This document shows, in pieces, positions 1 to 64,000 of a stretch of 64,000 nucleotides of DNA (positions are counted from its first letter, which is position 1; every line of letters begins with the position of its first letter). The notes under the pieces were generated by a model, which was given only the letters and a program-made list of their open reading frames with translations, was not told the origin of the DNA and did no database searches. The translations under genes and the position numbers were made by a program. Source of the stretch: Caldicellulosiruptor hydrothermalis 108 (GTDB taxonomy: Bacteria; Bacillota; Thermoanaerobacteria; Caldicellulosiruptorales; Caldicellulosiruptoraceae). The stretch spans positions 1 to 64,000 of the forward strand of contig NC_014652.1 in the NCBI RefSeq assembly GCF_000166355.1, given 5' to 3'.

Positions 1-110
1 TAAAACATATTTTCGGTTGTGGAAATTAGTTTTCCACAGTTGTTGATAACATTGTGGATAACACTTAAAAAATGAGAATTTCAAACTACATAAAAAGGGT
101 GGATATTCAC
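1..110. promoter_or_regulatory. Origin-proximal region upstream of dnaA with DnaA boxes
   Basis: A perfect-type DnaA box (TTGTGGATAA) is at 52-61 and a weaker one in the other orientation (TTTTCCACA) at 31-39. This is the usual position for a box cluster that controls dnaA and helps form the bacterial origin. The window starts inside this region, so the upstream part of the cluster cannot be seen. The ribosome binding site of dnaA (AAAGGGTGG, about 94-102) lies at its right edge. Confidence 0.75.
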
Positions 111-1475
111 ATGGTAGAATATGATGTGAACGAAGTGTGGGAAAAGATAAAGGAGGCTGTGAAAAAAGAGATAAATCCAAGTCCGACAGATATATCGTAC
201 AATACATGGTTTGAATCGCTTGTACCTCTTTGTTTTGATGACAATGACACTCTAATTTTGAAGGCATTTGCTGATTTTCACAGGGATATAGTGATAAACA
301 GGTACTCTCTTGTCATTTTAAACGCTTTAAGACAGCTATTTTCACCGCATCTCAGCATAAAAGTAATTCTTCCAGAAGAGGTTGAAAAGTACAAAAAGTT
401 TCTAAAACCCAAGCAAGATGAAAAACCAGAGATAGTAACACAACTAAATCCCAAATATACTTTTGAAACGTTTGTTGTGGGGAACAACAACAGGCTTGCA
501 CATGCCGCAGCTTTGGCCGTTGCAGAAACACCACCGGGAGAGAGAACCTACAACCCACTTTTTATTTATGGCGGTGTTGGGCTTGGAAAGACGCATCTTA
601 TGCACGCAATAGGCCATCATGTGCTAAAGCTTTACCCCGGAACAAAGGTGATGTATGTTACCTCAGAGATATTTACAAACGAGCTTATAGCCGCAATAAG
701 AGATGAAAAGACAGACGAGTTTAGGCTCAAGTACAGAAACGTCGATGTCCTTTTAATTGACGACATTCAGTTTTTAGGCGGAAAGGAAAGAACCCAAGAA
801 GAGTTTTTCCACACATTCAATACACTGTATGAGGCAAACAAGAAGATAATACTTTCATCAGACAGGCCACCAAAAGAGATAAATACGTTAGAAGATAGGC
901 TCCGCTCCCGCTTTGAGTGGGGGCTTATAACAGACATTCAGCCGCCAGACTTTGAGACGCGAATAGCGATCTTGAGCAAAAAATGCCAGCTTGAAGGAAC
1001 ACCTGTGCCACAGCATATTTTAGAGTTTATAGCATCAAAGATTGAGACAAACATAAGAGAGCTTGAAGGTGCACTCAACAAAATTCTTGCATATTCAAAA
1101 CTCATGGCACCTGACAAAGAGATAACCTTGGAGCTTGCTGAAAAGGCTTTGAAAGAGTTTATCGACACAAACACAAAAAAAGAGCTCACAATAGAGGATA
1201 TCCAGGCAGAGGTTGCAAGCTATTTTGGCATCCGGCTTGAAGATTTTAAATCCTCAAGAAGGTCAAGAAATGTTGCTTACCCACGCCAGATAGCTATGTA
1301 TTTAGCAAGGGAACTCACAAACGTGTCGCTTCCTAAAATAGGCGAGGCGTTTGGCGGAAAAGATCATACAACAGTGCTTCATGCCTGTGAAAAAATTAAG
1401 GAACTTATCAACACAGATTCAAACACAAGAAATGCTGTGGAAACCATCAAAAAAAGACTTATCCACAGAGAATAA
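111..1475 (+). CDS. dnaA: Chromosomal replication initiator DnaA
   Basis: Initiator ATPase that binds DnaA boxes and melts the origin. The protein is 454 aa from the ATG at 111, a normal DnaA length. An upstream in-frame ATG at 72 is rejected because AAAGGGTGG sits eight bases before 111. Visible in order are an N-terminal DnaB/DnaD-interaction domain, a linker near residues 85-110, the AAA+ domain opening with YTFETFVVGNNNRLAHAA, Walker A GGVGLGKTH, Walker B LLIDDIQF, and the C-terminal box-binding domain with the signature GGKDHTTVLHAC. DnaA boxes flank the gene on both sides, and one (1459-1467) lies inside its 3' end, so autoregulation is likely. Certain identification. Confidence 0.98.
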   Translation: MVEYDVNEVWEKIKEAVKKEINPSPTDISYNTWFESLVPLCFDDNDTLILKAFADFHRDIVINRYSLVILNALRQLFSPHLSIKVILPEEVEKYKKFLKPKQDEKPEIVTQLNPKYTFETFVVGNNNRLAHAAALAVAETPPGERTYNPLFIYGGVGLGKTHLMHAIGHHVLKLYPGTKVMYVTSEIFTNELIAAIRDEKTDEFRLKYRNVDVLLIDDIQFLGGKERTQEEFFHTFNTLYEANKKIILSSDRPPKEINTLEDRLRSRFEWGLITDIQPPDFETRIAILSKKCQLEGTPVPQHILEFIASKIETNIRELEGALNKILAYSKLMAPDKEITLELAEKALKEFIDTNTKKELTIEDIQAEVASYFGIRLEDFKSSRRSRNVAYPRQIAMYLARELTNVSLPKIGEAFGGKDHTTVLHACEKIKELINTDSNTRNAVETIKKRLIHRE

Positions 1476-1660
1476 TAACATGTGGATAACACTGTGTGAA
1501 TTTTAATTTTCACATGTGAATTTGGTTAAAAACTTTAAACTTTATCAACAGGAATATATACACCCAAGAGTTCAAATCTCACAAGCTTTTGAACATGTTA
1601 TTAACTTATCCACAGCTATTATTGTGAGTACTACTAGTAAGTTTGATTGATGGTATGCTT
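1456..1660. other. Putative oriC: dnaA-dnaN intergenic DnaA boxes and AT-rich DNA
   Basis: Consensus DnaA boxes are visible at 1459-1467 (TTATCCACA), 1481-1489 (TGTGGATAA) and 1606-1614 (TTATCCACA), with a near-consensus TTATCAACA at 1542-1550. The sequence between them is very AT-rich. The last box is followed after 14 bases by TACTACTAGTAA (1629-1640), a trinucleotide run resembling the DnaA-trio element of Bacillus-type origins. The dnaA-dnaN gap is the usual unwinding site in Firmicutes. No origin activity is shown by sequence alone. Confidence 0.8.
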
Positions 1661-1692
1661 TTAAAACCCCCACAAAAAAAGGAGGGAAAAAG

Positions 1693-2799
1693 ATGAGGTT
1701 TGTTGTGGATAAAGAAGTTTTGCAAGATAATATTTCCAAGGTAATACCTGCTGCAGCGTCAACAAAGGTAACGTCAATTTTAGAGTGTGTACTGATTGAA
1801 GCTGAAGATAGCATAGTATTTACCACAAACGACATGAAAATGCAGATGCAAACAGAGTTTGAAGCAGAGATTTTAGAAAGAGGAGCTGCACTGGTTAAAG
1901 CAAAACTATTTTCTGACATAGTCAAAAAACTACCAAGCGGTGAGGTCGAGGTTATACGGGAAGACAGTGAGGTTAAAATAAGAAGCCAGAAGATAGAGTT
2001 CAGGCTTCCTACACTTGACCCGCTCGACTTTCCAAAGATGGACAAAAAGCCCTCTGAGAGCTTTTGCGAGTTTGTTGCAAGCGATTTTGTTGATGGCGTT
2101 GACAAGGTGATATTTGCAACGTCAAAGGACGAGACAAGACCAACGTTTACAGGCGTGCTCTTTGAAAAAGAAGAAGATGATTTTGTTAATCTTGTTGGAA
2201 TGGACGGGCACAGGCTTGCAATATGCAAGATAAAACCAATTGCAGTTGAAGGAAACTTTTCAAAGATTGTGCCTGCAGAGAACTTGGATGACATTACAAA
2301 GGTAGTTGACATTGAAGAGGCAGAAAAGGTAAGAGTATCATTTTTTGAGAACCAGGCAACATTTGAGATAGGCTCAACAACCGTGATACTTACACTCATT
2401 GCCGGAAAATTTTTCGACTACAAAGGTGCAATCCCGACAGAGTATTCAACCAAAATTTCAATTTCATCTGATGTTTTAGAAAGCACGCTTGAAAGAGCTT
2501 CTATCGTGTCAAAAGACGAAAAAACTAACATCCAGGCTGTCATATTTGAGACAAACGGGATGATGTTCACAGTAAAGTCTATGTCTGCCGATGGAAGATA
2601 TGAAGAGGATGTGCTTTGCTCAGTTGAGGGTAAAGACATCAGAGTTGGCTTTAATGTTAAGTATTTCTTAGATGTTTTGAAAGAGCTGGATGGAGAGATA
2701 AACCTGTTTATAACATCGCAGACAAGCCCTTCAATTGTACAAAAGCCAGACGACCCTAACTACATCTACCTTGTTCTTCCTATAAAGATGCCAGAGTAA
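1693..2799 (+). CDS. dnaN: DNA polymerase III sliding clamp, beta subunit
   Basis: Ring-shaped processivity clamp that tethers the replicative polymerase to DNA. It is 368 aa, the family's usual length, and the three-fold repeated clamp fold is consistent with the sequence. Typical segments are MRFVVDKEVLQDNISKV at the start, VGMDGHRLAICK in the middle and a C-terminus ending YLVLPIKMPE, matching the classical ending with a YxxxPM/MR-like tail. A strong ribosome binding site (AAAGGAGGG) is nine bases upstream. It lies between dnaA and recF, the standard origin order, with no small S4-domain gene between dnaN and recF. Confidence 0.97.
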   Translation: MRFVVDKEVLQDNISKVIPAAASTKVTSILECVLIEAEDSIVFTTNDMKMQMQTEFEAEILERGAALVKAKLFSDIVKKLPSGEVEVIREDSEVKIRSQKIEFRLPTLDPLDFPKMDKKPSESFCEFVASDFVDGVDKVIFATSKDETRPTFTGVLFEKEEDDFVNLVGMDGHRLAICKIKPIAVEGNFSKIVPAENLDDITKVVDIEEAEKVRVSFFENQATFEIGSTTVILTLIAGKFFDYKGAIPTEYSTKISISSDVLESTLERASIVSKDEKTNIQAVIFETNGMMFTVKSMSADGRYEEDVLCSVEGKDIRVGFNVKYFLDVLKELDGEINLFITSQTSPSIVQKPDDPNYIYLVLPIKMPE

Positions 2800-2824
2800 A
2801 GCATTTTTTAGAGGTTGTAAGAGT

Positions 2825-3886
2825 ATGAAGATAAAAAACATTTACATTGAAAATTTCAGAGGTTACAAACAAAGATTTTTTGAGTTCAAAGATAAAATGA
2901 ATTTAATTGTCGGTAATAATGCCTCAGGAAAGACTTCTCTTCTTGAGGCTCTATATTTTTGTATATGTGGAAAATCTTTTAAAAGCCGAGATGTAGATGC
3001 AATAAACTTTGATTCATACTATTTCAAGCTTGAGATGTCAGCTGAGGTTGGCAATATTGAATATAATGTTTTCTGTTATGTAGATAAAGCTTTAGATAAG
3101 AGAATAATGATAAATGATAAGAAGATAAATAGACTGTCTGAGCTAATTAGTCTTTTCAAATTTGTTTTTTTTGAGCCAGACACAACAAGACTTATAAAAC
3201 ATCAGCCAAAACTAAGGCGCCGATTTTTGGATATGGAAGTTGCAAAGCTTTACCCTTACATGACGAAGGTGTATTCAGAGTACCAAAGAGCACTTCATTC
3301 TAGAAACGCATTTTTGAAAAGTTATGATAAAAAGGATATAATAGATGTGTACGATGTGCAGATAAGCCAGCTTGGATTTTTGATTTTCCAAAAACGACAG
3401 GAGGTTATAGATAGATTATCTATTGAAGCGCAGAAGATATTCAGCTATGTGTTTGAAAACAAATCCTTGCTTGAACTTAAATACATGCCATCAATTAACG
3501 CTTCAAGCGAGGAAGAGTATTACAAAGAGATGAAAAAGCATCTGGTTAAAGATTTGAGTCTTGGATACACAACAAAAGGGATTCACAGAGATGACTTTGA
3601 GATTCTGATAGATGGAAAACCAGCGATTGATTTTGCATCTGAAGGGCAGATAAAACTTGCGGCTGTGTCGGTTGTGCTCTCATCTGCTCTTCTTTATACA
3701 GAGCCTGTTCTCATTTTAGACGATGTGTTTTCTGAGTTAGATAAGTTTAAAAGAAGAAATCTTATAAAGTTTTTAAGTCAGTACCAGTCGTTTGTGACAT
3801 CTGCAGAAGACCTAAGTACCCTTCAAAGTGAGGGAATACTGGAGTTTGACAGTGCAAATGTGATTTTTCTTGAAAGGAGTATATAA
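2825..3886 (+). CDS. recF: DNA replication and repair protein RecF
   Basis: SMC-like ATPase that loads RecA at single-stranded gaps. It is 353 aa, normal for RecF. Walker A is GNNASGKTSLLEALY near residues 30-44; the signature region is SEGQIKLAAVSVVLSSA and Walker B is PVLILDDVFSELD near residue 300. The N-terminus (MKIKNIYIENFRGYK) is diagnostic. It begins 25 bases after dnaN and is probably cotranscribed with it. Confidence 0.97.
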   Translation: MKIKNIYIENFRGYKQRFFEFKDKMNLIVGNNASGKTSLLEALYFCICGKSFKSRDVDAINFDSYYFKLEMSAEVGNIEYNVFCYVDKALDKRIMINDKKINRLSELISLFKFVFFEPDTTRLIKHQPKLRRRFLDMEVAKLYPYMTKVYSEYQRALHSRNAFLKSYDKKDIIDVYDVQISQLGFLIFQKRQEVIDRLSIEAQKIFSYVFENKSLLELKYMPSINASSEEEYYKEMKKHLVKDLSLGYTTKGIHRDDFEILIDGKPAIDFASEGQIKLAAVSVVLSSALLYTEPVLILDDVFSELDKFKRRNLIKFLSQYQSFVTSAEDLSTLQSEGILEFDSANVIFLERSI

Positions 3887-3906
3887 AAAATTTTTGGGGA
3901 TGTGCA

Positions 3907-4197
3907 TTGAAGATGTTTGCTCACATTGGTGAGGATTATGTAATCAACAGCGCAGAACTTCTTGTGATACTGAGCTGGGATTCTTTTGTGCGCTCAAAAG
4001 ACAATCTCAAAATCCTTGAAAATCTAAAGCTTCACGACAGGATTGTTGTTATAAATGATGATATAAAAAAGTCTATAATAATCCTTGAAGTTGATGGAAG
4101 AATGTATGGAATAATATCTCCTGTGTCGCCGGGTACCATCGCAAAAAGGCTTTTGAACTTTAACCACTATTTTGACAACTATTTGGACCAGGATTGA
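3907..4197 (+). CDS. remB: RemB/DUF370-type regulator (YaaB homologue)
   Basis: A 96-aa protein located between recF and gyrB, exactly where Bacillus-type genomes carry yaaB/remB. The N-terminus (FAHIGEDYVINSAELLVIL) matches the style of the DUF370 family, whose member RemA is a DNA-binding regulator of extracellular-matrix genes. The function of RemB itself is less clear. The start is a TTG at 3907, with an ATG two codons later at 3913 as an alternative. The identification rests on position and N-terminal pattern; the C-terminal half is not distinctive. Confidence 0.8.
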   Translation: MKMFAHIGEDYVINSAELLVILSWDSFVRSKDNLKILENLKLHDRIVVINDDIKKSIIILEVDGRMYGIISPVSPGTIAKRLLNFNHYFDNYLDQD

Positions 4198-4215
4198 TTT
4201 TAAAAAATTATTTAG

Positions 4216-6147
<1,932 letters not shown>

Positions 6148-6164
6148 AAAAGAGGTGTTTCAAA

Positions 6165-6341
6165 GTGGAAGTTGCGAAAAAAATTTATGAAGAAGTTATA
6201 AAACTGCCTGAAGAGACTCAGAGAGAAGTTTTGGATTTTATTGAATTTAAAAAAATGAAATGGAAAAAAAATATAGAAGAAATAATTGATAAAGTTATTG
6301 AAGAAAATTACGAGATATTAAAGGAGTTAGCTGATAAATGA
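6165..6341 (+). CDS. Small DUF2281-like antitoxin candidate
   Basis: A 58-aa reading frame from a GTG start at 6165, preceded by AGAGGTG. The N-terminal half (VAKKIYEEVIKLPEETQREV then LDFIEFKK) resembles DUF2281-type small proteins, which often partner toxins. It is acidic/lysine-rich and mostly helical. Its stop codon overlaps the ATG of the following Doc-like gene (ATGA), the usual translational coupling of an antitoxin-toxin pair. Because the partner is broken by frameshifts, this gene may be a surviving orphan antitoxin. The DUF assignment is by eye. Confidence 0.6.
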   Translation: MEVAKKIYEEVIKLPEETQREVLDFIEFKKMKWKKNIEEIIDKVIEENYEILKELADK

Positions 6342-6720
6342 TAATGTTGAGTATTGAGGATGTATTGTTGATTGCTAAAAAATTAATAGAAAGATTTGGA
6401 GGTACGTTTGGGATAAGAGACAAAGGTTTGCTTGAAAGCTCATTGAACAATGCATTTCAAACATTTAATGGAGAGGAGCTATATAAAACTGATGTAGAAA
6501 AAATTGCAGTTATATCTTACTCAATAATAAGGAATCACCCTCTAAATAGATGGTAATAAAAGATTAGGTATAAGTGTTTTACTAATATTTATGTAAACTC
6601 AACAATATTATCTTAGAATATACAAGAGAAGAGGCAGTAGATTTAGCTATAAGAATTGCAGAAGGCAGTATTGATATTGAAGATGTTGTTGAATGGATAA
6701 AAAAGCATGAGAAAAAGTGA
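6338..6720 (+). pseudogene. Fic/Doc-family toxin gene broken by two frameshifts
   Basis: The first 72 codons give a Doc-like N-terminus (IEDVLLIAKKLIERFGG ... FGIRDKGLLESSLNNAFQ). The expected catalytic loop HPFIDGNKRLG is split: the first frame ends NHPLNRW-stop, while a one-base shift at about 6542-6546 reads IDGNKRLGISVLLIFM. A second one-base shift near 6594-6596 restores a Doc-like C-terminus (EEAVDLAIRIAEGSIDIEDV, then VEWIKKHEK) ending at 6720. So the gene was a full death-on-curing-type Fic toxin and is now inactive unless both shifts are bypassed or are sequencing errors. It overlaps the upstream antitoxin candidate by four bases. Confidence 0.8.
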
Positions 6721-6789
6721 ACACTATAAAGGGAGGTCACAACAGTTGAAAACAACAATGCAAGAAGGTATAATTTTGACCAAGTAATA

Positions 6790-6981
6790 TTGAATGTTGC
6801 TAACTGTGCAAAGGTTAAAGAGATATATGCTATCTGTCAAAGAACACTAATAAACTGGGAAAAAGAAGGGTTTATAACACTCTCTCAGGACACCTCTACT
6901 ATGCATCTTTTTAAAGCAAGGATTTATGGGCAAAGAGGTGCCAAAAAGCATGGTAACAGTTCAAGCCAAGCTAACTTTTGA
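6790..6981 (+). pseudogene. HTH fragment, possible IS607-type recombinase remnant
   Basis: A 63-codon frame contains VKEIYAICQRTLINWEKEGF, which looks like the MerR-type helix-turn-helix at the N-terminus of IS607 serine recombinases (TnpA). No recombinase catalytic domain follows, and the frame runs into the start of the TnpB-related gene. IS607 elements carry tnpA directly upstream of tnpB, so position supports a decayed tnpA. The short length and lack of other motifs keep this tentative. Confidence 0.35.
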
Positions 6982-8413
6982 TAGCAGCGAAGATAAGCAA
7001 AAGGTATTAGACCTAATGAGAAGATGGTCGTCTTGTATGAGGTATGCATACAACAGACTTTTAGAAGGCTGGGATAGAAATACCCTCAAAAGAGAACTGC
7101 AAGGAATTTTTAATCTGAATTCCCGATACGTCGATGATGCATTAATTAAAGCAAAAAGCATTTTAAACTCATGCAAAGAAAAAGGAGAAAATCCTGAAAA
7201 GGTCATTTTTGGTGGCAGACAGCTTTTTAAAAAACTCCAAAAGAGGCACATAAATGGAGAAGCGTACAAGGAACTTCAACGAAAGTGGCGGGAGAAGAGG
7301 AAAGGTAATCTTTATTCAAGAGGAGACAGGAGCAAGAAGGGGAATCTTAACACAAGGATTGAGACAGATGGGGTTTTTACCATGATCAGAATTAACGTGG
7401 GAGAAAGGAAGTACGTATATGCGACGATACAATCTGGATGGAAGACAAAAGGTAAAACGTACACAGACAGGAATCAACTTCTGCAGGCAATAAGCAGCTC
7501 AGGAGAGCCTTATTCTGTAGAGTTGAAACTAAAAAATGGTGTAGTATATGCCTATTTTACTGTTGAAGAGGTTTTTCCAAAGCCCGGGATAACGAGAGCA
7601 AATGGAGTTATAGGTATAGACACTAACGCATATCCAAGACACATAGCATGGGTAGAAACGGATGAGAGGGGACAGTTTTTAAGTTACGGTAGGATACCGA
7701 TGCCAAAGCTTGAGAGCGGAAGCTTAAGCAAAAAAGAGTATTACAGGTGGCAGTATGCTCACATGATAGTACAGATGGCAAAAGGAAAGCAAAAAGCCAT
7801 AGTGATAGAGAACCTTAGCATACAGGACAGGGGCAGAAGAGGAGATTTTTCAGGGAGAAAATCGAGGCGGATAAGGCACTATTTTGGATACAGGTTGCTT
7901 TTGGAGAAGGTAAAACTTCTGGCAAAGCGTGAAGGAATAGAGGTTATAGAAGTGGACCCTGCATACACTTCAGTGATAGGGATGTTGAAGTATGCCCCGC
8001 AGTATATGGTGAGCAAAGACGTTGGGGCAGCGTATGTGATAGCGAGAAGAGGGCTTGGGTTGAGAGAAAGGATACCGCACAATTATATGCAACTTCTTGG
8101 CAGGCTTGATGAAAATGAACTGGATAAGCTGAAGGAATACGTACAGAAGGTAGTTAAGAACACATGCTTAAGGAAAAAGCAACTCAAAGAGATAGAAAGA
8201 GTAAAAAAGTTTTTACAAAGCCCTGAGAGTGAACCAGAGAGGGCATCAGAACCTCTGGACGGAACAAGTTCTGATGTCTGCGGTAAAGTCTGCAATCTCT
8301 GGCGAGTTCTCAGGGTAGCGGTGGTAACACCACTCTCCCCTGGCAGAGTCCTGAGGGACATGTCTGTCCTGAAGTCATTTTTGGTTTCAGGGCAAGTGGG
8401 GAGACCCGGCTAA
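6950..8413 (+). CDS. TnpB-related protein without zinc finger (IS200/IS605/IS607 group)
   Basis: A 487-aa RuvC-fold protein of the transposon-encoded TnpB/OrfB type, whose better-known members are RNA-guided nucleases. RuvC motifs are intact: Asp224 in GVIGIDTNAYP, Glu287 in KAIVIENLSI and Asp357 in VSKDVGAAYVIARR. The CxxC...CxxC zinc-finger module usually found before the last Asp is absent; that stretch reads VDPAYTSVIGMLKYAPQYMV. The start at ATG 6950 is preceded by AGAGGTG; an upstream ATG at 6926 lacks this. The last ~65 codons overlap strongly folded sequence and are probably constrained as RNA. The gene lies between gyrB and gyrA. No active transposase is visible with it. Confidence 0.85.
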   Translation: MVTVQAKLTFDSSEDKQKVLDLMRRWSSCMRYAYNRLLEGWDRNTLKRELQGIFNLNSRYVDDALIKAKSILNSCKEKGENPEKVIFGGRQLFKKLQKRHINGEAYKELQRKWREKRKGNLYSRGDRSKKGNLNTRIETDGVFTMIRINVGERKYVYATIQSGWKTKGKTYTDRNQLLQAISSSGEPYSVELKLKNGVVYAYFTVEEVFPKPGITRANGVIGIDTNAYPRHIAWVETDERGQFLSYGRIPMPKLESGSLSKKEYYRWQYAHMIVQMAKGKQKAIVIENLSIQDRGRRGDFSGRKSRRIRHYFGYRLLLEKVKLLAKREGIEVIEVDPAYTSVIGMLKYAPQYMVSKDVGAAYVIARRGLGLRERIPHNYMQLLGRLDENELDKLKEYVQKVVKNTCLRKKQLKEIERVKKFLQSPESEPERASEPLDGTSSDVCGKVCNLWRVLRVAVVTPLSPGRVLRDMSVLKSFLVSGQVGRPG

Positions 8414-8550
8414 AAAGGGCGCAAGTTCCTGCTTCTTGGGGCAGGGGCTATGGCTTTCCCAAATACCGCCTGCTGGGGATGGGGAAGCCTTGATTTGGCG
8501 GACTACAAATACCCCAGCCGTCAAACTTGTGCTAATGTGCACAGTTTGAT
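8240..8550 (+). ncRNA. Candidate omega-RNA / right-end structure of the TnpB-related element
   Basis: The 3' end of the TnpB-related gene and the following 140 bases hold dense inverted repeats: CATCAGAAC/GTTCTGATG (8244-8252, 8268-8276), CTCAGG/CCTGAG (8309-8314, 8350-8355) enclosing GTGGT/ACCAC (8321-8325, 8329-8333), GGACA/TGTCC (8356-8360, 8365-8369), CCTGC/GCAGG (8428-8432, 8441-8445), and a final hairpin at 8521-8549 (TCAAACTTGTGC against GCACAGTTTGA). GC content is far above the surroundings. In TnpB systems the guide RNA overlaps the tnpB 3' end and stops at the element's right end, so the geometry fits. Transcription is not demonstrated. Confidence 0.55.
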
Positions 8551-8570
8551 TGACCAGGAAAAATTAAAGC

Positions 8571-11000
8571 ATGGAGGAGCTCGATTTTAGGATAATTCCT
8601 GTTGAGATACAGGAAGAGATGAAACGAAGCTATATAGACTATGCAATGAGCGTCATTGTATCTCGTGCACTCCCAGATGTGAGAGATGGCTTAAAGCCTG
8701 TTCACAGAAGAATACTTTATGCAATGAACGAGATAGGTCTTACACCTGACAAGCCTTACAGAAAATCTGCAACAGTTGTAGGGCATGTTCTTGCCAAATA
8801 CCATCCGCACGGCGATGCTGCTGTGTACGAAAGCCTTGTTCGAATGGCACAGGACTTTTCCATGCGCCATCCTCTTGTTGATGGGCATGGAAACTTTGGG
8901 TCGGTTGATGGTGACCCGCCTGCTGCTATGCGTTACACTGAAGCGCGTATGAGCAAAATTGCTATCGAGATGCTTCGCGACATTGAAAAAGAGACAGTTG
9001 ATTTCATGCCGAACTTTGACGAATCGGCAAAAGAACCAAAGGTTTTGCCATCAAGGTTTCCTAATCTTTTGGTAAATGGCAGCCAGGGAATTGCGGTTGG
9101 TATGGCAACAAACATACCGCCTCACAACCTTGCAGAAGTGATAGACGCAATTGTGTACCTACTTGACAATGAGAATGCAGGCTTAGATGACATAATGAAA
9201 ATAATCAAAGGTCCTGATTTTCCAACAGGCGGGTATATCATAGGCAAAAAGGGTATAAGGGATGCTTATGCAACCGGAAAAGGAAAGATAATCGTCAGGG
9301 CAAAAGCAACAATTGAGCAGACCTCCAAGGGAAGACAGAGAATAGTTGTTACAGAACTTCCTTACATGGTCAATAAGGCAAGGCTTATTGAAAAGATTGC
9401 CGAGCTTGTTCACGAGAAAAGGATAGATGGAATTTCTGATATAAGAGATGAGTCTGACAAAGAAGGTCTTAGGATTGTAATTGAAATAAAAAAAGATGCA
9501 GATGCAAATGTAGTTTTAAAACAGCTATACAAAAACACTCAGCTTCAGGACAGCTTTGGAATAATCATGCTTGCGCTTGTTGACAACCAGCCAAAGGTTT
9601 TGACGCTTATGGATATGCTAAATCTTTACATTGAACATCAAAAAGAGGTAATTGTTAGAAGAACAAAGTATGACCTCAAGAAAGCAGAAGAAAGAGCTCA
9701 CATTTTAGAAGGGCTTAAAAAAGCTCTTGACCACATAGATGAGATAATCTCAATCATTAGGTCATCAAAGACGGTAAATGAGGCAAAAGAGAGGCTCATT
9801 AGCAAATTTCAGTTTACAGAGGTCCAAGCTCAAGCAATTCTTGACATGAGACTTCAGCGCTTAACTGGCCTTGAGCGGCAAAAGATTGAAGAAGAGCTTG
9901 CAGAGCTTATCAAGATGATAGAATATTACAAAAACGTGCTTGCAAGTGATGCGATGGTAAAGGAAATTATAAAAAAAGAGATTTTGGAGATAAAAGAAAA
10001 GTACAAGGATGAAAGAAGGACAAAAATAGTTCAGGACGAACATGAAGACTTTGAGGAAGAAGAGCTGATTCAAGAGCAGGAAACTGTAATCACACTTACC
10101 CATTTTGGGTATATAAAACGGCTTCCTCTTGACACGTACAAGAGCCAGAAACGAGGTGGCAGAGGCATCACAGGAATATCAACAAGAGAAGAGGATTTTG
10201 TAGAAGATGTCTTTGTCACAACAACACACCACTACATTCTCTTTTTCACAGACAAAGGAAGGGTATTTCGCTTGAGAGCATATGAAGTGCCAGAAGGTTC
10301 GCGCCAGGCAAAAGGCACTGCAATTGTCAACCTCATTCAGATTGGTAAGGACGAAAAGATTACAGCAACCATGGCTGTAAAGGACTTTAAAGAAGGTTAT
10401 CTTATGATGTGTACTAAAAACGGCACGATAAAGAAGGTGCTTTTGAGCGAGTTTGAAAACACAACAAAAGCAGGTAAAAAAGCAATAACCCTTGCAGATG
10501 ATGATAGCCTTGTTGATGTAAAACTCACATCTGGAAACGATGAGATTGTGCTTGTATCGAGCAATGGATACTGTGTTGTGTTCAATGAAAACGATGTAAG
10601 AAGTATGGGAAGGACTGCACAGGGTGTAAAAGGTATGACGCTGGAAGATGGCGATTTTATTGTTGGAATGGAAAAGGCAAGCGATGGAAAGTATCTTCTT
10701 TGCGTCACAGAAAACGGGTTTGGCAAAAGAAGCGAGATTGAAGAGTATAGAAAAACAAAGCGCGGCGCAAAAGGTGTTTTGACATATAAAGTTACAGATA
10801 AGACAGGCAGTATTGTTGATATAAAGATGGTAAACGATGATGATGAGATAATGATATGTTCTACGGAAGGGATATTTATAAGGCTTGAGGTCTCTCAAGT
10901 TCCAGTTCAGGGAAGAAATACACAGGGTGTGAAACTTATGCGAATTGATAGCGATAATATAAAAGTTTCGTCAATTGCAAGGATAAAGGTAGATGAATAG
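8571..11000 (+). CDS. gyrA: DNA gyrase subunit A
   Basis: DNA cleavage/rejoining subunit of gyrase, 809 aa, normal size. The catalytic-tyrosine region reads [14 protein letters not shown], the quinolone-resistance region is [19 protein letters not shown], and the C-terminal beta-pinwheel carries the GyrA-box-like [11 protein letters not shown]. The N-terminus ([20 protein letters not shown]) is typical. The start ATG is only about 20 bases after the folded right end of the TnpB-related element, so the element may have replaced the native leader. A rho-independent terminator follows. Confidence 0.97.
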
Positions 11001-11022
11001 AAAAATTGAATAATATACAAAG

Positions 11023-11071
11023 TAAAAAAGCCACAGATAGTTACACAAAAAAGTTATCTGTGGCTTTTTTA
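11023..11071 (+). terminator. Rho-independent terminator after gyrA
   Basis: A perfect 17-bp inverted repeat built on AAAAAAGCCACAGATA (5' arm 11023-11039, 3' arm 11055-11071) with a short loop; the 3' arm ends in a run of T. It closes the origin/gyrase transcription block. Confidence 0.9.
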
Positions 11072-11293
11072 AATTCCAATAATATCAACTTATTATCATT
11101 TGTATCATCATTTGAGTAGATAGGATATTGTACTAAAAGTAATTTTTTTGTCTATAAAAAAGGCAAAATATTTCAACAAATCTTTTTTAGGTTTCTGATA
11201 TAATATTTGTAGTTATGTAATTGACTTGTAAGAATAACAATCTGATATTTCATACGTTTTAATATTAAAGAGAATTAAAGGGAAGTGCTGGGG

Positions 11294-13204
11294 ATGTTAA
11301 GAAAATATCTTTTAGGAGTGCTGGTGGTTTTATTTATTGTATCCTTCTCTGACATCAATTTTGTCATGTCAGACCAGTCAAAACCAAAAAGTTTTTTGCA
11401 AAAGGTTGGGACTTTCAGCAATTTCAAAAAGCTTATTGACGATGCGATAAGGAAAAATCCATACATGGGGTCAAGTGAAAATTTTTTGTCTGAATCTATA
11501 CCACAAAATAGTGTTAAAGGTGAAAATAAAACAGGTTCTGAGTATTCTTATTCACAGACCAATGTGCAGGTTATGGGTGTGGATGAAGCTGATATTGCAA
11601 AAACAGATGGGCAGTATATATATATTGCTAAACCATATCCAAAAATCAAAGATAATGGAATTGTAATTGTAAAGGCTTATCCACCTGAGGAAATGAAGAT
11701 TTTTTCAAAAATTAAATTAAGCGATGAGCTCTATCCAGAAGAGTTTTATGTTGATAGCAGGTATCTTGTGGTTATTTGTGAAAAAGCCAAGATTGTAGAT
11801 AAAAAACCTATTATTCAAAAGAATGTTTTTCCAGATATCGATTCAAATAAAGTCAGGGTTTTTGTGCCATATCAGTTATTGATAGAAACGTATTGTATTG
11901 TTTATGACATTTCTGACAAATCAAATCCTAAGGAAATAAGAAGAGTTTCAATTGCAGGAAAGTATCTGATATCAAGGAAAATAAGCACAAATCTTTACAT
12001 CGTGACAGAAAAGCAATTCCCATATGAAATTTATGTTAAAAAGGCTTACTCAGAACAAGATTTCAAACCATATTTTACAGATAGTATTACAGGTGACTCG
12101 AAAAAGATATATATTGGTTTTGACAAAATAAAATATATCCCCGATTTTATAAACTGCAGTATTACTATTGTTGGAAGTTTCAATATTGAATCAAAAGATG
12201 AAATTTGTGTTGAGTGTGTACTTGGTGGAGGGGACATAGTTTACTGTTCGCAAGAAAATCTTTATTTATGTTCTGAGGTGATAAAAAAGGTTTACTTGAC
12301 TGAAAAATTAGAAGATAATACAAGACTATGGCGATATTTTATAAGAAAGACAATGGTTTGTAGATTTGAACTTTCAAAAGGAAAAGCTACTCTCATGGCA
12401 GCAGGGGTTGTCAATGGAAAAGTGCTGAATCAATTTTCAATGGATGAGCAAGATAGTTATTTCAGGATTGCAACAACAGGCGAAAGACCTTATTTTCCTG
12501 AAGAAGGTTATGATTATTTTAATGCTGTATATGTTCTTGATAAAAACTTAAGAGTAGTTGGGAAGATAGATAATATTGCAAAAGGAGAGAGAATATATTC
12601 AGCAAGATTTATTGGAAAAAGACTATATCTTGTTACCTTCAAAGCGCTTGACCCGTTTTTTGTAATTGACCTTGAAGACCCTCACAATCCAAAAGTGCTT
12701 GGATATCTCAAAATCCCAGGATACTCAACATATCTTCATCCATATGATGAAATCCACATAATAGGATTTGGCATGGATGCAGAGGATTTAAATGAAAGAT
12801 ATGCAATTCCTCTGGGACTAAAAATTGCAATGTTCAATGTTGAGGATGTAAAAAATCCAAAAGAGCTTTTTAAGGTAATAATAGGAGAAAAAGGGAGTTA
12901 TTCTGAGCTTCTTAATAATCACAAGGCACTTTTGTTTGATAAGAATAAAAACATTTTTGCATTTCCTGTAGAGGTTTACGACAAAAAAGGGCATAACTTC
13001 ACAGGTGCTTATGTCTACAGCATAGATTTGAAAGAAGGTTTTGTTTTAAGGGGCAAGATTTCTCATGAAATTGATGGTAGATATTGTGAGAAGATAGACA
13101 GGCTTTTGTATATTGGGGATGTGCTCTACTCAGTTTCAAACTCAATGATAAAAGCAAGCTCTCTTGAGAACTTAAAGGAAATAGCAAAGGTGAGGTTGGA
13201 TTGA
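11294..13204 (+). CDS. Secreted beta-propeller domain protein (PF09826 type)
   Basis: A 636-aa exported protein. The first ~22 residues form a signal peptide or membrane anchor (MLRKYLLGVLVVLFIVSF). The family hallmark TNVQVMGVDEADIAKTDGQY near residue 90 identifies the C-terminal beta-propeller family; repeated beta-rich segments follow to the end. The biochemical role of the family is unknown. The longest frame begins at a GTG (11285) with no room for a ribosome binding site; ATG 11294 has AGGGAAG upstream and is preferred. A TATAAT at 11199-11204 may be its -10 box, and an imperfect WalR-like box lies just downstream of that. It stands alone, followed by an IS. Confidence 0.85.
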   Translation: MLRKYLLGVLVVLFIVSFSDINFVMSDQSKPKSFLQKVGTFSNFKKLIDDAIRKNPYMGSSENFLSESIPQNSVKGENKTGSEYSYSQTNVQVMGVDEADIAKTDGQYIYIAKPYPKIKDNGIVIVKAYPPEEMKIFSKIKLSDELYPEEFYVDSRYLVVICEKAKIVDKKPIIQKNVFPDIDSNKVRVFVPYQLLIETYCIVYDISDKSNPKEIRRVSIAGKYLISRKISTNLYIVTEKQFPYEIYVKKAYSEQDFKPYFTDSITGDSKKIYIGFDKIKYIPDFINCSITIVGSFNIESKDEICVECVLGGGDIVYCSQENLYLCSEVIKKVYLTEKLEDNTRLWRYFIRKTMVCRFELSKGKATLMAAGVVNGKVLNQFSMDEQDSYFRIATTGERPYFPEEGYDYFNAVYVLDKNLRVVGKIDNIAKGERIYSARFIGKRLYLVTFKALDPFFVIDLEDPHNPKVLGYLKIPGYSTYLHPYDEIHIIGFGMDAEDLNERYAIPLGLKIAMFNVEDVKNPKELFKVIIGEKGSYSELLNNHKALLFDKNKNIFAFPVEVYDKKGHNFTGAYVYSIDLKEGFVLRGKISHEIDGRYCEKIDRLLYIGDVLYSVSNSMIKASSLENLKEIAKVRLD

Positions 13205-13339
13205 AAAAGTTTTAATCTTAAAAAATGTCTGAGACTGAAAAAGAAATAAATTCAATTTTGCAATTTATACAATTTTAAAAATAATAATATAGGTTGTTGA
13301 ATAAAAAATATTACCAACAATACATAAAATAAACAAAAG

Positions 13340-14284
13340 TTATTGATTCCATTCATAAGCGAAAGAAAACTTCTTACCTTCTAACTTTCTAAGAAGTTGC
13401 TCAAATAGAAAAGTAATTAGTATCCAATCAATATACCTTTTATAATTTCTAAATCCCTTGAGCCTCACATTCTCAAGATTATATTCACCTTTTAATTTGC
13501 TAAATAGTCTTTCAATCTTTGTTCTCTGTTTGTATAGCTTTTTACCCTCTTCAGTTTCTAAAAATCTTATGTTCTTGCTTCTAAAAACATTCTTAACATT
13601 GTTTTTATCTTTCATGTTTCTTTTGTTTATCCCAGCAACAAATTTAACTTTAAGCTCATTTGCTATATTAAACCATCTGCTACAATCGTATCCCGCATCT
13701 GCTAATACAATCTCACAGTTATAACCCCATGCCCTATACAAAAGCTCTTCTTGTCTTGAGTCATGTTCATTTGCCCCTGTTAAAATCCAGAAAAGTGGTA
13801 TTACTTCTTCTTTACCTGTACACAAAAGATGTAATTTGTATCCCCTGAAAAATCCTATTGTAATATGTATACCTATTTTTGCTTCTGAATCATTTTTGGC
13901 ACTTCTCAGCGGCGTAGAGTCTACTATCGCTATACTCATATCAGGTTCTATCTTAGCTATTAATATGTCTTTTATATCTTGCATGTATTCTTTTTCTATT
14001 TTTCTTGACAACTTTGCAAAATATGAATAGTCCGGACTTTCTTCTATACCTACTACTTGCTTAAACTCTGTGTCTTGATTTATTCGATATTCTAATTCTC
14101 TGAAACTCTTTATCCCCTTTTTAACTTTATAAACCAAACAAGCTATTATCTGAAACAGATTAAATTTCCTCGGTCGTCCCCTTCTATTTTGCTTTATCTT
14201 CCTCGATAAAACTTCAGTAACCTTTTTTATTACAAAAAGCAGCTTTAAAAATTTCTTATTTTGTGCTTTAATATTCTTAGTCAT
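13340..14284 (-). CDS. IS4/IS5-superfamily DDE transposase
   Basis: 314-aa transposase with a DDE catalytic arrangement: Asp in AIVDSTPLRSAK, Asp in EIVLADAGYDCSRW and Glu in YKQRTKIERLFSKLKGEYNL. This is the PF01609-like DDE_Tnp_1 pattern. An N-terminal basic segment (QNRRGRPRKFNLFQIIACLV) probably binds DNA. It is about two-thirds similar by eye to the 315-aa transposase at 44285-45232. The reading frame is intact, so the element may be mobile. The ATG lies six bases after an AAGGGGG ribosome binding site held in a hairpin arm. Confidence 0.9.
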   Translation of the reverse strand: MTKNIKAQNKKFLKLLFVIKKVTEVLSRKIKQNRRGRPRKFNLFQIIACLVYKVKKGIKSFRELEYRINQDTEFKQVVGIEESPDYSYFAKLSRKIEKEYMQDIKDILIAKIEPDMSIAIVDSTPLRSAKNDSEAKIGIHITIGFFRGYKLHLLCTGKEEVIPLFWILTGANEHDSRQEELLYRAWGYNCEIVLADAGYDCSRWFNIANELKVKFVAGINKRNMKDKNNVKNVFRSKNIRFLETEEGKKLYKQRTKIERLFSKLKGEYNLENVRLKGFRNYKRYIDWILITFLFEQLLRKLEGKKFSFAYEWNQ

Positions 14285-14290
14285 CTTTTT

Positions 14291-14345
14291 CCCCCTTGTG
14301 TTTTGTTGTGGTTTTCTCTTAAATTAAAATTATAACACAAGGGGG
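14291..14345 (-). promoter_or_regulatory. Hairpin sequestering the transposase ribosome binding site (copy 1)
   Basis: A perfect 12-bp inverted repeat (CCCCCTTGTGTT 14291-14302, AACACAAGGGGG 14334-14345) with a 31-nt loop. Read on the minus strand, the downstream arm contains the AAGGGGG ribosome binding site and the upstream arm is followed at once by TATAAT. A transcript started from that -10 box would lack the upstream arm and leave the site free; one entering from outside would fold it away. This logic is known for IS10 and IS50. Confidence 0.7.
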
Positions 14346-14503
14346 CTTTTTTCTTTTGTTACTATGTTTACTCTATATGGTTATATCTTTTATTCAACAA
14401 CCTCATAATAATAAATAAAAATTCGTTTATTAATTTGTGTTTATAAGTCTTTTCACGATGGTATTAATAAATTGGACAAAAAAGTTTTAAAGGAGTGGTT
14501 ATA

Positions 14504-15166
14504 ATGGAAAATACAAGCAGAATTCCATTGCTGGGTGAGAAGTTCCCGAGCATGACGGTAAAAACAACTCACGGTATGAAAAAGCTTCCTGATGACTATG
14601 CGGGCAAATGGTTTGTGCTCTTTTCGCATCCAGGAGACTTTACACCTGTTTGCACGACAGAGTTTGTGGCATTTGCAAAAAGGGCAGAGGAGTTTAAAAA
14701 ACTTAACGCTGAGCTGATTGGACTTTCGGTTGACCAGGTTTTTGCTCACATAAAGTGGATTGAGTGGATTGAAGAAAAGCTTGGTGTAAAAATTCCGTTC
14801 CCTGTTATTGCAGATGAGCTTGGCAAAGTGGCAACCACTTTGGGAATGCTTCATGAGGCAAAAGGGACAAACACAGTGAGAGCTGTTTTCATAGTAGATG
14901 ACAAGGGAATTTTAAGGCTTATGATGTACTATCCTCAAGAGGTTGGAAGAAACATTGATGAGATATTAAGAGCGCTAAAGGCACTGCAAACATCAGACCA
15001 AAACGGTGTTGCTACTCCTGAGAACTGGCCAAACAACGGGTTGATTGGCGATAAAGTAATAATTCCACCTGCAGCAACAGAAGATTTGGCGAAAGAAAGG
15101 CTTCAAAAAGCCAAAGATGGCGAGATTGAGTGTTTTGATTGGTGGTTTTGTTATAAGAAGCTGTAA
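14504..15166 (+). CDS. Peroxiredoxin (Prx6-like, archaeal-type)
   Basis: Thiol peroxidase that reduces hydrogen peroxide and organic peroxides in the cytoplasm; 220 aa. The catalytic motif is [14 protein letters not shown] with the peroxidatic Cys near residue 46. Two more cysteines sit at the C-terminus ([12 protein letters not shown]), the arrangement of the archaeal thioredoxin peroxidase group. The start is ATG 14504, eight bases after AAAGGAG; the longer frame begins at a GTG inside that ribosome binding site. It is monocistronic, with a hairpin terminator just after it. Oxygen defence is expected in a strict anaerobe. Confidence 0.93.
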
Positions 15167-15179
15167 AATAAATAGCTTT

Positions 15180-15225
15180 GAGAGAGGCTATCCAAAAGGA
15201 GAGTGGATGGTCTCTCTAATTTTGT
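15180..15225 (+). terminator. Terminator after the peroxiredoxin gene
   Basis: GAGAGAGGCTATCC (about 15180-15193) pairs imperfectly with GGATGGTCTCTC (about 15205-15216), followed by a T-rich tract. The stem holds G-T pairs and one bulge, so it is weaker than others in the window. Confidence 0.6.
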
Positions 15226-15407
15226 GTTTTTGGAATGTGAATTTTTCACTAAAAGTCAGGATTAGATTACTAACCAAGTATTTAAAATTTTAAAAGGAAA
15301 AAATATTTATAGAATTTAAGATAAATCCTTACTCTTGGTAAAAGTAAAAAAATGATATAAAATAATAAGTAAAAAATAAAAAGAAGAAAATTTGAGGAGT
15401 GTTTTTT

Positions 15408-15989
15408 ATGTTTTTACCTAAAAAAGAAGAGATTTACACTTATGAAGATTATTTAAACTGGCCAAATGATCAAAGGATAGAATTAATTGACGGCAAGGTT
15501 TATTTAATGGCTCCTCCATCCACAATTCATCAAAGAATATTAAGAGAACTATTTATAAACTTTGCAATGTATCTTAAGGGCAAGCAGTGCGAAGTATTTA
15601 GTGCGCCTTTTGGAGTAAGGTTTCCTTCTGCAAATGAAAAAAACAATAAAGAAATAAAAACAGTTGTAGAACCTGATATTGTAGTAGTCTGCGACAAATC
15701 AAAAATTGACAATGAAGGATTAAAAGGTGCTCCTGATTTGATTGTTGAAATTACCTCACCTTCAACTGCAAGTAAAGATAAAATAGAGAAATTTAATTTA
15801 TATGAAAAGCATGGAGTAAAAGAATACTGGATAGTTGAACCTGAAAATAAAATTATAAGTGTATTTACTCTACAAGAAAATGGTCGATATGGTAGACCTG
15901 ATGTATACACTGTAGGCAATAAAATCAAAGTTTCTATCTTTGAAGATTTAATAATAAATTTAGATGAAATTTTTGGAGTTGTAGAATAA
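15408..15989 (+). CDS. Uma2-family (DUF820) putative endonuclease
   Basis: 193-aa protein of the Uma2/DUF820 family, which has a PD-(D/E)XK nuclease-like fold. Matching segments are RIELIDGKVYLMAPPSTIHQ, EPDIVVVCDKSKID and the core GAPDLIVEITSPSTASKDK, with KHGVKEYWIVEPENK following. The family is common in cyanobacteria and thermophiles; its role is unresolved. A related gene lies at 24655-25230. The longest frame starts at a GTG inside GAGGAG; ATG 15408 is correctly spaced and is preferred. It is a single gene, with no obvious terminator. Confidence 0.85.
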   Translation: MFLPKKEEIYTYEDYLNWPNDQRIELIDGKVYLMAPPSTIHQRILRELFINFAMYLKGKQCEVFSAPFGVRFPSANEKNNKEIKTVVEPDIVVVCDKSKIDNEGLKGAPDLIVEITSPSTASKDKIEKFNLYEKHGVKEYWIVEPENKIISVFTLQENGRYGRPDVYTVGNKIKVSIFEDLIINLDEIFGVVE

Positions 15990-16294
15990 TTTGTATATCC
16001 ATCTCTTTATCCTTTCGAATATTGTTTATTATCAATTGATGTTTATTTTTGAAGTCTTATTTGATTTTTGGGATTTAGTTTTCGAAATAAGGAAGATTTA
16101 AGTTTTTCAAAGTTTGAACGAGGAATCGCTCAAGAATAACCATTGTTGGCTAAAGACATAAGGAGGTGTTTCAGAAGTTGTTGCTAAAAATTCATCTACA
16201 GTATCTTGACACTAACATAGGCAAATATAATGTTGAAACTGATAGCTAATCTTGTTATAATCAAAATAGCTATATTTAAAAAAAGGTGATAATC
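15990..16294 (+). promoter_or_regulatory. Intergenic region with promoter for the antitoxin-toxin pair
   Basis: This gap of about 300 bases holds a good sigma-A promoter: TTGAAA at 16233-16238, a 17-bp spacer, and TATAAT at 16256-16261, some 30 bases before the antitoxin start. Upstream is AGGAGGTG (16161-16168) followed by a 23-codon frame from TTG 16178 to TAA 16249. That may be a leader peptide or the remnant of another small antitoxin gene, and it resembles no protein I know. Nothing else is recognisable. Confidence 0.5.
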
Positions 16295-16534
16295 ATGATA
16301 GTAAATGCTACCGAATTTAAAATGAGAGTTGGAAAATATTTGAAGATGGCAGAAAAAGAAGAAATAATTATAACAAAGAATGGTAAGGAAGTAGCAAAGA
16401 TTGTTCCTATAAAAAAACAAGGCACACCAAATGCGGATTTTCTATATGGGTTTATGGAGAATTATCCAAATAAAGAGGTGACAATAAAACAAATAAGAGG
16501 GGAAAGGATAAGAAAATATGAAAGTTCTTATTGA
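16295..16534 (+). CDS. Phd/YefM-type antitoxin
   Basis: A 79-aa antitoxin. The N-terminus (MIVNATEFKMRVGKYLKMA then EEIIITKNGKEVAKIVPIK) is the classical Phd/YefM DNA-binding fold, in which the antitoxin also represses its own operon. The C-terminal tail, basic and flexible, is expected to wrap the toxin. ATG 16295 is chosen because AAAAGGTGA is correctly placed before it; the longer frame begins at a GTG within that site. It overlaps the toxin gene by 17 bases. A sigma-A promoter lies just upstream. Confidence 0.88.
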   Translation: MIVNATEFKMRVGKYLKMAEKEEIIITKNGKEVAKIVPIKKQGTPNADFLYGFMENYPNKEVTIKQIRGERIRKYESSY

Positions 16535-16940
16535 TACAAATATTATTCTGGATGTTATTTTAAAAAGGTCACCTTTTGAAAAAGATTCATACAAAGTTTT
16601 AAAGTATGCTGAAGAAGGACTTATTGAAGGCTACATTGCTTCATTTGTTGTCACTGACCTTTATTATTTTATTGCAAAGGAATTGGGAAATGACAAAGCG
16701 ACAAAAGCAATAAAAGCACTTTTAAACATTGTTAAATTGGTTTCAGTAACAAAAAAAGACATTGAAAAAGCCATGGAAAATTCCACTATAAATAATCTTG
16801 AAGATGCTTTGCAGATTCAATGTGCTAAAAAAATAAAAGCGGACTTTGTTATCACGAGAGATAATAAACTTAAAAAGTTGATAATAAAAGCTATTTCACC
16901 TTCTGAATTTGTTGAAAAATTCCAAAGTGATAACTTTTAA
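16518..16940 (+). CDS. vapC: PIN-domain toxin (VapC-type ribonuclease)
   Basis: 140-aa PIN-domain protein, a Mg-dependent endoribonuclease in characterised VapC relatives. Conserved acidic positions are visible: Asp6 in VLIDTNIILDVIL, the middle acidic residue pair in NNLEDALQIQCAKK, and Asp in ADFVITRDNKLKKL. The length fits VapC proteins. The start overlaps the Phd-like antitoxin gene by 17 bases, so the two are translationally coupled. The pair lies among other accessory genes (Uma2, helicase/methyltransferase). The frame is intact. Confidence 0.9.
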   Translation: MKVLIDTNIILDVILKRSPFEKDSYKVLKYAEEGLIEGYIASFVVTDLYYFIAKELGNDKATKAIKALLNIVKLVSVTKKDIEKAMENSTINNLEDALQIQCAKKIKADFVITRDNKLKKLIIKAISPSEFVEKFQSDNF

Positions 16941-17010
16941 AATTTTTATTTACCTCAAATTTGTTTGCTTCTTTCATTATACATTATAATTTAGAATATC
17001 TCAAATTTTC

Positions 17011-17598
17011 TTATTTTTTCAAAATCACATTTAACCACTTTTCATTTTCTTTACCCTTTCGAACATCATTTGTTATCAAAATTTCCAATATATCAAAATA
17101 CCCGAGTTTTTTTATTAATTCAGAAAAAGACTTTTCATCATAATAGTTAAAAAACCTACCGTCATCCCTATATTCTTCTTTATCTCCATATTTAAATGAT
17201 GCATACAAAACACCATTTGGTTTCAAAGCACGGTGGATTTTATATAATATACTACTGATTTCATCTCTTCTGACATGTAACAAAGAGGCACAAGCCCAAA
17301 TGCCGTCAAATTCTTCATCAAAATCAATTTCTTGAAATGTCATATGCAGAGTTTTTTTTCCTGTGTATTCAGTTGATAATTTCACCATTTCAATTGAACC
17401 GTCTACTGCCACGACATCATAGCCTTTTCCCAGAAAATATTTCGTGTCTCTTCCTGAACCACAACCCAAATCAAGAATTTTACCACCTTCAGGAATGTAT
17501 TTTAAAAATAGCTTGTATAAATTTTCCATATTTGCATCCTTTGTATTCATGAAAAACTCAATGGCATTCTCATCGTAGTACTTAATCGTCTGATCCAT
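17011..17598 (-). CDS. Class I SAM-dependent methyltransferase
   Basis: 195-aa Rossmann-fold methyltransferase with motif I ILDLGCGSGRDTKYFLGKG, motif II VVAVDGSIEMVKLS and motif IV/V FDGIWACASLLHV. The short single-domain form resembles small-molecule or tRNA-type methyltransferases (the TehB/Methyltransf_11 group). No DNA-methylase DPPY or NPPF motif is visible, so a restriction-modification role is not supported. AAGGAGAG precedes the ATG. The start overlaps the 3' end of the helicase gene by 17 bases, so the pair forms an operon read leftward. Substrate unknown. Confidence 0.85.
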   Translation of the reverse strand: MDQTIKYYDENAIEFFMNTKDANMENLYKLFLKYIPEGGKILDLGCGSGRDTKYFLGKGYDVVAVDGSIEMVKLSTEYTGKKTLHMTFQEIDFDEEFDGIWACASLLHVRRDEISSILYKIHRALKPNGVLYASFKYGDKEEYRDDGRFFNYYDEKSFSELIKKLGYFDILEILITNDVRKGKENEKWLNVILKK

Positions 17599-20254
17599 TT
17601 TCTATTCTCTCCTTGTAGTAACGTTTTACTCTATAATCAATGACGTCTTTGAAATGTCGAGTAAAATCTTGGTTTTTGATAAATGGTTCAAGGTCTTTGG
17701 AAAGATACAAAAATTGGTCATCTCTTTTGAGAAATTTTGAAAATTCATTATCGTTTAATAGAGCTTCTTCTGGATTTCTTCTTGAAAGATCCAACCAATC
17801 CTCTTTTGTCCACTCTTTGTATCCCTGTGTGCTTTTGTGCCTTGCCAAGTCAACTGCGTTTGAAGGATTAGAATAAAATTCTTTAAAGCTTCTGTAGATA
17901 TCATCAGGTGTTGCGACAAGCTTTAGTTCTCCATTGTTATAAAATGCAAGAAGCAAAGGCATTTTATAACTTTTTGTCATACGAGTATTTTCAATACATC
18001 TAATAAATTCATGTGCGACGGTAGCGTACAAGGTTTTTTCGCTTTCAGTAAGTTCATTGTTTTTATAGAGAAAAGAAATATAATCTCTGAGTATATTGAT
18101 GTTTGGGTCGCTATATCTCTTCATATTATCATATATAGCATCATCAACATACTTGAAAAAATCTTGACGCATTGGTCTATATCCCAAAAAATTCTTTATC
18201 CTTAAATATTCTTCGTATATTAACTCTTCGATTCTTTTTACAGCTTCAGCTTGTTTTCTAAAAATATCAATTATTCTGAAATCAAAGTCCACGATACAAT
18301 CATCAGGAAAATCAAATTCATCATGAACAAACCGTGTCTTTTTAATCTTTTCGATGTCATATCTTTTGCCGCTCAATAAAAATGGTATCAAGTTTGCCTT
18401 TTTATAGTTTCCTATAAAATCCAATACAGTTAGATAGTATTTATCTTTGGCTTTTCTTAAACCTCTTCCAAGCTGCTGCAAAAATACTGTAGGTGATTCG
18501 GTTGGCCTTAAAAACATTACCATATCAATTTCTGGGATGTCTACTCCTTCGTTGAACATATCAACTGTGAAGATAACATTGATTTCACCTTTTCTAAGTT
18601 TTTCTATTGCTTGACCTCTAAAAGCTGCATTTTTGCCCTGTTCGCCACTGTAAACGGCACAGGATTTTACCCCATTTTGGTTAAAATACTCAGCCATAAA
18701 TTCAGCGTGATTGCGTGAAGTACAAAACGCAAGAGTTCTTTTTTTGTTAAATTTTAGATAATTTTTGAGTATTAAGTCGGCTCTTTTGTGGATCATCAGT
18801 ACTCTCTCAAGTTCATCTTCTTTATATTTTCCATTAATAATTGGAATATTTGAAAAATCAGTTTCATCGTAAATACCATAATAGTGAAATGGAACAAGAA
18901 AACCCTTATTTATAGCATCTTTTAGCCTCAGTTCATAAACAACGTTATAATCGCAGAGTTCAAAAACATCTTTGTTATCTAATCTTTCGGGTGTAGCGGT
19001 AAGTCCCAGTAAGAATTTGGGCTTAAAATAACTGATGATGTTTGAATAGCTTTTTGCAACAGCATGATGAAATTCGTCTATGACAATATAATCAAAGTAA
19101 TCAGGTGGGAAATAACTTTCATTGAGATATTCTCCTTTTCCCAAGGTTTGAACAGAAGCAAATATTATATCTTTGTTTGTATCCTTAATTTCAGCATTAA
19201 AAAATCCCATACTGCTATTTGGTCGAACTTTTTCAAAAGTTTTTTTGGCTTGATTTAATATCTCTTCTCTATGAGCAACAAAAAGAACCTTTTGAAATTC
19301 CATTGAGTCAAATGCTGCCAGAAAAGTTTTTCCCACACCTGTTGCCAACACAACCAAGCCTTTGTTAAAGCCTTCTTCTCTGCTTTTTTTGAGTTCATAC
19401 AATGCTTCAATTTGAGCACCGCGTGGATAATAGAATGGAATAACTTTTCCATTATTTACTTTTGATTTTATAAAACTTTGTACAGAGTATTCTGCAACCT
19501 CTTGAGCCACTTTCAATAGGTCAGAAGAAATATTTTGGTCTTTTTCTTCATGTTCTGATATATCACCATCTGCTTCATTAAATATTTCTTTTTCAAGTTG
19601 GATTTTTGGTTTTTTCCATTTGCGGCTGTATTCTTTTAATACTTTGTCAGTTATCTCTATACTTTGGTTATGAAAAATATTCAGAAATTCGTTTTTAAAA
19701 AAGAGAAAATCATCACAATTGGTCTTTTTTTCTATTTTGTAATTCCATTCTATTCCGCCGCACAGGGCTTGTTCTGAAAGATTAGATGAGCCAATAAAAA
19801 CCTCTCCGTTGTCATTTTCATACTCAAATATGTATGCCTTGGGATGAAAAGACTTTTCCTCAAATTTATAAAATCTCAAATCAACATAATTTCCGAGTGT
19901 TTGTCTTATGAGGTAAAGAGCAGAGGGTTGAGTTATATTGAGGTACCTTCCAGTTACAATCCTTATTTTCGATCCTCTTTTTTTGGCTTCTATTAAGTCT
20001 TCTATGATTAACCTTACACCAGATTCCAATAGAAATGAAACAATGAAATTTATTTCAACTGCTCTTTTGATCGCCCTTCTGAGCTCTGTTAAAAAGTCTT
20101 CATTGTCACCAGTAAAGCATTTAACATTTTGTATACCTGCTTGCTGGCTCAAGGCTTTGTATCTCTGTTCAATCTTTCTATAAACATCTTTTATTTCATG
20201 AAATTCTACTTGATTGAGGTACTCTTCTATCTTATGCATCTTTTCAAACCTCAT
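17582..20254 (-). CDS. PLD-like nuclease / superfamily II DEAD-DEAH helicase fusion
   Basis: 890-aa protein. The N-terminal domain carries a phospholipase-D-type nuclease motif: His137-x-Lys139 in SFHPKAYIFE followed by GSSNLSEQAL (about 155-164). The helicase motor follows: Walker A ATGVGKT (304-310), the DEAH-like box IDEFHHA (392-398), TATPERL (419-425), NEGVDIPEID and the arginine-finger region QLGRGLRKAKD. The C-terminal ~300 residues are not recognised; this type can carry a DUF3427-like region. Such PLD-helicases are frequent in defence islands. ATG 20254 has AAAAGGA nine bases upstream, while ATG 20263 touches that site and is rejected. A methyltransferase gene overlaps its 3' end. 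Confidence 0.88.
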   Translation of the reverse strand: MRFEKMHKIEEYLNQVEFHEIKDVYRKIEQRYKALSQQAGIQNVKCFTGDNEDFLTELRRAIKRAVEINFIVSFLLESGVRLIIEDLIEAKKRGSKIRIVTGRYLNITQPSALYLIRQTLGNYVDLRFYKFEEKSFHPKAYIFEYENDNGEVFIGSSNLSEQALCGGIEWNYKIEKKTNCDDFLFFKNEFLNIFHNQSIEITDKVLKEYSRKWKKPKIQLEKEIFNEADGDISEHEEKDQNISSDLLKVAQEVAEYSVQSFIKSKVNNGKVIPFYYPRGAQIEALYELKKSREEGFNKGLVVLATGVGKTFLAAFDSMEFQKVLFVAHREEILNQAKKTFEKVRPNSSMGFFNAEIKDTNKDIIFASVQTLGKGEYLNESYFPPDYFDYIVIDEFHHAVAKSYSNIISYFKPKFLLGLTATPERLDNKDVFELCDYNVVYELRLKDAINKGFLVPFHYYGIYDETDFSNIPIINGKYKEDELERVLMIHKRADLILKNYLKFNKKRTLAFCTSRNHAEFMAEYFNQNGVKSCAVYSGEQGKNAAFRGQAIEKLRKGEINVIFTVDMFNEGVDIPEIDMVMFLRPTESPTVFLQQLGRGLRKAKDKYYLTVLDFIGNYKKANLIPFLLSGKRYDIEKIKKTRFVHDEFDFPDDCIVDFDFRIIDIFRKQAEAVKRIEELIYEEYLRIKNFLGYRPMRQDFFKYVDDAIYDNMKRYSDPNINILRDYISFLYKNNELTESEKTLYATVAHEFIRCIENTRMTKSYKMPLLLAFYNNGELKLVATPDDIYRSFKEFYSNPSNAVDLARHKSTQGYKEWTKEDWLDLSRRNPEEALLNDNEFSKFLKRDDQFLYLSKDLEPFIKNQDFTRHFKDVIDYRVKRYYKERIENGSDD

Positions 20255-20344
20255 AATGGTCATTCCTTTTTAATTAGATTACAAAAAATCTAAGATTGCT
20301 TATAAAAATTATATTACTTTTCCTTAAATTGGTCAATGAAACAA

Positions 20345-20370
20345 AGGGCAAGGTTATTTTCCTTGCCCTC
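20345..20370 (-). terminator. Terminator overlapping the end of the WG-repeat gene
   Basis: On the minus strand GGGCAAGG pairs with CCTTGCCC around a short loop that contains the stop codon TAA, followed by TTTGTTTC. The hairpin uses the last codons of the gene. Confidence 0.8.
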
Positions 20371-21829
20371 TTAACACAAGCCCTACCTTGTTTGTTTTCT
20401 TATCAATCACAGCATAGCCGAATTTGGGGAAGATAAGTGTATATTTATAGATCGAATAACCAGAAGAATTTAATATGGAATCGGGTGCATATCTAAACCT
20501 GTAGGTTTCAGTATCAACAAACATGTATTGGGAGTTCTTTGTTGAAAATTTTATTACAAAACTGCCTTTTGTATCTATAAGCCCTACATAATCCTTTGTA
20601 GCAACAGCAGCCATCTGAGCAAAAAATGGACCTGCTTTGGTATATTGAGGTTTTATAACAAACTTTCCAGAAGGATTAATATATCCCCATAAATTTGACT
20701 TCATTACAGCAGCATATCCTTCAGAGAAATTTTCTGCTTTGTCAAATTGAGGTTTTATAGCAACTTTAAAGTTTTTGTCCATAAATCCCCATTTTCCATT
20801 TTGTTTAAAAGCTATAAATCCTTCGCTGAGTTCTTTTATATCATCAAATTGGGGTTTAACCACAAAATTGCCATTTATATCAACAATACCCCACTTTTTA
20901 TTTTTATAAACTGCTACTAATTTATTCGCTTCAACAACTTTGGCATTTTCATATCCTTCTTTACTTTTTGTATATACATAACCTCTATTAGTATGTCTTC
21001 CAAATATAAGGTAGTATTTGTTATTTTCAATTTCGTATGAAACATAATTAGGCGATAATTCAGCTAATTTATTTTTATCTGAAGATGGCGCAGAATTTGA
21101 TTCATTTGCTAACATAGCCTGCACTGCCTCTGCAAATTTACTGTCTGCCAAAGCTTCTTTAAAAGAATTATATTTAAACTCTACAACCACATTTCCATTT
21201 GTATCAATAGCACCACACTTTCCATCTTTAGAAACAAGAATATATTCCAAATAAGAATCTGGCCATACTGCATCTTTCAAGTCAACAGTATTAAGAGAAA
21301 ATTCTTTTTTGTTATCTGGGTTACGCATATAATGAACAAAGCACATTTTTTCAAACTGAGGAGTGACATAGATTTTTTTATCCAGATTCAGAAAACCATA
21401 TTTATTATCTTTTTTACAAACATATATATTTATCCATGGATTTATAACATCAAGTGAGTCTAACTCTGGTTTTACAATAATTTTTGCGTTTGTATCTATA
21501 AATCCTGCTTTCCAGTTTTGCCAGATAACAAATATATCTTTATAGAATTTATCTTCAATGCCCATTATTGAGGCACCATCATAAACTATAGGCTCTATTT
21601 TATCAAACTGCGGTTTTAAAAGGATATTTCCAGATGAACTTAAAATTCCCCATTTTCCACCCTGAAGATAAGAAATCCAACCATTTTCCCAGAACATTAC
21701 ATTTTCAAACTGCGGTTTAATATATACAAAATTTCGAGAAGAGGCTTGCTGAGCATTTGTTAAAGTCAGAATGCTGATTGAAAGAATAAGTACCAGTAAA
21801 AAGCAAATAAAGATTTTGACTTTTTTCAT
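20354..21829 (-). CDS. Secreted WG-repeat protein
   Basis: 491-aa exported protein. The N-terminus MKKVKIFICFLLVLILSISI followed by a small-residue stretch is a Sec signal peptide, cleaved near residue 26. At least eight WG repeats follow, with the recurring pattern KPQFDxIxxxxxG...WGxxxxxGxxxI (for example near residues 45-75, 325-350, 350-375 and 375-400). WG repeats form beta-rich rods of unknown partner. AGGAGG precedes the ATG. It is monocistronic and leftward, with its own terminator. Function unknown. Confidence 0.85.
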   Translation of the reverse strand: MKKVKIFICFLLVLILSISILTLTNAQQASSRNFVYIKPQFENVMFWENGWISYLQGGKWGILSSSGNILLKPQFDKIEPIVYDGASIMGIEDKFYKDIFVIWQNWKAGFIDTNAKIIVKPELDSLDVINPWINIYVCKKDNKYGFLNLDKKIYVTPQFEKMCFVHYMRNPDNKKEFSLNTVDLKDAVWPDSYLEYILVSKDGKCGAIDTNGNVVVEFKYNSFKEALADSKFAEAVQAMLANESNSAPSSDKNKLAELSPNYVSYEIENNKYYLIFGRHTNRGYVYTKSKEGYENAKVVEANKLVAVYKNKKWGIVDINGNFVVKPQFDDIKELSEGFIAFKQNGKWGFMDKNFKVAIKPQFDKAENFSEGYAAVMKSNLWGYINPSGKFVIKPQYTKAGPFFAQMAAVATKDYVGLIDTKGSFVIKFSTKNSQYMFVDTETYRFRYAPDSILNSSGYSIYKYTLIFPKFGYAVIDKKTNKVGLVLRGQGK

Positions 21830-22075
21830 AAAATTTTCCTCCTTTTTTGAAAGGTTTCATTAAAAATATTTTTTAATTTACATTTAAATCTGCTTATACC
21901 AGAAAATCAATATAAAATAAATCACTATATAAGGTATTATAATCATTTTTTAAAATAAATTCAACCATGTACAAAAAATACATAGTTAATATTTAGCATG
22001 AGATTTAGTACAATTAAATAGTGGGTATATATATTCTTGTAGCCAAAAAATATATTAGGAAGGAGAAGTGAAAAA

Positions 22076-22514
22076 TTGAAGAAAAGCACAAAGATCCTTT
22101 TAGCTATTTTGGTTTTGATTGTAGTAGCTGTTATGTATACCTTTTCGACGTATAATAGCCTTGTTCGTTTGGCAGAAAATGTTGACAACAAATAGAGCCA
22201 GGTTGAAAATCAGCTGCAAAGAAGGTCAGACTTGATTCCCAACTTGGTCAATACTGTAAAAGGCTACGCAAAACACGAAAAAGAGATTTTTGAAACCCTT
22301 GCCCAGGCACGTTCAAAGCTCTTGAATGCAAATACAGTAGAAGATAAAGCAAAAGCAAACGATGAACTATCATCTGCAATTTCGAGGCTTTTAATGATAG
22401 TTGAAAACTATCCAAATCTCAAAGCAGACAGAACATTTGTGCAGCTTATGGATGAACTTGCTGGTACAGAAAATAGAATTGCTGTTGCAAGAAAGGATTA
22501 CACAAAATTTTGCA
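22076..22514 (+). pseudogene. lemA: LemA-family membrane protein gene, amber-interrupted and truncated
   Basis: From a TTG at 22076 after AGGAAGGAG the frame gives an N-terminal membrane anchor (KSTKILLAILVLIVVAVMY) and the LemA core ([20 protein letters not shown], then [20 protein letters not shown] and [19 protein letters not shown]). Codon 40 is TAG (22193-22195) where LemA proteins have Trp. The coding sequence then stops abruptly near 22502, where an IS200/IS605 element begins; the last ~40 residues are missing. LemA genes are usually followed by a TPM-domain gene, and a TPM C-terminal fragment is found on the other side of the element. Clearly non-functional. Confidence 0.88.
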
Positions 22515-22619
22515 GAAAGCCTCGTCCTTTTAGGACGGGGAGCAATAGCAAAGATTGAAAATGAAAACCGAATATGATATAATTGGATCAAATCTTTAAA
22601 AATAGCAGGATAGATTATA

Positions 22620-23031
22620 ATGAATACCTACAAATCAACACGACATGCCAAATTTTTAATCAACTACCACTTTATTTGGATACCAAAATATCGTAAGGAC
22701 TTTTTAAAAGACCATGAGGTGAAAAAGACAGTCGAAGAAACAATACAAGAACTGTCCAAGGCATACAAGTTTGATATTTTAGCACTTGAGATAATGCCTG
22801 ACCATATTCATTTATTTATTTCAGCACTTCCAAGGTATTCACCGAGCGAACTAATTAACGTGATAAAAGGTGCTACTGGCAGGAAGATAGCTCAAAAGTT
22901 TCCCCAGTATAAGCAGAAGGATTCAGTGTGGACGAGGGCATATTTTGTTGTAACAGCTGGCAATGTGTCTTCTGAAACAATCAAAAAAATACATAGAAAG
23001 TCAGTGGAAGAAGGCAGAAAAAGATGGATAA
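22620..23031 (+). pseudogene. tnpA: Y1 transposase TnpA, frameshifted before the catalytic tyrosine
   Basis: HUH single-strand transposase of the IS200/IS605 type. The HUH motif is in MPDHIHLFISALPRYSP. At the A7 run 22983-22989 the frame slips: as written it continues TIKKIHRKSV and runs on into tnpB (166 codons in all). One A fewer gives TIKKYIESQWKKAEKDG-stop at 23029-23031, a normal 136-aa TnpA including the catalytic Tyr. So the gene is inactive as read unless slippage on the A run corrects it. The corrected stop overlaps the tnpB start by 8 bases. Confidence 0.85.
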
Positions 23032-24274
23032 GACATATATTCTACCTATCCCAGAAGAGTATCAGGTTTTGGCAAGAGAACTTTCAAAACAATCAGGAAA
23101 AATCTACTCTAAAGCTGTAAGTTTTCTAAAGCGAATGAATAAAAAAGGAATAAAGATATCACAAAAAACATTTGACAGGTACATGGAATGGTGGATACAC
23201 CAGAAGGATTTTGTTCTTCACAGTCAGAGCAAACAGGCAGCATATCAGCAGGTATGGATAAATTATATTGCAACTTTTAGAAAAATACAGAAAGCAAAAA
23301 AGAAGGGGAAAGATACATCCAGAATAAGATTGCCATACAAGAACAAGAAATATAACAAAGTGGTGTTCAAAGAAAGTGCACTTCGTCTGAAAAACAATAT
23401 TTTGATTCTCTCTAATGGGAAAGAACATGAAGCAATAGTTTTAAGAGATGTTGTGATAAAAACTGCTCCAAAATATGCAGAGCTAATCTATCATCACAGC
23501 AAGAAAAAGTACTATCTCCATGTAGTTATCGAAGTTGATGAAATGAAAAGTGAAAAAGGTAAGGGCGTTTTAGCAGTAGACCTTGGAGTAATACATCCAA
23601 TGGTTTGTTTTGATGGGCAAAATGTTTTAATCTACAATGGTGGGGTTTTAAATTCTAAGCTGAGATATCGCAATAAAAAGATAGCAGAGTTTCAACAAAA
23701 ACTTTCTTTGTGTCAGAAAGGGTCTAAAAGATTTAGAAAGCTTGAAAATGCGAAGAGAAAAGTTTTGAGAAAGCTAAACAACCAGATAAGAGATGTGTTG
23801 GAAAAATACACATCTCATTTGATAGGGTACTGTGTTAAAAATAACATAGGAACAATTGTGTTAGGTGATTTGAAAGGGATAAGAAATAGAGCAAAGCATG
23901 GGAAGGTATCAAATCAGAAAATTCATCAGTGGATGTTTAGAAAAGTGGCAAGAAGAATAGAAGAGAAAGCAGGGTTTGCAGGGATAGATATTGTGTATGT
24001 AAAGGAGAATGGCACATCCCAAGTTTGTCCTGTATGTGGAAGTAAAAATAAACCACGAAACAGGAACTATGAATGCAGCAAGTGTGGATTTAGATATCAC
24101 AGGGATGGTGTTGGAGCTATAAACATCTACAAAAAGTATACAGGGACAAAATCCCTGGTAGTAGGGCGATTGGCTTGCCCCGCAGGTGTGAGGTTCAAAT
24201 CGCACCTGTGTTGCCCGGTAGAATGGAATACCCATCTATGGGAAAAAGACCATTCTACCGAGAAGACAGCCTGA
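23024..24274 (+). CDS. tnpB: TnpB, RNA-guided nuclease-type protein of IS200/IS605
   Basis: 416-aa TnpB with an N-terminal helix-rich domain, a RuvC-like domain and a C-terminal zinc finger. RuvC Asp186 lies in VLAVDLGVIHP and Asp361 in YHRDGVGAINIYKK. The zinc finger is CPVCGSKN then CSKCGFRY. At the usual RuvC-II Glu position the sequence is IVLGDLKGIRN, i.e. Gly281-Asp282 where many family members read EDL, so catalytic competence is uncertain. The ATG at 23024 overlaps the corrected end of tnpA. The last ~45 codons run through a folded region that probably doubles as guide RNA. Confidence 0.9.
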   Translation: MDKTYILPIPEEYQVLARELSKQSGKIYSKAVSFLKRMNKKGIKISQKTFDRYMEWWIHQKDFVLHSQSKQAAYQQVWINYIATFRKIQKAKKKGKDTSRIRLPYKNKKYNKVVFKESALRLKNNILILSNGKEHEAIVLRDVVIKTAPKYAELIYHHSKKKYYLHVVIEVDEMKSEKGKGVLAVDLGVIHPMVCFDGQNVLIYNGGVLNSKLRYRNKKIAEFQQKLSLCQKGSKRFRKLENAKRKVLRKLNNQIRDVLEKYTSHLIGYCVKNNIGTIVLGDLKGIRNRAKHGKVSNQKIHQWMFRKVARRIEEKAGFAGIDIVYVKENGTSQVCPVCGSKNKPRNRNYECSKCGFRYHRDGVGAINIYKKYTGTKSLVVGRLACPAGVRFKSHLCCPVEWNTHLWEKDHSTEKTA

Positions 24275-24318
24275 AATAAAGAGCTGTCAAGAATCCTCGT
24301 CCTTTTAAGGGCGGGGAG
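24180..24318 (+). ncRNA. Candidate omega-RNA and right-end hairpins of the IS200/IS605 element
   Basis: Inverted repeats overlap the tnpB 3' end and extend to the element's right end: GCAGGTG/CACCTGT around 24182-24209, a perfect 11-bp stem CGGTAGAATGG/CCATTCTACCG (24216-24226, 24250-24260) with an inner CCCAT/ATGGG, and GACAGC/GCTGTC (24265-24270, 24283-24288). The terminal CTCGTCC...GGGCGGGG hairpin closes it. The layout matches the RNA partner of TnpB. Any guide would derive from sequence to the right of about 24318. Confidence 0.55.
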
Positions 24319-24325
24319 AAGTCAA

Positions 24326-24478
24326 TGGTGGGGACAGGATCCGTGGGACAGAGACGATGACCACCACCATTTTGGCGGATTTGGCGGATTTGGTGGGTTT
24401 GGCAGAGGCGGTGGAGGTTCCGGTGGATTTGGCGGATTTGGAGGAGGCTCCTCAGGCGGTGGTGGGGCAAGCAGGTAA
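24326..24478 (+). pseudogene. C-terminal fragment of a TPM-domain (YgcG-like) protein
   Basis: An open frame with no start codon reads WWGQDPWDRDDDHHHFGGFG followed by Gly/Phe repeats and SSGGGGASR-stop (24476-24478). Glycine-rich tails of this type end TPM-domain proteins, which lie directly downstream of lemA in many bacteria. Here lemA lacks its 3' end and this gene lacks its TPM domain, with an IS200/IS605 element exactly between them. This points to an insertion followed by an adjacent deletion. Confidence 0.75.
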
Positions 24479-24495
24479 AAAAGCCCACTTTTTAA

Positions 24496-24630
24496 TTTTG
24501 TGATATACTAAAATTAATACTACTTTTCTTTCAAAGCTATGAGAACTTTTTTGACAGCATAGTTCTATCGGCCCAGACATTCCTCACAGAACTTTCAGAA
24601 GATGAGCTCATGCAGCTTCTTGAAGAGTAA
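24496..24630 (+). pseudogene. Short C-terminal-like coding remnant, unidentified
   Basis: A frame without a start codon ends SYENFFDSIVLSAQTFLTEL then SEDELMQLLEE-stop at 24628-24630. The amphipathic, acidic composition looks like real protein sequence, but I do not recognise the family. It lies between the TPM fragment and the second Uma2 gene and may be more debris of the same rearrangement. Chance occurrence cannot be excluded. Confidence 0.25.
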
Positions 24631-24654
24631 TAGGTATTTCAAAGGGTGATTGTT

Positions 24655-25230
24655 ATGGAAGAAATGCAAAAAAGTGATGTTAACACTTATTCGGATTTAA
24701 AAAGAATTTCTGAAAATCAAGTATATAGCTTGATTGATGGAACTTTGTTTTTGCATGCTGCACCAAGCTGGCAGCATCAGAAGGTTTTAAAAGAGCTGAT
24801 GCTCATATTTGGTAACTATTTGAAAGATAAAGATTGCGAAATATTCTCAGCACCATTTGATGTGTTTTTAGAGGCAAAAGATGAGCATGAGATTGAAAGT
24901 GCCACAACCGTTGTTCAGCCAGACTTGACTATAATCTGTGACAAATCAAAACTTGCAAAAACAGGGTATATAGGTGCCCCGCAAATGATAATAGAGATAA
25001 CCTCGCCTTCTACAGTTAGGTTGGATAGAGTTTTGAAGTTCAACAAATATGAAGCAGCAGGCGTAAAAGAATACTGGATTGTAGAACCGGAAAATAAAAT
25101 AATCACTTGCTTTGTTTTGGAGCCAGATGGTCGCTATGGAAGACCAAAGATGTTTTCAGAAGGAGATATAATAAAAGTTGCTATTTTTCCTGATTTAGAA
25201 ATAAATGTTGATGAGATTTTTAAAATATAA
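24655..25230 (+). CDS. Uma2-family (DUF820) putative endonuclease
   Basis: 191-aa paralogue of the protein at 15408-15989. Shared core segments are CEIFSAPFDVFL, QPDLTIICDKSKL, GAPQMIIEITSPSTVRLDR and AAGVKEYWIVEPENKII. The fold is predicted as PD-(D/E)XK; biological role unknown. AAAGGGTGA lies just before ATG 24655, and the longer frame starts at a GTG within it. A terminator follows directly. Having two diverged copies about 9 kb apart fits the family's habit of multiplying in genomes. Confidence 0.85.
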   Translation: MEEMQKSDVNTYSDLKRISENQVYSLIDGTLFLHAAPSWQHQKVLKELMLIFGNYLKDKDCEIFSAPFDVFLEAKDEHEIESATTVVQPDLTIICDKSKLAKTGYIGAPQMIIEITSPSTVRLDRVLKFNKYEAAGVKEYWIVEPENKIITCFVLEPDGRYGRPKMFSEGDIIKVAIFPDLEINVDEIFKI

Positions 25231-25233
25231 CAG

Positions 25234-25275
25234 CGGGGCAAGCAGGTGAAAAGCCTGCCTGCCCAAAATTTTTGT
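25234..25275 (+). terminator. Terminator after the second Uma2 gene
   Basis: GGGCAAGCAGG pairs with CCTGCCTGCCC (one mismatch) around a short loop and is followed by AAAATTTTTG. The convergent thiT gene ends 24 bases further on, so the hairpin may serve both directions. Confidence 0.75.
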
Positions 25276-25296
25276 TTTAAAAAGTTCACTTCTTCT

Positions 25297-25929
25297 CTAA
25301 GCCTGGGACTTTAATCTATCAATAGCACTTCTCAAGCCCGGGATAAAGGCTATTATCAAACACACGGCAAGATCAGGACCAAGATAAGTTGCATTGTAGA
25401 TGGCAGAATACACAACCGGGCTTGTACCTTTTGGCGCGTATGATGCAAAAAATACAACTCCAGATATAAAATGAAATACAAACCTTCCAAAGCCACCTGC
25501 TAAAATTCCCAAAGGCAGATTTTTTCTAAAAAATCCTGCAAATCCGAGAGCACCAAAGGCCAGTGGATAGTCTAAAAGTAGCTGTGCCCAGTGAACAACA
25601 TATGGGTCTTGTATTAGCTGCAGTATTCCATAAGCCATTCCTGCAACTATTCCCGCAAATGGTCCAAACATATAAGCATATGCAAAAAGTGGCAGCATGC
25701 TTGCAGGTGTAATTGAACCACCCTGTGGCATTCTGTAAAGCTTTATAAATGAAAGTATAAACGATAGTGCAATGACAACTCCACCGTACACAAGAGCTTT
25801 TGTTGAAAATTTTTGACGCTTTTGAGCGAGGTATAAAAAGATACTAATAAATATTAAAACGATGACTATCGTAAGCGAATACCATTTTATCTTTTCAAAA
25901 TCTTTGAATATACTTGCAAAATAGCTCAT
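25297..25929 (-). CDS. thiT: Thiamine-specific ECF transporter S component ThiT
   Basis: 210-aa integral membrane protein that captures thiamine for an energy-coupling-factor transporter; the shared ECF ATPase/T modules are not in this window. About six hydrophobic helices are visible. The family motif RMPQGGSITPASMLPLFAYA is diagnostic, and a Trp/Tyr-rich binding loop reads DPYVVHWAQLLLDYPLAFGA. It carries a longer N-terminal helix than minimal ThiT. No TPP riboswitch is visible in the short leader. Divergent from purA, with which it shares the 150-bp promoter region. Confidence 0.92.
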   Translation of the reverse strand: MSYFASIFKDFEKIKWYSLTIVIVLIFISIFLYLAQKRQKFSTKALVYGGVVIALSFILSFIKLYRMPQGGSITPASMLPLFAYAYMFGPFAGIVAGMAYGILQLIQDPYVVHWAQLLLDYPLAFGALGFAGFFRKNLPLGILAGGFGRFVFHFISGVVFFASYAPKGTSPVVYSAIYNATYLGPDLAVCLIIAFIPGLRSAIDRLKSQA

Positions 25930-26006
25930 TTTATTTCATCTCCCAAGCATATTTTTCAATTAATTATATCACAAAATGTATACTTAAAAAACAGACTTCA
26001 TTCTGA

Positions 26007-26012
26007 TATAAT
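26007..26012 (+). promoter_or_regulatory. Probable -10 box for purA
   Basis: TATAAT lies 72 bases before the purA start. The expected -35 position (25984-25989) reads TTAAAA, a weak match. No purine riboswitch or PurR-type box was recognised in the leader. Confidence 0.4.
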
Positions 26013-26062
26013 ATTAAAGGGTTTTTAATATCTTATTTAAGGTAAAATATTTTAGCATATAA

Positions 26063-27364
<1,302 letters not shown>

Positions 27365-27378
27365 AAGTTATTGCCAAT

Positions 27379-27420
27379 AAAAAGCCATCCGAAAATTTAG
27401 TTGATTCGGGTGGCTTTTTG
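27379..27420 (+). terminator. Terminator after purA
   Basis: AAAAAGCCATCCGAA (27379-27393) pairs with TTCGGGTGGCTTTTT (27405-27419), ending in a T run. Confidence 0.9.
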
Positions 27421-27463
27421 TGTTACTTTGGTGGTAGAGGAAGTGTTTTTTTGTGGGAATAAC

Positions 27464-27492
27464 TTAACTTTTTTTGAGATTGGGTGTATAAT
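27464..27492 (+). promoter_or_regulatory. Candidate promoter for the ABC exporter operon
   Basis: TTAACT at 27464-27469, a 17-bp spacer, and TATAAT at 27487-27492. The -35 is weak but the spacing is ideal, and the same TTAACT-17-TATAAT form occurs before the gene at 32292. Confidence 0.5.
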
Positions 27493-27528
27493 AAAATTAA
27501 ATTTTTGAGGAAAAGAGGATGGGAAAAG

Positions 27529-29271
27529 TTGGACTATCTTAAAAGACTCATGAAGTATTTGGACGACTGTAAATTATTGGTAGCAGTTGGCCTAATTTTG
27601 GCGCTGGCAGGGATATTTTGCAGTATGGCAGTGCCAAAAGTGTCAAAGCACATCATTGACGATGTTCTTGTTGCAAGGCACTTTGAAAAGCTTTACTATT
27701 TTGCTCTAATTTTGGCAGGACTTGTGCTTTCAAAGGCAATTTTGAATTATTTTCAGAGCTACATATTCGAATACACATCTCAAAAAGCCATCTATAAGCT
27801 CAGAGAGCAGCTCTACACAAAGCTTCAATACCAATCTTTTGAATATTTTGACAAAGCATCAACAGGAGCTATTATGAACAGAATGGTAGGTGACCTGGAG
27901 GCTATTCGAAACTTTCTCAACCAGGGCTTTGTTCAGGTAATTAGCATAGTCATTACATTAATATTGGCACTTTCTATAATGCTTTCAATGAACGTTTTAC
28001 TTTCATTTTTGAGCTTAGCAACAACACCTCTTATATACTTTAACGTCAAAAGCCTTGCCAAAAAACTTCAGCCAACCTTCAGGGCGATAAGAGTGGCATT
28101 TGAAAAGCTCACATCAAAGGTGCAGGAGAACATCACAGGTATAAGAGTTGTCAAAGCGTTTGGAAATGAAGAGCTTGAAAAGAAAAGTTTTGAAAAAGTT
28201 GCATTTGAGTTTACAAGCAAAAATATACAGGCTGCTGATATAAGGTCGGTACACAATCCTCTTGCCAATTTTTTAAATGGACTAAACTCAGTCATAATTC
28301 TTGTTGTTGGAGGATATTTGGCTATAAATGGGAAGATTACCATAGGCACGCTTTTTGCTTTTGTGAGTTATGTGAACTTGTTCTCTGCACCCATTGGTAA
28401 CATTCAAAACCTTGTGAACCAGTGGCAAAACGCCTTTGCATCCTTGGAAAAGGTGTTCGAGGTGCTTGACAGTGAGGTTTTAATCAAAAGTCCAAAAAAT
28501 GCTATTCATCTTAAAAACATCAAAGGTGATATAAAGTTTGAGAATGTGTATTTCAAGTACAAAGATAAGTTTGTGTTAAAGGGAATAAACATTCATATTG
28601 AACCTGGTGAGGTTGTTGCCATTTTAGGTCAGGCAGGTTCTGGAAAGTCATCTTTAATAAATCTTCTTGCCAGATTTTACGACCCGACATCTGGCAGGGT
28701 ACTCATTGATGATGTTGATGTGAAAAATGTAAAGCTTTGTTCTTTGAGAAGAAACATTGGAATAATAATGCAGGAGACATTTATTTTTTCTGACACCATC
28801 GCTGCAAACATAGCGTTTGGAAAGCCAGATGCGAAAGAAGAAGAGATAAAATGGGCTGCAAAGCTTGCCCGGGCAGATGAGTTCATTGAAAGACTTCCAG
28901 AAGGGTACTCTACCGTTGTTGGTGAGAGAGGGATAGGACTTTCGGGCGGTCAGAAACAGAGAATTGCAATTGCCAGAGCGCTCATATACAACCCAAAAAT
29001 TTTAGTGCTTGATGATGCAACGTCAAGTCTTGATTTTGAAACAGAGGCTGAGATTCAGAATACTTTGAAAGAGGTGATAAAAGGAAGAACTACAATCATC
29101 ATAACCCATAGAATTTCACAGCTTGTGGTTAGTGCTAATAAAATTTATTACATGCAAGATGGCAGAATTGTTGAACAAGGAACACATGAAGAGTTGATGA
29201 GACTCAAAGGTAGATATTACACAACATTCAAAAAACAACTGCTCGAGCGCGCAAACTCACTTCCTGCCTAA
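27529..29271 (+). CDS. ABC exporter half-transporter, degenerate-site subunit
   Basis: 580-aa ABC exporter: six membrane helices (about residues 1-300) fused to an ATPase domain. Walker A is GQAGSGKSSLINLLARF, the signature is GLSGGQKQRIAIARAL, and Walker B LVLDDATSSLD carries Asp where catalytic exporters have Glu. That substitution is typical of one partner of heterodimeric exporters such as TM287/288 and BmrC/D. The start is taken as TTG 27529 (LDYLKRLMKYL) after AGAGG; the longer frame starts at GTG 27484 within the promoter -10 region and is unlikely. The next gene, 30 bases on, encodes the partner. Substrate unknown. Confidence 0.92.
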   Translation: MDYLKRLMKYLDDCKLLVAVGLILALAGIFCSMAVPKVSKHIIDDVLVARHFEKLYYFALILAGLVLSKAILNYFQSYIFEYTSQKAIYKLREQLYTKLQYQSFEYFDKASTGAIMNRMVGDLEAIRNFLNQGFVQVISIVITLILALSIMLSMNVLLSFLSLATTPLIYFNVKSLAKKLQPTFRAIRVAFEKLTSKVQENITGIRVVKAFGNEELEKKSFEKVAFEFTSKNIQAADIRSVHNPLANFLNGLNSVIILVVGGYLAINGKITIGTLFAFVSYVNLFSAPIGNIQNLVNQWQNAFASLEKVFEVLDSEVLIKSPKNAIHLKNIKGDIKFENVYFKYKDKFVLKGINIHIEPGEVVAILGQAGSGKSSLINLLARFYDPTSGRVLIDDVDVKNVKLCSLRRNIGIIMQETFIFSDTIAANIAFGKPDAKEEEIKWAAKLARADEFIERLPEGYSTVVGERGIGLSGGQKQRIAIARALIYNPKILVLDDATSSLDFETEAEIQNTLKEVIKGRTTIIITHRISQLVVSANKIYYMQDGRIVEQGTHEELMRLKGRYYTTFKKQLLERANSLPA

Positions 29272-29300
29272 AAAGTTTGATAAAGGGGGAATTTTTCAAA

Positions 29301-31097
29301 ATGGCAGACCCGGTGGCCAAAAAGCCAATGTTTTCTCAAGAAGAGACAAATTACGAATTAAAGATACCATATTTGAAGAGGCTTTTTAAGTTTCTTCTTC
29401 CTTACAAAAAATGGCTGGTATTGACTTTAGTATTCATGTTTGTAGCAACAGTTGCCGATTTGGTTTCTCCTTACCTTTTAAAACAGGCAGTTGACCACTA
29501 TATCCCCAAAAAAGATTTCAAGGGAATTTTGATAATTGGAGCTTTGCTTGTTTTGATGCTTTTTATAAACAAAGAGTGCTCAAAAAATAAGATAAGGCTT
29601 GCAAACAGAACAGGGCAGATGGTTTTGTTTGATATCAGAAAAGCTCTTTTTGACCATGTGCAAGGTCTTTCTTTCAGCTTTTTTGACAAAAACTCGACAG
29701 GAAGAATTATTGTTAGAATTGTCAATGACGTCAATACCTTGAACAACCTATTTACAAACGGCATTGTGAATGTGATAACAGATATGTCAAGCTTAGTTTT
29801 GGCAGCAATAATAATGTTTTCTATAAATCCCAGGCTTGCAATGGTGACATTTGCAGTTGTTCCAATTTTTTTAGTAGTTCTTTTTACAACCAGAAACGCC
29901 ATAAAGAGAAACTGGAGGGCTGTGCGAAGGAAAATTGCGAACCTAAATGCGTATATACACGAAAACATAAGTGGAATCAGGGTGATTCAGGCATATGTCA
30001 GGCAAAAGGTCAACAGGGCTATTTTCAAAGATGTCATAGACGATGTGTTTTTGTCATGGATGAGGGCTGTCAGGATAAACGGTATATTCTCACCTGCGGT
30101 TGAGGTATGTTCAATGATAGGAACGCTCATCATCTACTTTTACGGTGTAAAGCTTCTTAAGATAAATGGTGTTACAGTTGGAACTTTAATTGCTTTTGTG
30201 AGCTATTTAGACAGGTTTTGGCGACCGGTTGTTACACTTTCTAACTTTTACAATCAGCTTCTTGTTGCAAGCGCATCGTCAGAAAGGATCTTTGAGGTGC
30301 TGTCTGTTCAGCCCGAAATAAAAGAGGATAAAAACCCGGTAGAGATATCTACTTTTAGAAATTCGATCGAATTTAAAAATGTGTGGTTTGCGTACAAAGA
30401 TGAAGAATATGTTTTAAAAGATGTGTCGTTTGAAATCAAAAAAGGAATGATGGTTGCGCTTGTGGGTGCAACAGGCTCTGGCAAAACCACAATTGTAAAT
30501 CTTCTTTCAAGGTTTTACGACCCGCAAAAAGGCAGTATCCTCATTGATGGCATTGATCTTAAGAAAATTAGCTTTAAAAGTTTAAGGAAACTTATAGGTA
30601 TTGTCCAGCAGGAACCATTTTTGTTCTCAGGTAGCATCCTTGACAATATTCTGTATGGAAAGCCAGATGCCAAGTTTGAAGAGGTTATAGAGGTTTGCAA
30701 GTTCTTAGGCGCGCATGATTTTATATCGCAGTTTGAGGATGGTTACTTTACACAGGTAAATGAAAGAGGAACGCGCCTTTCAACAGGGCAAAAACAGCTA
30801 ATTTGCCTCTCGAGGCTTTTGCTTCAAAACCCCCAGATTCTTATTTTGGATGAGGCAACGGCTTCGCTTGATACACATAGCGAGCTTATGGTGCAAAACG
30901 CTCTAAATAGAATAATGAAAGACCGCACTTCAATTGTGATCGCTCACAGGTTATCTACCATAAAGGATGCAGATTTAATAATTGTAATGGACAAGGGCAG
31001 GATAGCTGAAATGGGTACGCACGAGAGCCTGATAAGGAAAAAAGGCATCTATTATGAACTTTGTGCAAGCCAGATAAGATTTGTAAAGGCAGGGTGA
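29301..31097 (+). CDS. ABC exporter half-transporter, catalytic subunit
   Basis: 598-aa partner of the preceding gene. Six membrane helices precede the ATPase domain with Walker A GATGSGKTTIVNLLSRF, Walker B ILILDEATASLD with the catalytic Glu, and a degenerate signature LSTGQKQLICLSR instead of LSGGQ. Together with the Asp-type Walker B of the partner, this gives one consensus and one degenerate ATP site, as in known heterodimeric multidrug-type exporters. ATG 29301 is used: AAAGGGGGA is about ten bases upstream, and the longer frame begins before that site. Cotranscribed with the upstream gene. Confidence 0.92.
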   Translation: MADPVAKKPMFSQEETNYELKIPYLKRLFKFLLPYKKWLVLTLVFMFVATVADLVSPYLLKQAVDHYIPKKDFKGILIIGALLVLMLFINKECSKNKIRLANRTGQMVLFDIRKALFDHVQGLSFSFFDKNSTGRIIVRIVNDVNTLNNLFTNGIVNVITDMSSLVLAAIIMFSINPRLAMVTFAVVPIFLVVLFTTRNAIKRNWRAVRRKIANLNAYIHENISGIRVIQAYVRQKVNRAIFKDVIDDVFLSWMRAVRINGIFSPAVEVCSMIGTLIIYFYGVKLLKINGVTVGTLIAFVSYLDRFWRPVVTLSNFYNQLLVASASSERIFEVLSVQPEIKEDKNPVEISTFRNSIEFKNVWFAYKDEEYVLKDVSFEIKKGMMVALVGATGSGKTTIVNLLSRFYDPQKGSILIDGIDLKKISFKSLRKLIGIVQQEPFLFSGSILDNILYGKPDAKFEEVIEVCKFLGAHDFISQFEDGYFTQVNERGTRLSTGQKQLICLSRLLLQNPQILILDEATASLDTHSELMVQNALNRIMKDRTSIVIAHRLSTIKDADLIIVMDKGRIAEMGTHESLIRKKGIYYELCASQIRFVKAG

Positions 31098-31136
31098 TAA
31101 GAGGAAAGAAAAGATACTGCGAATATATTTTTGGTA

Positions 31137-31165
31137 TTTACAAATAACAAGAAAGGTCTTATAAT
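31137..31165 (+). promoter_or_regulatory. tRNA operon promoter
   Basis: TTTACA at 31137-31142, a 17-bp spacer and TATAAT at 31160-31165, 24 bases before the mature 5' end of tRNA-Lys. Near-consensus for sigma-A. Confidence 0.75.
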
Positions 31166-31188
31166 ATTAAACCGTGTTTAATTTGTGT

Positions 31189-31264
31189 GGGCCATTAGCT
31201 CAGTAGGCAGAGCACCAGCCTTTTAAGCTGGGTGTCCCGCGTTCGAGTCGCGGATGGCTCACCA
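31189..31264 (+). tRNA. tRNA-Lys (UUU)
   Basis: 76-nt cloverleaf: acceptor GGGCCAT pairs with ATGGCTC, D-arm AGCTCAGTAGGCAGAGC, anticodon stem CCAGC/GCTGG with loop CTTTTAA (anticodon TTT), and T-arm with GTTCGAGTC. The discriminator A and 3' CCA are encoded. Confidence 0.97.
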
Positions 31265-31287
31265 TTTTAATTTAAAAGCTTACAGGT

Positions 31288-31362
31288 GGCCCCGTGGTCA
31301 AGTGGTTAAGACACAGGCCTTTCACGCCTGTAACAGGGGTTCGAATCCCCTCGGGGTCACCA
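31288..31362 (+). tRNA. tRNA-Glu (UUC)
   Basis: 75-nt cloverleaf: acceptor GGCCCCG pairs with CGGGGTC, anticodon stem CAGGC/GCCTG with loop CTTTCAC (anticodon TTC), and T-arm GGGGTTCGAATCCCC. The 3' CCA is encoded. It is 23 bases after tRNA-Lys, in the same transcript. Confidence 0.97.
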
Positions 31363-31370
31363 TTTTGTTT

Positions 31371-31517
31371 ATGAGGAGCTGAGTATCTTCCAGATAGGGA
31401 GATGAAAGGCTCCAGGCATGTCCTGCTTGCCAGATGGCAACTGGGATATGCTGAATTTGAAAATATGATATTGAATGGATAGGCAGGAAGTTAATTCTTC
31501 CTGCCTATTTTGTTTTT
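31371..31517 (+). ncRNA. Structured RNA candidate ending in a rho-independent terminator
   Basis: Directly after tRNA-Glu. Nested stems are GGAGC/GCTCC (31375-31379, 31409-31413) enclosing ATCTTCC/GGGAGAT (31385-31391, 31397-31403), and GCATGTCC/GGGATATGC (31416-31423, 31443-31451) enclosing TTGCC/GGCAA (31427-31431, 31436-31440) with an AGAT loop. A 12-bp terminator stem ATAGGCAGGAAG/CTTCCTGCCTAT (31479-31490, 31497-31508) with a T tract ends it. No open frame of note is present. It may be a stable small RNA or only a folded trailer of the tRNA transcript; I do not recognise the family. The terminator also serves the convergent gene. Confidence 0.5.
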
Positions 31518-31542
31518 ATCTTCTAATTTCCAACTGGCACTT

Positions 31543-32118
31543 TTATTTTGCAAAGCTTGAAGTGACAAAAGCTTCTAAAAAGGCTGCAAATACTACCAGG
31601 AAAGCTCCACATACAGCCAGGGTTAAAAATCTTTTAAATGCAATATTTGGCTTTGGTCTTTCCTTTGAAGAAACTGCGGCTTCAAGGAAGATTGCCGAGG
31701 CTGCGCTGCCTATTATGAATGCTGCAATTTCAAATATCCCATGGGGCAAAATCAAAAGCAGTGTCTTTGCCAAAGATGTCTGTTTTGCTGAGATTGTAGC
31801 AACAGCTCCAACTATGAAACCATTTGAAAGCAACACAAACACAGATACAAGCCCAAATGTCAAGGTTCCAGCTGTGATGATTATAAGATAAACTTTCATG
31901 TTGTTCTTGAGGATTGCAAGAAAGAGAAGGTAAGGGCTTTTTGCGTTTTTCAAGATGCTTTCAAACAGTTTCCTGATATACTGGTTGATGAATTTTTGCA
32001 TTTCATCACCAAAATAAAGACCTGCAACAATGCCAAGGATACAAGAAAGTGTAAAAATCAAAAATGATATTAGAATTAGTCTTTTTTCAGCTTTAAAGGT
32101 CTGAACAACAAATTTCAA
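31543..32118 (-). CDS. SpoIIM/DUF95-type integral membrane protein
   Basis: 191-aa membrane protein with four or five hydrophobic helices. The sequence LLLILPHGIFEIAAFIIGSA is the hallmark of the stage II sporulation M family. SpoIIM proper acts in engulfment with SpoIID and SpoIIP, but the family also occurs in non-sporulating bacteria, and sporulation cannot be inferred from this gene alone. It reads leftward toward the tRNA operon and shares the terminator at 31479-31508. Upstream lies the divergent hydrolase gene. Confidence 0.85.
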   Translation of the reverse strand: MKFVVQTFKAEKRLILISFLIFTLSCILGIVAGLYFGDEMQKFINQYIRKLFESILKNAKSPYLLFLAILKNNMKVYLIIITAGTLTFGLVSVFVLLSNGFIVGAVATISAKQTSLAKTLLLILPHGIFEIAAFIIGSAASAIFLEAAVSSKERPKPNIAFKRFLTLAVCGAFLVVFAAFLEAFVTSSFAK

Positions 32119-32227
32119 CTTGTTACTTCCCTCCTCAAATGCTTTGAAACTCTTTCAACAAAATGATAACAAAACTTGCAACTTAAGTGCAATTCCGAGC
32201 AGAAGAAATTTTTTCACAAAATTTTAA

Positions 32228-32256
32228 TTAACTTATTTGAATATTTGGTATATAAT
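32228..32256 (+). promoter_or_regulatory. Candidate promoter for the hydrolase gene
   Basis: TTAACT at 32228-32233, 17-bp spacer, TATAAT at 32251-32256, 36 bases before the start codon. Confidence 0.5.
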
Positions 32257-32291
32257 TATTTCTGATATAAATTTACAGGAGGTATGTAAAC

Positions 32292-32924
32292 ATGAAGATA
32301 ACATACCTTGCACATGCAAGCTTTTTGATAGAGACAAAATCGGGGGTAAAAATTTTAACAGACCCATACGACAGTTCTGTTGGCTACACGGTGTTTGAGC
32401 TATCACCGGATGTAGTTTTGACATCGCACAAACATTTTGACCATGGTTACACAGGCAGCCTAAAAGGAGATTATGTTCTTGTCGACAAGGAAGGCGAATT
32501 TAACGTCAAGGGTGTTAAAATAAAAGGCATAAAGACCTTCCACGACAAAGAAAAAGGGCAAAAACGAGGAGAAAACATTGTGTTTGTCATAGAGGATGAG
32601 TTTTGTGTTGCACATCTTGGCGATTTGGGCCATGAGCTTGCAGCACCTGAGCTTGAAAAGATGGGGAAAGTTGATATTCTGCTCATTCCTGTTGGCGGCG
32701 TATATACAATTGATGCAAAAGAGGCTTTCAATGTTGCAAAGGCTGTAAATCCAAGAGTTATAATTCCTATGCATTATAAGACAGAAAAGCTTAAATTTGA
32801 CCTTGGGAAGGCAGAGGAGTTTACAAAGCATTTTGAAGATGTTGAAGTATTAAATTCATGTGAGATTGAGATAAATAACCTTCCAGAAAAGCAAAAGGTT
32901 ATGCTGCTTAAATACAAAGGATAA
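32292..32924 (+). CDS. Metallo-beta-lactamase-fold metal-dependent hydrolase (UPF0173 type)
   Basis: 210-aa protein of the L-ascorbate-lactonase-like UPF0173 group. Metal ligands are visible in ITYLAHASFLIE, the signature LTSHKHFDHGY (HxHxDH form as HKHFDH), GDLGHEL and PMHYKTEKL. The true substrate of this group is unknown. GGAGG lies before the ATG. It is followed after 15 bases by the membrane O-antigen-ligase-like gene, so the two may be cotranscribed. Confidence 0.88.
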   Translation: MKITYLAHASFLIETKSGVKILTDPYDSSVGYTVFELSPDVVLTSHKHFDHGYTGSLKGDYVLVDKEGEFNVKGVKIKGIKTFHDKEKGQKRGENIVFVIEDEFCVAHLGDLGHELAAPELEKMGKVDILLIPVGGVYTIDAKEAFNVAKAVNPRVIIPMHYKTEKLKFDLGKAEEFTKHFEDVEVLNSCEIEINNLPEKQKVMLLKYKG

Positions 32925-32939
32925 AGGAGAATTTGCAAG

Positions 32940-35147
32940 ATGCCAAAAAAAAGTGAGAAGAAAAGTATATCTCAAAGAGCAAATAAGTTTGGTGAAAGTG
33001 AAATCTCAATTTTTCCCGGCAAAACACTTGCGATATACAAAGCATTTGTGCTTTTTGCCTTTTGTGTGCTTGTTTTGATGAGTCCATATTATAGAGGGCT
33101 TTATTTTGACTATGAGCTGAGTGTATTTCAAGCAATTATGGCTGGAATATTTATCCTTTTTGCAATATATCTTTATCTTTCAAAAGAGGGTTTTTTAGTA
33201 AATTCAAAACTTGAACTAATGCTGCTTCTTTTTATGGTTGCATATATTGTTCCCTACTTTTTTGCAGCAAACAGAAGGCTTGCTCTTGGAGAATTTTTCA
33301 AGTATGCATTTTACTTTGCAGTTTTTTATGTTGCATCGAGAATTTCAAAAGGCAAAGCAGAAAAGCTTGCAATTTTAAATAGCCTTTCTCTCTCAACAGT
33401 AGGTGTTGCGTTCTTTGGGTATCAAGCAGCGGTAAAGTTAATACCAGAGACTGCCCGCCCTCTTGGTATGGCAATGAACGGGCTTTGGGTTGGGAATATG
33501 ATAAACTCAACACTGCAGTATCACAACACGGCAGGAACTGTTTTGGCGTTCGGATTTATAATCTCTTTGATGCTGGCAATATACAGTGAAAATAAGCTGC
33601 TTAAAAGCTTCTATTTTGCCTTTTCAAGCTTTATATTTACAGCGTTTTTCTTTACATACTCAAGAGGCTCATATATTACCCTCTTGCTTGCTCTTTTAGT
33701 GTTTTTCTTGCTTTTGCCGAGAGAAAAAAGAATTTCGCTCATTTTTAACATAGCGATTGTTGGCGCTTTTGTTATTGCTTTTTTGAATAAGGTTGGGGCA
33801 AACCTAAACGAACATGGGAAAGTAAAACTTTGGCTTGTCTTGCTCTTCCAGATGCTTCTGGTTTTTGTCCTGACATATGCTTTTGGATTTGTGGAGAGAA
33901 GACTGTATAGTCTTAGCAATAATATTTACATAGCTGGGGCAATTGCTGTTGGTATTTTAGCTATCATAGGTTTTGCTGTTGCTCTTAAGATGCATTTGAT
34001 TCCTTCAGACATGGTTGCAAAAATCAAATCTATAGCTATGTTCTGGAAAGAAAGAAACTTTGTTGAAAGAATGGTGTTTTACAAAGATGGATTAAAGATA
34101 TTCTTGAAAAGCCCTGTATTTGGCTATGGCGGTGGGGCATGGGTATCGCTTTATTTTATGTACCAGTCTTATTTATATTTTACAACCCAGTCTCACAACT
34201 ACTTTTTACAGGTGCTTCTTGACACGGGGCTCTTAGGATTTTCTATCCTGATAGTATTTTTGTGGTTGTTGTTTTCATCTTCATTGAAGGCTTGGTTTAA
34301 AAAAGATGGCAAAAACAATATATTAATAGCAGGAATTGTGGCAGCGGCTGTGCAGCTTTATCTTCATTCAATCCTGGATTTTGACTTTTCACTTGCTTCT
34401 GTGCAAGTTTTGTTATTTGCAGCTTTAGGGGTATTAGTTTCAACCTCTTTACAAATTCTTCAGAAGCATAAGCAAGAAAAGGTGATTTACACGAGCAGAA
34501 AGACAAATTTTGTGCCTGCTTTGCTGGCAATATTTTATCTATTTGTGATAGTAATTTCACTGAATTTCAGACTTGGAAATTACTATGCAAATATTGGTCA
34601 GCAGGCACTACAGACAGGGAATTTGTCTGCTGCATATTCGTTTTTGTCAAAAGCTGTCACATACGACCCACTCAGCTCCAATGCGCTTTCAGACTATGCG
34701 GTTGCTCTATACAGAATAGGTGACCAGAACAAAGACGCAAATTTAATTGCAAAGGCAGATGGTTATTTCAAACAGGCAATTGTAAATGACAGGTTCAATG
34801 CAAAGATAAGGTTCAAATATGCCATATATCTTCTTGCTCATGGGGCAGTGGATAGCGGACTTTCACAGATAGAAGAGGGGATAAAGCTTCAGCCTCTTCA
34901 GCCAGCAAACTATGAACTCAAAGCTGATGCATATGCAAAGGTTGGAGATTATTACCTGGGGAAAGGTGATAAAGAAAAAGCGAAGAAGTACTATGAGGTT
35001 GTGTTAAAGATTCCTGAGGAAATTGAGAGAGTAAAGAAAGAGAAAGAAAAAATGCCTGAAGTAGTAAAACAAGATCCAAACTCTCATAAGTTTGGAATAA
35101 CAGATAGAACTTTGCAAATAGTAAATGAAGTCAAAAAGAAAATATAA
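32940..35147 (+). CDS. O-antigen ligase-like membrane protein with C-terminal TPR
   Basis: 735-aa polytopic membrane protein: about 11-13 hydrophobic helices through residue ~540, including the Wzy_C/WaaL-like loop YKDGLKIFLKSPVFGYGGGA and TQSHNYFLQVLLDTGLLGF. This is followed by a soluble region with tetratricopeptide-like repeats (GNLSAAYSFLSKAVTYDPLS and NDRFNAKIRFKYAIYLLAHG). This O-antigen ligase plus TPR layout is common in Firmicutes and suggests transfer of a polymer onto a carrier or protein. AAAGGAG precedes the ATG. It stands at the entrance of the polysaccharide cluster. Confidence 0.87.
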   Translation: MPKKSEKKSISQRANKFGESEISIFPGKTLAIYKAFVLFAFCVLVLMSPYYRGLYFDYELSVFQAIMAGIFILFAIYLYLSKEGFLVNSKLELMLLLFMVAYIVPYFFAANRRLALGEFFKYAFYFAVFYVASRISKGKAEKLAILNSLSLSTVGVAFFGYQAAVKLIPETARPLGMAMNGLWVGNMINSTLQYHNTAGTVLAFGFIISLMLAIYSENKLLKSFYFAFSSFIFTAFFFTYSRGSYITLLLALLVFFLLLPREKRISLIFNIAIVGAFVIAFLNKVGANLNEHGKVKLWLVLLFQMLLVFVLTYAFGFVERRLYSLSNNIYIAGAIAVGILAIIGFAVALKMHLIPSDMVAKIKSIAMFWKERNFVERMVFYKDGLKIFLKSPVFGYGGGAWVSLYFMYQSYLYFTTQSHNYFLQVLLDTGLLGFSILIVFLWLLFSSSLKAWFKKDGKNNILIAGIVAAAVQLYLHSILDFDFSLASVQVLLFAALGVLVSTSLQILQKHKQEKVIYTSRKTNFVPALLAIFYLFVIVISLNFRLGNYYANIGQQALQTGNLSAAYSFLSKAVTYDPLSSNALSDYAVALYRIGDQNKDANLIAKADGYFKQAIVNDRFNAKIRFKYAIYLLAHGAVDSGLSQIEEGIKLQPLQPANYELKADAYAKVGDYYLGKGDKEKAKKYYEVVLKIPEEIERVKKEKEKMPEVVKQDPNSHKFGITDRTLQIVNEVKKKI

Positions 35148-35209
35148 TTTTGAGGGACCCTAAGTGCGCATGAAGAACGATAAATTTATCATTTGGAGGA
35201 AACTAATTA

Positions 35210-36286
35210 ATGTTATGTGTCGTTGACTGTCGATGTATCAATTTAGAAAGAAATCACGGTATAAGTAGATATACCTATGAGATTATTAGAAATGCTCCGA
35301 AGAACATCAAGCAACATTTGATACTTCTTAGTGACAAAGAAAATTTTGATGTATTGGCTAAGGCATTTGATCAGGAAGTAAGAGAAATTGTGCAAATTAA
35401 ATCGCCTTTTTTGTCTTCATTTGAGAATATAGAAATTCCAAGTATTTTAATAAAAATCCAAAAAAGGACAAAAGAACAGATAGCTTATTTTTCACCTTCA
35501 TTTTCGTCGCCGCCAATAGTAGATAAAAGGATTAAAAAGTATATAACTATCCATGACTTGATGCACTTGGACTTTTACTCAAGTTTAAAGAACAAAGTAT
35601 ATTATTCAACATTGGTAAAGTATTATATTAACACAGCTGTTTACGTATTTACTGTTTCGAACTATTCTAAAGAGAAAATAATTAAATACTATGGCAATTC
35701 AGAGAAGATAAAGGTAATATATCCTGGAATTGATGTGAATACTTTTAGGAAACTGAAAGATGAAGAAATTGAACGTCTTAAAGATGTGTACTCTTATCTA
35801 CCTGAGAAATTTTTCTTGTTTATAGGAAATAACAAAAAACACAAGAATTTTTCATATGCTTATGAGCTTTACAAGTGTTTAAAGAGATTTTATCCAGCAC
35901 ATAAATTTGTATCGAATGTATGGGATAATGAAAGTGACAAAGACATTATTAGATTAGAAAAGATTGATGACAATTTACTCTGTTTTTTGTATAACAGATG
36001 CGAAGCCTTTTTATATCCTTCCTTATATGAGGGCTTTGGGTTGCCACCTTTAGAAGCTATAGCATGTGGTGCAAAAGTTATAGCTTCGAAATGTGCGTCT
36101 TTACCAGAGGTTTTGGGTGAACATGCAATTTATATAGATGTGTTTAAATCTCCTGAAGAGAATATTTTTGAAGTGATTGAAAAGCTCAACCAACCAAAGC
36201 CTGAGTTTGAAGTTATCAGTCGATATATTTCCAAATATAATTGGCAGGACTTGAGCAGAAAAATATTCGATTTTATATTTTCATAA
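35210..36286 (+). CDS. Glycosyltransferase family 4 (GT-B fold)
   Basis: 358-aa glycosyltransferase. The C-terminal donor-binding motif [20 protein letters not shown] with [14 protein letters not shown] is typical of GT4/GT1 enzymes using nucleotide sugars. The acceptor domain contains [13 protein letters not shown] strong GGAGGAA precedes the ATG at 35210. It is the first gene of an AT-rich run of sugar-polymer genes read rightward to 43,190. Donor and acceptor sugars cannot be deduced. Confidence 0.9.
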
Positions 36287-36331
36287 ATTATTGGAAATTA
36301 TTCTTGTTTAATAAAAATACAGAGGGTGATA

Positions 36332-37660
36332 ATGTTGCAACAATTAACAAAAGAATTATGGCAAGAAGGCAAAATAAAAACCATGTTTAGTACAGCAGGT
36401 ATTATATTATATGTGTTTTATATATTAACAGGCAATTTTTCAAGAATAATAAAATTATCCTTTTTCCCCCGGTCAATATCTTTGATAGAGGTTAGTATAT
36501 TGGCATTTGTTGGAATATTTTTTATCTATGAATTGACTCTTCTTAGAGAAGATAAAAATTTACTCAAAAAAGTGAGCTTGAACGATTTGGATACAGTCGA
36601 GGTATTGCTAAGTTTAATGTTACTTTCTATATTGGTGAATTACATAATTTACAAGTTCAATATTTTACCACTACTGTACTATTTGAGATTTTTTTCTTTG
36701 GTATATTTTGCATTCATAATTTATTTGTTCTTAAATTTTAAAAGAAATATTAGCAAAATAGAATGGTTTTATACTCAGATTGGGTTACTACTCTGTATAA
36801 TTGGATGGATTATCTACTTTATTGAGCCAGATACAGAAAGATTGAATAAATTTTTTGAACAACAGGGAATTTATCTTAATCTTGATCCTCATAAATTTAG
36901 ATTAATTGGTAATATTTTCGATCCTAATTTTTTTGGGAATATATTAGTTATGTTTATTAGCATCACAATGATAAGTTTTCTCAGTGAGAGTTTGCAAGAC
37001 AAAAAAAGTTTAATCCAAAAAGTCATTTTATTAATTTTTTTTAACGTTACGTTGTTAAAGACTGTATCTCGGAGTTCGATTTTAGGCTTATTTCTGGTGG
37101 TATTTTTTAATACTGCTTTGATAGGGAGTTGGAGTTTTGCTAAGAAGAAGATTGAAATTTTTAAAAAGCTTATATTAGTAGATAGCATTTTGCTATTTAC
37201 GACGTTATTGGATAAAGATTTTTACAAGATTTTTGAACGAATAAAAAGTATTCCGGTAGATAATTCTGCTCATGCACGTATACAAAGCTGGAATAGTGCG
37301 CTGGATTATATTGAAAAAACTCCAATTAAACTATTGATAGGGGATGGGTATGGTTTTCTGAATATAAAATATGGCTTGCAATTTATTGGCTTTGACTCTT
37401 CTTTTTTAAATTTAATTTTATATTGTGGTCTGTTAGGAACTGTTTTTTTCTTAGTATGGTTGTTTAAAAAGATATATAAAGTGTATCAGAATATAAGATA
37501 TGAAGAATTGGATGTTAAATTACACTTTGTGAATTTATTCTCTCTACTACTTACGTACTTTGTAATAAGCTGGTTTAATAATCTTTTGTTCTACCAGTTT
37601 TGGTTGGTGTTGTTTTTACCATATTATTATTTTTTAACAGATTACGGGAGAAAGGGATAG
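36332..37660 (+). CDS. Wzy-like polysaccharide polymerase / O-antigen ligase
   Basis: 442-aa membrane protein with about 11 hydrophobic segments. A large external loop contains the Wzy_C-type pattern HARIQSWNSALDYIEKTPIK followed by LLIGDGYGFLN. Such proteins join lipid-linked repeat units into polysaccharide. ATG 36332 is used, with GAGG six bases before; the longer frame begins at a GTG two codons earlier. It ends two bases before the start of the next glycosyltransferase gene, so coupling is tight. Confidence 0.82.
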   Translation: MLQQLTKELWQEGKIKTMFSTAGIILYVFYILTGNFSRIIKLSFFPRSISLIEVSILAFVGIFFIYELTLLREDKNLLKKVSLNDLDTVEVLLSLMLLSILVNYIIYKFNILPLLYYLRFFSLVYFAFIIYLFLNFKRNISKIEWFYTQIGLLLCIIGWIIYFIEPDTERLNKFFEQQGIYLNLDPHKFRLIGNIFDPNFFGNILVMFISITMISFLSESLQDKKSLIQKVILLIFFNVTLLKTVSRSSILGLFLVVFFNTALIGSWSFAKKKIEIFKKLILVDSILLFTTLLDKDFYKIFERIKSIPVDNSAHARIQSWNSALDYIEKTPIKLLIGDGYGFLNIKYGLQFIGFDSSFLNLILYCGLLGTVFFLVWLFKKIYKVYQNIRYEELDVKLHFVNLFSLLLTYFVISWFNNLLFYQFWLVLFLPYYYFLTDYGRKG

Positions 37661-37662
37661 AA

Positions 37663-38700
37663 ATGAATATTGGTGTAGATGCTAGACCCTTGGGGAAGAT
37701 TAAAACGGGAATAGGGTTTTACCTTTATAACTTGCTTAAAGTATTACCTGAAAAATGTAGTGATATCAACTTTTTTCTTTTTTCTGATAGAGAAATATCT
37801 TTAGACTTTAATTACCCGAACGTGAAGACTGTTGTAGAGAGTGATTATAAACTTCTCAAGGGAACTCTGTGGTATATGCGAAGAACAGATTATTTGATAA
37901 AAAAGTATAATATCAATGTATTTTGGGGAACCCAAAATATTTTGCCGTTTATAAGAAACAAAAATGTAAAAAAAATCTTGACAGTACATGATTTAGTATG
38001 TTATAAATATCCACAGACCATGGAAAAGTTAAACTATTTTATCAATAAAGCATTTATACCTCATTCAATTAAAAGCGCTGATAAGATTGTTGCTGTTTCC
38101 AATTCAACAAAGGAGGATATATTAAGTTATTTTAATGTTGATCCAAAAAAGATATGTGTTATTTATAATCCAGTGATTGTTACTGATATGGGTAATATTA
38201 ATGAGGAAGAATACTTATCAAAATATAATCTTGCTAAAAATAAATACATCTTGTATGTAGGTACTATAGAGCCTCGAAAAAATACAGAAATTTTGTTTAA
38301 AGTATGCAAAGAGATTTATAATAAAACAGGTATGCCAACTGTTTTAGCAGGAAAAATAGGTTGGAAAAGTAATGAGATTATTCAATGTATTAAAGAATAT
38401 TCTAAGGTTGGATGCCTCAAATATTTAGAGTATGTAAGTGATATAGAAAAAAACCTACTTATGAGAAACTGTTTTATTTTCGTATTTCCTTCTTTTTATG
38501 AAGGATTTGGAATGCCAGTGGTTGAAGCGCTTAAAAATGGAGCACTTGTACTTGTGTCTGATACATCTTCTTTAAAGGAACTAATAACCATAGATGAACT
38601 TAAGTTTGATCCATTAGATTGCAAGCAACTAAGTGAAAAGATAATAAATTTTTATGTTGACAACGAGGCTTATACGAAATATAGAAAAAAAATGCAATGA
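37663..38700 (+). CDS. Glycosyltransferase family 4, C-terminus cut by an A8 frameshift
   Basis: 345-aa GT4 enzyme as read. Start ATG 37663 (MNIGVDARPLGKIKTGIGFY) follows AAAGGGATAG; the longer frame starts inside the previous gene. The donor site VFPSFYEGFGMPVVEALKNG is intact. At the run of eight A (38685-38692) the frame ends KYRKKMQ-stop; with seven A it would read RKKCNELSSKFENNQVIE and on to a TAG at 38780-38782 that overlaps the GTG of the next gene. So the ancestral C-terminus was about 27 residues longer. Transcript slippage on the A run could still produce it. Confidence 0.88.
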   Translation: MNIGVDARPLGKIKTGIGFYLYNLLKVLPEKCSDINFFLFSDREISLDFNYPNVKTVVESDYKLLKGTLWYMRRTDYLIKKYNINVFWGTQNILPFIRNKNVKKILTVHDLVCYKYPQTMEKLNYFINKAFIPHSIKSADKIVAVSNSTKEDILSYFNVDPKKICVIYNPVIVTDMGNINEEEYLSKYNLAKNKYILYVGTIEPRKNTEILFKVCKEIYNKTGMPTVLAGKIGWKSNEIIQCIKEYSKVGCLKYLEYVSDIEKNLLMRNCFIFVFPSFYEGFGMPVVEALKNGALVLVSDTSSLKELITIDELKFDPLDCKQLSEKIINFYVDNEAYTKYRKKMQ

Positions 38701-38781
38701 GTTATCTTCAAAATTTGAGAATAATCAAGTAATAGAGAAATATGTTAAATTATTCTACAATTTAAAGGATGGTGCAAAGTA

Positions 38782-39873
38782 GTGAAAGTATTATTTGTTC
38801 CTCCACCTTTAGCTTTTCAAAATATAGGTGGAGGAGAAATTCAGATGTTGAAAACAAAAAAGTATCTTGAAAAGTTATTCAAGTTGGAAATAGCAATATT
38901 TGATGTTGTAAACACAAAACTTGCTGATTATGACATAATTCATTTTTTTGGCTCAGAATACATTCTTTTTCCTCTTGTGAATGCAGCTAAGAATTTGAAA
39001 AAGAAGGTAGTAATATCGCCTATTTTCTTTGATAATAAGCATTATCTTTCCTATAAAATAGCTACTTTTATTGGAAAAATATTACCATTTAGAAGTTCTG
39101 TACTGGATAGGTTAGAACTTCTAAAGCTTGCTGATTGTTTATTGCCCAATTCCTTTTTGGAAGCTGGTTATTTGAGAAAGGCTTTTAATGTTCTTCCTGA
39201 AAAAATTCATGTGATACCAAATGGAATAGATGTTGAAGAAATAACTGGTTATTTAGATACCATAACGCCAGAAGATGAGGAGGATTTCAAGAAAGAATAT
39301 AATATTAATACGCCTTACTTTCTTTATGTTGCAAGATTTGATAAAAGAAAAAATCAATTAAATCTTATAAAAGCATTTAATAAATTGATAGCTCGGGAAA
39401 ATAATATAAAACTTATTTTGATAGGATCACCAAATCTTGATGAGATAGAATATTATGACCAATGCAAAAGAGAAGCTTTAAAAAGTAAGGGAAAGATAAT
39501 TTTTCTACCTGCTTTAAAACATAGTGATAAGAAATTATGGATTGCTTATAAATGTGCTACTGCTCACATAATGCCAAGTTTATTTGAAACACCAGGTTTG
39601 GCTTCGTTAGAAGCTGCTTTTTGTGGCTGTAGACTGATTGTTACAACTGGTGGTGCTACACGAGAATATTTTAAAGATAATGCGCTATATGTAAATCCGA
39701 ATGATATTGATGATATTAGAGAAAAAATGTTGGCAATTTTAAAAGATACAAAAACTAGGGAATTGCACAGAAAGTCGGAAATGTTAAAACAAGAGATTTT
39801 GAAAATTTACAATTGGAAGCAAATTGCTGAAAGTACATACAAAATATATGAAATGATTGGAGGAGTTCAATGA
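38782..39873 (+). CDS. Glycosyltransferase family 4
   Basis: 363-aa GT-B enzyme starting with GTG 38782. The N-terminus (MKVLFVPPPLAFQNIGGGEI) has the Gly-rich acceptor loop; the donor region reads ARFDKRKNQLNLIKAF and MPSLFETPGLASLEAAFCG. It overlaps the next gene by four bases (ATGA). Its start overlaps the stop that the preceding glycosyltransferase would have if its frameshift were corrected, showing that the cluster was translationally coupled. Confidence 0.9.
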   Translation: MKVLFVPPPLAFQNIGGGEIQMLKTKKYLEKLFKLEIAIFDVVNTKLADYDIIHFFGSEYILFPLVNAAKNLKKKVVISPIFFDNKHYLSYKIATFIGKILPFRSSVLDRLELLKLADCLLPNSFLEAGYLRKAFNVLPEKIHVIPNGIDVEEITGYLDTITPEDEEDFKKEYNINTPYFLYVARFDKRKNQLNLIKAFNKLIARENNIKLILIGSPNLDEIEYYDQCKREALKSKGKIIFLPALKHSDKKLWIAYKCATAHIMPSLFETPGLASLEAAFCGCRLIVTTGGATREYFKDNALYVNPNDIDDIREKMLAILKDTKTRELHRKSEMLKQEILKIYNWKQIAESTYKIYEMIGGVQ

Positions 39874-40994
39874 AGGTTGCAATAGTGCATGAATGGCTGA
39901 CTACTATGGGAGGTTCTGAAAAGGTTATATTAGAGTTGAAGAAATTATTTCCTGAAGCCCCCATATATACTCTCGTATATAACAGAAGAAAATTAGGAAA
40001 GTATTTTGATAAGTATTTAATAATTACGTCGAATTTGCAAAAAAATCCATTAGCTCACATTAAGCATCAACTGTTTTTCAAATACATGCCAAGAGCTTTT
40101 GAAAGTTTCGATTTGAGTGATTTTGATTTAGTAATAAGCTCTTCATCAGCCTTTGCTAAAGGGGTTATAACATCACCCAATAGTGTACATATATGTTATT
40201 GTCACACACCACCAAGATATCTTTGGGATTTGACACATGAGTATTTGAAAGACTATAACCTCATAATCAGAAGATATTTAGAGCGGAACTTTCATTATCT
40301 TAGAATATGGGATACCATTGCAGCAAACAGGGTTGATTATTTTGTTGCAAATTCAAATTATGTGGCAAACAGAATAAAAAAGTTTTATAAAAGAGATTGC
40401 AAAGTAATTTACCCACCTGTGGATACAGAATATTTTACACCAGCAAAAGACAAAAATATAGAGGATTATTATCTAATTGTATCCAGGCTTGTCCCATACA
40501 AAAGGGTTGATTTAGCAGTTGAGGCTTTTAACCAAATATCTAAAAAATTAGTAATTGTAGGAGATGGACCAGAATACAAAAAACTAAAATCAATTGCTAA
40601 GCCTAATATTGAATTTTTGGGTTATCAGCCAGATGAAACTGTAAGAGATTTATATCAAAGGTGTAAAGCTTTAATTTTCCCAGGCGTAGAAGACTTCGGG
40701 ATAGTTCCAGTTGAAGTGCAAGCATGTGGCAGACCGGTGATTGCTCTCAAGAAAGGAGGAGCTGTTGAAACGGTCGAGGAAGGTAAAACGGGGGTTTTTT
40801 TCGAAAGGCAGGATGTTGAGAGTTTGAAAGAAGCAGTTTATAAATTCGAACAAGATATTGAGAGATTCGACAAGGACTATATTAGATCTCATGCTGAAAA
40901 GTTTAGCGCCGAAAGATTTAGAGTGGAATTCAAGGATTTTATACTCAAAGTTACTGAGTATGAGAGAGGGGAAGGGATGGGAGGAAAGGTATGA
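39870..40994 (+). CDS. Glycosyltransferase family 4 (mannosyltransferase-like)
   Basis: 374-aa GT-B enzyme. MKVAIVHEWLTTMGGSEKVI at the N-terminus is typical of a widespread GT4 subgroup; CYCHTPPRYLWDLTHEYL and the donor segment LIFPGVEDFGIVPVEVQACG support it. GGAGG precedes the ATG, which overlaps the previous stop (ATGA), and its own stop overlaps the next start in the same way. The donor sugar is unknown. Confidence 0.92.
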   Translation: MKVAIVHEWLTTMGGSEKVILELKKLFPEAPIYTLVYNRRKLGKYFDKYLIITSNLQKNPLAHIKHQLFFKYMPRAFESFDLSDFDLVISSSSAFAKGVITSPNSVHICYCHTPPRYLWDLTHEYLKDYNLIIRRYLERNFHYLRIWDTIAANRVDYFVANSNYVANRIKKFYKRDCKVIYPPVDTEYFTPAKDKNIEDYYLIVSRLVPYKRVDLAVEAFNQISKKLVIVGDGPEYKKLKSIAKPNIEFLGYQPDETVRDLYQRCKALIFPGVEDFGIVPVEVQACGRPVIALKKGGAVETVEEGKTGVFFERQDVESLKEAVYKFEQDIERFDKDYIRSHAEKFSAERFRVEFKDFILKVTEYERGEGMGGKV

Positions 40995-41764
40995 TAAAAA
41001 ACATAACATGTGTAATATTGACAAAAAACAGTGCGAGAAATATTGAGAATATAAGAAATGTCTATCATTTATTTGAAAAAATCGTTATAGTAGATGATTA
41101 CAGTGAGGATGATACGGTCAAAAAGATAGAAGAGATAGATACAGAGAAACGGGTAAAGATATGTAGAAGAAAATTAGATAATTTTTCATCCCAGCGAAAT
41201 TATGCATCAAGTTTAGCTGAAACAGATTGGGTATTCCACTTAGATAGTGATGAAAGAATAGATGATATGTTAATTCGTGAACTACATATGATTGATGGAA
41301 ATATCAATAATACTTATTTTATTGCGTTTAAGGTTAAAAGAAAAAATTACTTTATTGATATGCATATTGGAACTGAGGATAAAATCAGATTGTTTAATAA
41401 GAAAAAGTTGTACTTTAGAGGTGAAGTTCATGAAGATTTAGATATTAAAAGTGAGGATAAAATTGGTATAATAAAAGGTGCTATTTTACATAAATCATAT
41501 CAATCGATTCAAGATTATTTTAGAAAATTGGATCTATATATGAAATTAGAAGAAGAAAGATTAAAGCAAAGTGAAAAAGGCTGGTTTTACATTTTAGGAC
41601 GTCTTGTTAAGAGAACGTTTGAACATTTTAAGACATTGATTAAAAATGTTATAGCTAATAAGAGTTTTTTAAAACCATTATTGTGGTTTTGTTTATGTGA
41701 GGCATATGATCTCTTGTATTTTTCAATTTTTTTATATGTAAAGTATTTCAAAATATCGAAATAA
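40991..41764 (+). CDS. Glycosyltransferase family 2
   Basis: 257-aa GT-A enzyme: ITCVILTKNSARNIENIRN, IVIVDDYSEDDTVKKIEEID and the metal-binding DxD-like WVFHLDSDERID are the GT2 hallmarks. The C-terminal ~70 residues include a hydrophobic stretch that may hold it at the membrane. This resembles the WaaE/KdtX type of GT2. It overlaps the upstream gene by four bases and is followed by the initiating sugar-phosphate transferase gene. Confidence 0.9.
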   Translation: MIKNITCVILTKNSARNIENIRNVYHLFEKIVIVDDYSEDDTVKKIEEIDTEKRVKICRRKLDNFSSQRNYASSLAETDWVFHLDSDERIDDMLIRELHMIDGNINNTYFIAFKVKRKNYFIDMHIGTEDKIRLFNKKKLYFRGEVHEDLDIKSEDKIGIIKGAILHKSYQSIQDYFRKLDLYMKLEEERLKQSEKGWFYILGRLVKRTFEHFKTLIKNVIANKSFLKPLLWFCLCEAYDLLYFSIFLYVKYFKISK

Positions 41765-41813
41765 TACAGGGATAAATAGTGTAAAAAATACATGGATAAA
41801 AAGGATGATAGAG

Positions 41814-43190
41814 ATGCATAACTTGGGACGACTTTATATAAAGATAGCAAAGATTATTGATATTCCAGCAATTTTATTATCATTTATTTTATCGTGGTTT
41901 ATAAAGTTTAATAGTGGCTTGTTTAATAAGCCAGCCTCATTGGATATCCAGACATATCTGTTAATTGTAGCTTTACATGTACCTTTGTATTTATTTTTTC
42001 TTACAGTGTCCGGGAAAGAAGGCAAGAGGAGTAATTTTGAATTATTTTCTGATTTTATAAGAATTTTACGATCAAATATATTTGCTCTGCTGATTATAGT
42101 GATGATTTTCTATACCCTAAAACTTATTGATTTTTCAAGAATTTTTCTTTTTATCTTTGTTATTTTAAACTTTCTTATGTCAATACTTCAAAGACTTATT
42201 TTAAGAAGGATCTTGTTCTCACCAAACTCAAAGATAATTTCAAAAGAAAGAGTGCTTTTTGTTGGGCAAAATGAGATTTCAGAAAGATTAAGCAATATCT
42301 TCGAAAGGAATAACTATCAAATCATTGGTTTTGTTGTAAATGAAAGCGATCCTATGAATGAGAGAGTTGTAGGGAAAATTAAGGACATAGAAAGCATTGT
42401 AAGTAACAACCATGTTGATGAAATAATTATAGTTCTTCCTCTTAATCAAGAAAAAGAAATAAATTACATCGTCGACATTTGCGAAAAGTATGGTATAAGA
42501 ACATATTTAGTACCAGATTACTTTAAATTTATACCATCAAAAGCAGAAATAGAAAAGATCGAAGAAATACCTTTAATAAACATACGCTATTCCCCGCTTG
42601 ATGAATGGCCAAATAGATTTCTAAAAAGGACGTTTGACATTGTTGTCTCTCTACTTGGTTTAATCCTCTGTCTTCCTTTATTCATAATCATAGCAATTTT
42701 AATAAAATTGACCTCAGAAGGACCAATTTTCTTTACCCAAGAAAGAGTAGGCTACAACAGACGCATTTTCAAAATGCACAAGTTCAGAACCATGTTTGTT
42801 CAAGATCCTGATGAAGAGAAAATAAGATGGACAACAAAAGACGATCCAAGAAGAACCCCAATTGGTAAGATATTAAGAAGACTTTCTTTAGATGAGCTTC
42901 CGCAGCTTTGGGATGTTCTTGTTGGTAACATGAGTTTAGTTGGCCCAAGGCCAGAAAGACCGTATTTCGTGGAAAAGTTTAAAGAAGAAATTCCAAAATA
43001 TATGATAAAACACAGAGTCCGACCTGGAATTACCGGATGGGCTCAGATTCATGGACTCAGGGGAGATACTTCAATTGAAGAGAGAATAAAATATGATATC
43101 TGGTACATAGAAAATTGGTCTTTCTGGCTTGATATTAAAATTATTCTAGCAACCATTTTTGGTGGCAAGTTTATGGAAAATGCATATTAA
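41814..43190 (+). CDS. Polyprenyl glycosylphosphotransferase (initiating sugar-1-P transferase)
   Basis: 458-aa WbaP/EpsL-type enzyme that moves a sugar-1-phosphate onto undecaprenyl phosphate, the first step of repeat-unit assembly. Four N-terminal helices, a CoA-binding-like domain (VGQNEISERLSNIFERNNYQ) and a fifth helix precede the catalytic domain: KRTFDIVVSLLGLILCLPLF, HKFRTM, LRRLSLDELPQLWDVLVGNM, SLVGPRPERPYFVEKF and [23 protein letters not shown] 41814 is chosen because AAAAGGATGATAG precedes it. A second, diverged copy of its last ~70 codons lies at 45480-45687. Confidence 0.93.
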   Translation: MHNLGRLYIKIAKIIDIPAILLSFILSWFIKFNSGLFNKPASLDIQTYLLIVALHVPLYLFFLTVSGKEGKRSNFELFSDFIRILRSNIFALLIIVMIFYTLKLIDFSRIFLFIFVILNFLMSILQRLILRRILFSPNSKIISKERVLFVGQNEISERLSNIFERNNYQIIGFVVNESDPMNERVVGKIKDIESIVSNNHVDEIIIVLPLNQEKEINYIVDICEKYGIRTYLVPDYFKFIPSKAEIEKIEEIPLINIRYSPLDEWPNRFLKRTFDIVVSLLGLILCLPLFIIIAILIKLTSEGPIFFTQERVGYNRRIFKMHKFRTMFVQDPDEEKIRWTTKDDPRRTPIGKILRRLSLDELPQLWDVLVGNMSLVGPRPERPYFVEKFKEEIPKYMIKHRVRPGITGWAQIHGLRGDTSIEERIKYDIWYIENWSFWLDIKIILATIFGGKFMENAY

Positions 43191-44284
43191 ATAATCAAAA
43201 AAAGTTAGGAGACGATAAGAATTGAGCATGCATGTACCTGTTATACATAACGATTTAAAGTGTGGTGATAATTTATTAGAATTACTTTATGCAGAGGCTA
43301 ATGAGCACTTGAGAGAAAACGACAAAAAAAGAGACCAAATTTTGATTGTAATTGCAACTTTGAGTGGAGCTATATTTGGCTTTTATGAAAAACTAAAAGG
43401 GCTCCCATTGGGATATAAGATAACTATGATGTTATTAGTTTTAATGTTATCTATTTTTGAACCTTTTATTTTGATTACATACAGAAAATGGCATATAGTT
43501 TACCATTTAGGCGCCAAAGTTTTACAGCAGATTATGTATATTGGTGTGGAAAGGGTTTCTGTACAGCTTATAAAAAGGCTATTAGAAGATAATATAAAAA
43601 AGCCTACTCTAACACGATTTATAACTACTACTGAAACCATGATTTATAATCTATCCCTTTTTATGAATATTTCCAACATGTATATATTGTTTTATTCATA
43701 TGGCAAATTTCATCCTGGTTTCATAGTAAGCATGTTTATGGGATACTTAATTTTATATAACTATATTCATTTTCGTAATATAAAGGAACTTTTAAGCAAA
43801 ATTTTGACCGAAAAAGGCTACCAGGAGATATGGCTTTTAGATTTTATAAAAGACCTCTCAGCAGATATTTATGAGAATAAATATTTAAAGATAATTGTTG
43901 ATGACAAAAATGTAGTAAAAGTAATTAACAAAAATAATGGATGTGTTGTTGTGCCAATTACTTCTGCAAATAAGATTATATTGATTGAAATATTTCGTGA
44001 TACAGTAAATAGAAATGTTTTAGAATTACCGCGTGGCTTTGCAGAGGAGTCGGAAAGTACAGAAAAAGCAGCCCTAAGAGAACTGGAAGAAGAAATTGGA
44101 GGTCAATGCAGCAGAATAATTAAAATAGGAAGCTTCTATCCTGATACTGGATTATATAAAGCTGAAATAGACGTATTTTTAGCTTTGGATACTAAATACG
44201 CCATTAGAAAACATTCCCTTGCAGAAAATATAAGAGATCAAGTTGTTGAATAAATAATTATACCATTAATGTTATTATATAGAA

Positions 44285-45232
44285 CTATAAATTATTCCAC
44301 GTGTATTTAAAAGAAAATTTACAGTTTTCAATTTTTTGAATATAGACCTCTATCAAATAAGTAATCATTATCCAGTCCACATGCCTCTTATATGTTCTAA
44401 AACCTCTTAACCTTATTTGTTCTAAATTGTATTCTCCTTTTAACTTCCCAAATAATCTTTCAATTTTTGTCCTTTGCTTATATAACCTTTGTCCTTCCTC
44501 ACTTCTTAAAAATTCCATATTTTTTACCCTCAAAATATTTTTTACATTACTAAAATCCTTACTATTTCTCTTATTTACCGCCGCTACAAACTTTATCTCA
44601 AGTCTATCTGCCACCTCAAACCACTTCGCACAATCATAACCTGCATCCGCTAATATTACTTCAGGTCCAAATATCTTAGCTTCATACAAAAGTTCTACTA
44701 CTTTACTGTCATGGATATTTGCACGTGTCAACCACCATACTATAGGTATAACCTCATCTTCAACTGTTGCCAACACATGTAATTTATACCCATTGTAAAA
44801 ACCTAAACTAACACATACTCCTACTTCTGCCTCTTTGTCACCCCTCGAGCTTCTCAAAGGTGTGGAATCTATAGCACAAACTTTTGTCTGCGGAACTATT
44901 TCTCTCACTAAAATTCTTGCTATCCCTTCTATATACCCTTCTTCAATTACCTTTGCCCATTTCGAAAAATATGAATGATCAGGGCTCTTCTCTATCCCTA
45001 TAGCCTTTTTAAATTCTTCATCTTCATTTATCTTGTATTCTAATTCCCTGAAGCTGTTTATCTTGTTTTTGACTTTGTAAACAAAACAAGCTATTATATG
45101 GCTTAGCTTAAATTTCTTCGGTCTTCCTCTCCTGCTGCTCTTTATCTTTAATCCCAGGGCTTTTATTACTTTCTCAATTGTCATAAGTATCTTTAAAAAT
45201 TTTTGTTTTTGTGTTTTAATAAAATTAGACAT
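44285..45232 (-). CDS. IS4/IS5-superfamily DDE transposase
   Basis: 315-aa transposase, paralogue of that at 13340-14284. The DDE residues are in CAIDSTPLRSSRG, EVILADAGYDCAKW and YKQRTKIERLFGKLKGEYNL. The frame is intact. ATG 45232 is used because AAAGGAGG is six bases upstream; the in-frame ATG at 45238 touches that site. The protein and DNA have diverged clearly from copy 1, so the two are not a recent duplication within this chromosome. Confidence 0.92.
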   Translation of the reverse strand: MSNFIKTQKQKFLKILMTIEKVIKALGLKIKSSRRGRPKKFKLSHIIACFVYKVKNKINSFRELEYKINEDEEFKKAIGIEKSPDHSYFSKWAKVIEEGYIEGIARILVREIVPQTKVCAIDSTPLRSSRGDKEAEVGVCVSLGFYNGYKLHVLATVEDEVIPIVWWLTRANIHDSKVVELLYEAKIFGPEVILADAGYDCAKWFEVADRLEIKFVAAVNKRNSKDFSNVKNILRVKNMEFLRSEEGQRLYKQRTKIERLFGKLKGEYNLEQIRLRGFRTYKRHVDWIMITYLIEVYIQKIENCKFSFKYTWNNL

Positions 45233-45233
45233 T

Positions 45234-45298
45234 GCCATCCTCCTTTGTTAGGTGTTTTTAGTCTTCTCTTATCGTAATTTTACCTCAAGGAGGATGGC
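45234..45298 (-). promoter_or_regulatory. Hairpin sequestering the transposase ribosome binding site (copy 2)
   Basis: A perfect 12-bp inverted repeat (GCCATCCTCCTT 45234-45245, AAGGAGGATGGC 45287-45298). On the minus strand the downstream arm holds AAGGAGG directly before the start codon, and TAAAAT lies just after the upstream arm as a possible -10. The arm sequences differ completely from copy 1 while pairing stays perfect, which is compensatory change. Confidence 0.7.
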
Positions 45299-45479
45299 TT
45301 TTTATATATCTATTTATTGTCTTTTCTGTTAATCCCTTTTATTCAACAAGCTAATAAGAGATATTAAAGAATTTGATATAACAGAAATTTACTTAAAACT
45401 ACTAAATGGAGAAATATTTGATAGTTACACTGTTACAGCATTAGTATTTGCCCTTAGGCATATTTTAAATAAAATTTAA

Positions 45480-45687
45480 GGAAGAAATTCCAAAATACAT
45501 GATAAAACATCGTGTTCGACCGGGAATTACTGGTTAGGCACAGATTCATGGACTGAGGGGTGACACCTCAATTGAAGAAAGAATAAAATATGATATTTGG
45601 TACATAGAGAACTGGTCTTTTTGGTTGGATATAAAGATCATATTGGCAACTATCTTTGGCGGAAAGTTTATGGAGAATGCATATTAG
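45480..45687 (+). pseudogene. 3' remnant of a second polyprenyl glycosylphosphotransferase gene
   Basis: Encodes EEIPKYMIKHRVRPGITG, then TAG (45535-45537) in place of Trp, then [20 protein letters not shown] and on to GGKFMENAY-stop. The protein equals the C-terminus of the gene at 41814-43190 except for the amber codon, but the DNA differs at many third positions. It begins exactly where the NUDIX gene ends. It is best explained as the leftover tail of an allele whose front was replaced by recombination. No start codon. Confidence 0.9.
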
Positions 45688-45780
45688 AACCTGTGCTTTT
45701 TGAAGGAATCAAAAGCAGTTGAATATATAATTCCAATCTGATACAATATAAAAAAACAGATCCTCTTTGGAGGCACTGAA

Positions 45781-46320
45781 ATGTCAGAGATGGAAATGTT
45801 AGAGAAAATAGTTTTAGGGATAGAAGAGTTAAAAACAGATATGAAAGAGGTAAAAATTAGACTTGACAGGGTTGAAGAAAGGCTTGACAGAGTTGAAGAA
45901 AGGCTGGACAGGGTTGAAGAAAGACTTGATAGAGTTGAGGAACGGCTTGATAAGCTTGAAGTGAGGCTTGACAGGCTTGAGGAAAGAGTTGGTGAGCTTG
46001 AAGAAAAGGTTGATGCTTTGGAAAGAGAAGTTTCTATTGTTAAAAATGACATCAGAAATATGCAGGCAGAAATGCAAAGTTTAAAACAAGCCATATTAGA
46101 AAATACAGGATGTATAGATACACTTTTCAATGCTTTTGGAGGGGTTATGCAATTTAAAGCAGATATAGAGAATTTTAAAGCTGAGATAAATAGATTTAAA
46201 GAGGAAGCTTCAACTAAAGTAGAAAATCTTGTTGAAGTTACTAACAAAATAAAAGAAGAATATGGTAGACATGACATTGATCTTAGGATTATGAAAGAAA
46301 AAATAGGAATTTTAATATAA
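45781..46320 (+). CDS. Long coiled-coil protein with heptad repeats
   Basis: 179-aa soluble protein. Residues ~25-85 are near-perfect heptads of the form LDRVEER, encoded by tandem 21-base units, followed by a longer coiled coil to about residue 120 and a second helical region ending EYGRHDIDLRIMKEKIGILI. TTTGGAGG lies before the ATG. Proteins of this shape are frequent in thermophilic Firmicutes; some are annotated as phage or chromosome-associated, but no function can be assigned. A bidirectional terminator separates it from the macrodomain gene. Confidence 0.8.
   Translation: MSEMEMLEKIVLGIEELKTDMKEVKIRLDRVEERLDRVEERLDRVEERLDRVEERLDKLEVRLDRLEERVGELEEKVDALEREVSIVKNDIRNMQAEMQSLKQAILENTGCIDTLFNAFGGVMQFKADIENFKAEINRFKEEASTKVENLVEVTNKIKEEYGRHDIDLRIMKEKIGILI
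45862..46008 (+). repeat. Seven tandem 21-bp units encoding heptads
   Basis: Units such as CTTGACAGGGTTGAAGAAAG repeat every 21 bases in frame (45862, 45883, 45904, 45925, 45946, 45967, 45988). The first four are nearly identical, and the later ones diverge. Length change by slippage would preserve frame and coiled-coil register. Confidence 0.9.
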
Positions 46321-46354
46321 ACTACATAAATAAATTGTTTTTGTATATTACAAG

Positions 46355-46391
46355 AAAAAAGGGGCAGTTCAAGATTAAAAGCCCCTTTTAA
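46355..46391. terminator. Bidirectional terminator
   Basis: AAAAGGGGC (46357-46365) pairs with GCCCCTTTT (46381-46389). T tracts lie in both directions, serving the coiled-coil gene and the convergent macrodomain gene whose stop codon is inside the hairpin. Confidence 0.85.
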
Positions 46392-46937
46392 TTATTCTTT
46401 TAATAAATTTTTGTAATACTCTTCAAAATGCCCATAGGTTTCATCATCAAATAGGCAAAACACAACCTTTTCAATGCTTGTTTTTATGCTGCTCAAAAAA
46501 TCAATAGCAGTGTCAATCAAAATCTTTGCGCACCTGTCCTTTGGAAATCCAAATATGCCACTTGATACAGCCGGAAATGCTATACTTTTTAAATTATAAA
46601 GGTGAGCAAGATACAGGCTATTGTATATTGCCCTGGAAAGCTTTTCATCCTCATTGCCTTCACCATAGATTGGACCGACTGTATGTATTACAAACTTGCA
46701 TGGAAGATTATAAGCATTTGTTATAACAGCATTTCCTGTTGGCAGAAAGCCAATCTTATTTATAATCTCATCTGATTCTTTTTGTATCTCCTGCCCACCT
46801 GCTTTTACAATTGCAAGAGCAACTCCACCACCGTGGCGCAGGTGGCTGTTTGCCGCATTTACAATTGCATCAACATTTTCTTTTGTGATATCGCCTTTTT
46901 TGATGGTGATTTTTTGGAAAATTTCTTTCGTGGACAA
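46392..46937 (-). CDS. Macrodomain protein (ADP-ribose binding / deacetylase type)
   Basis: 181-aa macrodomain. Diagnostic segments are KGDITKENVDAIVNAANSHL, RHGGGVALAIVKAGG, GNAVITNAYNLPCKFVIHTV, and the loop SIAFPAVSSGIFGFPKDRCA. Relatives hydrolyse O-acetyl-ADP-ribose or remove ADP-ribose from proteins. The start is TTG 46937, seven bases after GGGGGTGA; the longer frame from TTG 46961 begins before that site. It is the second gene of a leftward pair with a small membrane protein. Confidence 0.9.
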   Translation of the reverse strand: MSTKEIFQKITIKKGDITKENVDAIVNAANSHLRHGGGVALAIVKAGGQEIQKESDEIINKIGFLPTGNAVITNAYNLPCKFVIHTVGPIYGEGNEDEKLSRAIYNSLYLAHLYNLKSIAFPAVSSGIFGFPKDRCAKILIDTAIDFLSSIKTSIEKVVFCLFDDETYGHFEEYYKNLLKE

Positions 46938-46957
46938 TTTATTTTCACCCCCAGACT

Positions 46958-47332
46958 TCAAAAATTTTTTTGCTGAGTTGGCTGCTGGGCTTTGTTTTTG
47001 CTTATAATTTCGTCAAACACAGCTTTTGTGTCAATGCCAAATTTTTCTAAAGAGGAAAGAATGCTCAGGCATACAGTAACTTGAGTAAAAAGGCTTGCAG
47101 CAAGTATTTTTCCGCAATCTGTGGTTGGGAAGGAGGAATATTCGTCCAAATTTCTTTTTATATCTTGAGATACGCTATTGTAAACTTGAACAAGCTCGTC
47201 AAACGATTTTTTTTCGGGAGAAATCTTTATAAGAGGTTTTTTCTTTCTAAAAAGAAATAACAATTTATTGTAAATTATTATAAGGCCTATGCCAAACAAA
47301 AGTCCAAGTACGAAAATCAAACTGACCTTCAA
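46958..47332 (-). CDS. Small membrane-anchored protein, unidentified
   Basis: 124-aa protein with one N-terminal membrane helix (VSLIFVLGLLFGIGLIIIY), a basic stop-transfer segment (FRKKK) and a soluble helical domain with two cysteines. The tail is Gln-rich (AQQPTQQ). The start is TTG 47332 after AAAGGGTG; the longer frame from TTG 47350 begins before that site. Its end lies 20 bases before the macrodomain start, so the two form an operon. I recognise no family. Confidence 0.65.
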   Translation of the reverse strand: MKVSLIFVLGLLFGIGLIIIYNKLLFLFRKKKPLIKISPEKKSFDELVQVYNSVSQDIKRNLDEYSSFPTTDCGKILAASLFTQVTVCLSILSSLEKFGIDTKAVFDEIISKNKAQQPTQQKNF

Positions 47333-47510
47333 GTAATCACACCCTTTCAAAAATTATTATACATCAAATTTATAAAACGTATCAAAAGCTTTAAATGTTA
47401 CATTTAATTGGCTTCACCTCCTTTCTCCCTTGATATTTCACTTTAGCCTTTTGCAAAAACGCTCAAGATGAGCGTTATCAAGCTTTACATAGAATCAAAA
47501 AAGACTGGTC

Positions 47511-47573
47511 ACCCTCCTCATAATTGTAGTAAAATATGATTATATAAAACAAATTTTCTACTATGAGGAGGGT
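47511..47573 (+). promoter_or_regulatory. Hairpin sequestering the ribosome binding site of the third transposase
   Basis: A perfect 12-bp inverted repeat ACCCTCCTCATA (47511-47522) / TATGAGGAGGGT (47562-47573). The downstream arm holds GAGGAGGG just before ATG 47580. AT-rich -10-like sequences (TAAAAT at 47530-47535, TATAAA at 47543-47548) lie in the loop. This is the same layout as in the two unrelated IS copies. Confidence 0.65.
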
Positions 47574-47579
47574 TCCAAA

Positions 47580-49010
47580 ATGTTCAACACCAAACCTAAA
47601 CAACTTTCTTTCATAGACCTATTCTCCCACCTAAAGGCTTCGGCTCTCTACAAGCCTGAAAGCCTCTTGGGCTTGTTCAATAAATTCATTGACTTGTCAC
47701 ATTATATACCTTCTTCTTTCTACAATGCCTACTACAAATATTTCGGTAAGCATAGATACTTCTCTTTAGAATCTATGCTTTGTTGCTTCCTCGTCCAAAA
47801 ATTGCTCAAACTCAATACTTTAACTCAGCTTCGTGCTGTCTTACTCAACTCATTCGAACTTCGCTCATTTTGTAATCTTCATGGCAATGTCCCTTCTATC
47901 TCTACTCTCTCTCGCTTTAGAAAAATATTTGCAAGTGAAATCCATAAACTTTTTCAAAATATCTCTATCCATGCACATAATATTTCCATCCAACAATGCC
48001 CTCAAGATTCTTCAATCTTAATCTTCGACACAACAGGTATTGTCCCAAAGGTTCGTGAAAACAATCCTAAATTCATTCATCTACTGCTGAAAAATACCTC
48101 AAAAGCTAACCCTGAACTTCCCTCTGAAAAAGTCTACTCTCTCGTTTATTCTTCTTTGCCTAAAACTGCTAACGCTAATTCTAACATCCGTCTTATGTTT
48201 GTAAATGGCCATTTCTGCTGGGCTTTAAAATTTGCAGTCATTACCAACGCTCTCGGTATCCCTTTAGCTTTAGTACCTCTGTTTAACTATGATTCCCCTT
48301 CCTCTGACCCACAAGAAGCAAAAGCTATCTCCGACTCTAAAGGTTTAATTCCTTCGCTCGAAACTTTATTCTCTTATATCCCCAAAAATTTCTCCACTTT
48401 CATCGCCGACAGTGCTTTGGATTCCCACAACATATACTCCACTTTAAAAAATACCTTTAACTTCTCCAAAATCGTTATTCCACTAAATACAAGAGCTTCT
48501 AAAAATACTACACCTACATCAGACCCCAATATCGTTATTTCTGAAGATGGTATCCCTATCTGCAAAAAGTTCAACAAACCTTTTAAACCCGAAGGCAAAT
48601 GTCAGGGTAAAAATCGCTCTTTGCGCCTTAAATGGACTTGCCCTATGTCACAATACAAAGATGGCAAACGCATCTGCTCTTGCCCTCAGCCTTGTACTAC
48701 CTCTAAATCGGGTAGAATGTTCTATACATACCCAGATAACTTTCGCTCTTTCCCAGGTATCAACAGAAATTCACAAGAGTTTTTTGACCTCTACAAAAAA
48801 CGTGTCGCTGTAGAGCAGACTATTTACCACCTGAAATCCTACATGGGCTCTGATACTATCTCTACTTATGACCATATTTCTATTTTCTCTGATTTCTTGC
48901 TATCTGCCATTACTTTCTCGCTCTTGTTTATTCTCGCTCACAATATCAAACTCTATTGCTCTAAATTGACTATCAAAAAACTTAACAAGCTCAAAAAACT
49001 TATCGCTTAA
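47580..49010 (+). CDS. DDE transposase (ISNCY/IS1182-like, family not settled)
   Basis: 476-aa transposase. Probable DDE residues are in SSILIFDTTGIVPK, FSTFIADSALDSHN and KKRVAVEQTIYHLKSYMG. The N-terminal region (HRYFSLESMLCCFLVQKLLK, then SISTLSRFRKIF) is helical and likely DNA-binding. A Cys-rich stretch (RICSCPQPCTTS) lies in the insertion between the second D and the E. Codon use is strikingly C- and T-rich and AAA/AAC-heavy compared with the host genes, pointing to recent arrival. The frame is intact. Confidence 0.85.
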   Translation: MFNTKPKQLSFIDLFSHLKASALYKPESLLGLFNKFIDLSHYIPSSFYNAYYKYFGKHRYFSLESMLCCFLVQKLLKLNTLTQLRAVLLNSFELRSFCNLHGNVPSISTLSRFRKIFASEIHKLFQNISIHAHNISIQQCPQDSSILIFDTTGIVPKVRENNPKFIHLLLKNTSKANPELPSEKVYSLVYSSLPKTANANSNIRLMFVNGHFCWALKFAVITNALGIPLALVPLFNYDSPSSDPQEAKAISDSKGLIPSLETLFSYIPKNFSTFIADSALDSHNIYSTLKNTFNFSKIVIPLNTRASKNTTPTSDPNIVISEDGIPICKKFNKPFKPEGKCQGKNRSLRLKWTCPMSQYKDGKRICSCPQPCTTSKSGRMFYTYPDNFRSFPGINRNSQEFFDLYKKRVAVEQTIYHLKSYMGSDTISTYDHISIFSDFLLSAITFSLLFILAHNIKLYCSKLTIKKLNKLKKLIA

Positions 49011-49307
49011 TACTACTATTTTTTAAATCTATTTCTTACAAAAAATTTCTGGTTTTGTTTTTACTTAACCTTCTAAAACAAGGAGTTAAGAAGGCTTAGG
49101 ATATTATTGTCTTTTTTGAAGTTGTTAATTTTTGTCATATGTTTGTTGCTGATTATTTTTGTTGGTATTGATAATATTTGGTTTTCACTTCTCTTTTCTT
49201 TTTGTATCTTGATTGTATTTCATGTTAGTATTGGTGCCTTTTACCTTCAATCACCACCTATTTTGCAAACGCCTACCCTTGATATTTCACTTACCAACTT
49301 GCAGTTT

Positions 49308-49613
49308 TTATGCACTGATTTTCTTTATAGGGACTGTTGTTCTACCGTTTAGGACAAATCTGTCGTGCTGAAAAAGCGACTTGAACAAGAAGGGAAGGTC
49401 ATAGAACTTTCTTTGAAGATGAGGCTTGTCTTTGTAATGATGAAGGTAAAACGGTTTTTTGGAACTCTGGACGTATTCAATAAGCCACTCATCGCAAATG
49501 GTTCTTACTCTAACAAGATTTGAATGTATCTCATAACACTTAAAGCCATATTCTTGAGCCAGCTTTGTTGCCTCTTCAAAGAGCCAATTGTTCTGGCTCA
49601 AAGCTATTATCAC
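49308..49613 (-). CDS. Hypothetical protein, 101 aa
   Basis: A compact soluble protein rich in aromatic and basic residues (WLIEYVQSSKKPFYLHHYKD, then LQRKFYDLPFLFKSLFQ). AAAGGAG lies before it, but the GTG at 49613 is very close, so the true start may be one of the next codons such as TTG 49601. It stands alone between the third IS and the large surface-protein gene; its stop lies 16 bases outside the IS target duplication, so the insertion spared it. I do not recognise it. Confidence 0.55.
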   Translation of the reverse strand: MIIALSQNNWLFEEATKLAQEYGFKCYEIHSNLVRVRTICDEWLIEYVQSSKKPFYLHHYKDKPHLQRKFYDLPFLFKSLFQHDRFVLNGRTTVPIKKISA

Positions 49614-49775
49614 ACTCCTTTAAAATCAGTTTTTAGATTTTCTCCACTTTCCTTGTTACCATTTTCCTCTTTTCGATAGCCACAAAAAATAATTATATTT
49701 CTCAATAAAAATTTTCAAAGTTCAATTTTTATGCGAAGTTGTGAAAATAGACTTTTGTCACACAAAAAATACATA

Positions 49776-49804
49776 TTGACAAATTTTAATAGAATAACTA
49801 AAAT
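49776..49804 (+). promoter_or_regulatory. Strong sigma-A promoter for the surface-protein gene
   Basis: TTGACA at 49776-49781, a 17-bp spacer and TAAAAT at 49799-49804, followed by a ~50-base leader with GGGAGG before the start codon. The rest of the ~250-base gap (49614-49863) is AT-rich and shows nothing else. Confidence 0.8.
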
Positions 49805-49863
49805 GTAAATTGTATTTTTCATCTTGATAGCAATAAAAACATTTAATGGGAGGTAAACAAAAG

Positions 49864-52800
49864 ATGTATTCTTTCCGCAGAGGAGTTGCAGTAATAGCGA
49901 TTTTTGCTTTTATATTTAGCTTTATCTTCCCGGTTACATTTGTTCAAGCTGCATTTAAAGATGTAAATTCAAACTATTTGGGCAAAAGACCTTATCGAAA
50001 AGTGGAGCAATACATATCAGGTTGTAAAAGGATATTCTGACGGCACTTTCAAACCTTCCCAGTATATAAGCAGAGCTGAGTTTGCTAAGCTTTTAGCCAA
50101 TGTCATAGGAGAAATTTCTGTAGATACTGGGTTAAATTTTAAAGATGTAAAAAAGACAGATTGGTATTATTCAGCTTTTAATTCACTGTCAAGATATATA
50201 ACTGGATACAACGACCAAACATTAAGACCTAACAAAAATATAACAAGAGAAGAGGCAGCTGTCATATGTGCCAGAGTATTTGGGATCGAACAGGTCAATG
50301 ACAACAATGTGCTTTCTGCTTTTAAAGATGCAGATGAGATCTCTTCATGGTCAAGAAATTATGTAGCTGCGCTTGTGCAAAAAAATTATATAAAAGGATA
50401 CCCAGATAGCACATTTAAACCCAAAAAGTTTATAACTCGGGCAGAGGCATTGAGTATCTTAGACAATATCATAGGTTTACTTTTACATAAAGAGGGATAT
50501 TACACTTCAAAAGAAGTAAAAGGCAATCTTGTTATCAACAAGTCTGGTGTAAGAATAAATGGCTTTTCAGTAAACGGAAATGTAATTATTGCGGAAGGTG
50601 TGGCTAAGGGAAGTGTAAGAATTGAGAATTCCAATATTAATGGCAGCATTATAATTCGCGGTGGCGGTGAACACAGTATAACTTTAGAAAATGTAAAAGC
50701 ACAAAAGGTAAGAGTTGACAATATTCAGGCGGCTACAAGAGTTGTAGTTTCAGGAAATTCTAATATTGAAAAAGTAGAAGTAAAAGAAAATGCAATAATA
50801 GAGAATTTGTCCAAGTTACCAATAAAAAGCATTGTGATTAGTTCAAATGAATCTTCAAGTATTTCTGTTTCTGTAAAGGGAAATGCAGAGAGCGTTGAAA
50901 TTATTTCGGCAAAGGCAGAAGTTAATATAACTCAAGGGAATATAAATAAGGTTATAATTCAAAACCAAGCAAATTTAAAAGTTGAAACAAACTCGAAAAT
51001 ACAGGAGCTGACTGTAAATTCGCAGAACGTTAAAATATTGTCACAGGGCATGATCGAAAAAATACAAGTAAATGAAGAAAAGGTATATGTGAATAATAAT
51101 GAGGTCACAAAAGGGCAAATAGTTACAGTTATAGATGGCAAAATGGAAAAAATCCGAAATCAGCAGCAAACTTCAAGTCAGAGTAATACAAGCAGTACTA
51201 GTTCCCCAACAACATCAAATAGCACTGCTTCACTTTCAGAAGAAGGCAGCCAGACTTCTGTTGGAAGTATAGAAAGCACAACTCTATCTGGCTCTGGACA
51301 AACAGGTGGGACACCTTCTGGTCCAACAGGCAGTTTGCCATCAGGTTCAACAGGTGTGTCAAGCTCAGGAAATGTTGCTTCGGTTTCTGTTGACAAGGAA
51401 ACAATCTTAGTTGCTCAGGACAATACTGTCAGTGTTACAGTGAAAGATGCTCAGGGCAATCCTCTTTCTGGCAAATTAGTAACAATTGATGGCAAAAGTA
51501 GCTATACAAATTCAAACGGTGTTGCAACAATTTCACTGAATGTTTCTGAGAGCAAAGAATTAATTATAAATGTGGATGGTAAAAACTATGCTGGCCTTTT
51601 GTATGCAATCAAACCAACAGAAGGTGTTATAAAACTTAAGTTAAAAACAGGTGCTGATATTTATGAAAACCAGTTTAATGTAAAAATTGTGGGGCAGTCT
51701 TCACAGTTTAGCCAAATATTTCAGGCAAATACAACTGAATTAGGTGTAATTGTGCCAGTAGGAAATGATTACAAAATTTTAGCATGGAAGTATGCCACTG
51801 AGAAGGGGCTTATTTATGCGTTGATTAGCAGTGTAAATGTGGTAAACGGAATGAACAGAATTGTTGTTGACACAACAACATCTGAGTTTGTAAATGCGAC
51901 TATAAGCTTCTCTTACGAAAACAAAATGTTGACAGATTATGAGTTTTCAGTGGCAAATAGTACTTACAGTGATGTTTTTACAACCGATGATGTAAAAGTA
52001 AATCTCCAGAACAACCAGATAAATATAATTGCAAACAAAGGCACGTATACAATTAAGATTGCAAAAGAGATAAATGGCGAAAAATTGTATTTTGTTAGAA
52101 CATGCCAGCTAAATACCTCAGGTGCTACTTTAAAGTTTGCTTTTACCTCACTTAAAAAATTAACATTTACATTTAATGGATTGTCGAACTTAACTTCTGT
52201 TGCAGAGAGCGTGTATGTAAAGCTAAATAACCAAAGATATCAATTGTCTGATGATTTGAGTGTATATTTGCCCAAAGGAACATATACCTTAGATGCGGTT
52301 GAGGTAGAAACTTTTGATACTAATAATTCTCATTTAAAGTACACTTTTGCTGTGGATGAAAATAGATTACCTTTGTCAATTGATCTTACTTTACCTGATG
52401 AAGAAGTTACCAAACAGGTAGATTTTAACATAAACGAAAATGAAAGTGACTTGGTTGTTTGTAATATAAATGATGAAAGAATAACCGGCTTAAAATCAGG
52501 ATCTGTTGCTGTTTTGTACGAAAATATAAAAACACACAGTGGTTACAGCTTAGATGTTGTAATAGATGGTGCATATCCTAATTTCCTTGGACTTGAGATA
52601 CCTTACGGTACAAACATAACATTACAGGATGGTATACAGCTTCAATCTCTTAGCGTATTGGCAACAAAAATATTAGAAAATAAAGTTTGCGCGACCTTAT
52701 TCTATGTACCCAGTGATACAGCAGATGGCAACTATAATTTAATGATTCAAAAAGATTTAGGACCACTTTATGAAAATCTTGTCTTAGAAAAGAGTTATTC

Positions 52801-55189
52801 TTTTGAAATTAGTTCAAATGGTGATGCTTCAGGGTATGCGGAGAAGACTTCTAATGTATCAGAAATAGTTGAAAAGGTTTCATACAAAATCGACTCAACT
52901 GCTGATGATGTAATATTTATAAGTTTGCCTGCAAACCTACAAATAGCTGACTATAACCAGTTGTGTCAGAATATTTTCATGAATTTAATGAGAAATTACC
53001 CGCTGGCATTGGATTATGGAGTAAATGACGTTATAGGTATCAGATTTTTCACAGGCAGTGCTGAAGACGTTATGATGTTTATAATTCCTTATATTTATGA
53101 AAAACAAGAAAGAATTGCAAGAAGACAAGCAGTTTTACAAAAGGCTCAAGAAATAGTTCAAACAGTAATAGACCAGACATATAATGACTATGACAAAGTT
53201 TTGGCATTACATGACTATTTGATACTTCATACAAGGTATGATATTGAAAGCTACCTTAACCATAGTGGACCATTTGACATTCACACCGCATATGGAGCGC
53301 TTATAAATGGACTTGCGGTGTGCGATGGTTATGCAAAAGCAATGTATGTACTTTTGAACACTGCAGGGATAGAAACAATTGTTGTATACGGTGAAGCAGG
53401 GGATGTGGCAAGCAAAGTCGGGCATGCATGGAATATGGTAAAGCTTGATGGAGATTGGTACCAGCTTGATGTAACGTGGGATGATAGGGATAGTCTTGGA
53501 GGAGTGGAAATTGATTATAGCTACTTCAATGTAACAGATGATGATATTAGCTCTGACCACTGGTGGGACAGAAACTTATATCCAACATGTACAGCAACTA
53601 ACTATAAATATGGAAATTACTACAAAGCAGAAATAGTACCGGAAGTTGTTTACTATAATTTGCCGAACATTGTGCAGATTGTTGTTAAAGACTACAAAGG
53701 AAATCCACAACCAGAAAGGCTTGTTACAGTAACTTACTATGACTTTACTACGCAAACTGATGAAGTTGCATTTGTCGGATATACTGACCAAGACGGAAAA
53801 GTTGCATTTAACGTTACACCTACTGAGTTTACAGCCTACAAAATCTATGTAACACCAAGAATGGAACTAAAAGGCTATATTGATGTTATTGAGAAATTAA
53901 AACCGGTCACGATAAAATTTAATTTAAATGGCACAGAAGTAACTCAATTTGGTTTAGTTAGAAATGGAATGGAACTTTTCTATACTAATGATGGACAAAT
54001 TTCTGTTGATATGAGCGTATATTTTGATAACGATGTAACACTATTTGGAGAAGGTTTTGTAGTAAAAAGAAGCTTGAGCTTTGATGGTTATGACTCAGAA
54101 GAAGTTACTGTTTTCAACGATATATATTACGATGCATCTGTACAGCTACATGTATATGATGGCACGGCTGACATTGTAGGTGCAAGTATTTACATTATCG
54201 ACAAAGATACTTACAAGGAGTTATTTGTTGGAACCACAGATGCAGCTGGCAGGTTGCCTCTAATTATTACTAAAGGAGAATATGTTGCAAAGATTGTGTA
54301 TGGAGACGGAGATGAAGACGTCAAAAACTATGCATATGCAAAATTAAATATCTTCGAAGATTCCCAAATAGATCTTGATTTGGCTAAGTTCAGCACTGTC
54401 CAATTTATACCTCACTTTACTGAGGGTGGATTGGGCTTAAATGATAGACTCTACATTGGATTTGAAACATCTGCATCTTATGCCAAGATTGCAACTTTTA
54501 TAGGCAAAAGACGTGAAGCCAAATTTGCCCCTGGTGATTATGGGTATGTTTGGGTTTTTGCACACAATCCTTACTATGATGACCCAAGGTCATTGGGATA
54601 CAAGCCAACAGAAAAGCTTGTTATTTCACCTTATCCGCAGATTATAACTTATGACCTTGGCATTGATGCAAGAAAAATTGCAATAAAAAGTGTGTATAAG
54701 TTCAATAAGGATACTTGGGAGTTTGAGCCAACCACATTAGATAGTATTTACCAGGGCGATGTGTTGAAATTGGACATTTATATTCCAACTTACAGTCACT
54801 ACATCATAGGAGAAACCGGCGTATGCATGGAGATGGTGCAAGAGAATCAAAGAAGTATATACTTTGTAGCTTCTGCTATACCGTATCCAGTAACTGCTGT
54901 AATAAAAGCACAGGATTTGAATGAATATAATCTTGAAGAATTCTTCCTGGGTTTTGATGATAAAGCAGATACATGGAGCATCATCTTGGCAGGTGTGAAT
55001 GGTGATTTGAATTCCACTCTGATTATAAATCTTCCATTTGCACCGTACGATGGAAATTACACATTGCAATCTCCGATTAAAGTATATCAGGCTCAAAATT
55101 CTTCGAGCGGTGGTTCACCAAGAAGAATATTTATAAAGATGCTTCAGCTAAAAAATAATTTCAAGCAGATAAATTCCATAAAAAAGTAA
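49864..55189 (+). pseudogene. Giant SLH-domain / transglutaminase-like surface protein, early frameshift
   Basis: Read as one gene from ATG 49864 it would encode about 1774 residues. A signal peptide (VAVIAIFAFIFSFIFPVTF) leads into SLH repeat 1, where an extra T at about 49977-49979 shifts the frame: NSNYLGKRPYRK instead of NSNYWAKDLIEKW. Downstream SLH repeats (GYSDGTFKPSQYISRAEFAK, GYNDQTLRPNKNITREEAA, GYPDSTFKPKKFITRAEAL) are intact. A beta-helix-like region, a Ser/Thr/Gly linker (~51160-51370), Ig-like repeats and a transglutaminase-type domain follow; its triad is Cys in AVCDGYAKAMYVLL (codon 53321), His in GHAWNMV and Asp in LDVTWDD. It anchors to secondary wall polymer. The long downstream frame is fully open, so decay is recent, or the shift is an error or phase switch. 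Confidence 0.85.
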
Positions 55190-55194
55190 GGAGA

Positions 55195-55230
55195 AATGAG
55201 GGAGAGACAAATCTCTCCCTCATTATTTGT
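55195..55230 (+). terminator. Terminator after the surface-protein gene
   Basis: AATGAGGGAGAG (55195-55206) pairs perfectly with CTCTCCCTCATT (55213-55224), then ATTTGTTT. Confidence 0.88.
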
Positions 55231-55338
55231 TTGCAATATTACAAGGCTGTACATAATATTCAAAAAACAGTAAACAAATTTTAACTTGATAAGAGAAAAT
55301 AGATGCATTAAAATATAAAAGTTATAGTGAAATAAAGG

Positions 55339-57044
<1,706 letters not shown>

Positions 57045-57069
57045 GTTTCGATAGCTTCCCAGAATAGCT

Positions 57070-57558
57070 TTATCTTCGCCTTCGTCTGGTGTATGTGAGG
57101 TCCAAAGTTTTTGGCCTTTGCTGCCTTGGCAGCTCTGAAATAAGGTATATAACAAAAAGATGAATTAGAAATAGCACAAGGTTTAGTCCCACGTGTATGT
57201 AAATGTAAAGAGGTCTTTGAAGAATTACCATTTTGGAAGATTCTCTTGCAAATTCTACAAATCCCATCAGGTGTATTGAAAAAACCTGCAAAAGCAGTAT
57301 CAAAAAGTTTGGGAAGCGGACATTGAACATAAATAAAATGGCAAGGATGCATGATATAATAAAGCCTGGCAGAAGCAGCAGGGTTGATGTTGTGTAAAGT
57401 CTTAAAACAATTGTTATTAAGAATATAACAAGCAGGCATATTGATGACCAGGCAAGAAGAAGCATGCTGCTGCTTGAAAACAGGTTTGTGCCTGCAAAAA
57501 AGCAAAGGTATATCAAAAGCCAAAGGAATATTTCAAATGCCACGTTTCTATTTTCCAT
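57070..57558 (-). CDS. Hypothetical membrane protein
   Basis: 162-aa protein with about five hydrophobic helices and a strongly basic C-terminus (TLDLTYTRRRRR). I do not recognise a family. The ATG has no ribosome binding site in the normal window; AAGGAGGG lies 40 bases upstream (57598-57605) with an 11-bp hairpin in between. It is a single leftward gene between pyrG and walR. Confidence 0.6.
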   Translation of the reverse strand: MENRNVAFEIFLWLLIYLCFFAGTNLFSSSSMLLLAWSSICLLVIFLITIVLRLYTTSTLLLLPGFIISCILAILFMFNVRFPNFLILLLQVFSIHLMGFVEFARESSKMVILQRPLYIYIHVGLNLVLFLIHLFVIYLISELPRQQRPKTLDLTYTRRRRR

Positions 57559-57566
57559 AGTATTAT

Positions 57567-57605
57567 AGCTCTTAAAAGTATATTTTAAGAGCTCTTTCCC
57601 TCCTT
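57567..57605 (-). promoter_or_regulatory. Hairpin between a Shine-Dalgarno sequence and its start codon
   Basis: On the minus strand AAGGAGGG (57605-57598) is followed by a perfect 11-bp stem AGCTCTTAAAA/TTTTAAGAGCT (57583-57593 and 57567-57577, 5-base loop) and then ATG at 57558. If the stem forms, the ribosome binding site is brought to an effective 12 bases from the ATG. TATAAT also occurs right before the ATG, so a leaderless start is an alternative. Confidence 0.4.
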
Positions 57606-57751
57606 TTTTAGCAGCGTGAGAGGTTTTAATTTTAGAAACTACTCCAAAATCAATTATACATTAAAATATCGAATTAGTGTATAATTAAATTATCGAGGTG
57701 GTAAGATTAAAAACCTTCATCTAAAAAGAAAAGGGAGGATATAGGAATCTC

Positions 57752-58444
57752 ATGTCGAAAGCACATATCCTTGTTGTTGACGATGAAAAACCAATTGTTG
57801 ATATTATAAAGTTCAATTTGGAAAAGGAAGGCTACAAAGTGACAGCATCGTATGACGGTGAGGATGCGTTAAATAGAATAAAAAGTGAAAACTTCGACAT
57901 GGTTCTTTTGGATGTAATGCTTCCCAAGATTGACGGGTTTTCTGTGTGTAAGAAGGTTCGTGAGTTTTCGGATGTTCCCATTATAATGATAACAGCAAAG
58001 GCTGATGAAGTCGACAAAGTTTTGGGTTTGGAGCTTGGAGCAGACGATTACATAACAAAACCGTTTGGCATAAGAGAGCTTATTGCAAGGATTAGGGCAA
58101 ACTTGAGAAGGACAGCCCAGAGTTCCACGCAAGATGGCAAGGTGTTAAAAGCAGGGGCTTTGACCTTGAACCCTGAGACGTTTGAGGTGAAGAAAAACGG
58201 CAAAGTTATTGAGCTTACCGTAAGAGAATATGAGCTTTTGAAGTTTTTGATGTCGCAAAAAGGTCAGGTGTTTTCAAGAGAAGAGCTTTTGGAAAAGGTT
58301 TGGGACTATGAATACTATGGAGATGTCAGAACTGTGGATGTTACTGTAAGAAGACTGAGAGAAAAGATAGAAGACAACCCGTCTGAGCCGACTTTTATTT
58401 TGACAAAGAGGGGAATTGGCTACTACTTTAATCCGAACATATAA
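57752..58444 (+). CDS. walR: Response regulator WalR (OmpR/PhoB class)
   Basis: 230-aa regulator of cell-wall metabolism genes. The receiver domain has the acidic pair in HILVVDDEKPIVDIIKFNLE, the phosphorylated Asp in MVLLDVMLPKIDG and Lys in DDYITKPFGIRELIARIRA. The C-terminal winged helix ends RTVDVTVRRLREKIEDNPSE and RGIGYYF. Identity as WalR (YycF) rests on the following kinase, yycH and yycI. AGGGAGGAT lies upstream. A TATAAT at 57680-57685 is a possible -10. Confidence 0.95.
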   Translation: MSKAHILVVDDEKPIVDIIKFNLEKEGYKVTASYDGEDALNRIKSENFDMVLLDVMLPKIDGFSVCKKVREFSDVPIIMITAKADEVDKVLGLELGADDYITKPFGIRELIARIRANLRRTAQSSTQDGKVLKAGALTLNPETFEVKKNGKVIELTVREYELLKFLMSQKGQVFSREELLEKVWDYEYYGDVRTVDVTVRRLREKIEDNPSEPTFILTKRGIGYYFNPNI

Positions 58445-58467
58445 AGGTAAGGGGAATAAAATACACG

Positions 58468-60168
58468 ATGACAAGAAGCATAGAAAGCAGGCTCATACTT
58501 GTTTTTGGGCTTTTAATTTTGATGGTCATGTTCATATCAAGTTTTTTTATCATAGACAGGACAAAAAACTACTTTTATGAAGATGTCCAGAAAAAGATTG
58601 AGTTTATGGTAAGCTCATCACTCATCAGGCTTTTAGAGGATAAAAACCTGACACAGGAAAGAATTCAAACTATCGTCGACCAGTCGATGAAAGAAAGTCA
58701 GTACGGGTTCATGATTCAAAAACTCATTGTGACAGATAGTAGAGGGAAGGTTCTTGCATCTTTCCCGAGGATGGATATTAGTTTTTTCCCGTCAGATGAG
58801 ATTTTGACAAGCCTTGCGGGCTACAAGGTTGTAAAGCGGGAAGTAGAGGACCAGGCGATGGTTTTTGCATTCCCGATAAAAAGTGGCAGGTCGGTAGAAA
58901 GGGCACTGTATTTGGAGGTGTCTGTTCAGAATATTCTTGCCACGGTCACTGACATCAAAAACATACTTCTGATGGCTTATATTGTTGCCATGATATTTTC
59001 ACTCTTTATTGGTTTTCTATTTGCAAAGACTCTTTCTAACCCGCTCAGAAAACTTACCAAGCAGGCACTTGAGATGGCAGAAGGAAATCTTGATGTGAAG
59101 ATTGAAATTTCCAGCCAGGATGAGATTGGTAAGCTTGCAAGCGCTTTTAAGGTCATGGCGACAAACGTAAAAAAATATATATCAGAGCTTGAGTTTGAAA
59201 AGCAAAAGCTTGAAAGAATACTTCAGAACATGTCGGATGGAGTTTTGGCTGTAAACTCTAAAAATGAAATCATTCATATAAACGAGAGTGCCAAGAAGTT
59301 TTTGAAAGGTGATGTTGAAAGGTTCTTAGAACATGTTCAAAGTGATAAAGATTGGGGCGTCACACAGCACATATATGAAGTCGATGGGTGGACGCTGGAA
59401 ATCAGCACAGCAGCTTTTATAGACTCTTACCAGGGCACTGGTACAATATTTATCCTTCACGATATAACCCAGCAGGCAAAGCTTGACCAGATGCGAAAAC
59501 AGTTTGTTGCAGACGTGTCTCATGAGCTTAGAACTCCAATCACAACCATCAAGACATATTCTGAAACTCTTTTGGATGTTGATGATGAGGCTGTGAAAAG
59601 AGAGTTTTTGGGTGTGATCATAAAAGAGTGTGATAGGATGACAAGGCTGATTTCTGATCTTTTGTATCTTTCGCGACTTGACAGTGGTGAGAATATTTTG
59701 AAAATTGAAGAGGTAAATGTTAGTGAACTTGTAAGGTTTGTGTGTGAAAAGATGAGGATTCATGCAAAGAAGAAAAACCAAAAACTTTTATGTAGTGCAG
59801 AGGAAAACGTGGTGATTGAGGCTGACAGAGACAGGCTTGAACAGGTGCTGATAAATCTTATAAACAACGCTGTTGTCTATGTCCAGGAAGGCGGGCAAAT
59901 AGAGGTTGGGCTTGAAAAGGATGAGGAGCATGTGAAGATAACTGTAAAGGACAACGGGCCAGGAATTCCTGAAGATGATCTTCCGCGCATATTTGAAAGG
60001 TTTTACAGGGTTGACAAGGCAAGGTCGCGAAGCCTTGGTGGTAGCGGGCTTGGTCTTTCGATTGCTGATGAGATTGTAAAGGCACACGGCGGGAGGATTT
60101 TGGTTGAGAGCAAAGAAGGGGTTGGTACAACCTTTACTGTTGTGCTTCCCGTGAAAAGGGGTGTGTAA
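58468..60168 (+). CDS. walK: Sensor histidine kinase WalK
   Basis: 566-aa membrane kinase. Two transmembrane helices (about residues 9-28 and 170-190) bracket an extracellular sensor domain; HAMP (NPLRKLTKQALEMAEGNLDV), PAS, HisKA with the phospho-acceptor His in VADVSHELRTPITTIKTYSE, and the ATP domain (NLINNAVVYV, VKDNGPGIPEDDLPRIFERF, GGSGLGLSIADEIVKAHGG) follow. It partners WalR to control peptidoglycan hydrolases. Start ATG 58468, 24 bases after walR. Confidence 0.95.
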   Translation: MTRSIESRLILVFGLLILMVMFISSFFIIDRTKNYFYEDVQKKIEFMVSSSLIRLLEDKNLTQERIQTIVDQSMKESQYGFMIQKLIVTDSRGKVLASFPRMDISFFPSDEILTSLAGYKVVKREVEDQAMVFAFPIKSGRSVERALYLEVSVQNILATVTDIKNILLMAYIVAMIFSLFIGFLFAKTLSNPLRKLTKQALEMAEGNLDVKIEISSQDEIGKLASAFKVMATNVKKYISELEFEKQKLERILQNMSDGVLAVNSKNEIIHINESAKKFLKGDVERFLEHVQSDKDWGVTQHIYEVDGWTLEISTAAFIDSYQGTGTIFILHDITQQAKLDQMRKQFVADVSHELRTPITTIKTYSETLLDVDDEAVKREFLGVIIKECDRMTRLISDLLYLSRLDSGENILKIEEVNVSELVRFVCEKMRIHAKKKNQKLLCSAEENVVIEADRDRLEQVLINLINNAVVYVQEGGQIEVGLEKDEEHVKITVKDNGPGIPEDDLPRIFERFYRVDKARSRSLGGSGLGLSIADEIVKAHGGRILVESKEGVGTTFTVVLPVKRGV

Positions 60169-60197
60169 CATCTTTTGTAATGCGCTCTTAACACGGT

Positions 60198-60230
60198 TGT
60201 AACAAATTTGTAATAATAAAATTGTATAAT
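60198..60230 (+). promoter_or_regulatory. WalR box and -10 element before the secreted-protein gene
   Basis: TGTAAC-AAATT-TGTAAT at 60198-60214 fits the published WalR consensus TGTWAH-N5-TGTWAH perfectly. TATAAT follows at 60225-60230, so the box overlaps the -35 region, as in WalR-regulated promoters. The gene starts 37 bases further on. No WalR box was seen before walR itself. Confidence 0.7.
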
Positions 60231-60267
60231 GTAAGTAGGATGATTGTAACTTGACGGTGAGGCTGAA

Positions 60268-60756
60268 ATGAAAAAGCTTGGGCTGGTACTGGCGATGATA
60301 CTTATTTTGTCAATAGGTACGGTGGCTTTTGCAGATAGCAGCAAAACATCTGCCAAGGCAAAGAATATAAATTCAGTTGAGATAGATGGGAACAAGGTGA
60401 CAGCAACTGCATCTTCTCTTGTTGAGATAGCAGAGTATGATGTTGAGCTGAGCACTCCAGTATTTGTTTTATCTGGTAAAGGATCGGAGGGCGTGGAAAT
60501 TTGCATATATACAAAAAAGGACAAGAAAGAGGCATTTTCGCAGAGCAATCTTGTTGAAAAGTTTACGGTGGGCAAGTCGGGTTATTTTGCTAAGAAGATC
60601 AGTGTAAATGAAGGTACCACATATATTCTGGTTGTTGCAACAAAAGATAGTGACACTCAGCTGAGCCTTCTAAAAGTCTCATACGAAAAGAAAGAGAGTT
60701 TTCTTGCGAAGGTTGAAAAGGCAATATCAAATTTTATAAGTTCGCTTGGCAAATAA
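60268..60756 (+). CDS. Secreted protein of unknown function in the wal operon
   Basis: 162-aa exported protein: signal peptide MKKLGLVLAMILILSIGTVA with cleavage near AFA-DSS, then a compact beta-rich domain (VEIAEYDVELSTPVFVLSGK, then GVEICIYTKKDKKEAFSQSN) and a short amphipathic tail (KVEKAISNFISSLGK). It sits between walK and yycH, where most Firmicutes have nothing, and carries a WalR box upstream. A GGTGAGG site precedes the ATG. I do not recognise the fold; it is probably a cell-surface or envelope-stress protein. Confidence 0.75.
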   Translation: MKKLGLVLAMILILSIGTVAFADSSKTSAKAKNINSVEIDGNKVTATASSLVEIAEYDVELSTPVFVLSGKGSEGVEICIYTKKDKKEAFSQSNLVEKFTVGKSGYFAKKISVNEGTTYILVVATKDSDTQLSLLKVSYEKKESFLAKVEKAISNFISSLGK

Positions 60757-60774
60757 AAAAAGAGGGTAAGGTGG

Positions 60775-62073
60775 ATGAGAAAAAGTAAGGTAGAAGTTAT
60801 AAAAAGCATAGTGCTGAGTATACTTGTTATACTCAGCATTTATTTGTATTACAAGGTTTATTTTGACTACAAGGTTGAAGACATTGTAAAAGCAGTTGAC
60901 ATTTATCAGAATTCTCAGTCAGATCAGGAACTTTTGAAAAAGGCAAGGAAAATTCTGGCGTCCCCAAAGGAGATGTACTTGAACATTTCCAAAAATGTAG
61001 CTGTCAGAATACTGAGCAATCAAGCTCAATATTCGCAGGTGGTTTTAAAATTCATAGAAGGAATTGAAAAATCGCTTGTAAAAAAAGAGTTTGAAATAAG
61101 CTTAAGAAACATTTCTGCCAACTTTTTTAAACAAAAAAGGGTTTTAATTTTAAGCTACGGATATCAAATAGACTTCAATACTTTTGTGTATGAGCTGACA
61201 AAAAGAAATATTGGTAATGCTGCGCAAGGCTTTGAGTTTAACAGGATTTTCATTGAAGAAAATGGCACGGGTACAGTACTGTACTTTTTCAACTCTCAAA
61301 AGCAAAGAGCAGTTGTGATGAGGTTTTCTCAATTTGGCTTTATGCCTTTGGAAGATTCGATTGAGAAGGATCTAAAGCTTGTATATTCATGGTCAGATAG
61401 TCTTGGATTTACTGAGATTGCCAATAAAGACATTTTGATACCGGTTGAGTTTTCAGATGTCCAATTTTCTGAGATAAAGACAAGGGAGAGTAGCTACAAA
61501 AAAGAGCTGATTGTGCGACGACTTTTTCCAGATACAATCTTGACAAGGAAAAATATCTTGAAAAATGGTGATGTGGTAATAACAGATGAAAGAAGAACTC
61601 TTCAGCTAAAGAATGACGGAAGATTTGTTTTTGAATACTCGGAAAGTGTCTTTGGCGAAAAGGTTGACTCTATTTCTGATGCGCTGATGTTCTACCTGAA
61701 AACATTTTACACAGAAGAGGACTTGAGAATTTGTAAAGTTGAGCTCCAAAAAGAAGGTGACTTTAAGGTATATCTTACGACAAGAGCAAATGGCATTGAT
61801 GTGGTTGCAGGAGATGAAGAATTTTGTGCTAAGATTGAAGTGCAAGGCGGAAGGCTACAAGAAATTTCGGGGCATCTTTTTGACATCCTCAAGGTGAGGA
61901 CCTCTCAGATAAAGGTTGACGGTATTGCAGCAATTGACACTATAAAGGAAAGAAAAGGAGATATTTTTATAGAAGAGATAGACCTTGAATATATTTCGGG
62001 TGGGGCAAGCTCATACCCTTACTGGAAAATAAAAACCCAGAGCGGGGTTGTATATGTTGAGACAATAAAGTAG
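60775..62073 (+). CDS. yycH: YycH-like regulator of the WalRK system
   Basis: 432-aa protein with one N-terminal membrane helix (VIKSIVLSILVILSIYLYY) and a large extracellular domain. YycH together with YycI binds WalK in the membrane and modulates its activity. The assignment depends on order (walR-walK-x-yycH-yycI), topology and length; YycH sequences vary widely. The C-terminal segment SSYPYWKIKTQSGVVYVETI resembles the PepSY-like fold found in YycH/YycI. It ends 17 bases before the yycI start. Confidence 0.85.
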   Translation: MRKSKVEVIKSIVLSILVILSIYLYYKVYFDYKVEDIVKAVDIYQNSQSDQELLKKARKILASPKEMYLNISKNVAVRILSNQAQYSQVVLKFIEGIEKSLVKKEFEISLRNISANFFKQKRVLILSYGYQIDFNTFVYELTKRNIGNAAQGFEFNRIFIEENGTGTVLYFFNSQKQRAVVMRFSQFGFMPLEDSIEKDLKLVYSWSDSLGFTEIANKDILIPVEFSDVQFSEIKTRESSYKKELIVRRLFPDTILTRKNILKNGDVVITDERRTLQLKNDGRFVFEYSESVFGEKVDSISDALMFYLKTFYTEEDLRICKVELQKEGDFKVYLTTRANGIDVVAGDEEFCAKIEVQGGRLQEISGHLFDILKVRTSQIKVDGIAAIDTIKERKGDIFIEEIDLEYISGGASSYPYWKIKTQSGVVYVETIK

Positions 62074-62090
62074 TAAAAGGAGACTTGCTC

Positions 62091-62825
62091 GTGAAGATGA
62101 ACTGGGCAAAAGCAAAAACAACTGCAATTGTGGTGTTCTTCTTGATATCTGTTTTTCTTGTCATAAAATATCTCAACCTTTTTCCAAAAGAAGAAACTTT
62201 GACAGATCAGCAAATAAACATGGCAAAAAGTATACTTTCACAAAATTCTATAAAACTCTCTTGCAGTATTGATAGGAAGATTTATTATGTGTCGAAGCTT
62301 GGCGTTGCCATTGAGAGCAAGTATGATAATATTGTGACAAAGCTTTTTGGGAAAAGGGTTGACAGATATCAAAATGAGTTTGAAAGTAGCATCTACCACC
62401 TCAAAATCGTAAACCAGACACTTTTTTTGGAGTCCAAATATTATCAAGACCCGTTTGAGCTTTTTGACATAAAAAGGGGCGATTATATAAAAGACTACGA
62501 TGGAAGCTTTGTGCAGGTGTACAAGGGCTATCCCATTTTTGATGGAAGGCTAACAGTAAAAGAACAGGGAAGTTCTACCTTGTACATCTTTACAAGAGTC
62601 AATCCCAGAAGGTTTGAGATTAAACGAAGCAGAGCAATCTCAGCCTTGGAGGCAATTTTTAACCTTTTGAACCAGCAAAGAGGCATAAAAGAAATTCAAA
62701 ATATAAAGTTTGGATTTTATTTGAAAGATTTCAACATCATCCAAGGCCAGGCAATTCCTGTTTGGCGGATTGTTGCAGACGGCAATGTTTATTATATAAA
62801 CGGGTTTACGGGGATGTTGGAGTAA
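62091..62825 (+). CDS. yycI: YycI-like regulator of the WalRK system
   Basis: 244-aa protein beginning MKMNWAKAKTTAIVVFFLIS, the typical YycI opening (DWSKAKT-like motif plus one membrane helix). The extracellular part ends with a PepSY-like strand set (IPVWRIVADGNVYYINGFTG). GTG 62091 is chosen: AAAAGGAG is eight bases before it; a TTG at 62085 is too close to that site and ATG 62097 too far. Last gene of the operon, followed by a terminator. Confidence 0.87.
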   Translation: MKMNWAKAKTTAIVVFFLISVFLVIKYLNLFPKEETLTDQQINMAKSILSQNSIKLSCSIDRKIYYVSKLGVAIESKYDNIVTKLFGKRVDRYQNEFESSIYHLKIVNQTLFLESKYYQDPFELFDIKRGDYIKDYDGSFVQVYKGYPIFDGRLTVKEQGSSTLYIFTRVNPRRFEIKRSRAISALEAIFNLLNQQRGIKEIQNIKFGFYLKDFNIIQGQAIPVWRIVADGNVYYINGFTGMLE

Positions 62826-62853
62826 GTAGCTGAGAAGTAGAGAAAATGAGCAG

Positions 62854-62892
62854 GGCAGGGGCTTTATAAACTTTTGAGCCTCTGCCTTTTTG
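62854..62892 (+). terminator. Terminator of the wal operon
   Basis: GGCAGGGGCT (62854-62863) pairs with AGCCTCTGCC (62877-62886), followed by TTTTTG. The remaining ~150 bases before the next gene are AT-rich, with a possible TATAAT at 62967-62972. Confidence 0.88.
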
Positions 62893-63044
62893 TTTTTGCT
62901 CAAAAATCTTAAATTTAGATACCACTTCTTAAAAAAGCCCTCTTTTTTATAGACTTTGCCCCATTTTATAATAAAATCAGAAAAATAAATTGTAGCTTAT
63001 GTAATATAAAAAATATTACCTTTGCAGAAGGAAGGCGATATGTC

Positions 63045-64000
63045 ATGGAATCAGCTATTTCAGCAAATAAGCAGCGTAGCCGCCAAAGTGGTTTTAGAAG
63101 ATTTTTGCACAAATTAAATGAACAAAAATACCTTCAGGCAATGGCAATACCTGGTGTAATTTGGATGATTATTTTTAACTATATACCAATGTATGGAATA
63201 ATAATTGCATTTAAAGAATACGACATAACTTTGGGGTTTAATAAATCTCCATGGGTAGGTCTAGCTAATTTTAGGGAATTTTTTGCTGATGAAAGATTCT
63301 GGCTGATAATAAAGAATACAGTGGGAATAAGCTTTTTTAAACTTCTTGTTGGATTTCCTCTTCCCATATTGTTTGCAGTGCTTCTAAATGAGCTTGTGTC
63401 AGTTAGGTTCAAAAGAACTGTTCAAACAATATCTTACCTGCCTCATTTTATATCTTGGGTTGTGCTTGGCGGAATACTTATGAACTGGCTATCAGAAACA
63501 GGTCTTATAAATATAATTTTAACAAAAATAGGAATATTAAAGCAGCCTATAGCTTTCTTAGCAGAACCAAAATATTTTTGGGGAATAACAGTTGTATCTG
63601 AAGTTTGGAAGGAACTTGGCTGGAACGCGATAATATACTTAGCTGCAATTGCTGGAATTGACCCCGAACTTTATGAAGCAGCAACTGTCGATGGTGCAGG
63701 AAGGTTTACAAAGATGTTCAAGATAACCATACCGTGTATCTCTGGTACAATTGCTATTATGTTTATTTTAGCAGTAAGTGGGCTTATGAACTCTAACTTT
63801 GACCAGATATTTGTTCTCAGAAATCCGCTTAATGCAGATGCTTCAGATGTAATTGATATTTACGTTTACCGAATGGGAATAGAAGCATTCAGATTTTCGT
63901 ATGCAACTGCAATAGGACTTTTTAAATCGATAATTGCGTTGATATTACTTCTTACTGCAAATGGAGTAACAAAGAAACTTACTGATAAATCATTATTCTA
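63045..64000 (+). CDS. Sugar ABC transporter permease, LplB/YtcP type (ends at or just past the window edge)
   Basis: An open frame from ATG 63045 (after GAAGGAAGG) runs to the last base, 318 codons. It has six membrane helices, beginning with YLQAMAIPGVIWMIIFNYIP MYG in the first. The permease EAA motif YEAATVDGAGRFTKMFKITI is near residue 210. The early YGIIIAFKEYDITLGF and the pattern of helices mark the LplB/YtcP group that imports oligosaccharides with a binding protein and a second permease. The last two bases are TA, so a TAA or TAG stop could lie at position 64001; the usual family length of ~310-320 aa makes this likely. Confidence 0.92.
   Translation, partial: MESAISANKQRSRQSGFRRFLHKLNEQKYLQAMAIPGVIWMIIFNYIPMYGIIIAFKEYDITLGFNKSPWVGLANFREFFADERFWLIIKNTVGISFFKLLVGFPLPILFAVLLNELVSVRFKRTVQTISYLPHFISWVVLGGILMNWLSETGLINIILTKIGILKQPIAFLAEPKYFWGITVVSEVWKELGWNAIIYLAAIAGIDPELYEAATVDGAGRFTKMFKITIPCISGTIAIMFILAVSGLMNSNFDQIFVLRNPLNADASDVIDIYVYRMGIEAFRFSYATAIGLFKSIIALILLLTANGVTKKLTDKSLF

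What the first reader, a model, noticed from the sequence alone, without database searches (positions are those of the whole stretch)
6950..8550. Zinc-finger-less TnpB relative with an intact RuvC triad and a folded 3' RNA, sitting between gyrB and gyrA
The protein keeps Asp224, Glu287 and Asp357 of RuvC but has no CxxC zinc-finger pair, and its 3' end plus 140 following bases are packed with inverted repeats up to a terminal hairpin about 20 bases before gyrA. Canonical TnpB uses such an RNA as guide scaffold; domesticated TnpB relatives have lost transposase partners and become regulators. Here no working transposase is present. If a guide is taken from sequence right of about 8550, it would come from the gyrA start region. 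A role at gyrA, or a repurposed RNA-guided function, is inference.
Basis: partly seen in the sequence, partly recalled or inferred. Interest (0 to 1): 0.75.

Follow-up and report, generated by a model that had tools for sequence, protein, structure and literature searches.

The report
Jumping gene parked in gyrA's ribosome-binding site
A transposon encoding a Cas12-like RNA-guided cutter has lost most of its own transposase and sits exactly in the ribosome-binding site of the essential gene gyrA; its relatives land in such sites in front of many genes, and the end of its guide RNA also occurs alone, as a conserved folded leader in front of unrelated genes.

Summary
Window 6737-8558 is a tnpA-deleted IS607-family element. 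It encodes a TnpB-related protein (TIGR01765/TIGR01766) with RuvC D224/E287/D357 and a Cas12f/TnpB-like predicted fold, followed by a structured RNA (105 pairs counted, 32 with compensatory changes). Lack of a zinc finger is a family trait, not decay.

New here: natural empty sites at gyrA and 13 other loci show insertion directly after GGAGG, the Shine-Dalgarno sequence. In 38 of 44 copies a start codon follows within 3-14 nt, against 26% of GGAGG sites generally. GGAGG is therefore the probable TAM (compare ISFba1, AGGAG), and the guide is the host gene's start region. In a sister genome the gyrA insertion is reduced to its last ~118 nt.

By-catch: that same 3' hairpin-pseudoknot occurs without any adjacent tnpB as a leader before diverse genes. 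It is conserved across genera before an AMMECR1/Memo gene, including two genomes with no detectable TnpB, covaries, and is absent from Rfam 15. This looks like an unrecognised leader-RNA class related to a transposon guide RNA.

The parts
6732..6736 (+). GGAGG: the original gyrA Shine-Dalgarno sequence, now the left flank of the element (probable TAM)
   Evidence: Empty gyrA sites in G004, G005, G006, G008 and G009 read ATAAAGGGAGG|AAAAATTAAAGCATG; 13 other loci show the same
6737..8558 (+). Inserted element (net 1822 bp; the exact ends are ambiguous by the shared AGG): left end TCACAACAGTTG..., right end ...GACCAGG
   Evidence: Comparison with the empty site; end alignments of 44 copies
6790..6931 (+). 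tnpA remnant: MerR-like N-terminus (QRTLINWEKEG) joined to the C-terminal end (ARIYGQRGAKKHGN); about 395 bp missing at 6895/6904
   Evidence: NF033518 weak hit 0.0017; gap against complete copies; full-length tnpA frames of relatives
6950..8413 (+). TnpB-related protein without zinc finger; RuvC codons D224 (7619-7621), E287 (7808-7810), D357 (8018-8020); the frame runs into the RNA
   Evidence: TIGR01765 1.8e-22 and TIGR01766 1.2e-15; Cas12f Z 16.8 and ISDra2 TnpB Z 13.4; dN/dS 0.14-0.22 against relatives
8220..8558 (+). Structured RNA (candidate omega/re-RNA scaffold) overlapping the 3' end of tnpB
   Evidence: 34-sequence alignment A1
8450..8518 (+). P1 stem and double pseudoknot core (CCGCC 8466-8470 with GGCGG 8497-8501; GCTGGG 8472-8477 with CCCAGC 8513-8518); also occurs alone elsewhere as a leader RNA
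8520..8549 (+). Terminal hairpin of the RNA
   Evidence: Helices 14-15
8554..8558 (+). CCAGG right end: keeps AGG as a partial Shine-Dalgarno for gyrA but is no longer GGAGG
   Evidence: the protective role is inference
8559..8578 (+). Predicted guide segment AAAAATTAAAGCATGGAGGA (gyrA leader and start codon)
   Evidence: Position by analogy with IS607 TnpBs (PMC10711439, PMC11061315); not measured

Best explanation
This is a non-autonomous, tnpA-deleted copy of an IS607-family insertion sequence. A serine transposase, supplied in trans by a full-length relative, inserted it by recombination at the GG that ends the gyrA Shine-Dalgarno GGAGG, without target duplication. Shown: the insertion point, the empty site, the lost tnpA, the conserved RuvC triad, the Cas12f/TnpB-like predicted fold, the covarying RNA and the family-wide preference for Shine-Dalgarno sites. 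Inferred: the transcript through tnpB is processed into a scaffold of up to about 340 nt plus a guide of 16-20 nt copied from whatever follows the right end, here the gyrA start region. The nuclease needs GGAGG (TAM) next to the target, so it cuts an empty gyrA allele (GGAGG+guide) and lets the element-bearing copy repair it, which retains the insertion. Its own right junction reads CCAGG, so the donor is spared while AGG remains as a weak ribosome-binding site for gyrA. No regulatory role at gyrA is needed.
For: Family models and fold. Multicopy and scattered in 11 of 13 genomes. Full-length tnpA frames in L006, L015, L026, L046, L058, L060 and others. Empty gyrA sites in five genomes and a deletion derivative in G002. 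Thirteen further natural empty sites, nearly all with GGAGG at the junction. Start codon 3-14 nt after the right end in 38/44 copies against 33/128 for GGAGG sites generally. RNA covariation. Guide plus GGAGG absent from the host genome except at its own CCAGG junction. Experimentally determined AGGAG/GAGGG TAMs for other IS607 TnpBs (PMC11061315). GG crossover and scaffold boundary for IS607 (PMC10711439).
Against: No biochemical proof that a TnpB of this zinc-finger-less type is RNA-guided or cuts DNA. It scores 50.7 bits against the NF040570 guided_TnpB cut-off of 100. The model has modest confidence (pLDDT 68.7, pTM 0.55). No transcript data. The window branch shows 5 synonymous and 14 nonsynonymous changes, so this particular copy may be decaying.
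Confidence: 0.82

Rival explanations
1. Domesticated regulator: the protein and RNA have been kept between gyrB and gyrA to control gyrA, like a TldR or a repurposed RNA-guided factor.
For: The gyrA insertion is shared by G000 and G002; the triad and RNA are intact; the guide would match the gyrA start.
Against: Empty gyrA sites in five congeners and loss of tnpB in G002; intact nuclease triad, unlike RuvC-dead TldRs; no second TAM+guide target in the genome; the same anatomy lies in front of dozens of unrelated genes; no sign of tightened selection on the window copy.
Confidence: 0.06
2. Dead remnant: the copy is a drifting pseudo-element whose protein is no longer made or active; only the RNA/leader portion matters, because gyrA is now translated from it.
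For: tnpA deleted; single copy in its genome; G002 kept only the RNA core before gyrA; 14 nonsynonymous versus 5 synonymous changes on its branch.
Against: The frame is open over 495 codons with a complete triad and complete RNA; dN/dS against relatives is 0.14-0.22; tnpA-less copies have clearly been moved in trans in G007.
Confidence: 0.25
3. Shine-Dalgarno preference is purely survivorship: the transposase inserts at any GG and insertions elsewhere are purged.
For: IS607 transposases are described as having minimal target specificity (PMC4058570 abstract).
Against: The preserved junction is GGAGG or a close variant, not just GG, in nearly all copies and in the empty alleles, which points to a requirement beyond GG, such as a TAM.
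Confidence: 0.3

Closest known systems
ISFba1-type IS607 TnpB with RAGATH-18 reRNA (PMC11061315)
   Same: IS607 element, TnpB with RuvC D-E-D, folded RNA with pseudoknots directly 3' of tnpB, purine TAM AGGAG/GAGGG next to the left end, tnpA often broken
   Different: The window RNA matches no Rfam family, RAGATH-18 presumably included; here the TAM-like motif is shown to coincide with ribosome-binding sites, which that paper does not mention
TIGR01765/TIGR01766 TnpB-related proteins (Thermoanaerobacter-type)
   Same: The window protein is a member over the curated cut-off; zinc finger replaced by a short linker (TS.IG..KYAPQ)
   Different: I know of no described RNA or guide for this group; many deeper relatives have His/Glu where this one has the RuvC-III Asp
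ISDra2 TnpB and Cas12f
   Same: Predicted fold (Z 13.4 and 16.8), RuvC triad
   Different: Zinc finger/TNB region absent; different transposase family (ISDra2 is IS200/IS605); 12-18% identity
TldR (RuvC-dead TnpB-derived RNA-guided repressors)
   Same: TnpB-like protein with adjacent guide RNA
   Different: TldR has lost RuvC catalysis; here the triad is intact and the element is part of a mobile multicopy family

Membership tests
IS607-family insertion sequence | Serine-recombinase TnpA with N-terminal MerR-like domain | tested here: not met
   In this copy tnpA is internally deleted (about 395 bp); nine relatives carry full-length or near-full-length frames of about 184-202 aa, NF033518 up to 236 bits. 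It is a deletion derivative of the family, not an autonomous member.
IS607-family insertion sequence | Insertion at GG without target duplication or terminal inverted repeats | tested here: met
   gyrA empty site compared with the filled site; 13 more loci
TIGR01765/TIGR01766 TnpB-related | Score above curated cut-offs | tested here: met
   79.1 vs 47.25 bits and 57.8 vs 32 bits
Canonical RNA-guided TnpB (NF040570) | Score above the curated cut-off | tested here: not met
   50.7 vs 100 bits
Canonical RNA-guided TnpB | RuvC D-E-D triad | tested here: met
   D224, E287, D357
Canonical RNA-guided TnpB | CxxC...CxxC zinc finger between RuvC-II and RuvC-III | tested here: not met
   Absent here and in the relatives examined
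Canonical RNA-guided TnpB | Structured RNA overlapping the 3' end of tnpB and ending at the right end | tested here: met
Canonical RNA-guided TnpB | RNA binding, guide use, TAM-dependent cleavage | not testable with these tools
   Needs biochemistry; GGAGG as TAM is inferred from the flanks
RAGATH-18 reRNA | Match to the covariance model | tested here: not met
   No Rfam 15 match at E 1 and no RAGATH-18 match at E 10 in L003; that RAGATH-18 is in this Rfam copy is assumed from PMC11061315, not checked
TldR | Catalytically dead RuvC | tested here: not met
   Triad intact
IStron (IS607 + group I intron) | Group I intron | tested here: not met
   No Rfam match in 6000-9000

The most novel reading that the evidence does not exclude
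The 3' hairpin-pseudoknot core of this transposon's guide-RNA scaffold is shared with a stand-alone leader-RNA class. Because these elements insert into Shine-Dalgarno sites, their RNA becomes the 5' leader of host genes, and pared-down copies (as at gyrA in G002) can be kept as cis-acting leaders after tnpB is lost; or, conversely, the element captured an older leader RNA. Orphan copies lie a few tens of nucleotides before diverse genes in several genera, keep their fold by compensatory mutation including one pseudoknot pair, and persist in two genomes with no detectable TnpB.
Probability: 0.5. Interest if true: 0.8.

Novelty: new variant of a known kind. Interest (0 to 1): 0.6.

Why it matters
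TnpB elements are thought to persist by cutting empty donor sites. Here the probable TAM is the ribosome-binding site itself, so each insertion programs the nuclease with the start region of a host gene and spares its own right junction by changing GGAGG to CCAGG while leaving AGG. That explains how such elements can sit in front of essential genes (gyrA, dnaN) and makes a specific TAM prediction for a zinc-finger-less TnpB group that, as far as I know, has not been characterised. The orphan leader RNAs are a possible second case, besides TldR, of host use of TnpB-system parts, but of the RNA alone; their function can be tested directly with reporter fusions.

Tried and rejected
Rfam scans of the window region, of a complete copy, of the orphan RNAs and of their flanks gave no related family (only an unrelated c-di-AMP riboswitch in L170). 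Sequence search of PDB gave one irrelevant hit. Single-protein genome-contig search found only 5 loci; whole-genome search was better. Group I intron / IStron: rejected (no Rfam hit). TldR-like exaptation: rejected (triad intact, scattered copies). A possible extra outer pair 17-372 of the RNAalifold model was dropped as implausible. A 24-sequence alignment (A6) misplaced the P1 3' strand of the AMMECR1-type leaders, so the covariance model was built without them; it then found them at 46-56 bits. Consensus scanning found no sigma-70-type promoter before the L216 leader, so a transcription start there is not claimed. Paper searches for Shine-Dalgarno targeting by IS607/TnpB, for zinc-finger-less TnpB and for leader RNAs before AMMECR1 found nothing in the open library.

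Full report
What is there. The reported protein, RuvC triad, absence of a zinc finger and folded 3' region are all present. The protein exceeds the curated cut-offs of TIGR01765 (79.1 vs 47.25 bits) and TIGR01766 (57.8 vs 32) but not the guided-TnpB model NF040570 (50.7 vs 100). An AlphaFold model from 19 family members (pLDDT 68.7, pTM 0.55) aligns best to Cas12f (Z 16.8, 296 residues, rmsd 5.5), Cas12k and ISDra2 TnpB (Z 13.4). The missing zinc finger is a family trait: all close and nearly all deeper relatives lack CxxC and have a short linker such as TSVIGMLKYAPQYMVSKD between RuvC-II and RuvC-III.

It is a mobile element. The same protein occurs 1-11 times per genome in 11 of 13 genomes of the GTDB family and in Caldanaerobacter, Thermoanaerobacter and Thermovorax. 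Complete copies (about 2.2 kb) carry an IS607 tnpA; nine have full-length or near-full-length frames of about 184-202 aa. The window copy lacks about 395 bp of tnpA between 6895 and 6904 but keeps the tnpA start and end. Several other copies have different tnpA deletions, and in G007 a tnpA-less form is itself multicopy, so such forms move in trans. The host genome has one intact IS607 tnpA elsewhere (C1:310415-310969); whether it acts on this element is untested.

The insertion site. In five relatives the gyrB-gyrA spacer holds the precise empty site ATAAAGGGAGG|AAAAATTAAAGCATG; the window reads ATAAAGGGAGG-TCACAACAG...GACCAGG-AAAAATTAAAGCATG. G002 has the same insertion reduced by deletion to window 8443-8558 (99% identical). 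I joined the flanks of 21 other insertions and searched congeners: 13 natural empty alleles were aligned, with GGAGG at the junction in nearly all (one GGAGGA within GGAGGAAGG, one GG-GGG) and the element inserted without duplication. One is dnaN in G009, whose empty counterpart is in this window (GGAGG at 1681-1685). In 38 of 44 copies an ORF of at least 50 codons starts 3-14 nt after the right end, against 33 of 128 GGAGG sites in held sequence and 11% of arbitrary positions. A few copies share an orthologous site, so the 44 are not fully independent. The target is therefore the Shine-Dalgarno sequence.

The RNA. Thirty-four non-redundant copies aligned over window 8200-8558 give a consensus fold with 102 pairs, 32 with changes on both sides. 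With two pseudoknots written in (105 pairs), 98.6% of cells pair against 39-50% for slid partners, and 158 doubly changed cells against 40.7 in shuffles. The pseudoknot pairs are almost invariant within the elements.

Mechanism. Shown: insertion site, family mobility, intact triad, predicted fold, RNA structure. From other IS607 TnpBs: reRNA processing, a guide taken from beyond the right end, AGGAG/GAGGG TAMs next to the left end, GG crossover (PMC11061315, PMC10711439). Inferred here: GGAGG is the TAM, the guide is AAAAATTAAAGCATGGAGGA, the nuclease attacks empty gyrA alleles, and CCAGG at the right junction prevents self-cutting while leaving AGG for ribosome binding. The host genome has no other site within one mismatch of GGAGG+AAAAATTAAAGC; the two-mismatch matches are the element's own CCAGG junction and three sites elsewhere. 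A regulatory role at gyrA is not needed and is disfavoured by the empty sites, the G002 deletion and the relaxed-looking branch (5 synonymous, 14 nonsynonymous; small numbers, with a bias against counting synonymous changes that applies equally to the comparison branch at 6:6). Over the family, dN/dS is 0.14-0.22.

By-catch: orphan RNA cores. A 65-nt piece of the RNA matched one extra locus in most congeners: a stand-alone copy before a GH2 glycosidase gene next to mannonate dehydratase, later also found in G007. This set plus two further solo copies covaries (8 of 28 pairs changed on both sides; 98.2% paired). A covariance model of the P1-pseudoknot core (R1) hits 24 of 30 genomes with a clear gap between true hits (45 bits and above) and background (under 40). 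Sixteen orphan loci checked have no tnpB upstream. Orphans lie before genes for AMMECR1/Memo, GH2, RadA-like ATPase, SSB, PriA, Fe-ADH, threonine-aldolase-like, amidase, S58 peptidase, AzlC, thioredoxin-like and others, with no metabolic theme. The AMMECR1/Memo leader is conserved in three genera (L164, L165, L167, L168, L211), and two of those genomes (G049, G259) have no TIGR01766 match at all. Across 38 orphans, 95.6% of cells pair, all ten P1 pairs have double changes, and pseudoknot pair U27-A79 becomes C-G in L211 and L212. None of this is in Rfam 15. Simple remnants without function would not be expected to keep a covarying fold across genera. A cis-acting leader is the best reading, and G002 gyrA shows how one could arise from an insertion. 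Whether the leader or the element's RNA is older is open.

Verdict. The element itself is a tnpA-deleted member of a known kind with two unusual features, a ribosome-binding-site target and no zinc finger. The shared leader RNA is the more novel part and is not proved.

Noticed in passing
L164:3141-3203, L036:4500-4567, L211:764-831, L216:1734-1800 and others: Stand-alone hairpin-pseudoknot leader RNAs, homologous to the 3' core of the element's RNA, before diverse genes with no tnpB nearby; not in Rfam 15.
   Followed up: partly
window 6165-6720: DUF2281/Fic(Doc)-like pair between gyrB and the element; the Fic frame is broken near 6545 (reads ...NHPLNRW*), whereas the empty-site relatives read through ...HPMIDGNKR.
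   Followed up: no
L044:4757-4994 (G000:C1:397756-397993) and L061:1585-1819 (G002): A 240-nt 3' fragment of the element (RNA only), cut at the same point in both genomes, upstream of an HU-like gene.
   Followed up: no
L007, L008, L009, L011, L014, L031, L035 and others: Repeated, apparently independent internal deletions of tnpA with tnpB and RNA kept; in G007 a tnpA-less form is multicopy.
   Followed up: partly
L127, L128, L129, L131, L135, L136, L141, L142, L144: Deep relatives of the zinc-finger-less TnpB have His/Glu (HxAAAxxIARR) where the window family has the RuvC-III Asp.
   Followed up: no
L204:1795-1863: An orphan leader RNA directly upstream of a Cas_TM1802-type CRISPR-associated gene.
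   Followed up: no
L029 (G009:C1:2331-3641): Another copy of the element sits in the Shine-Dalgarno of dnaN in G009; the window's own dnaN (GGAGG 1681-1685) is the empty counterpart.
   Followed up: yes
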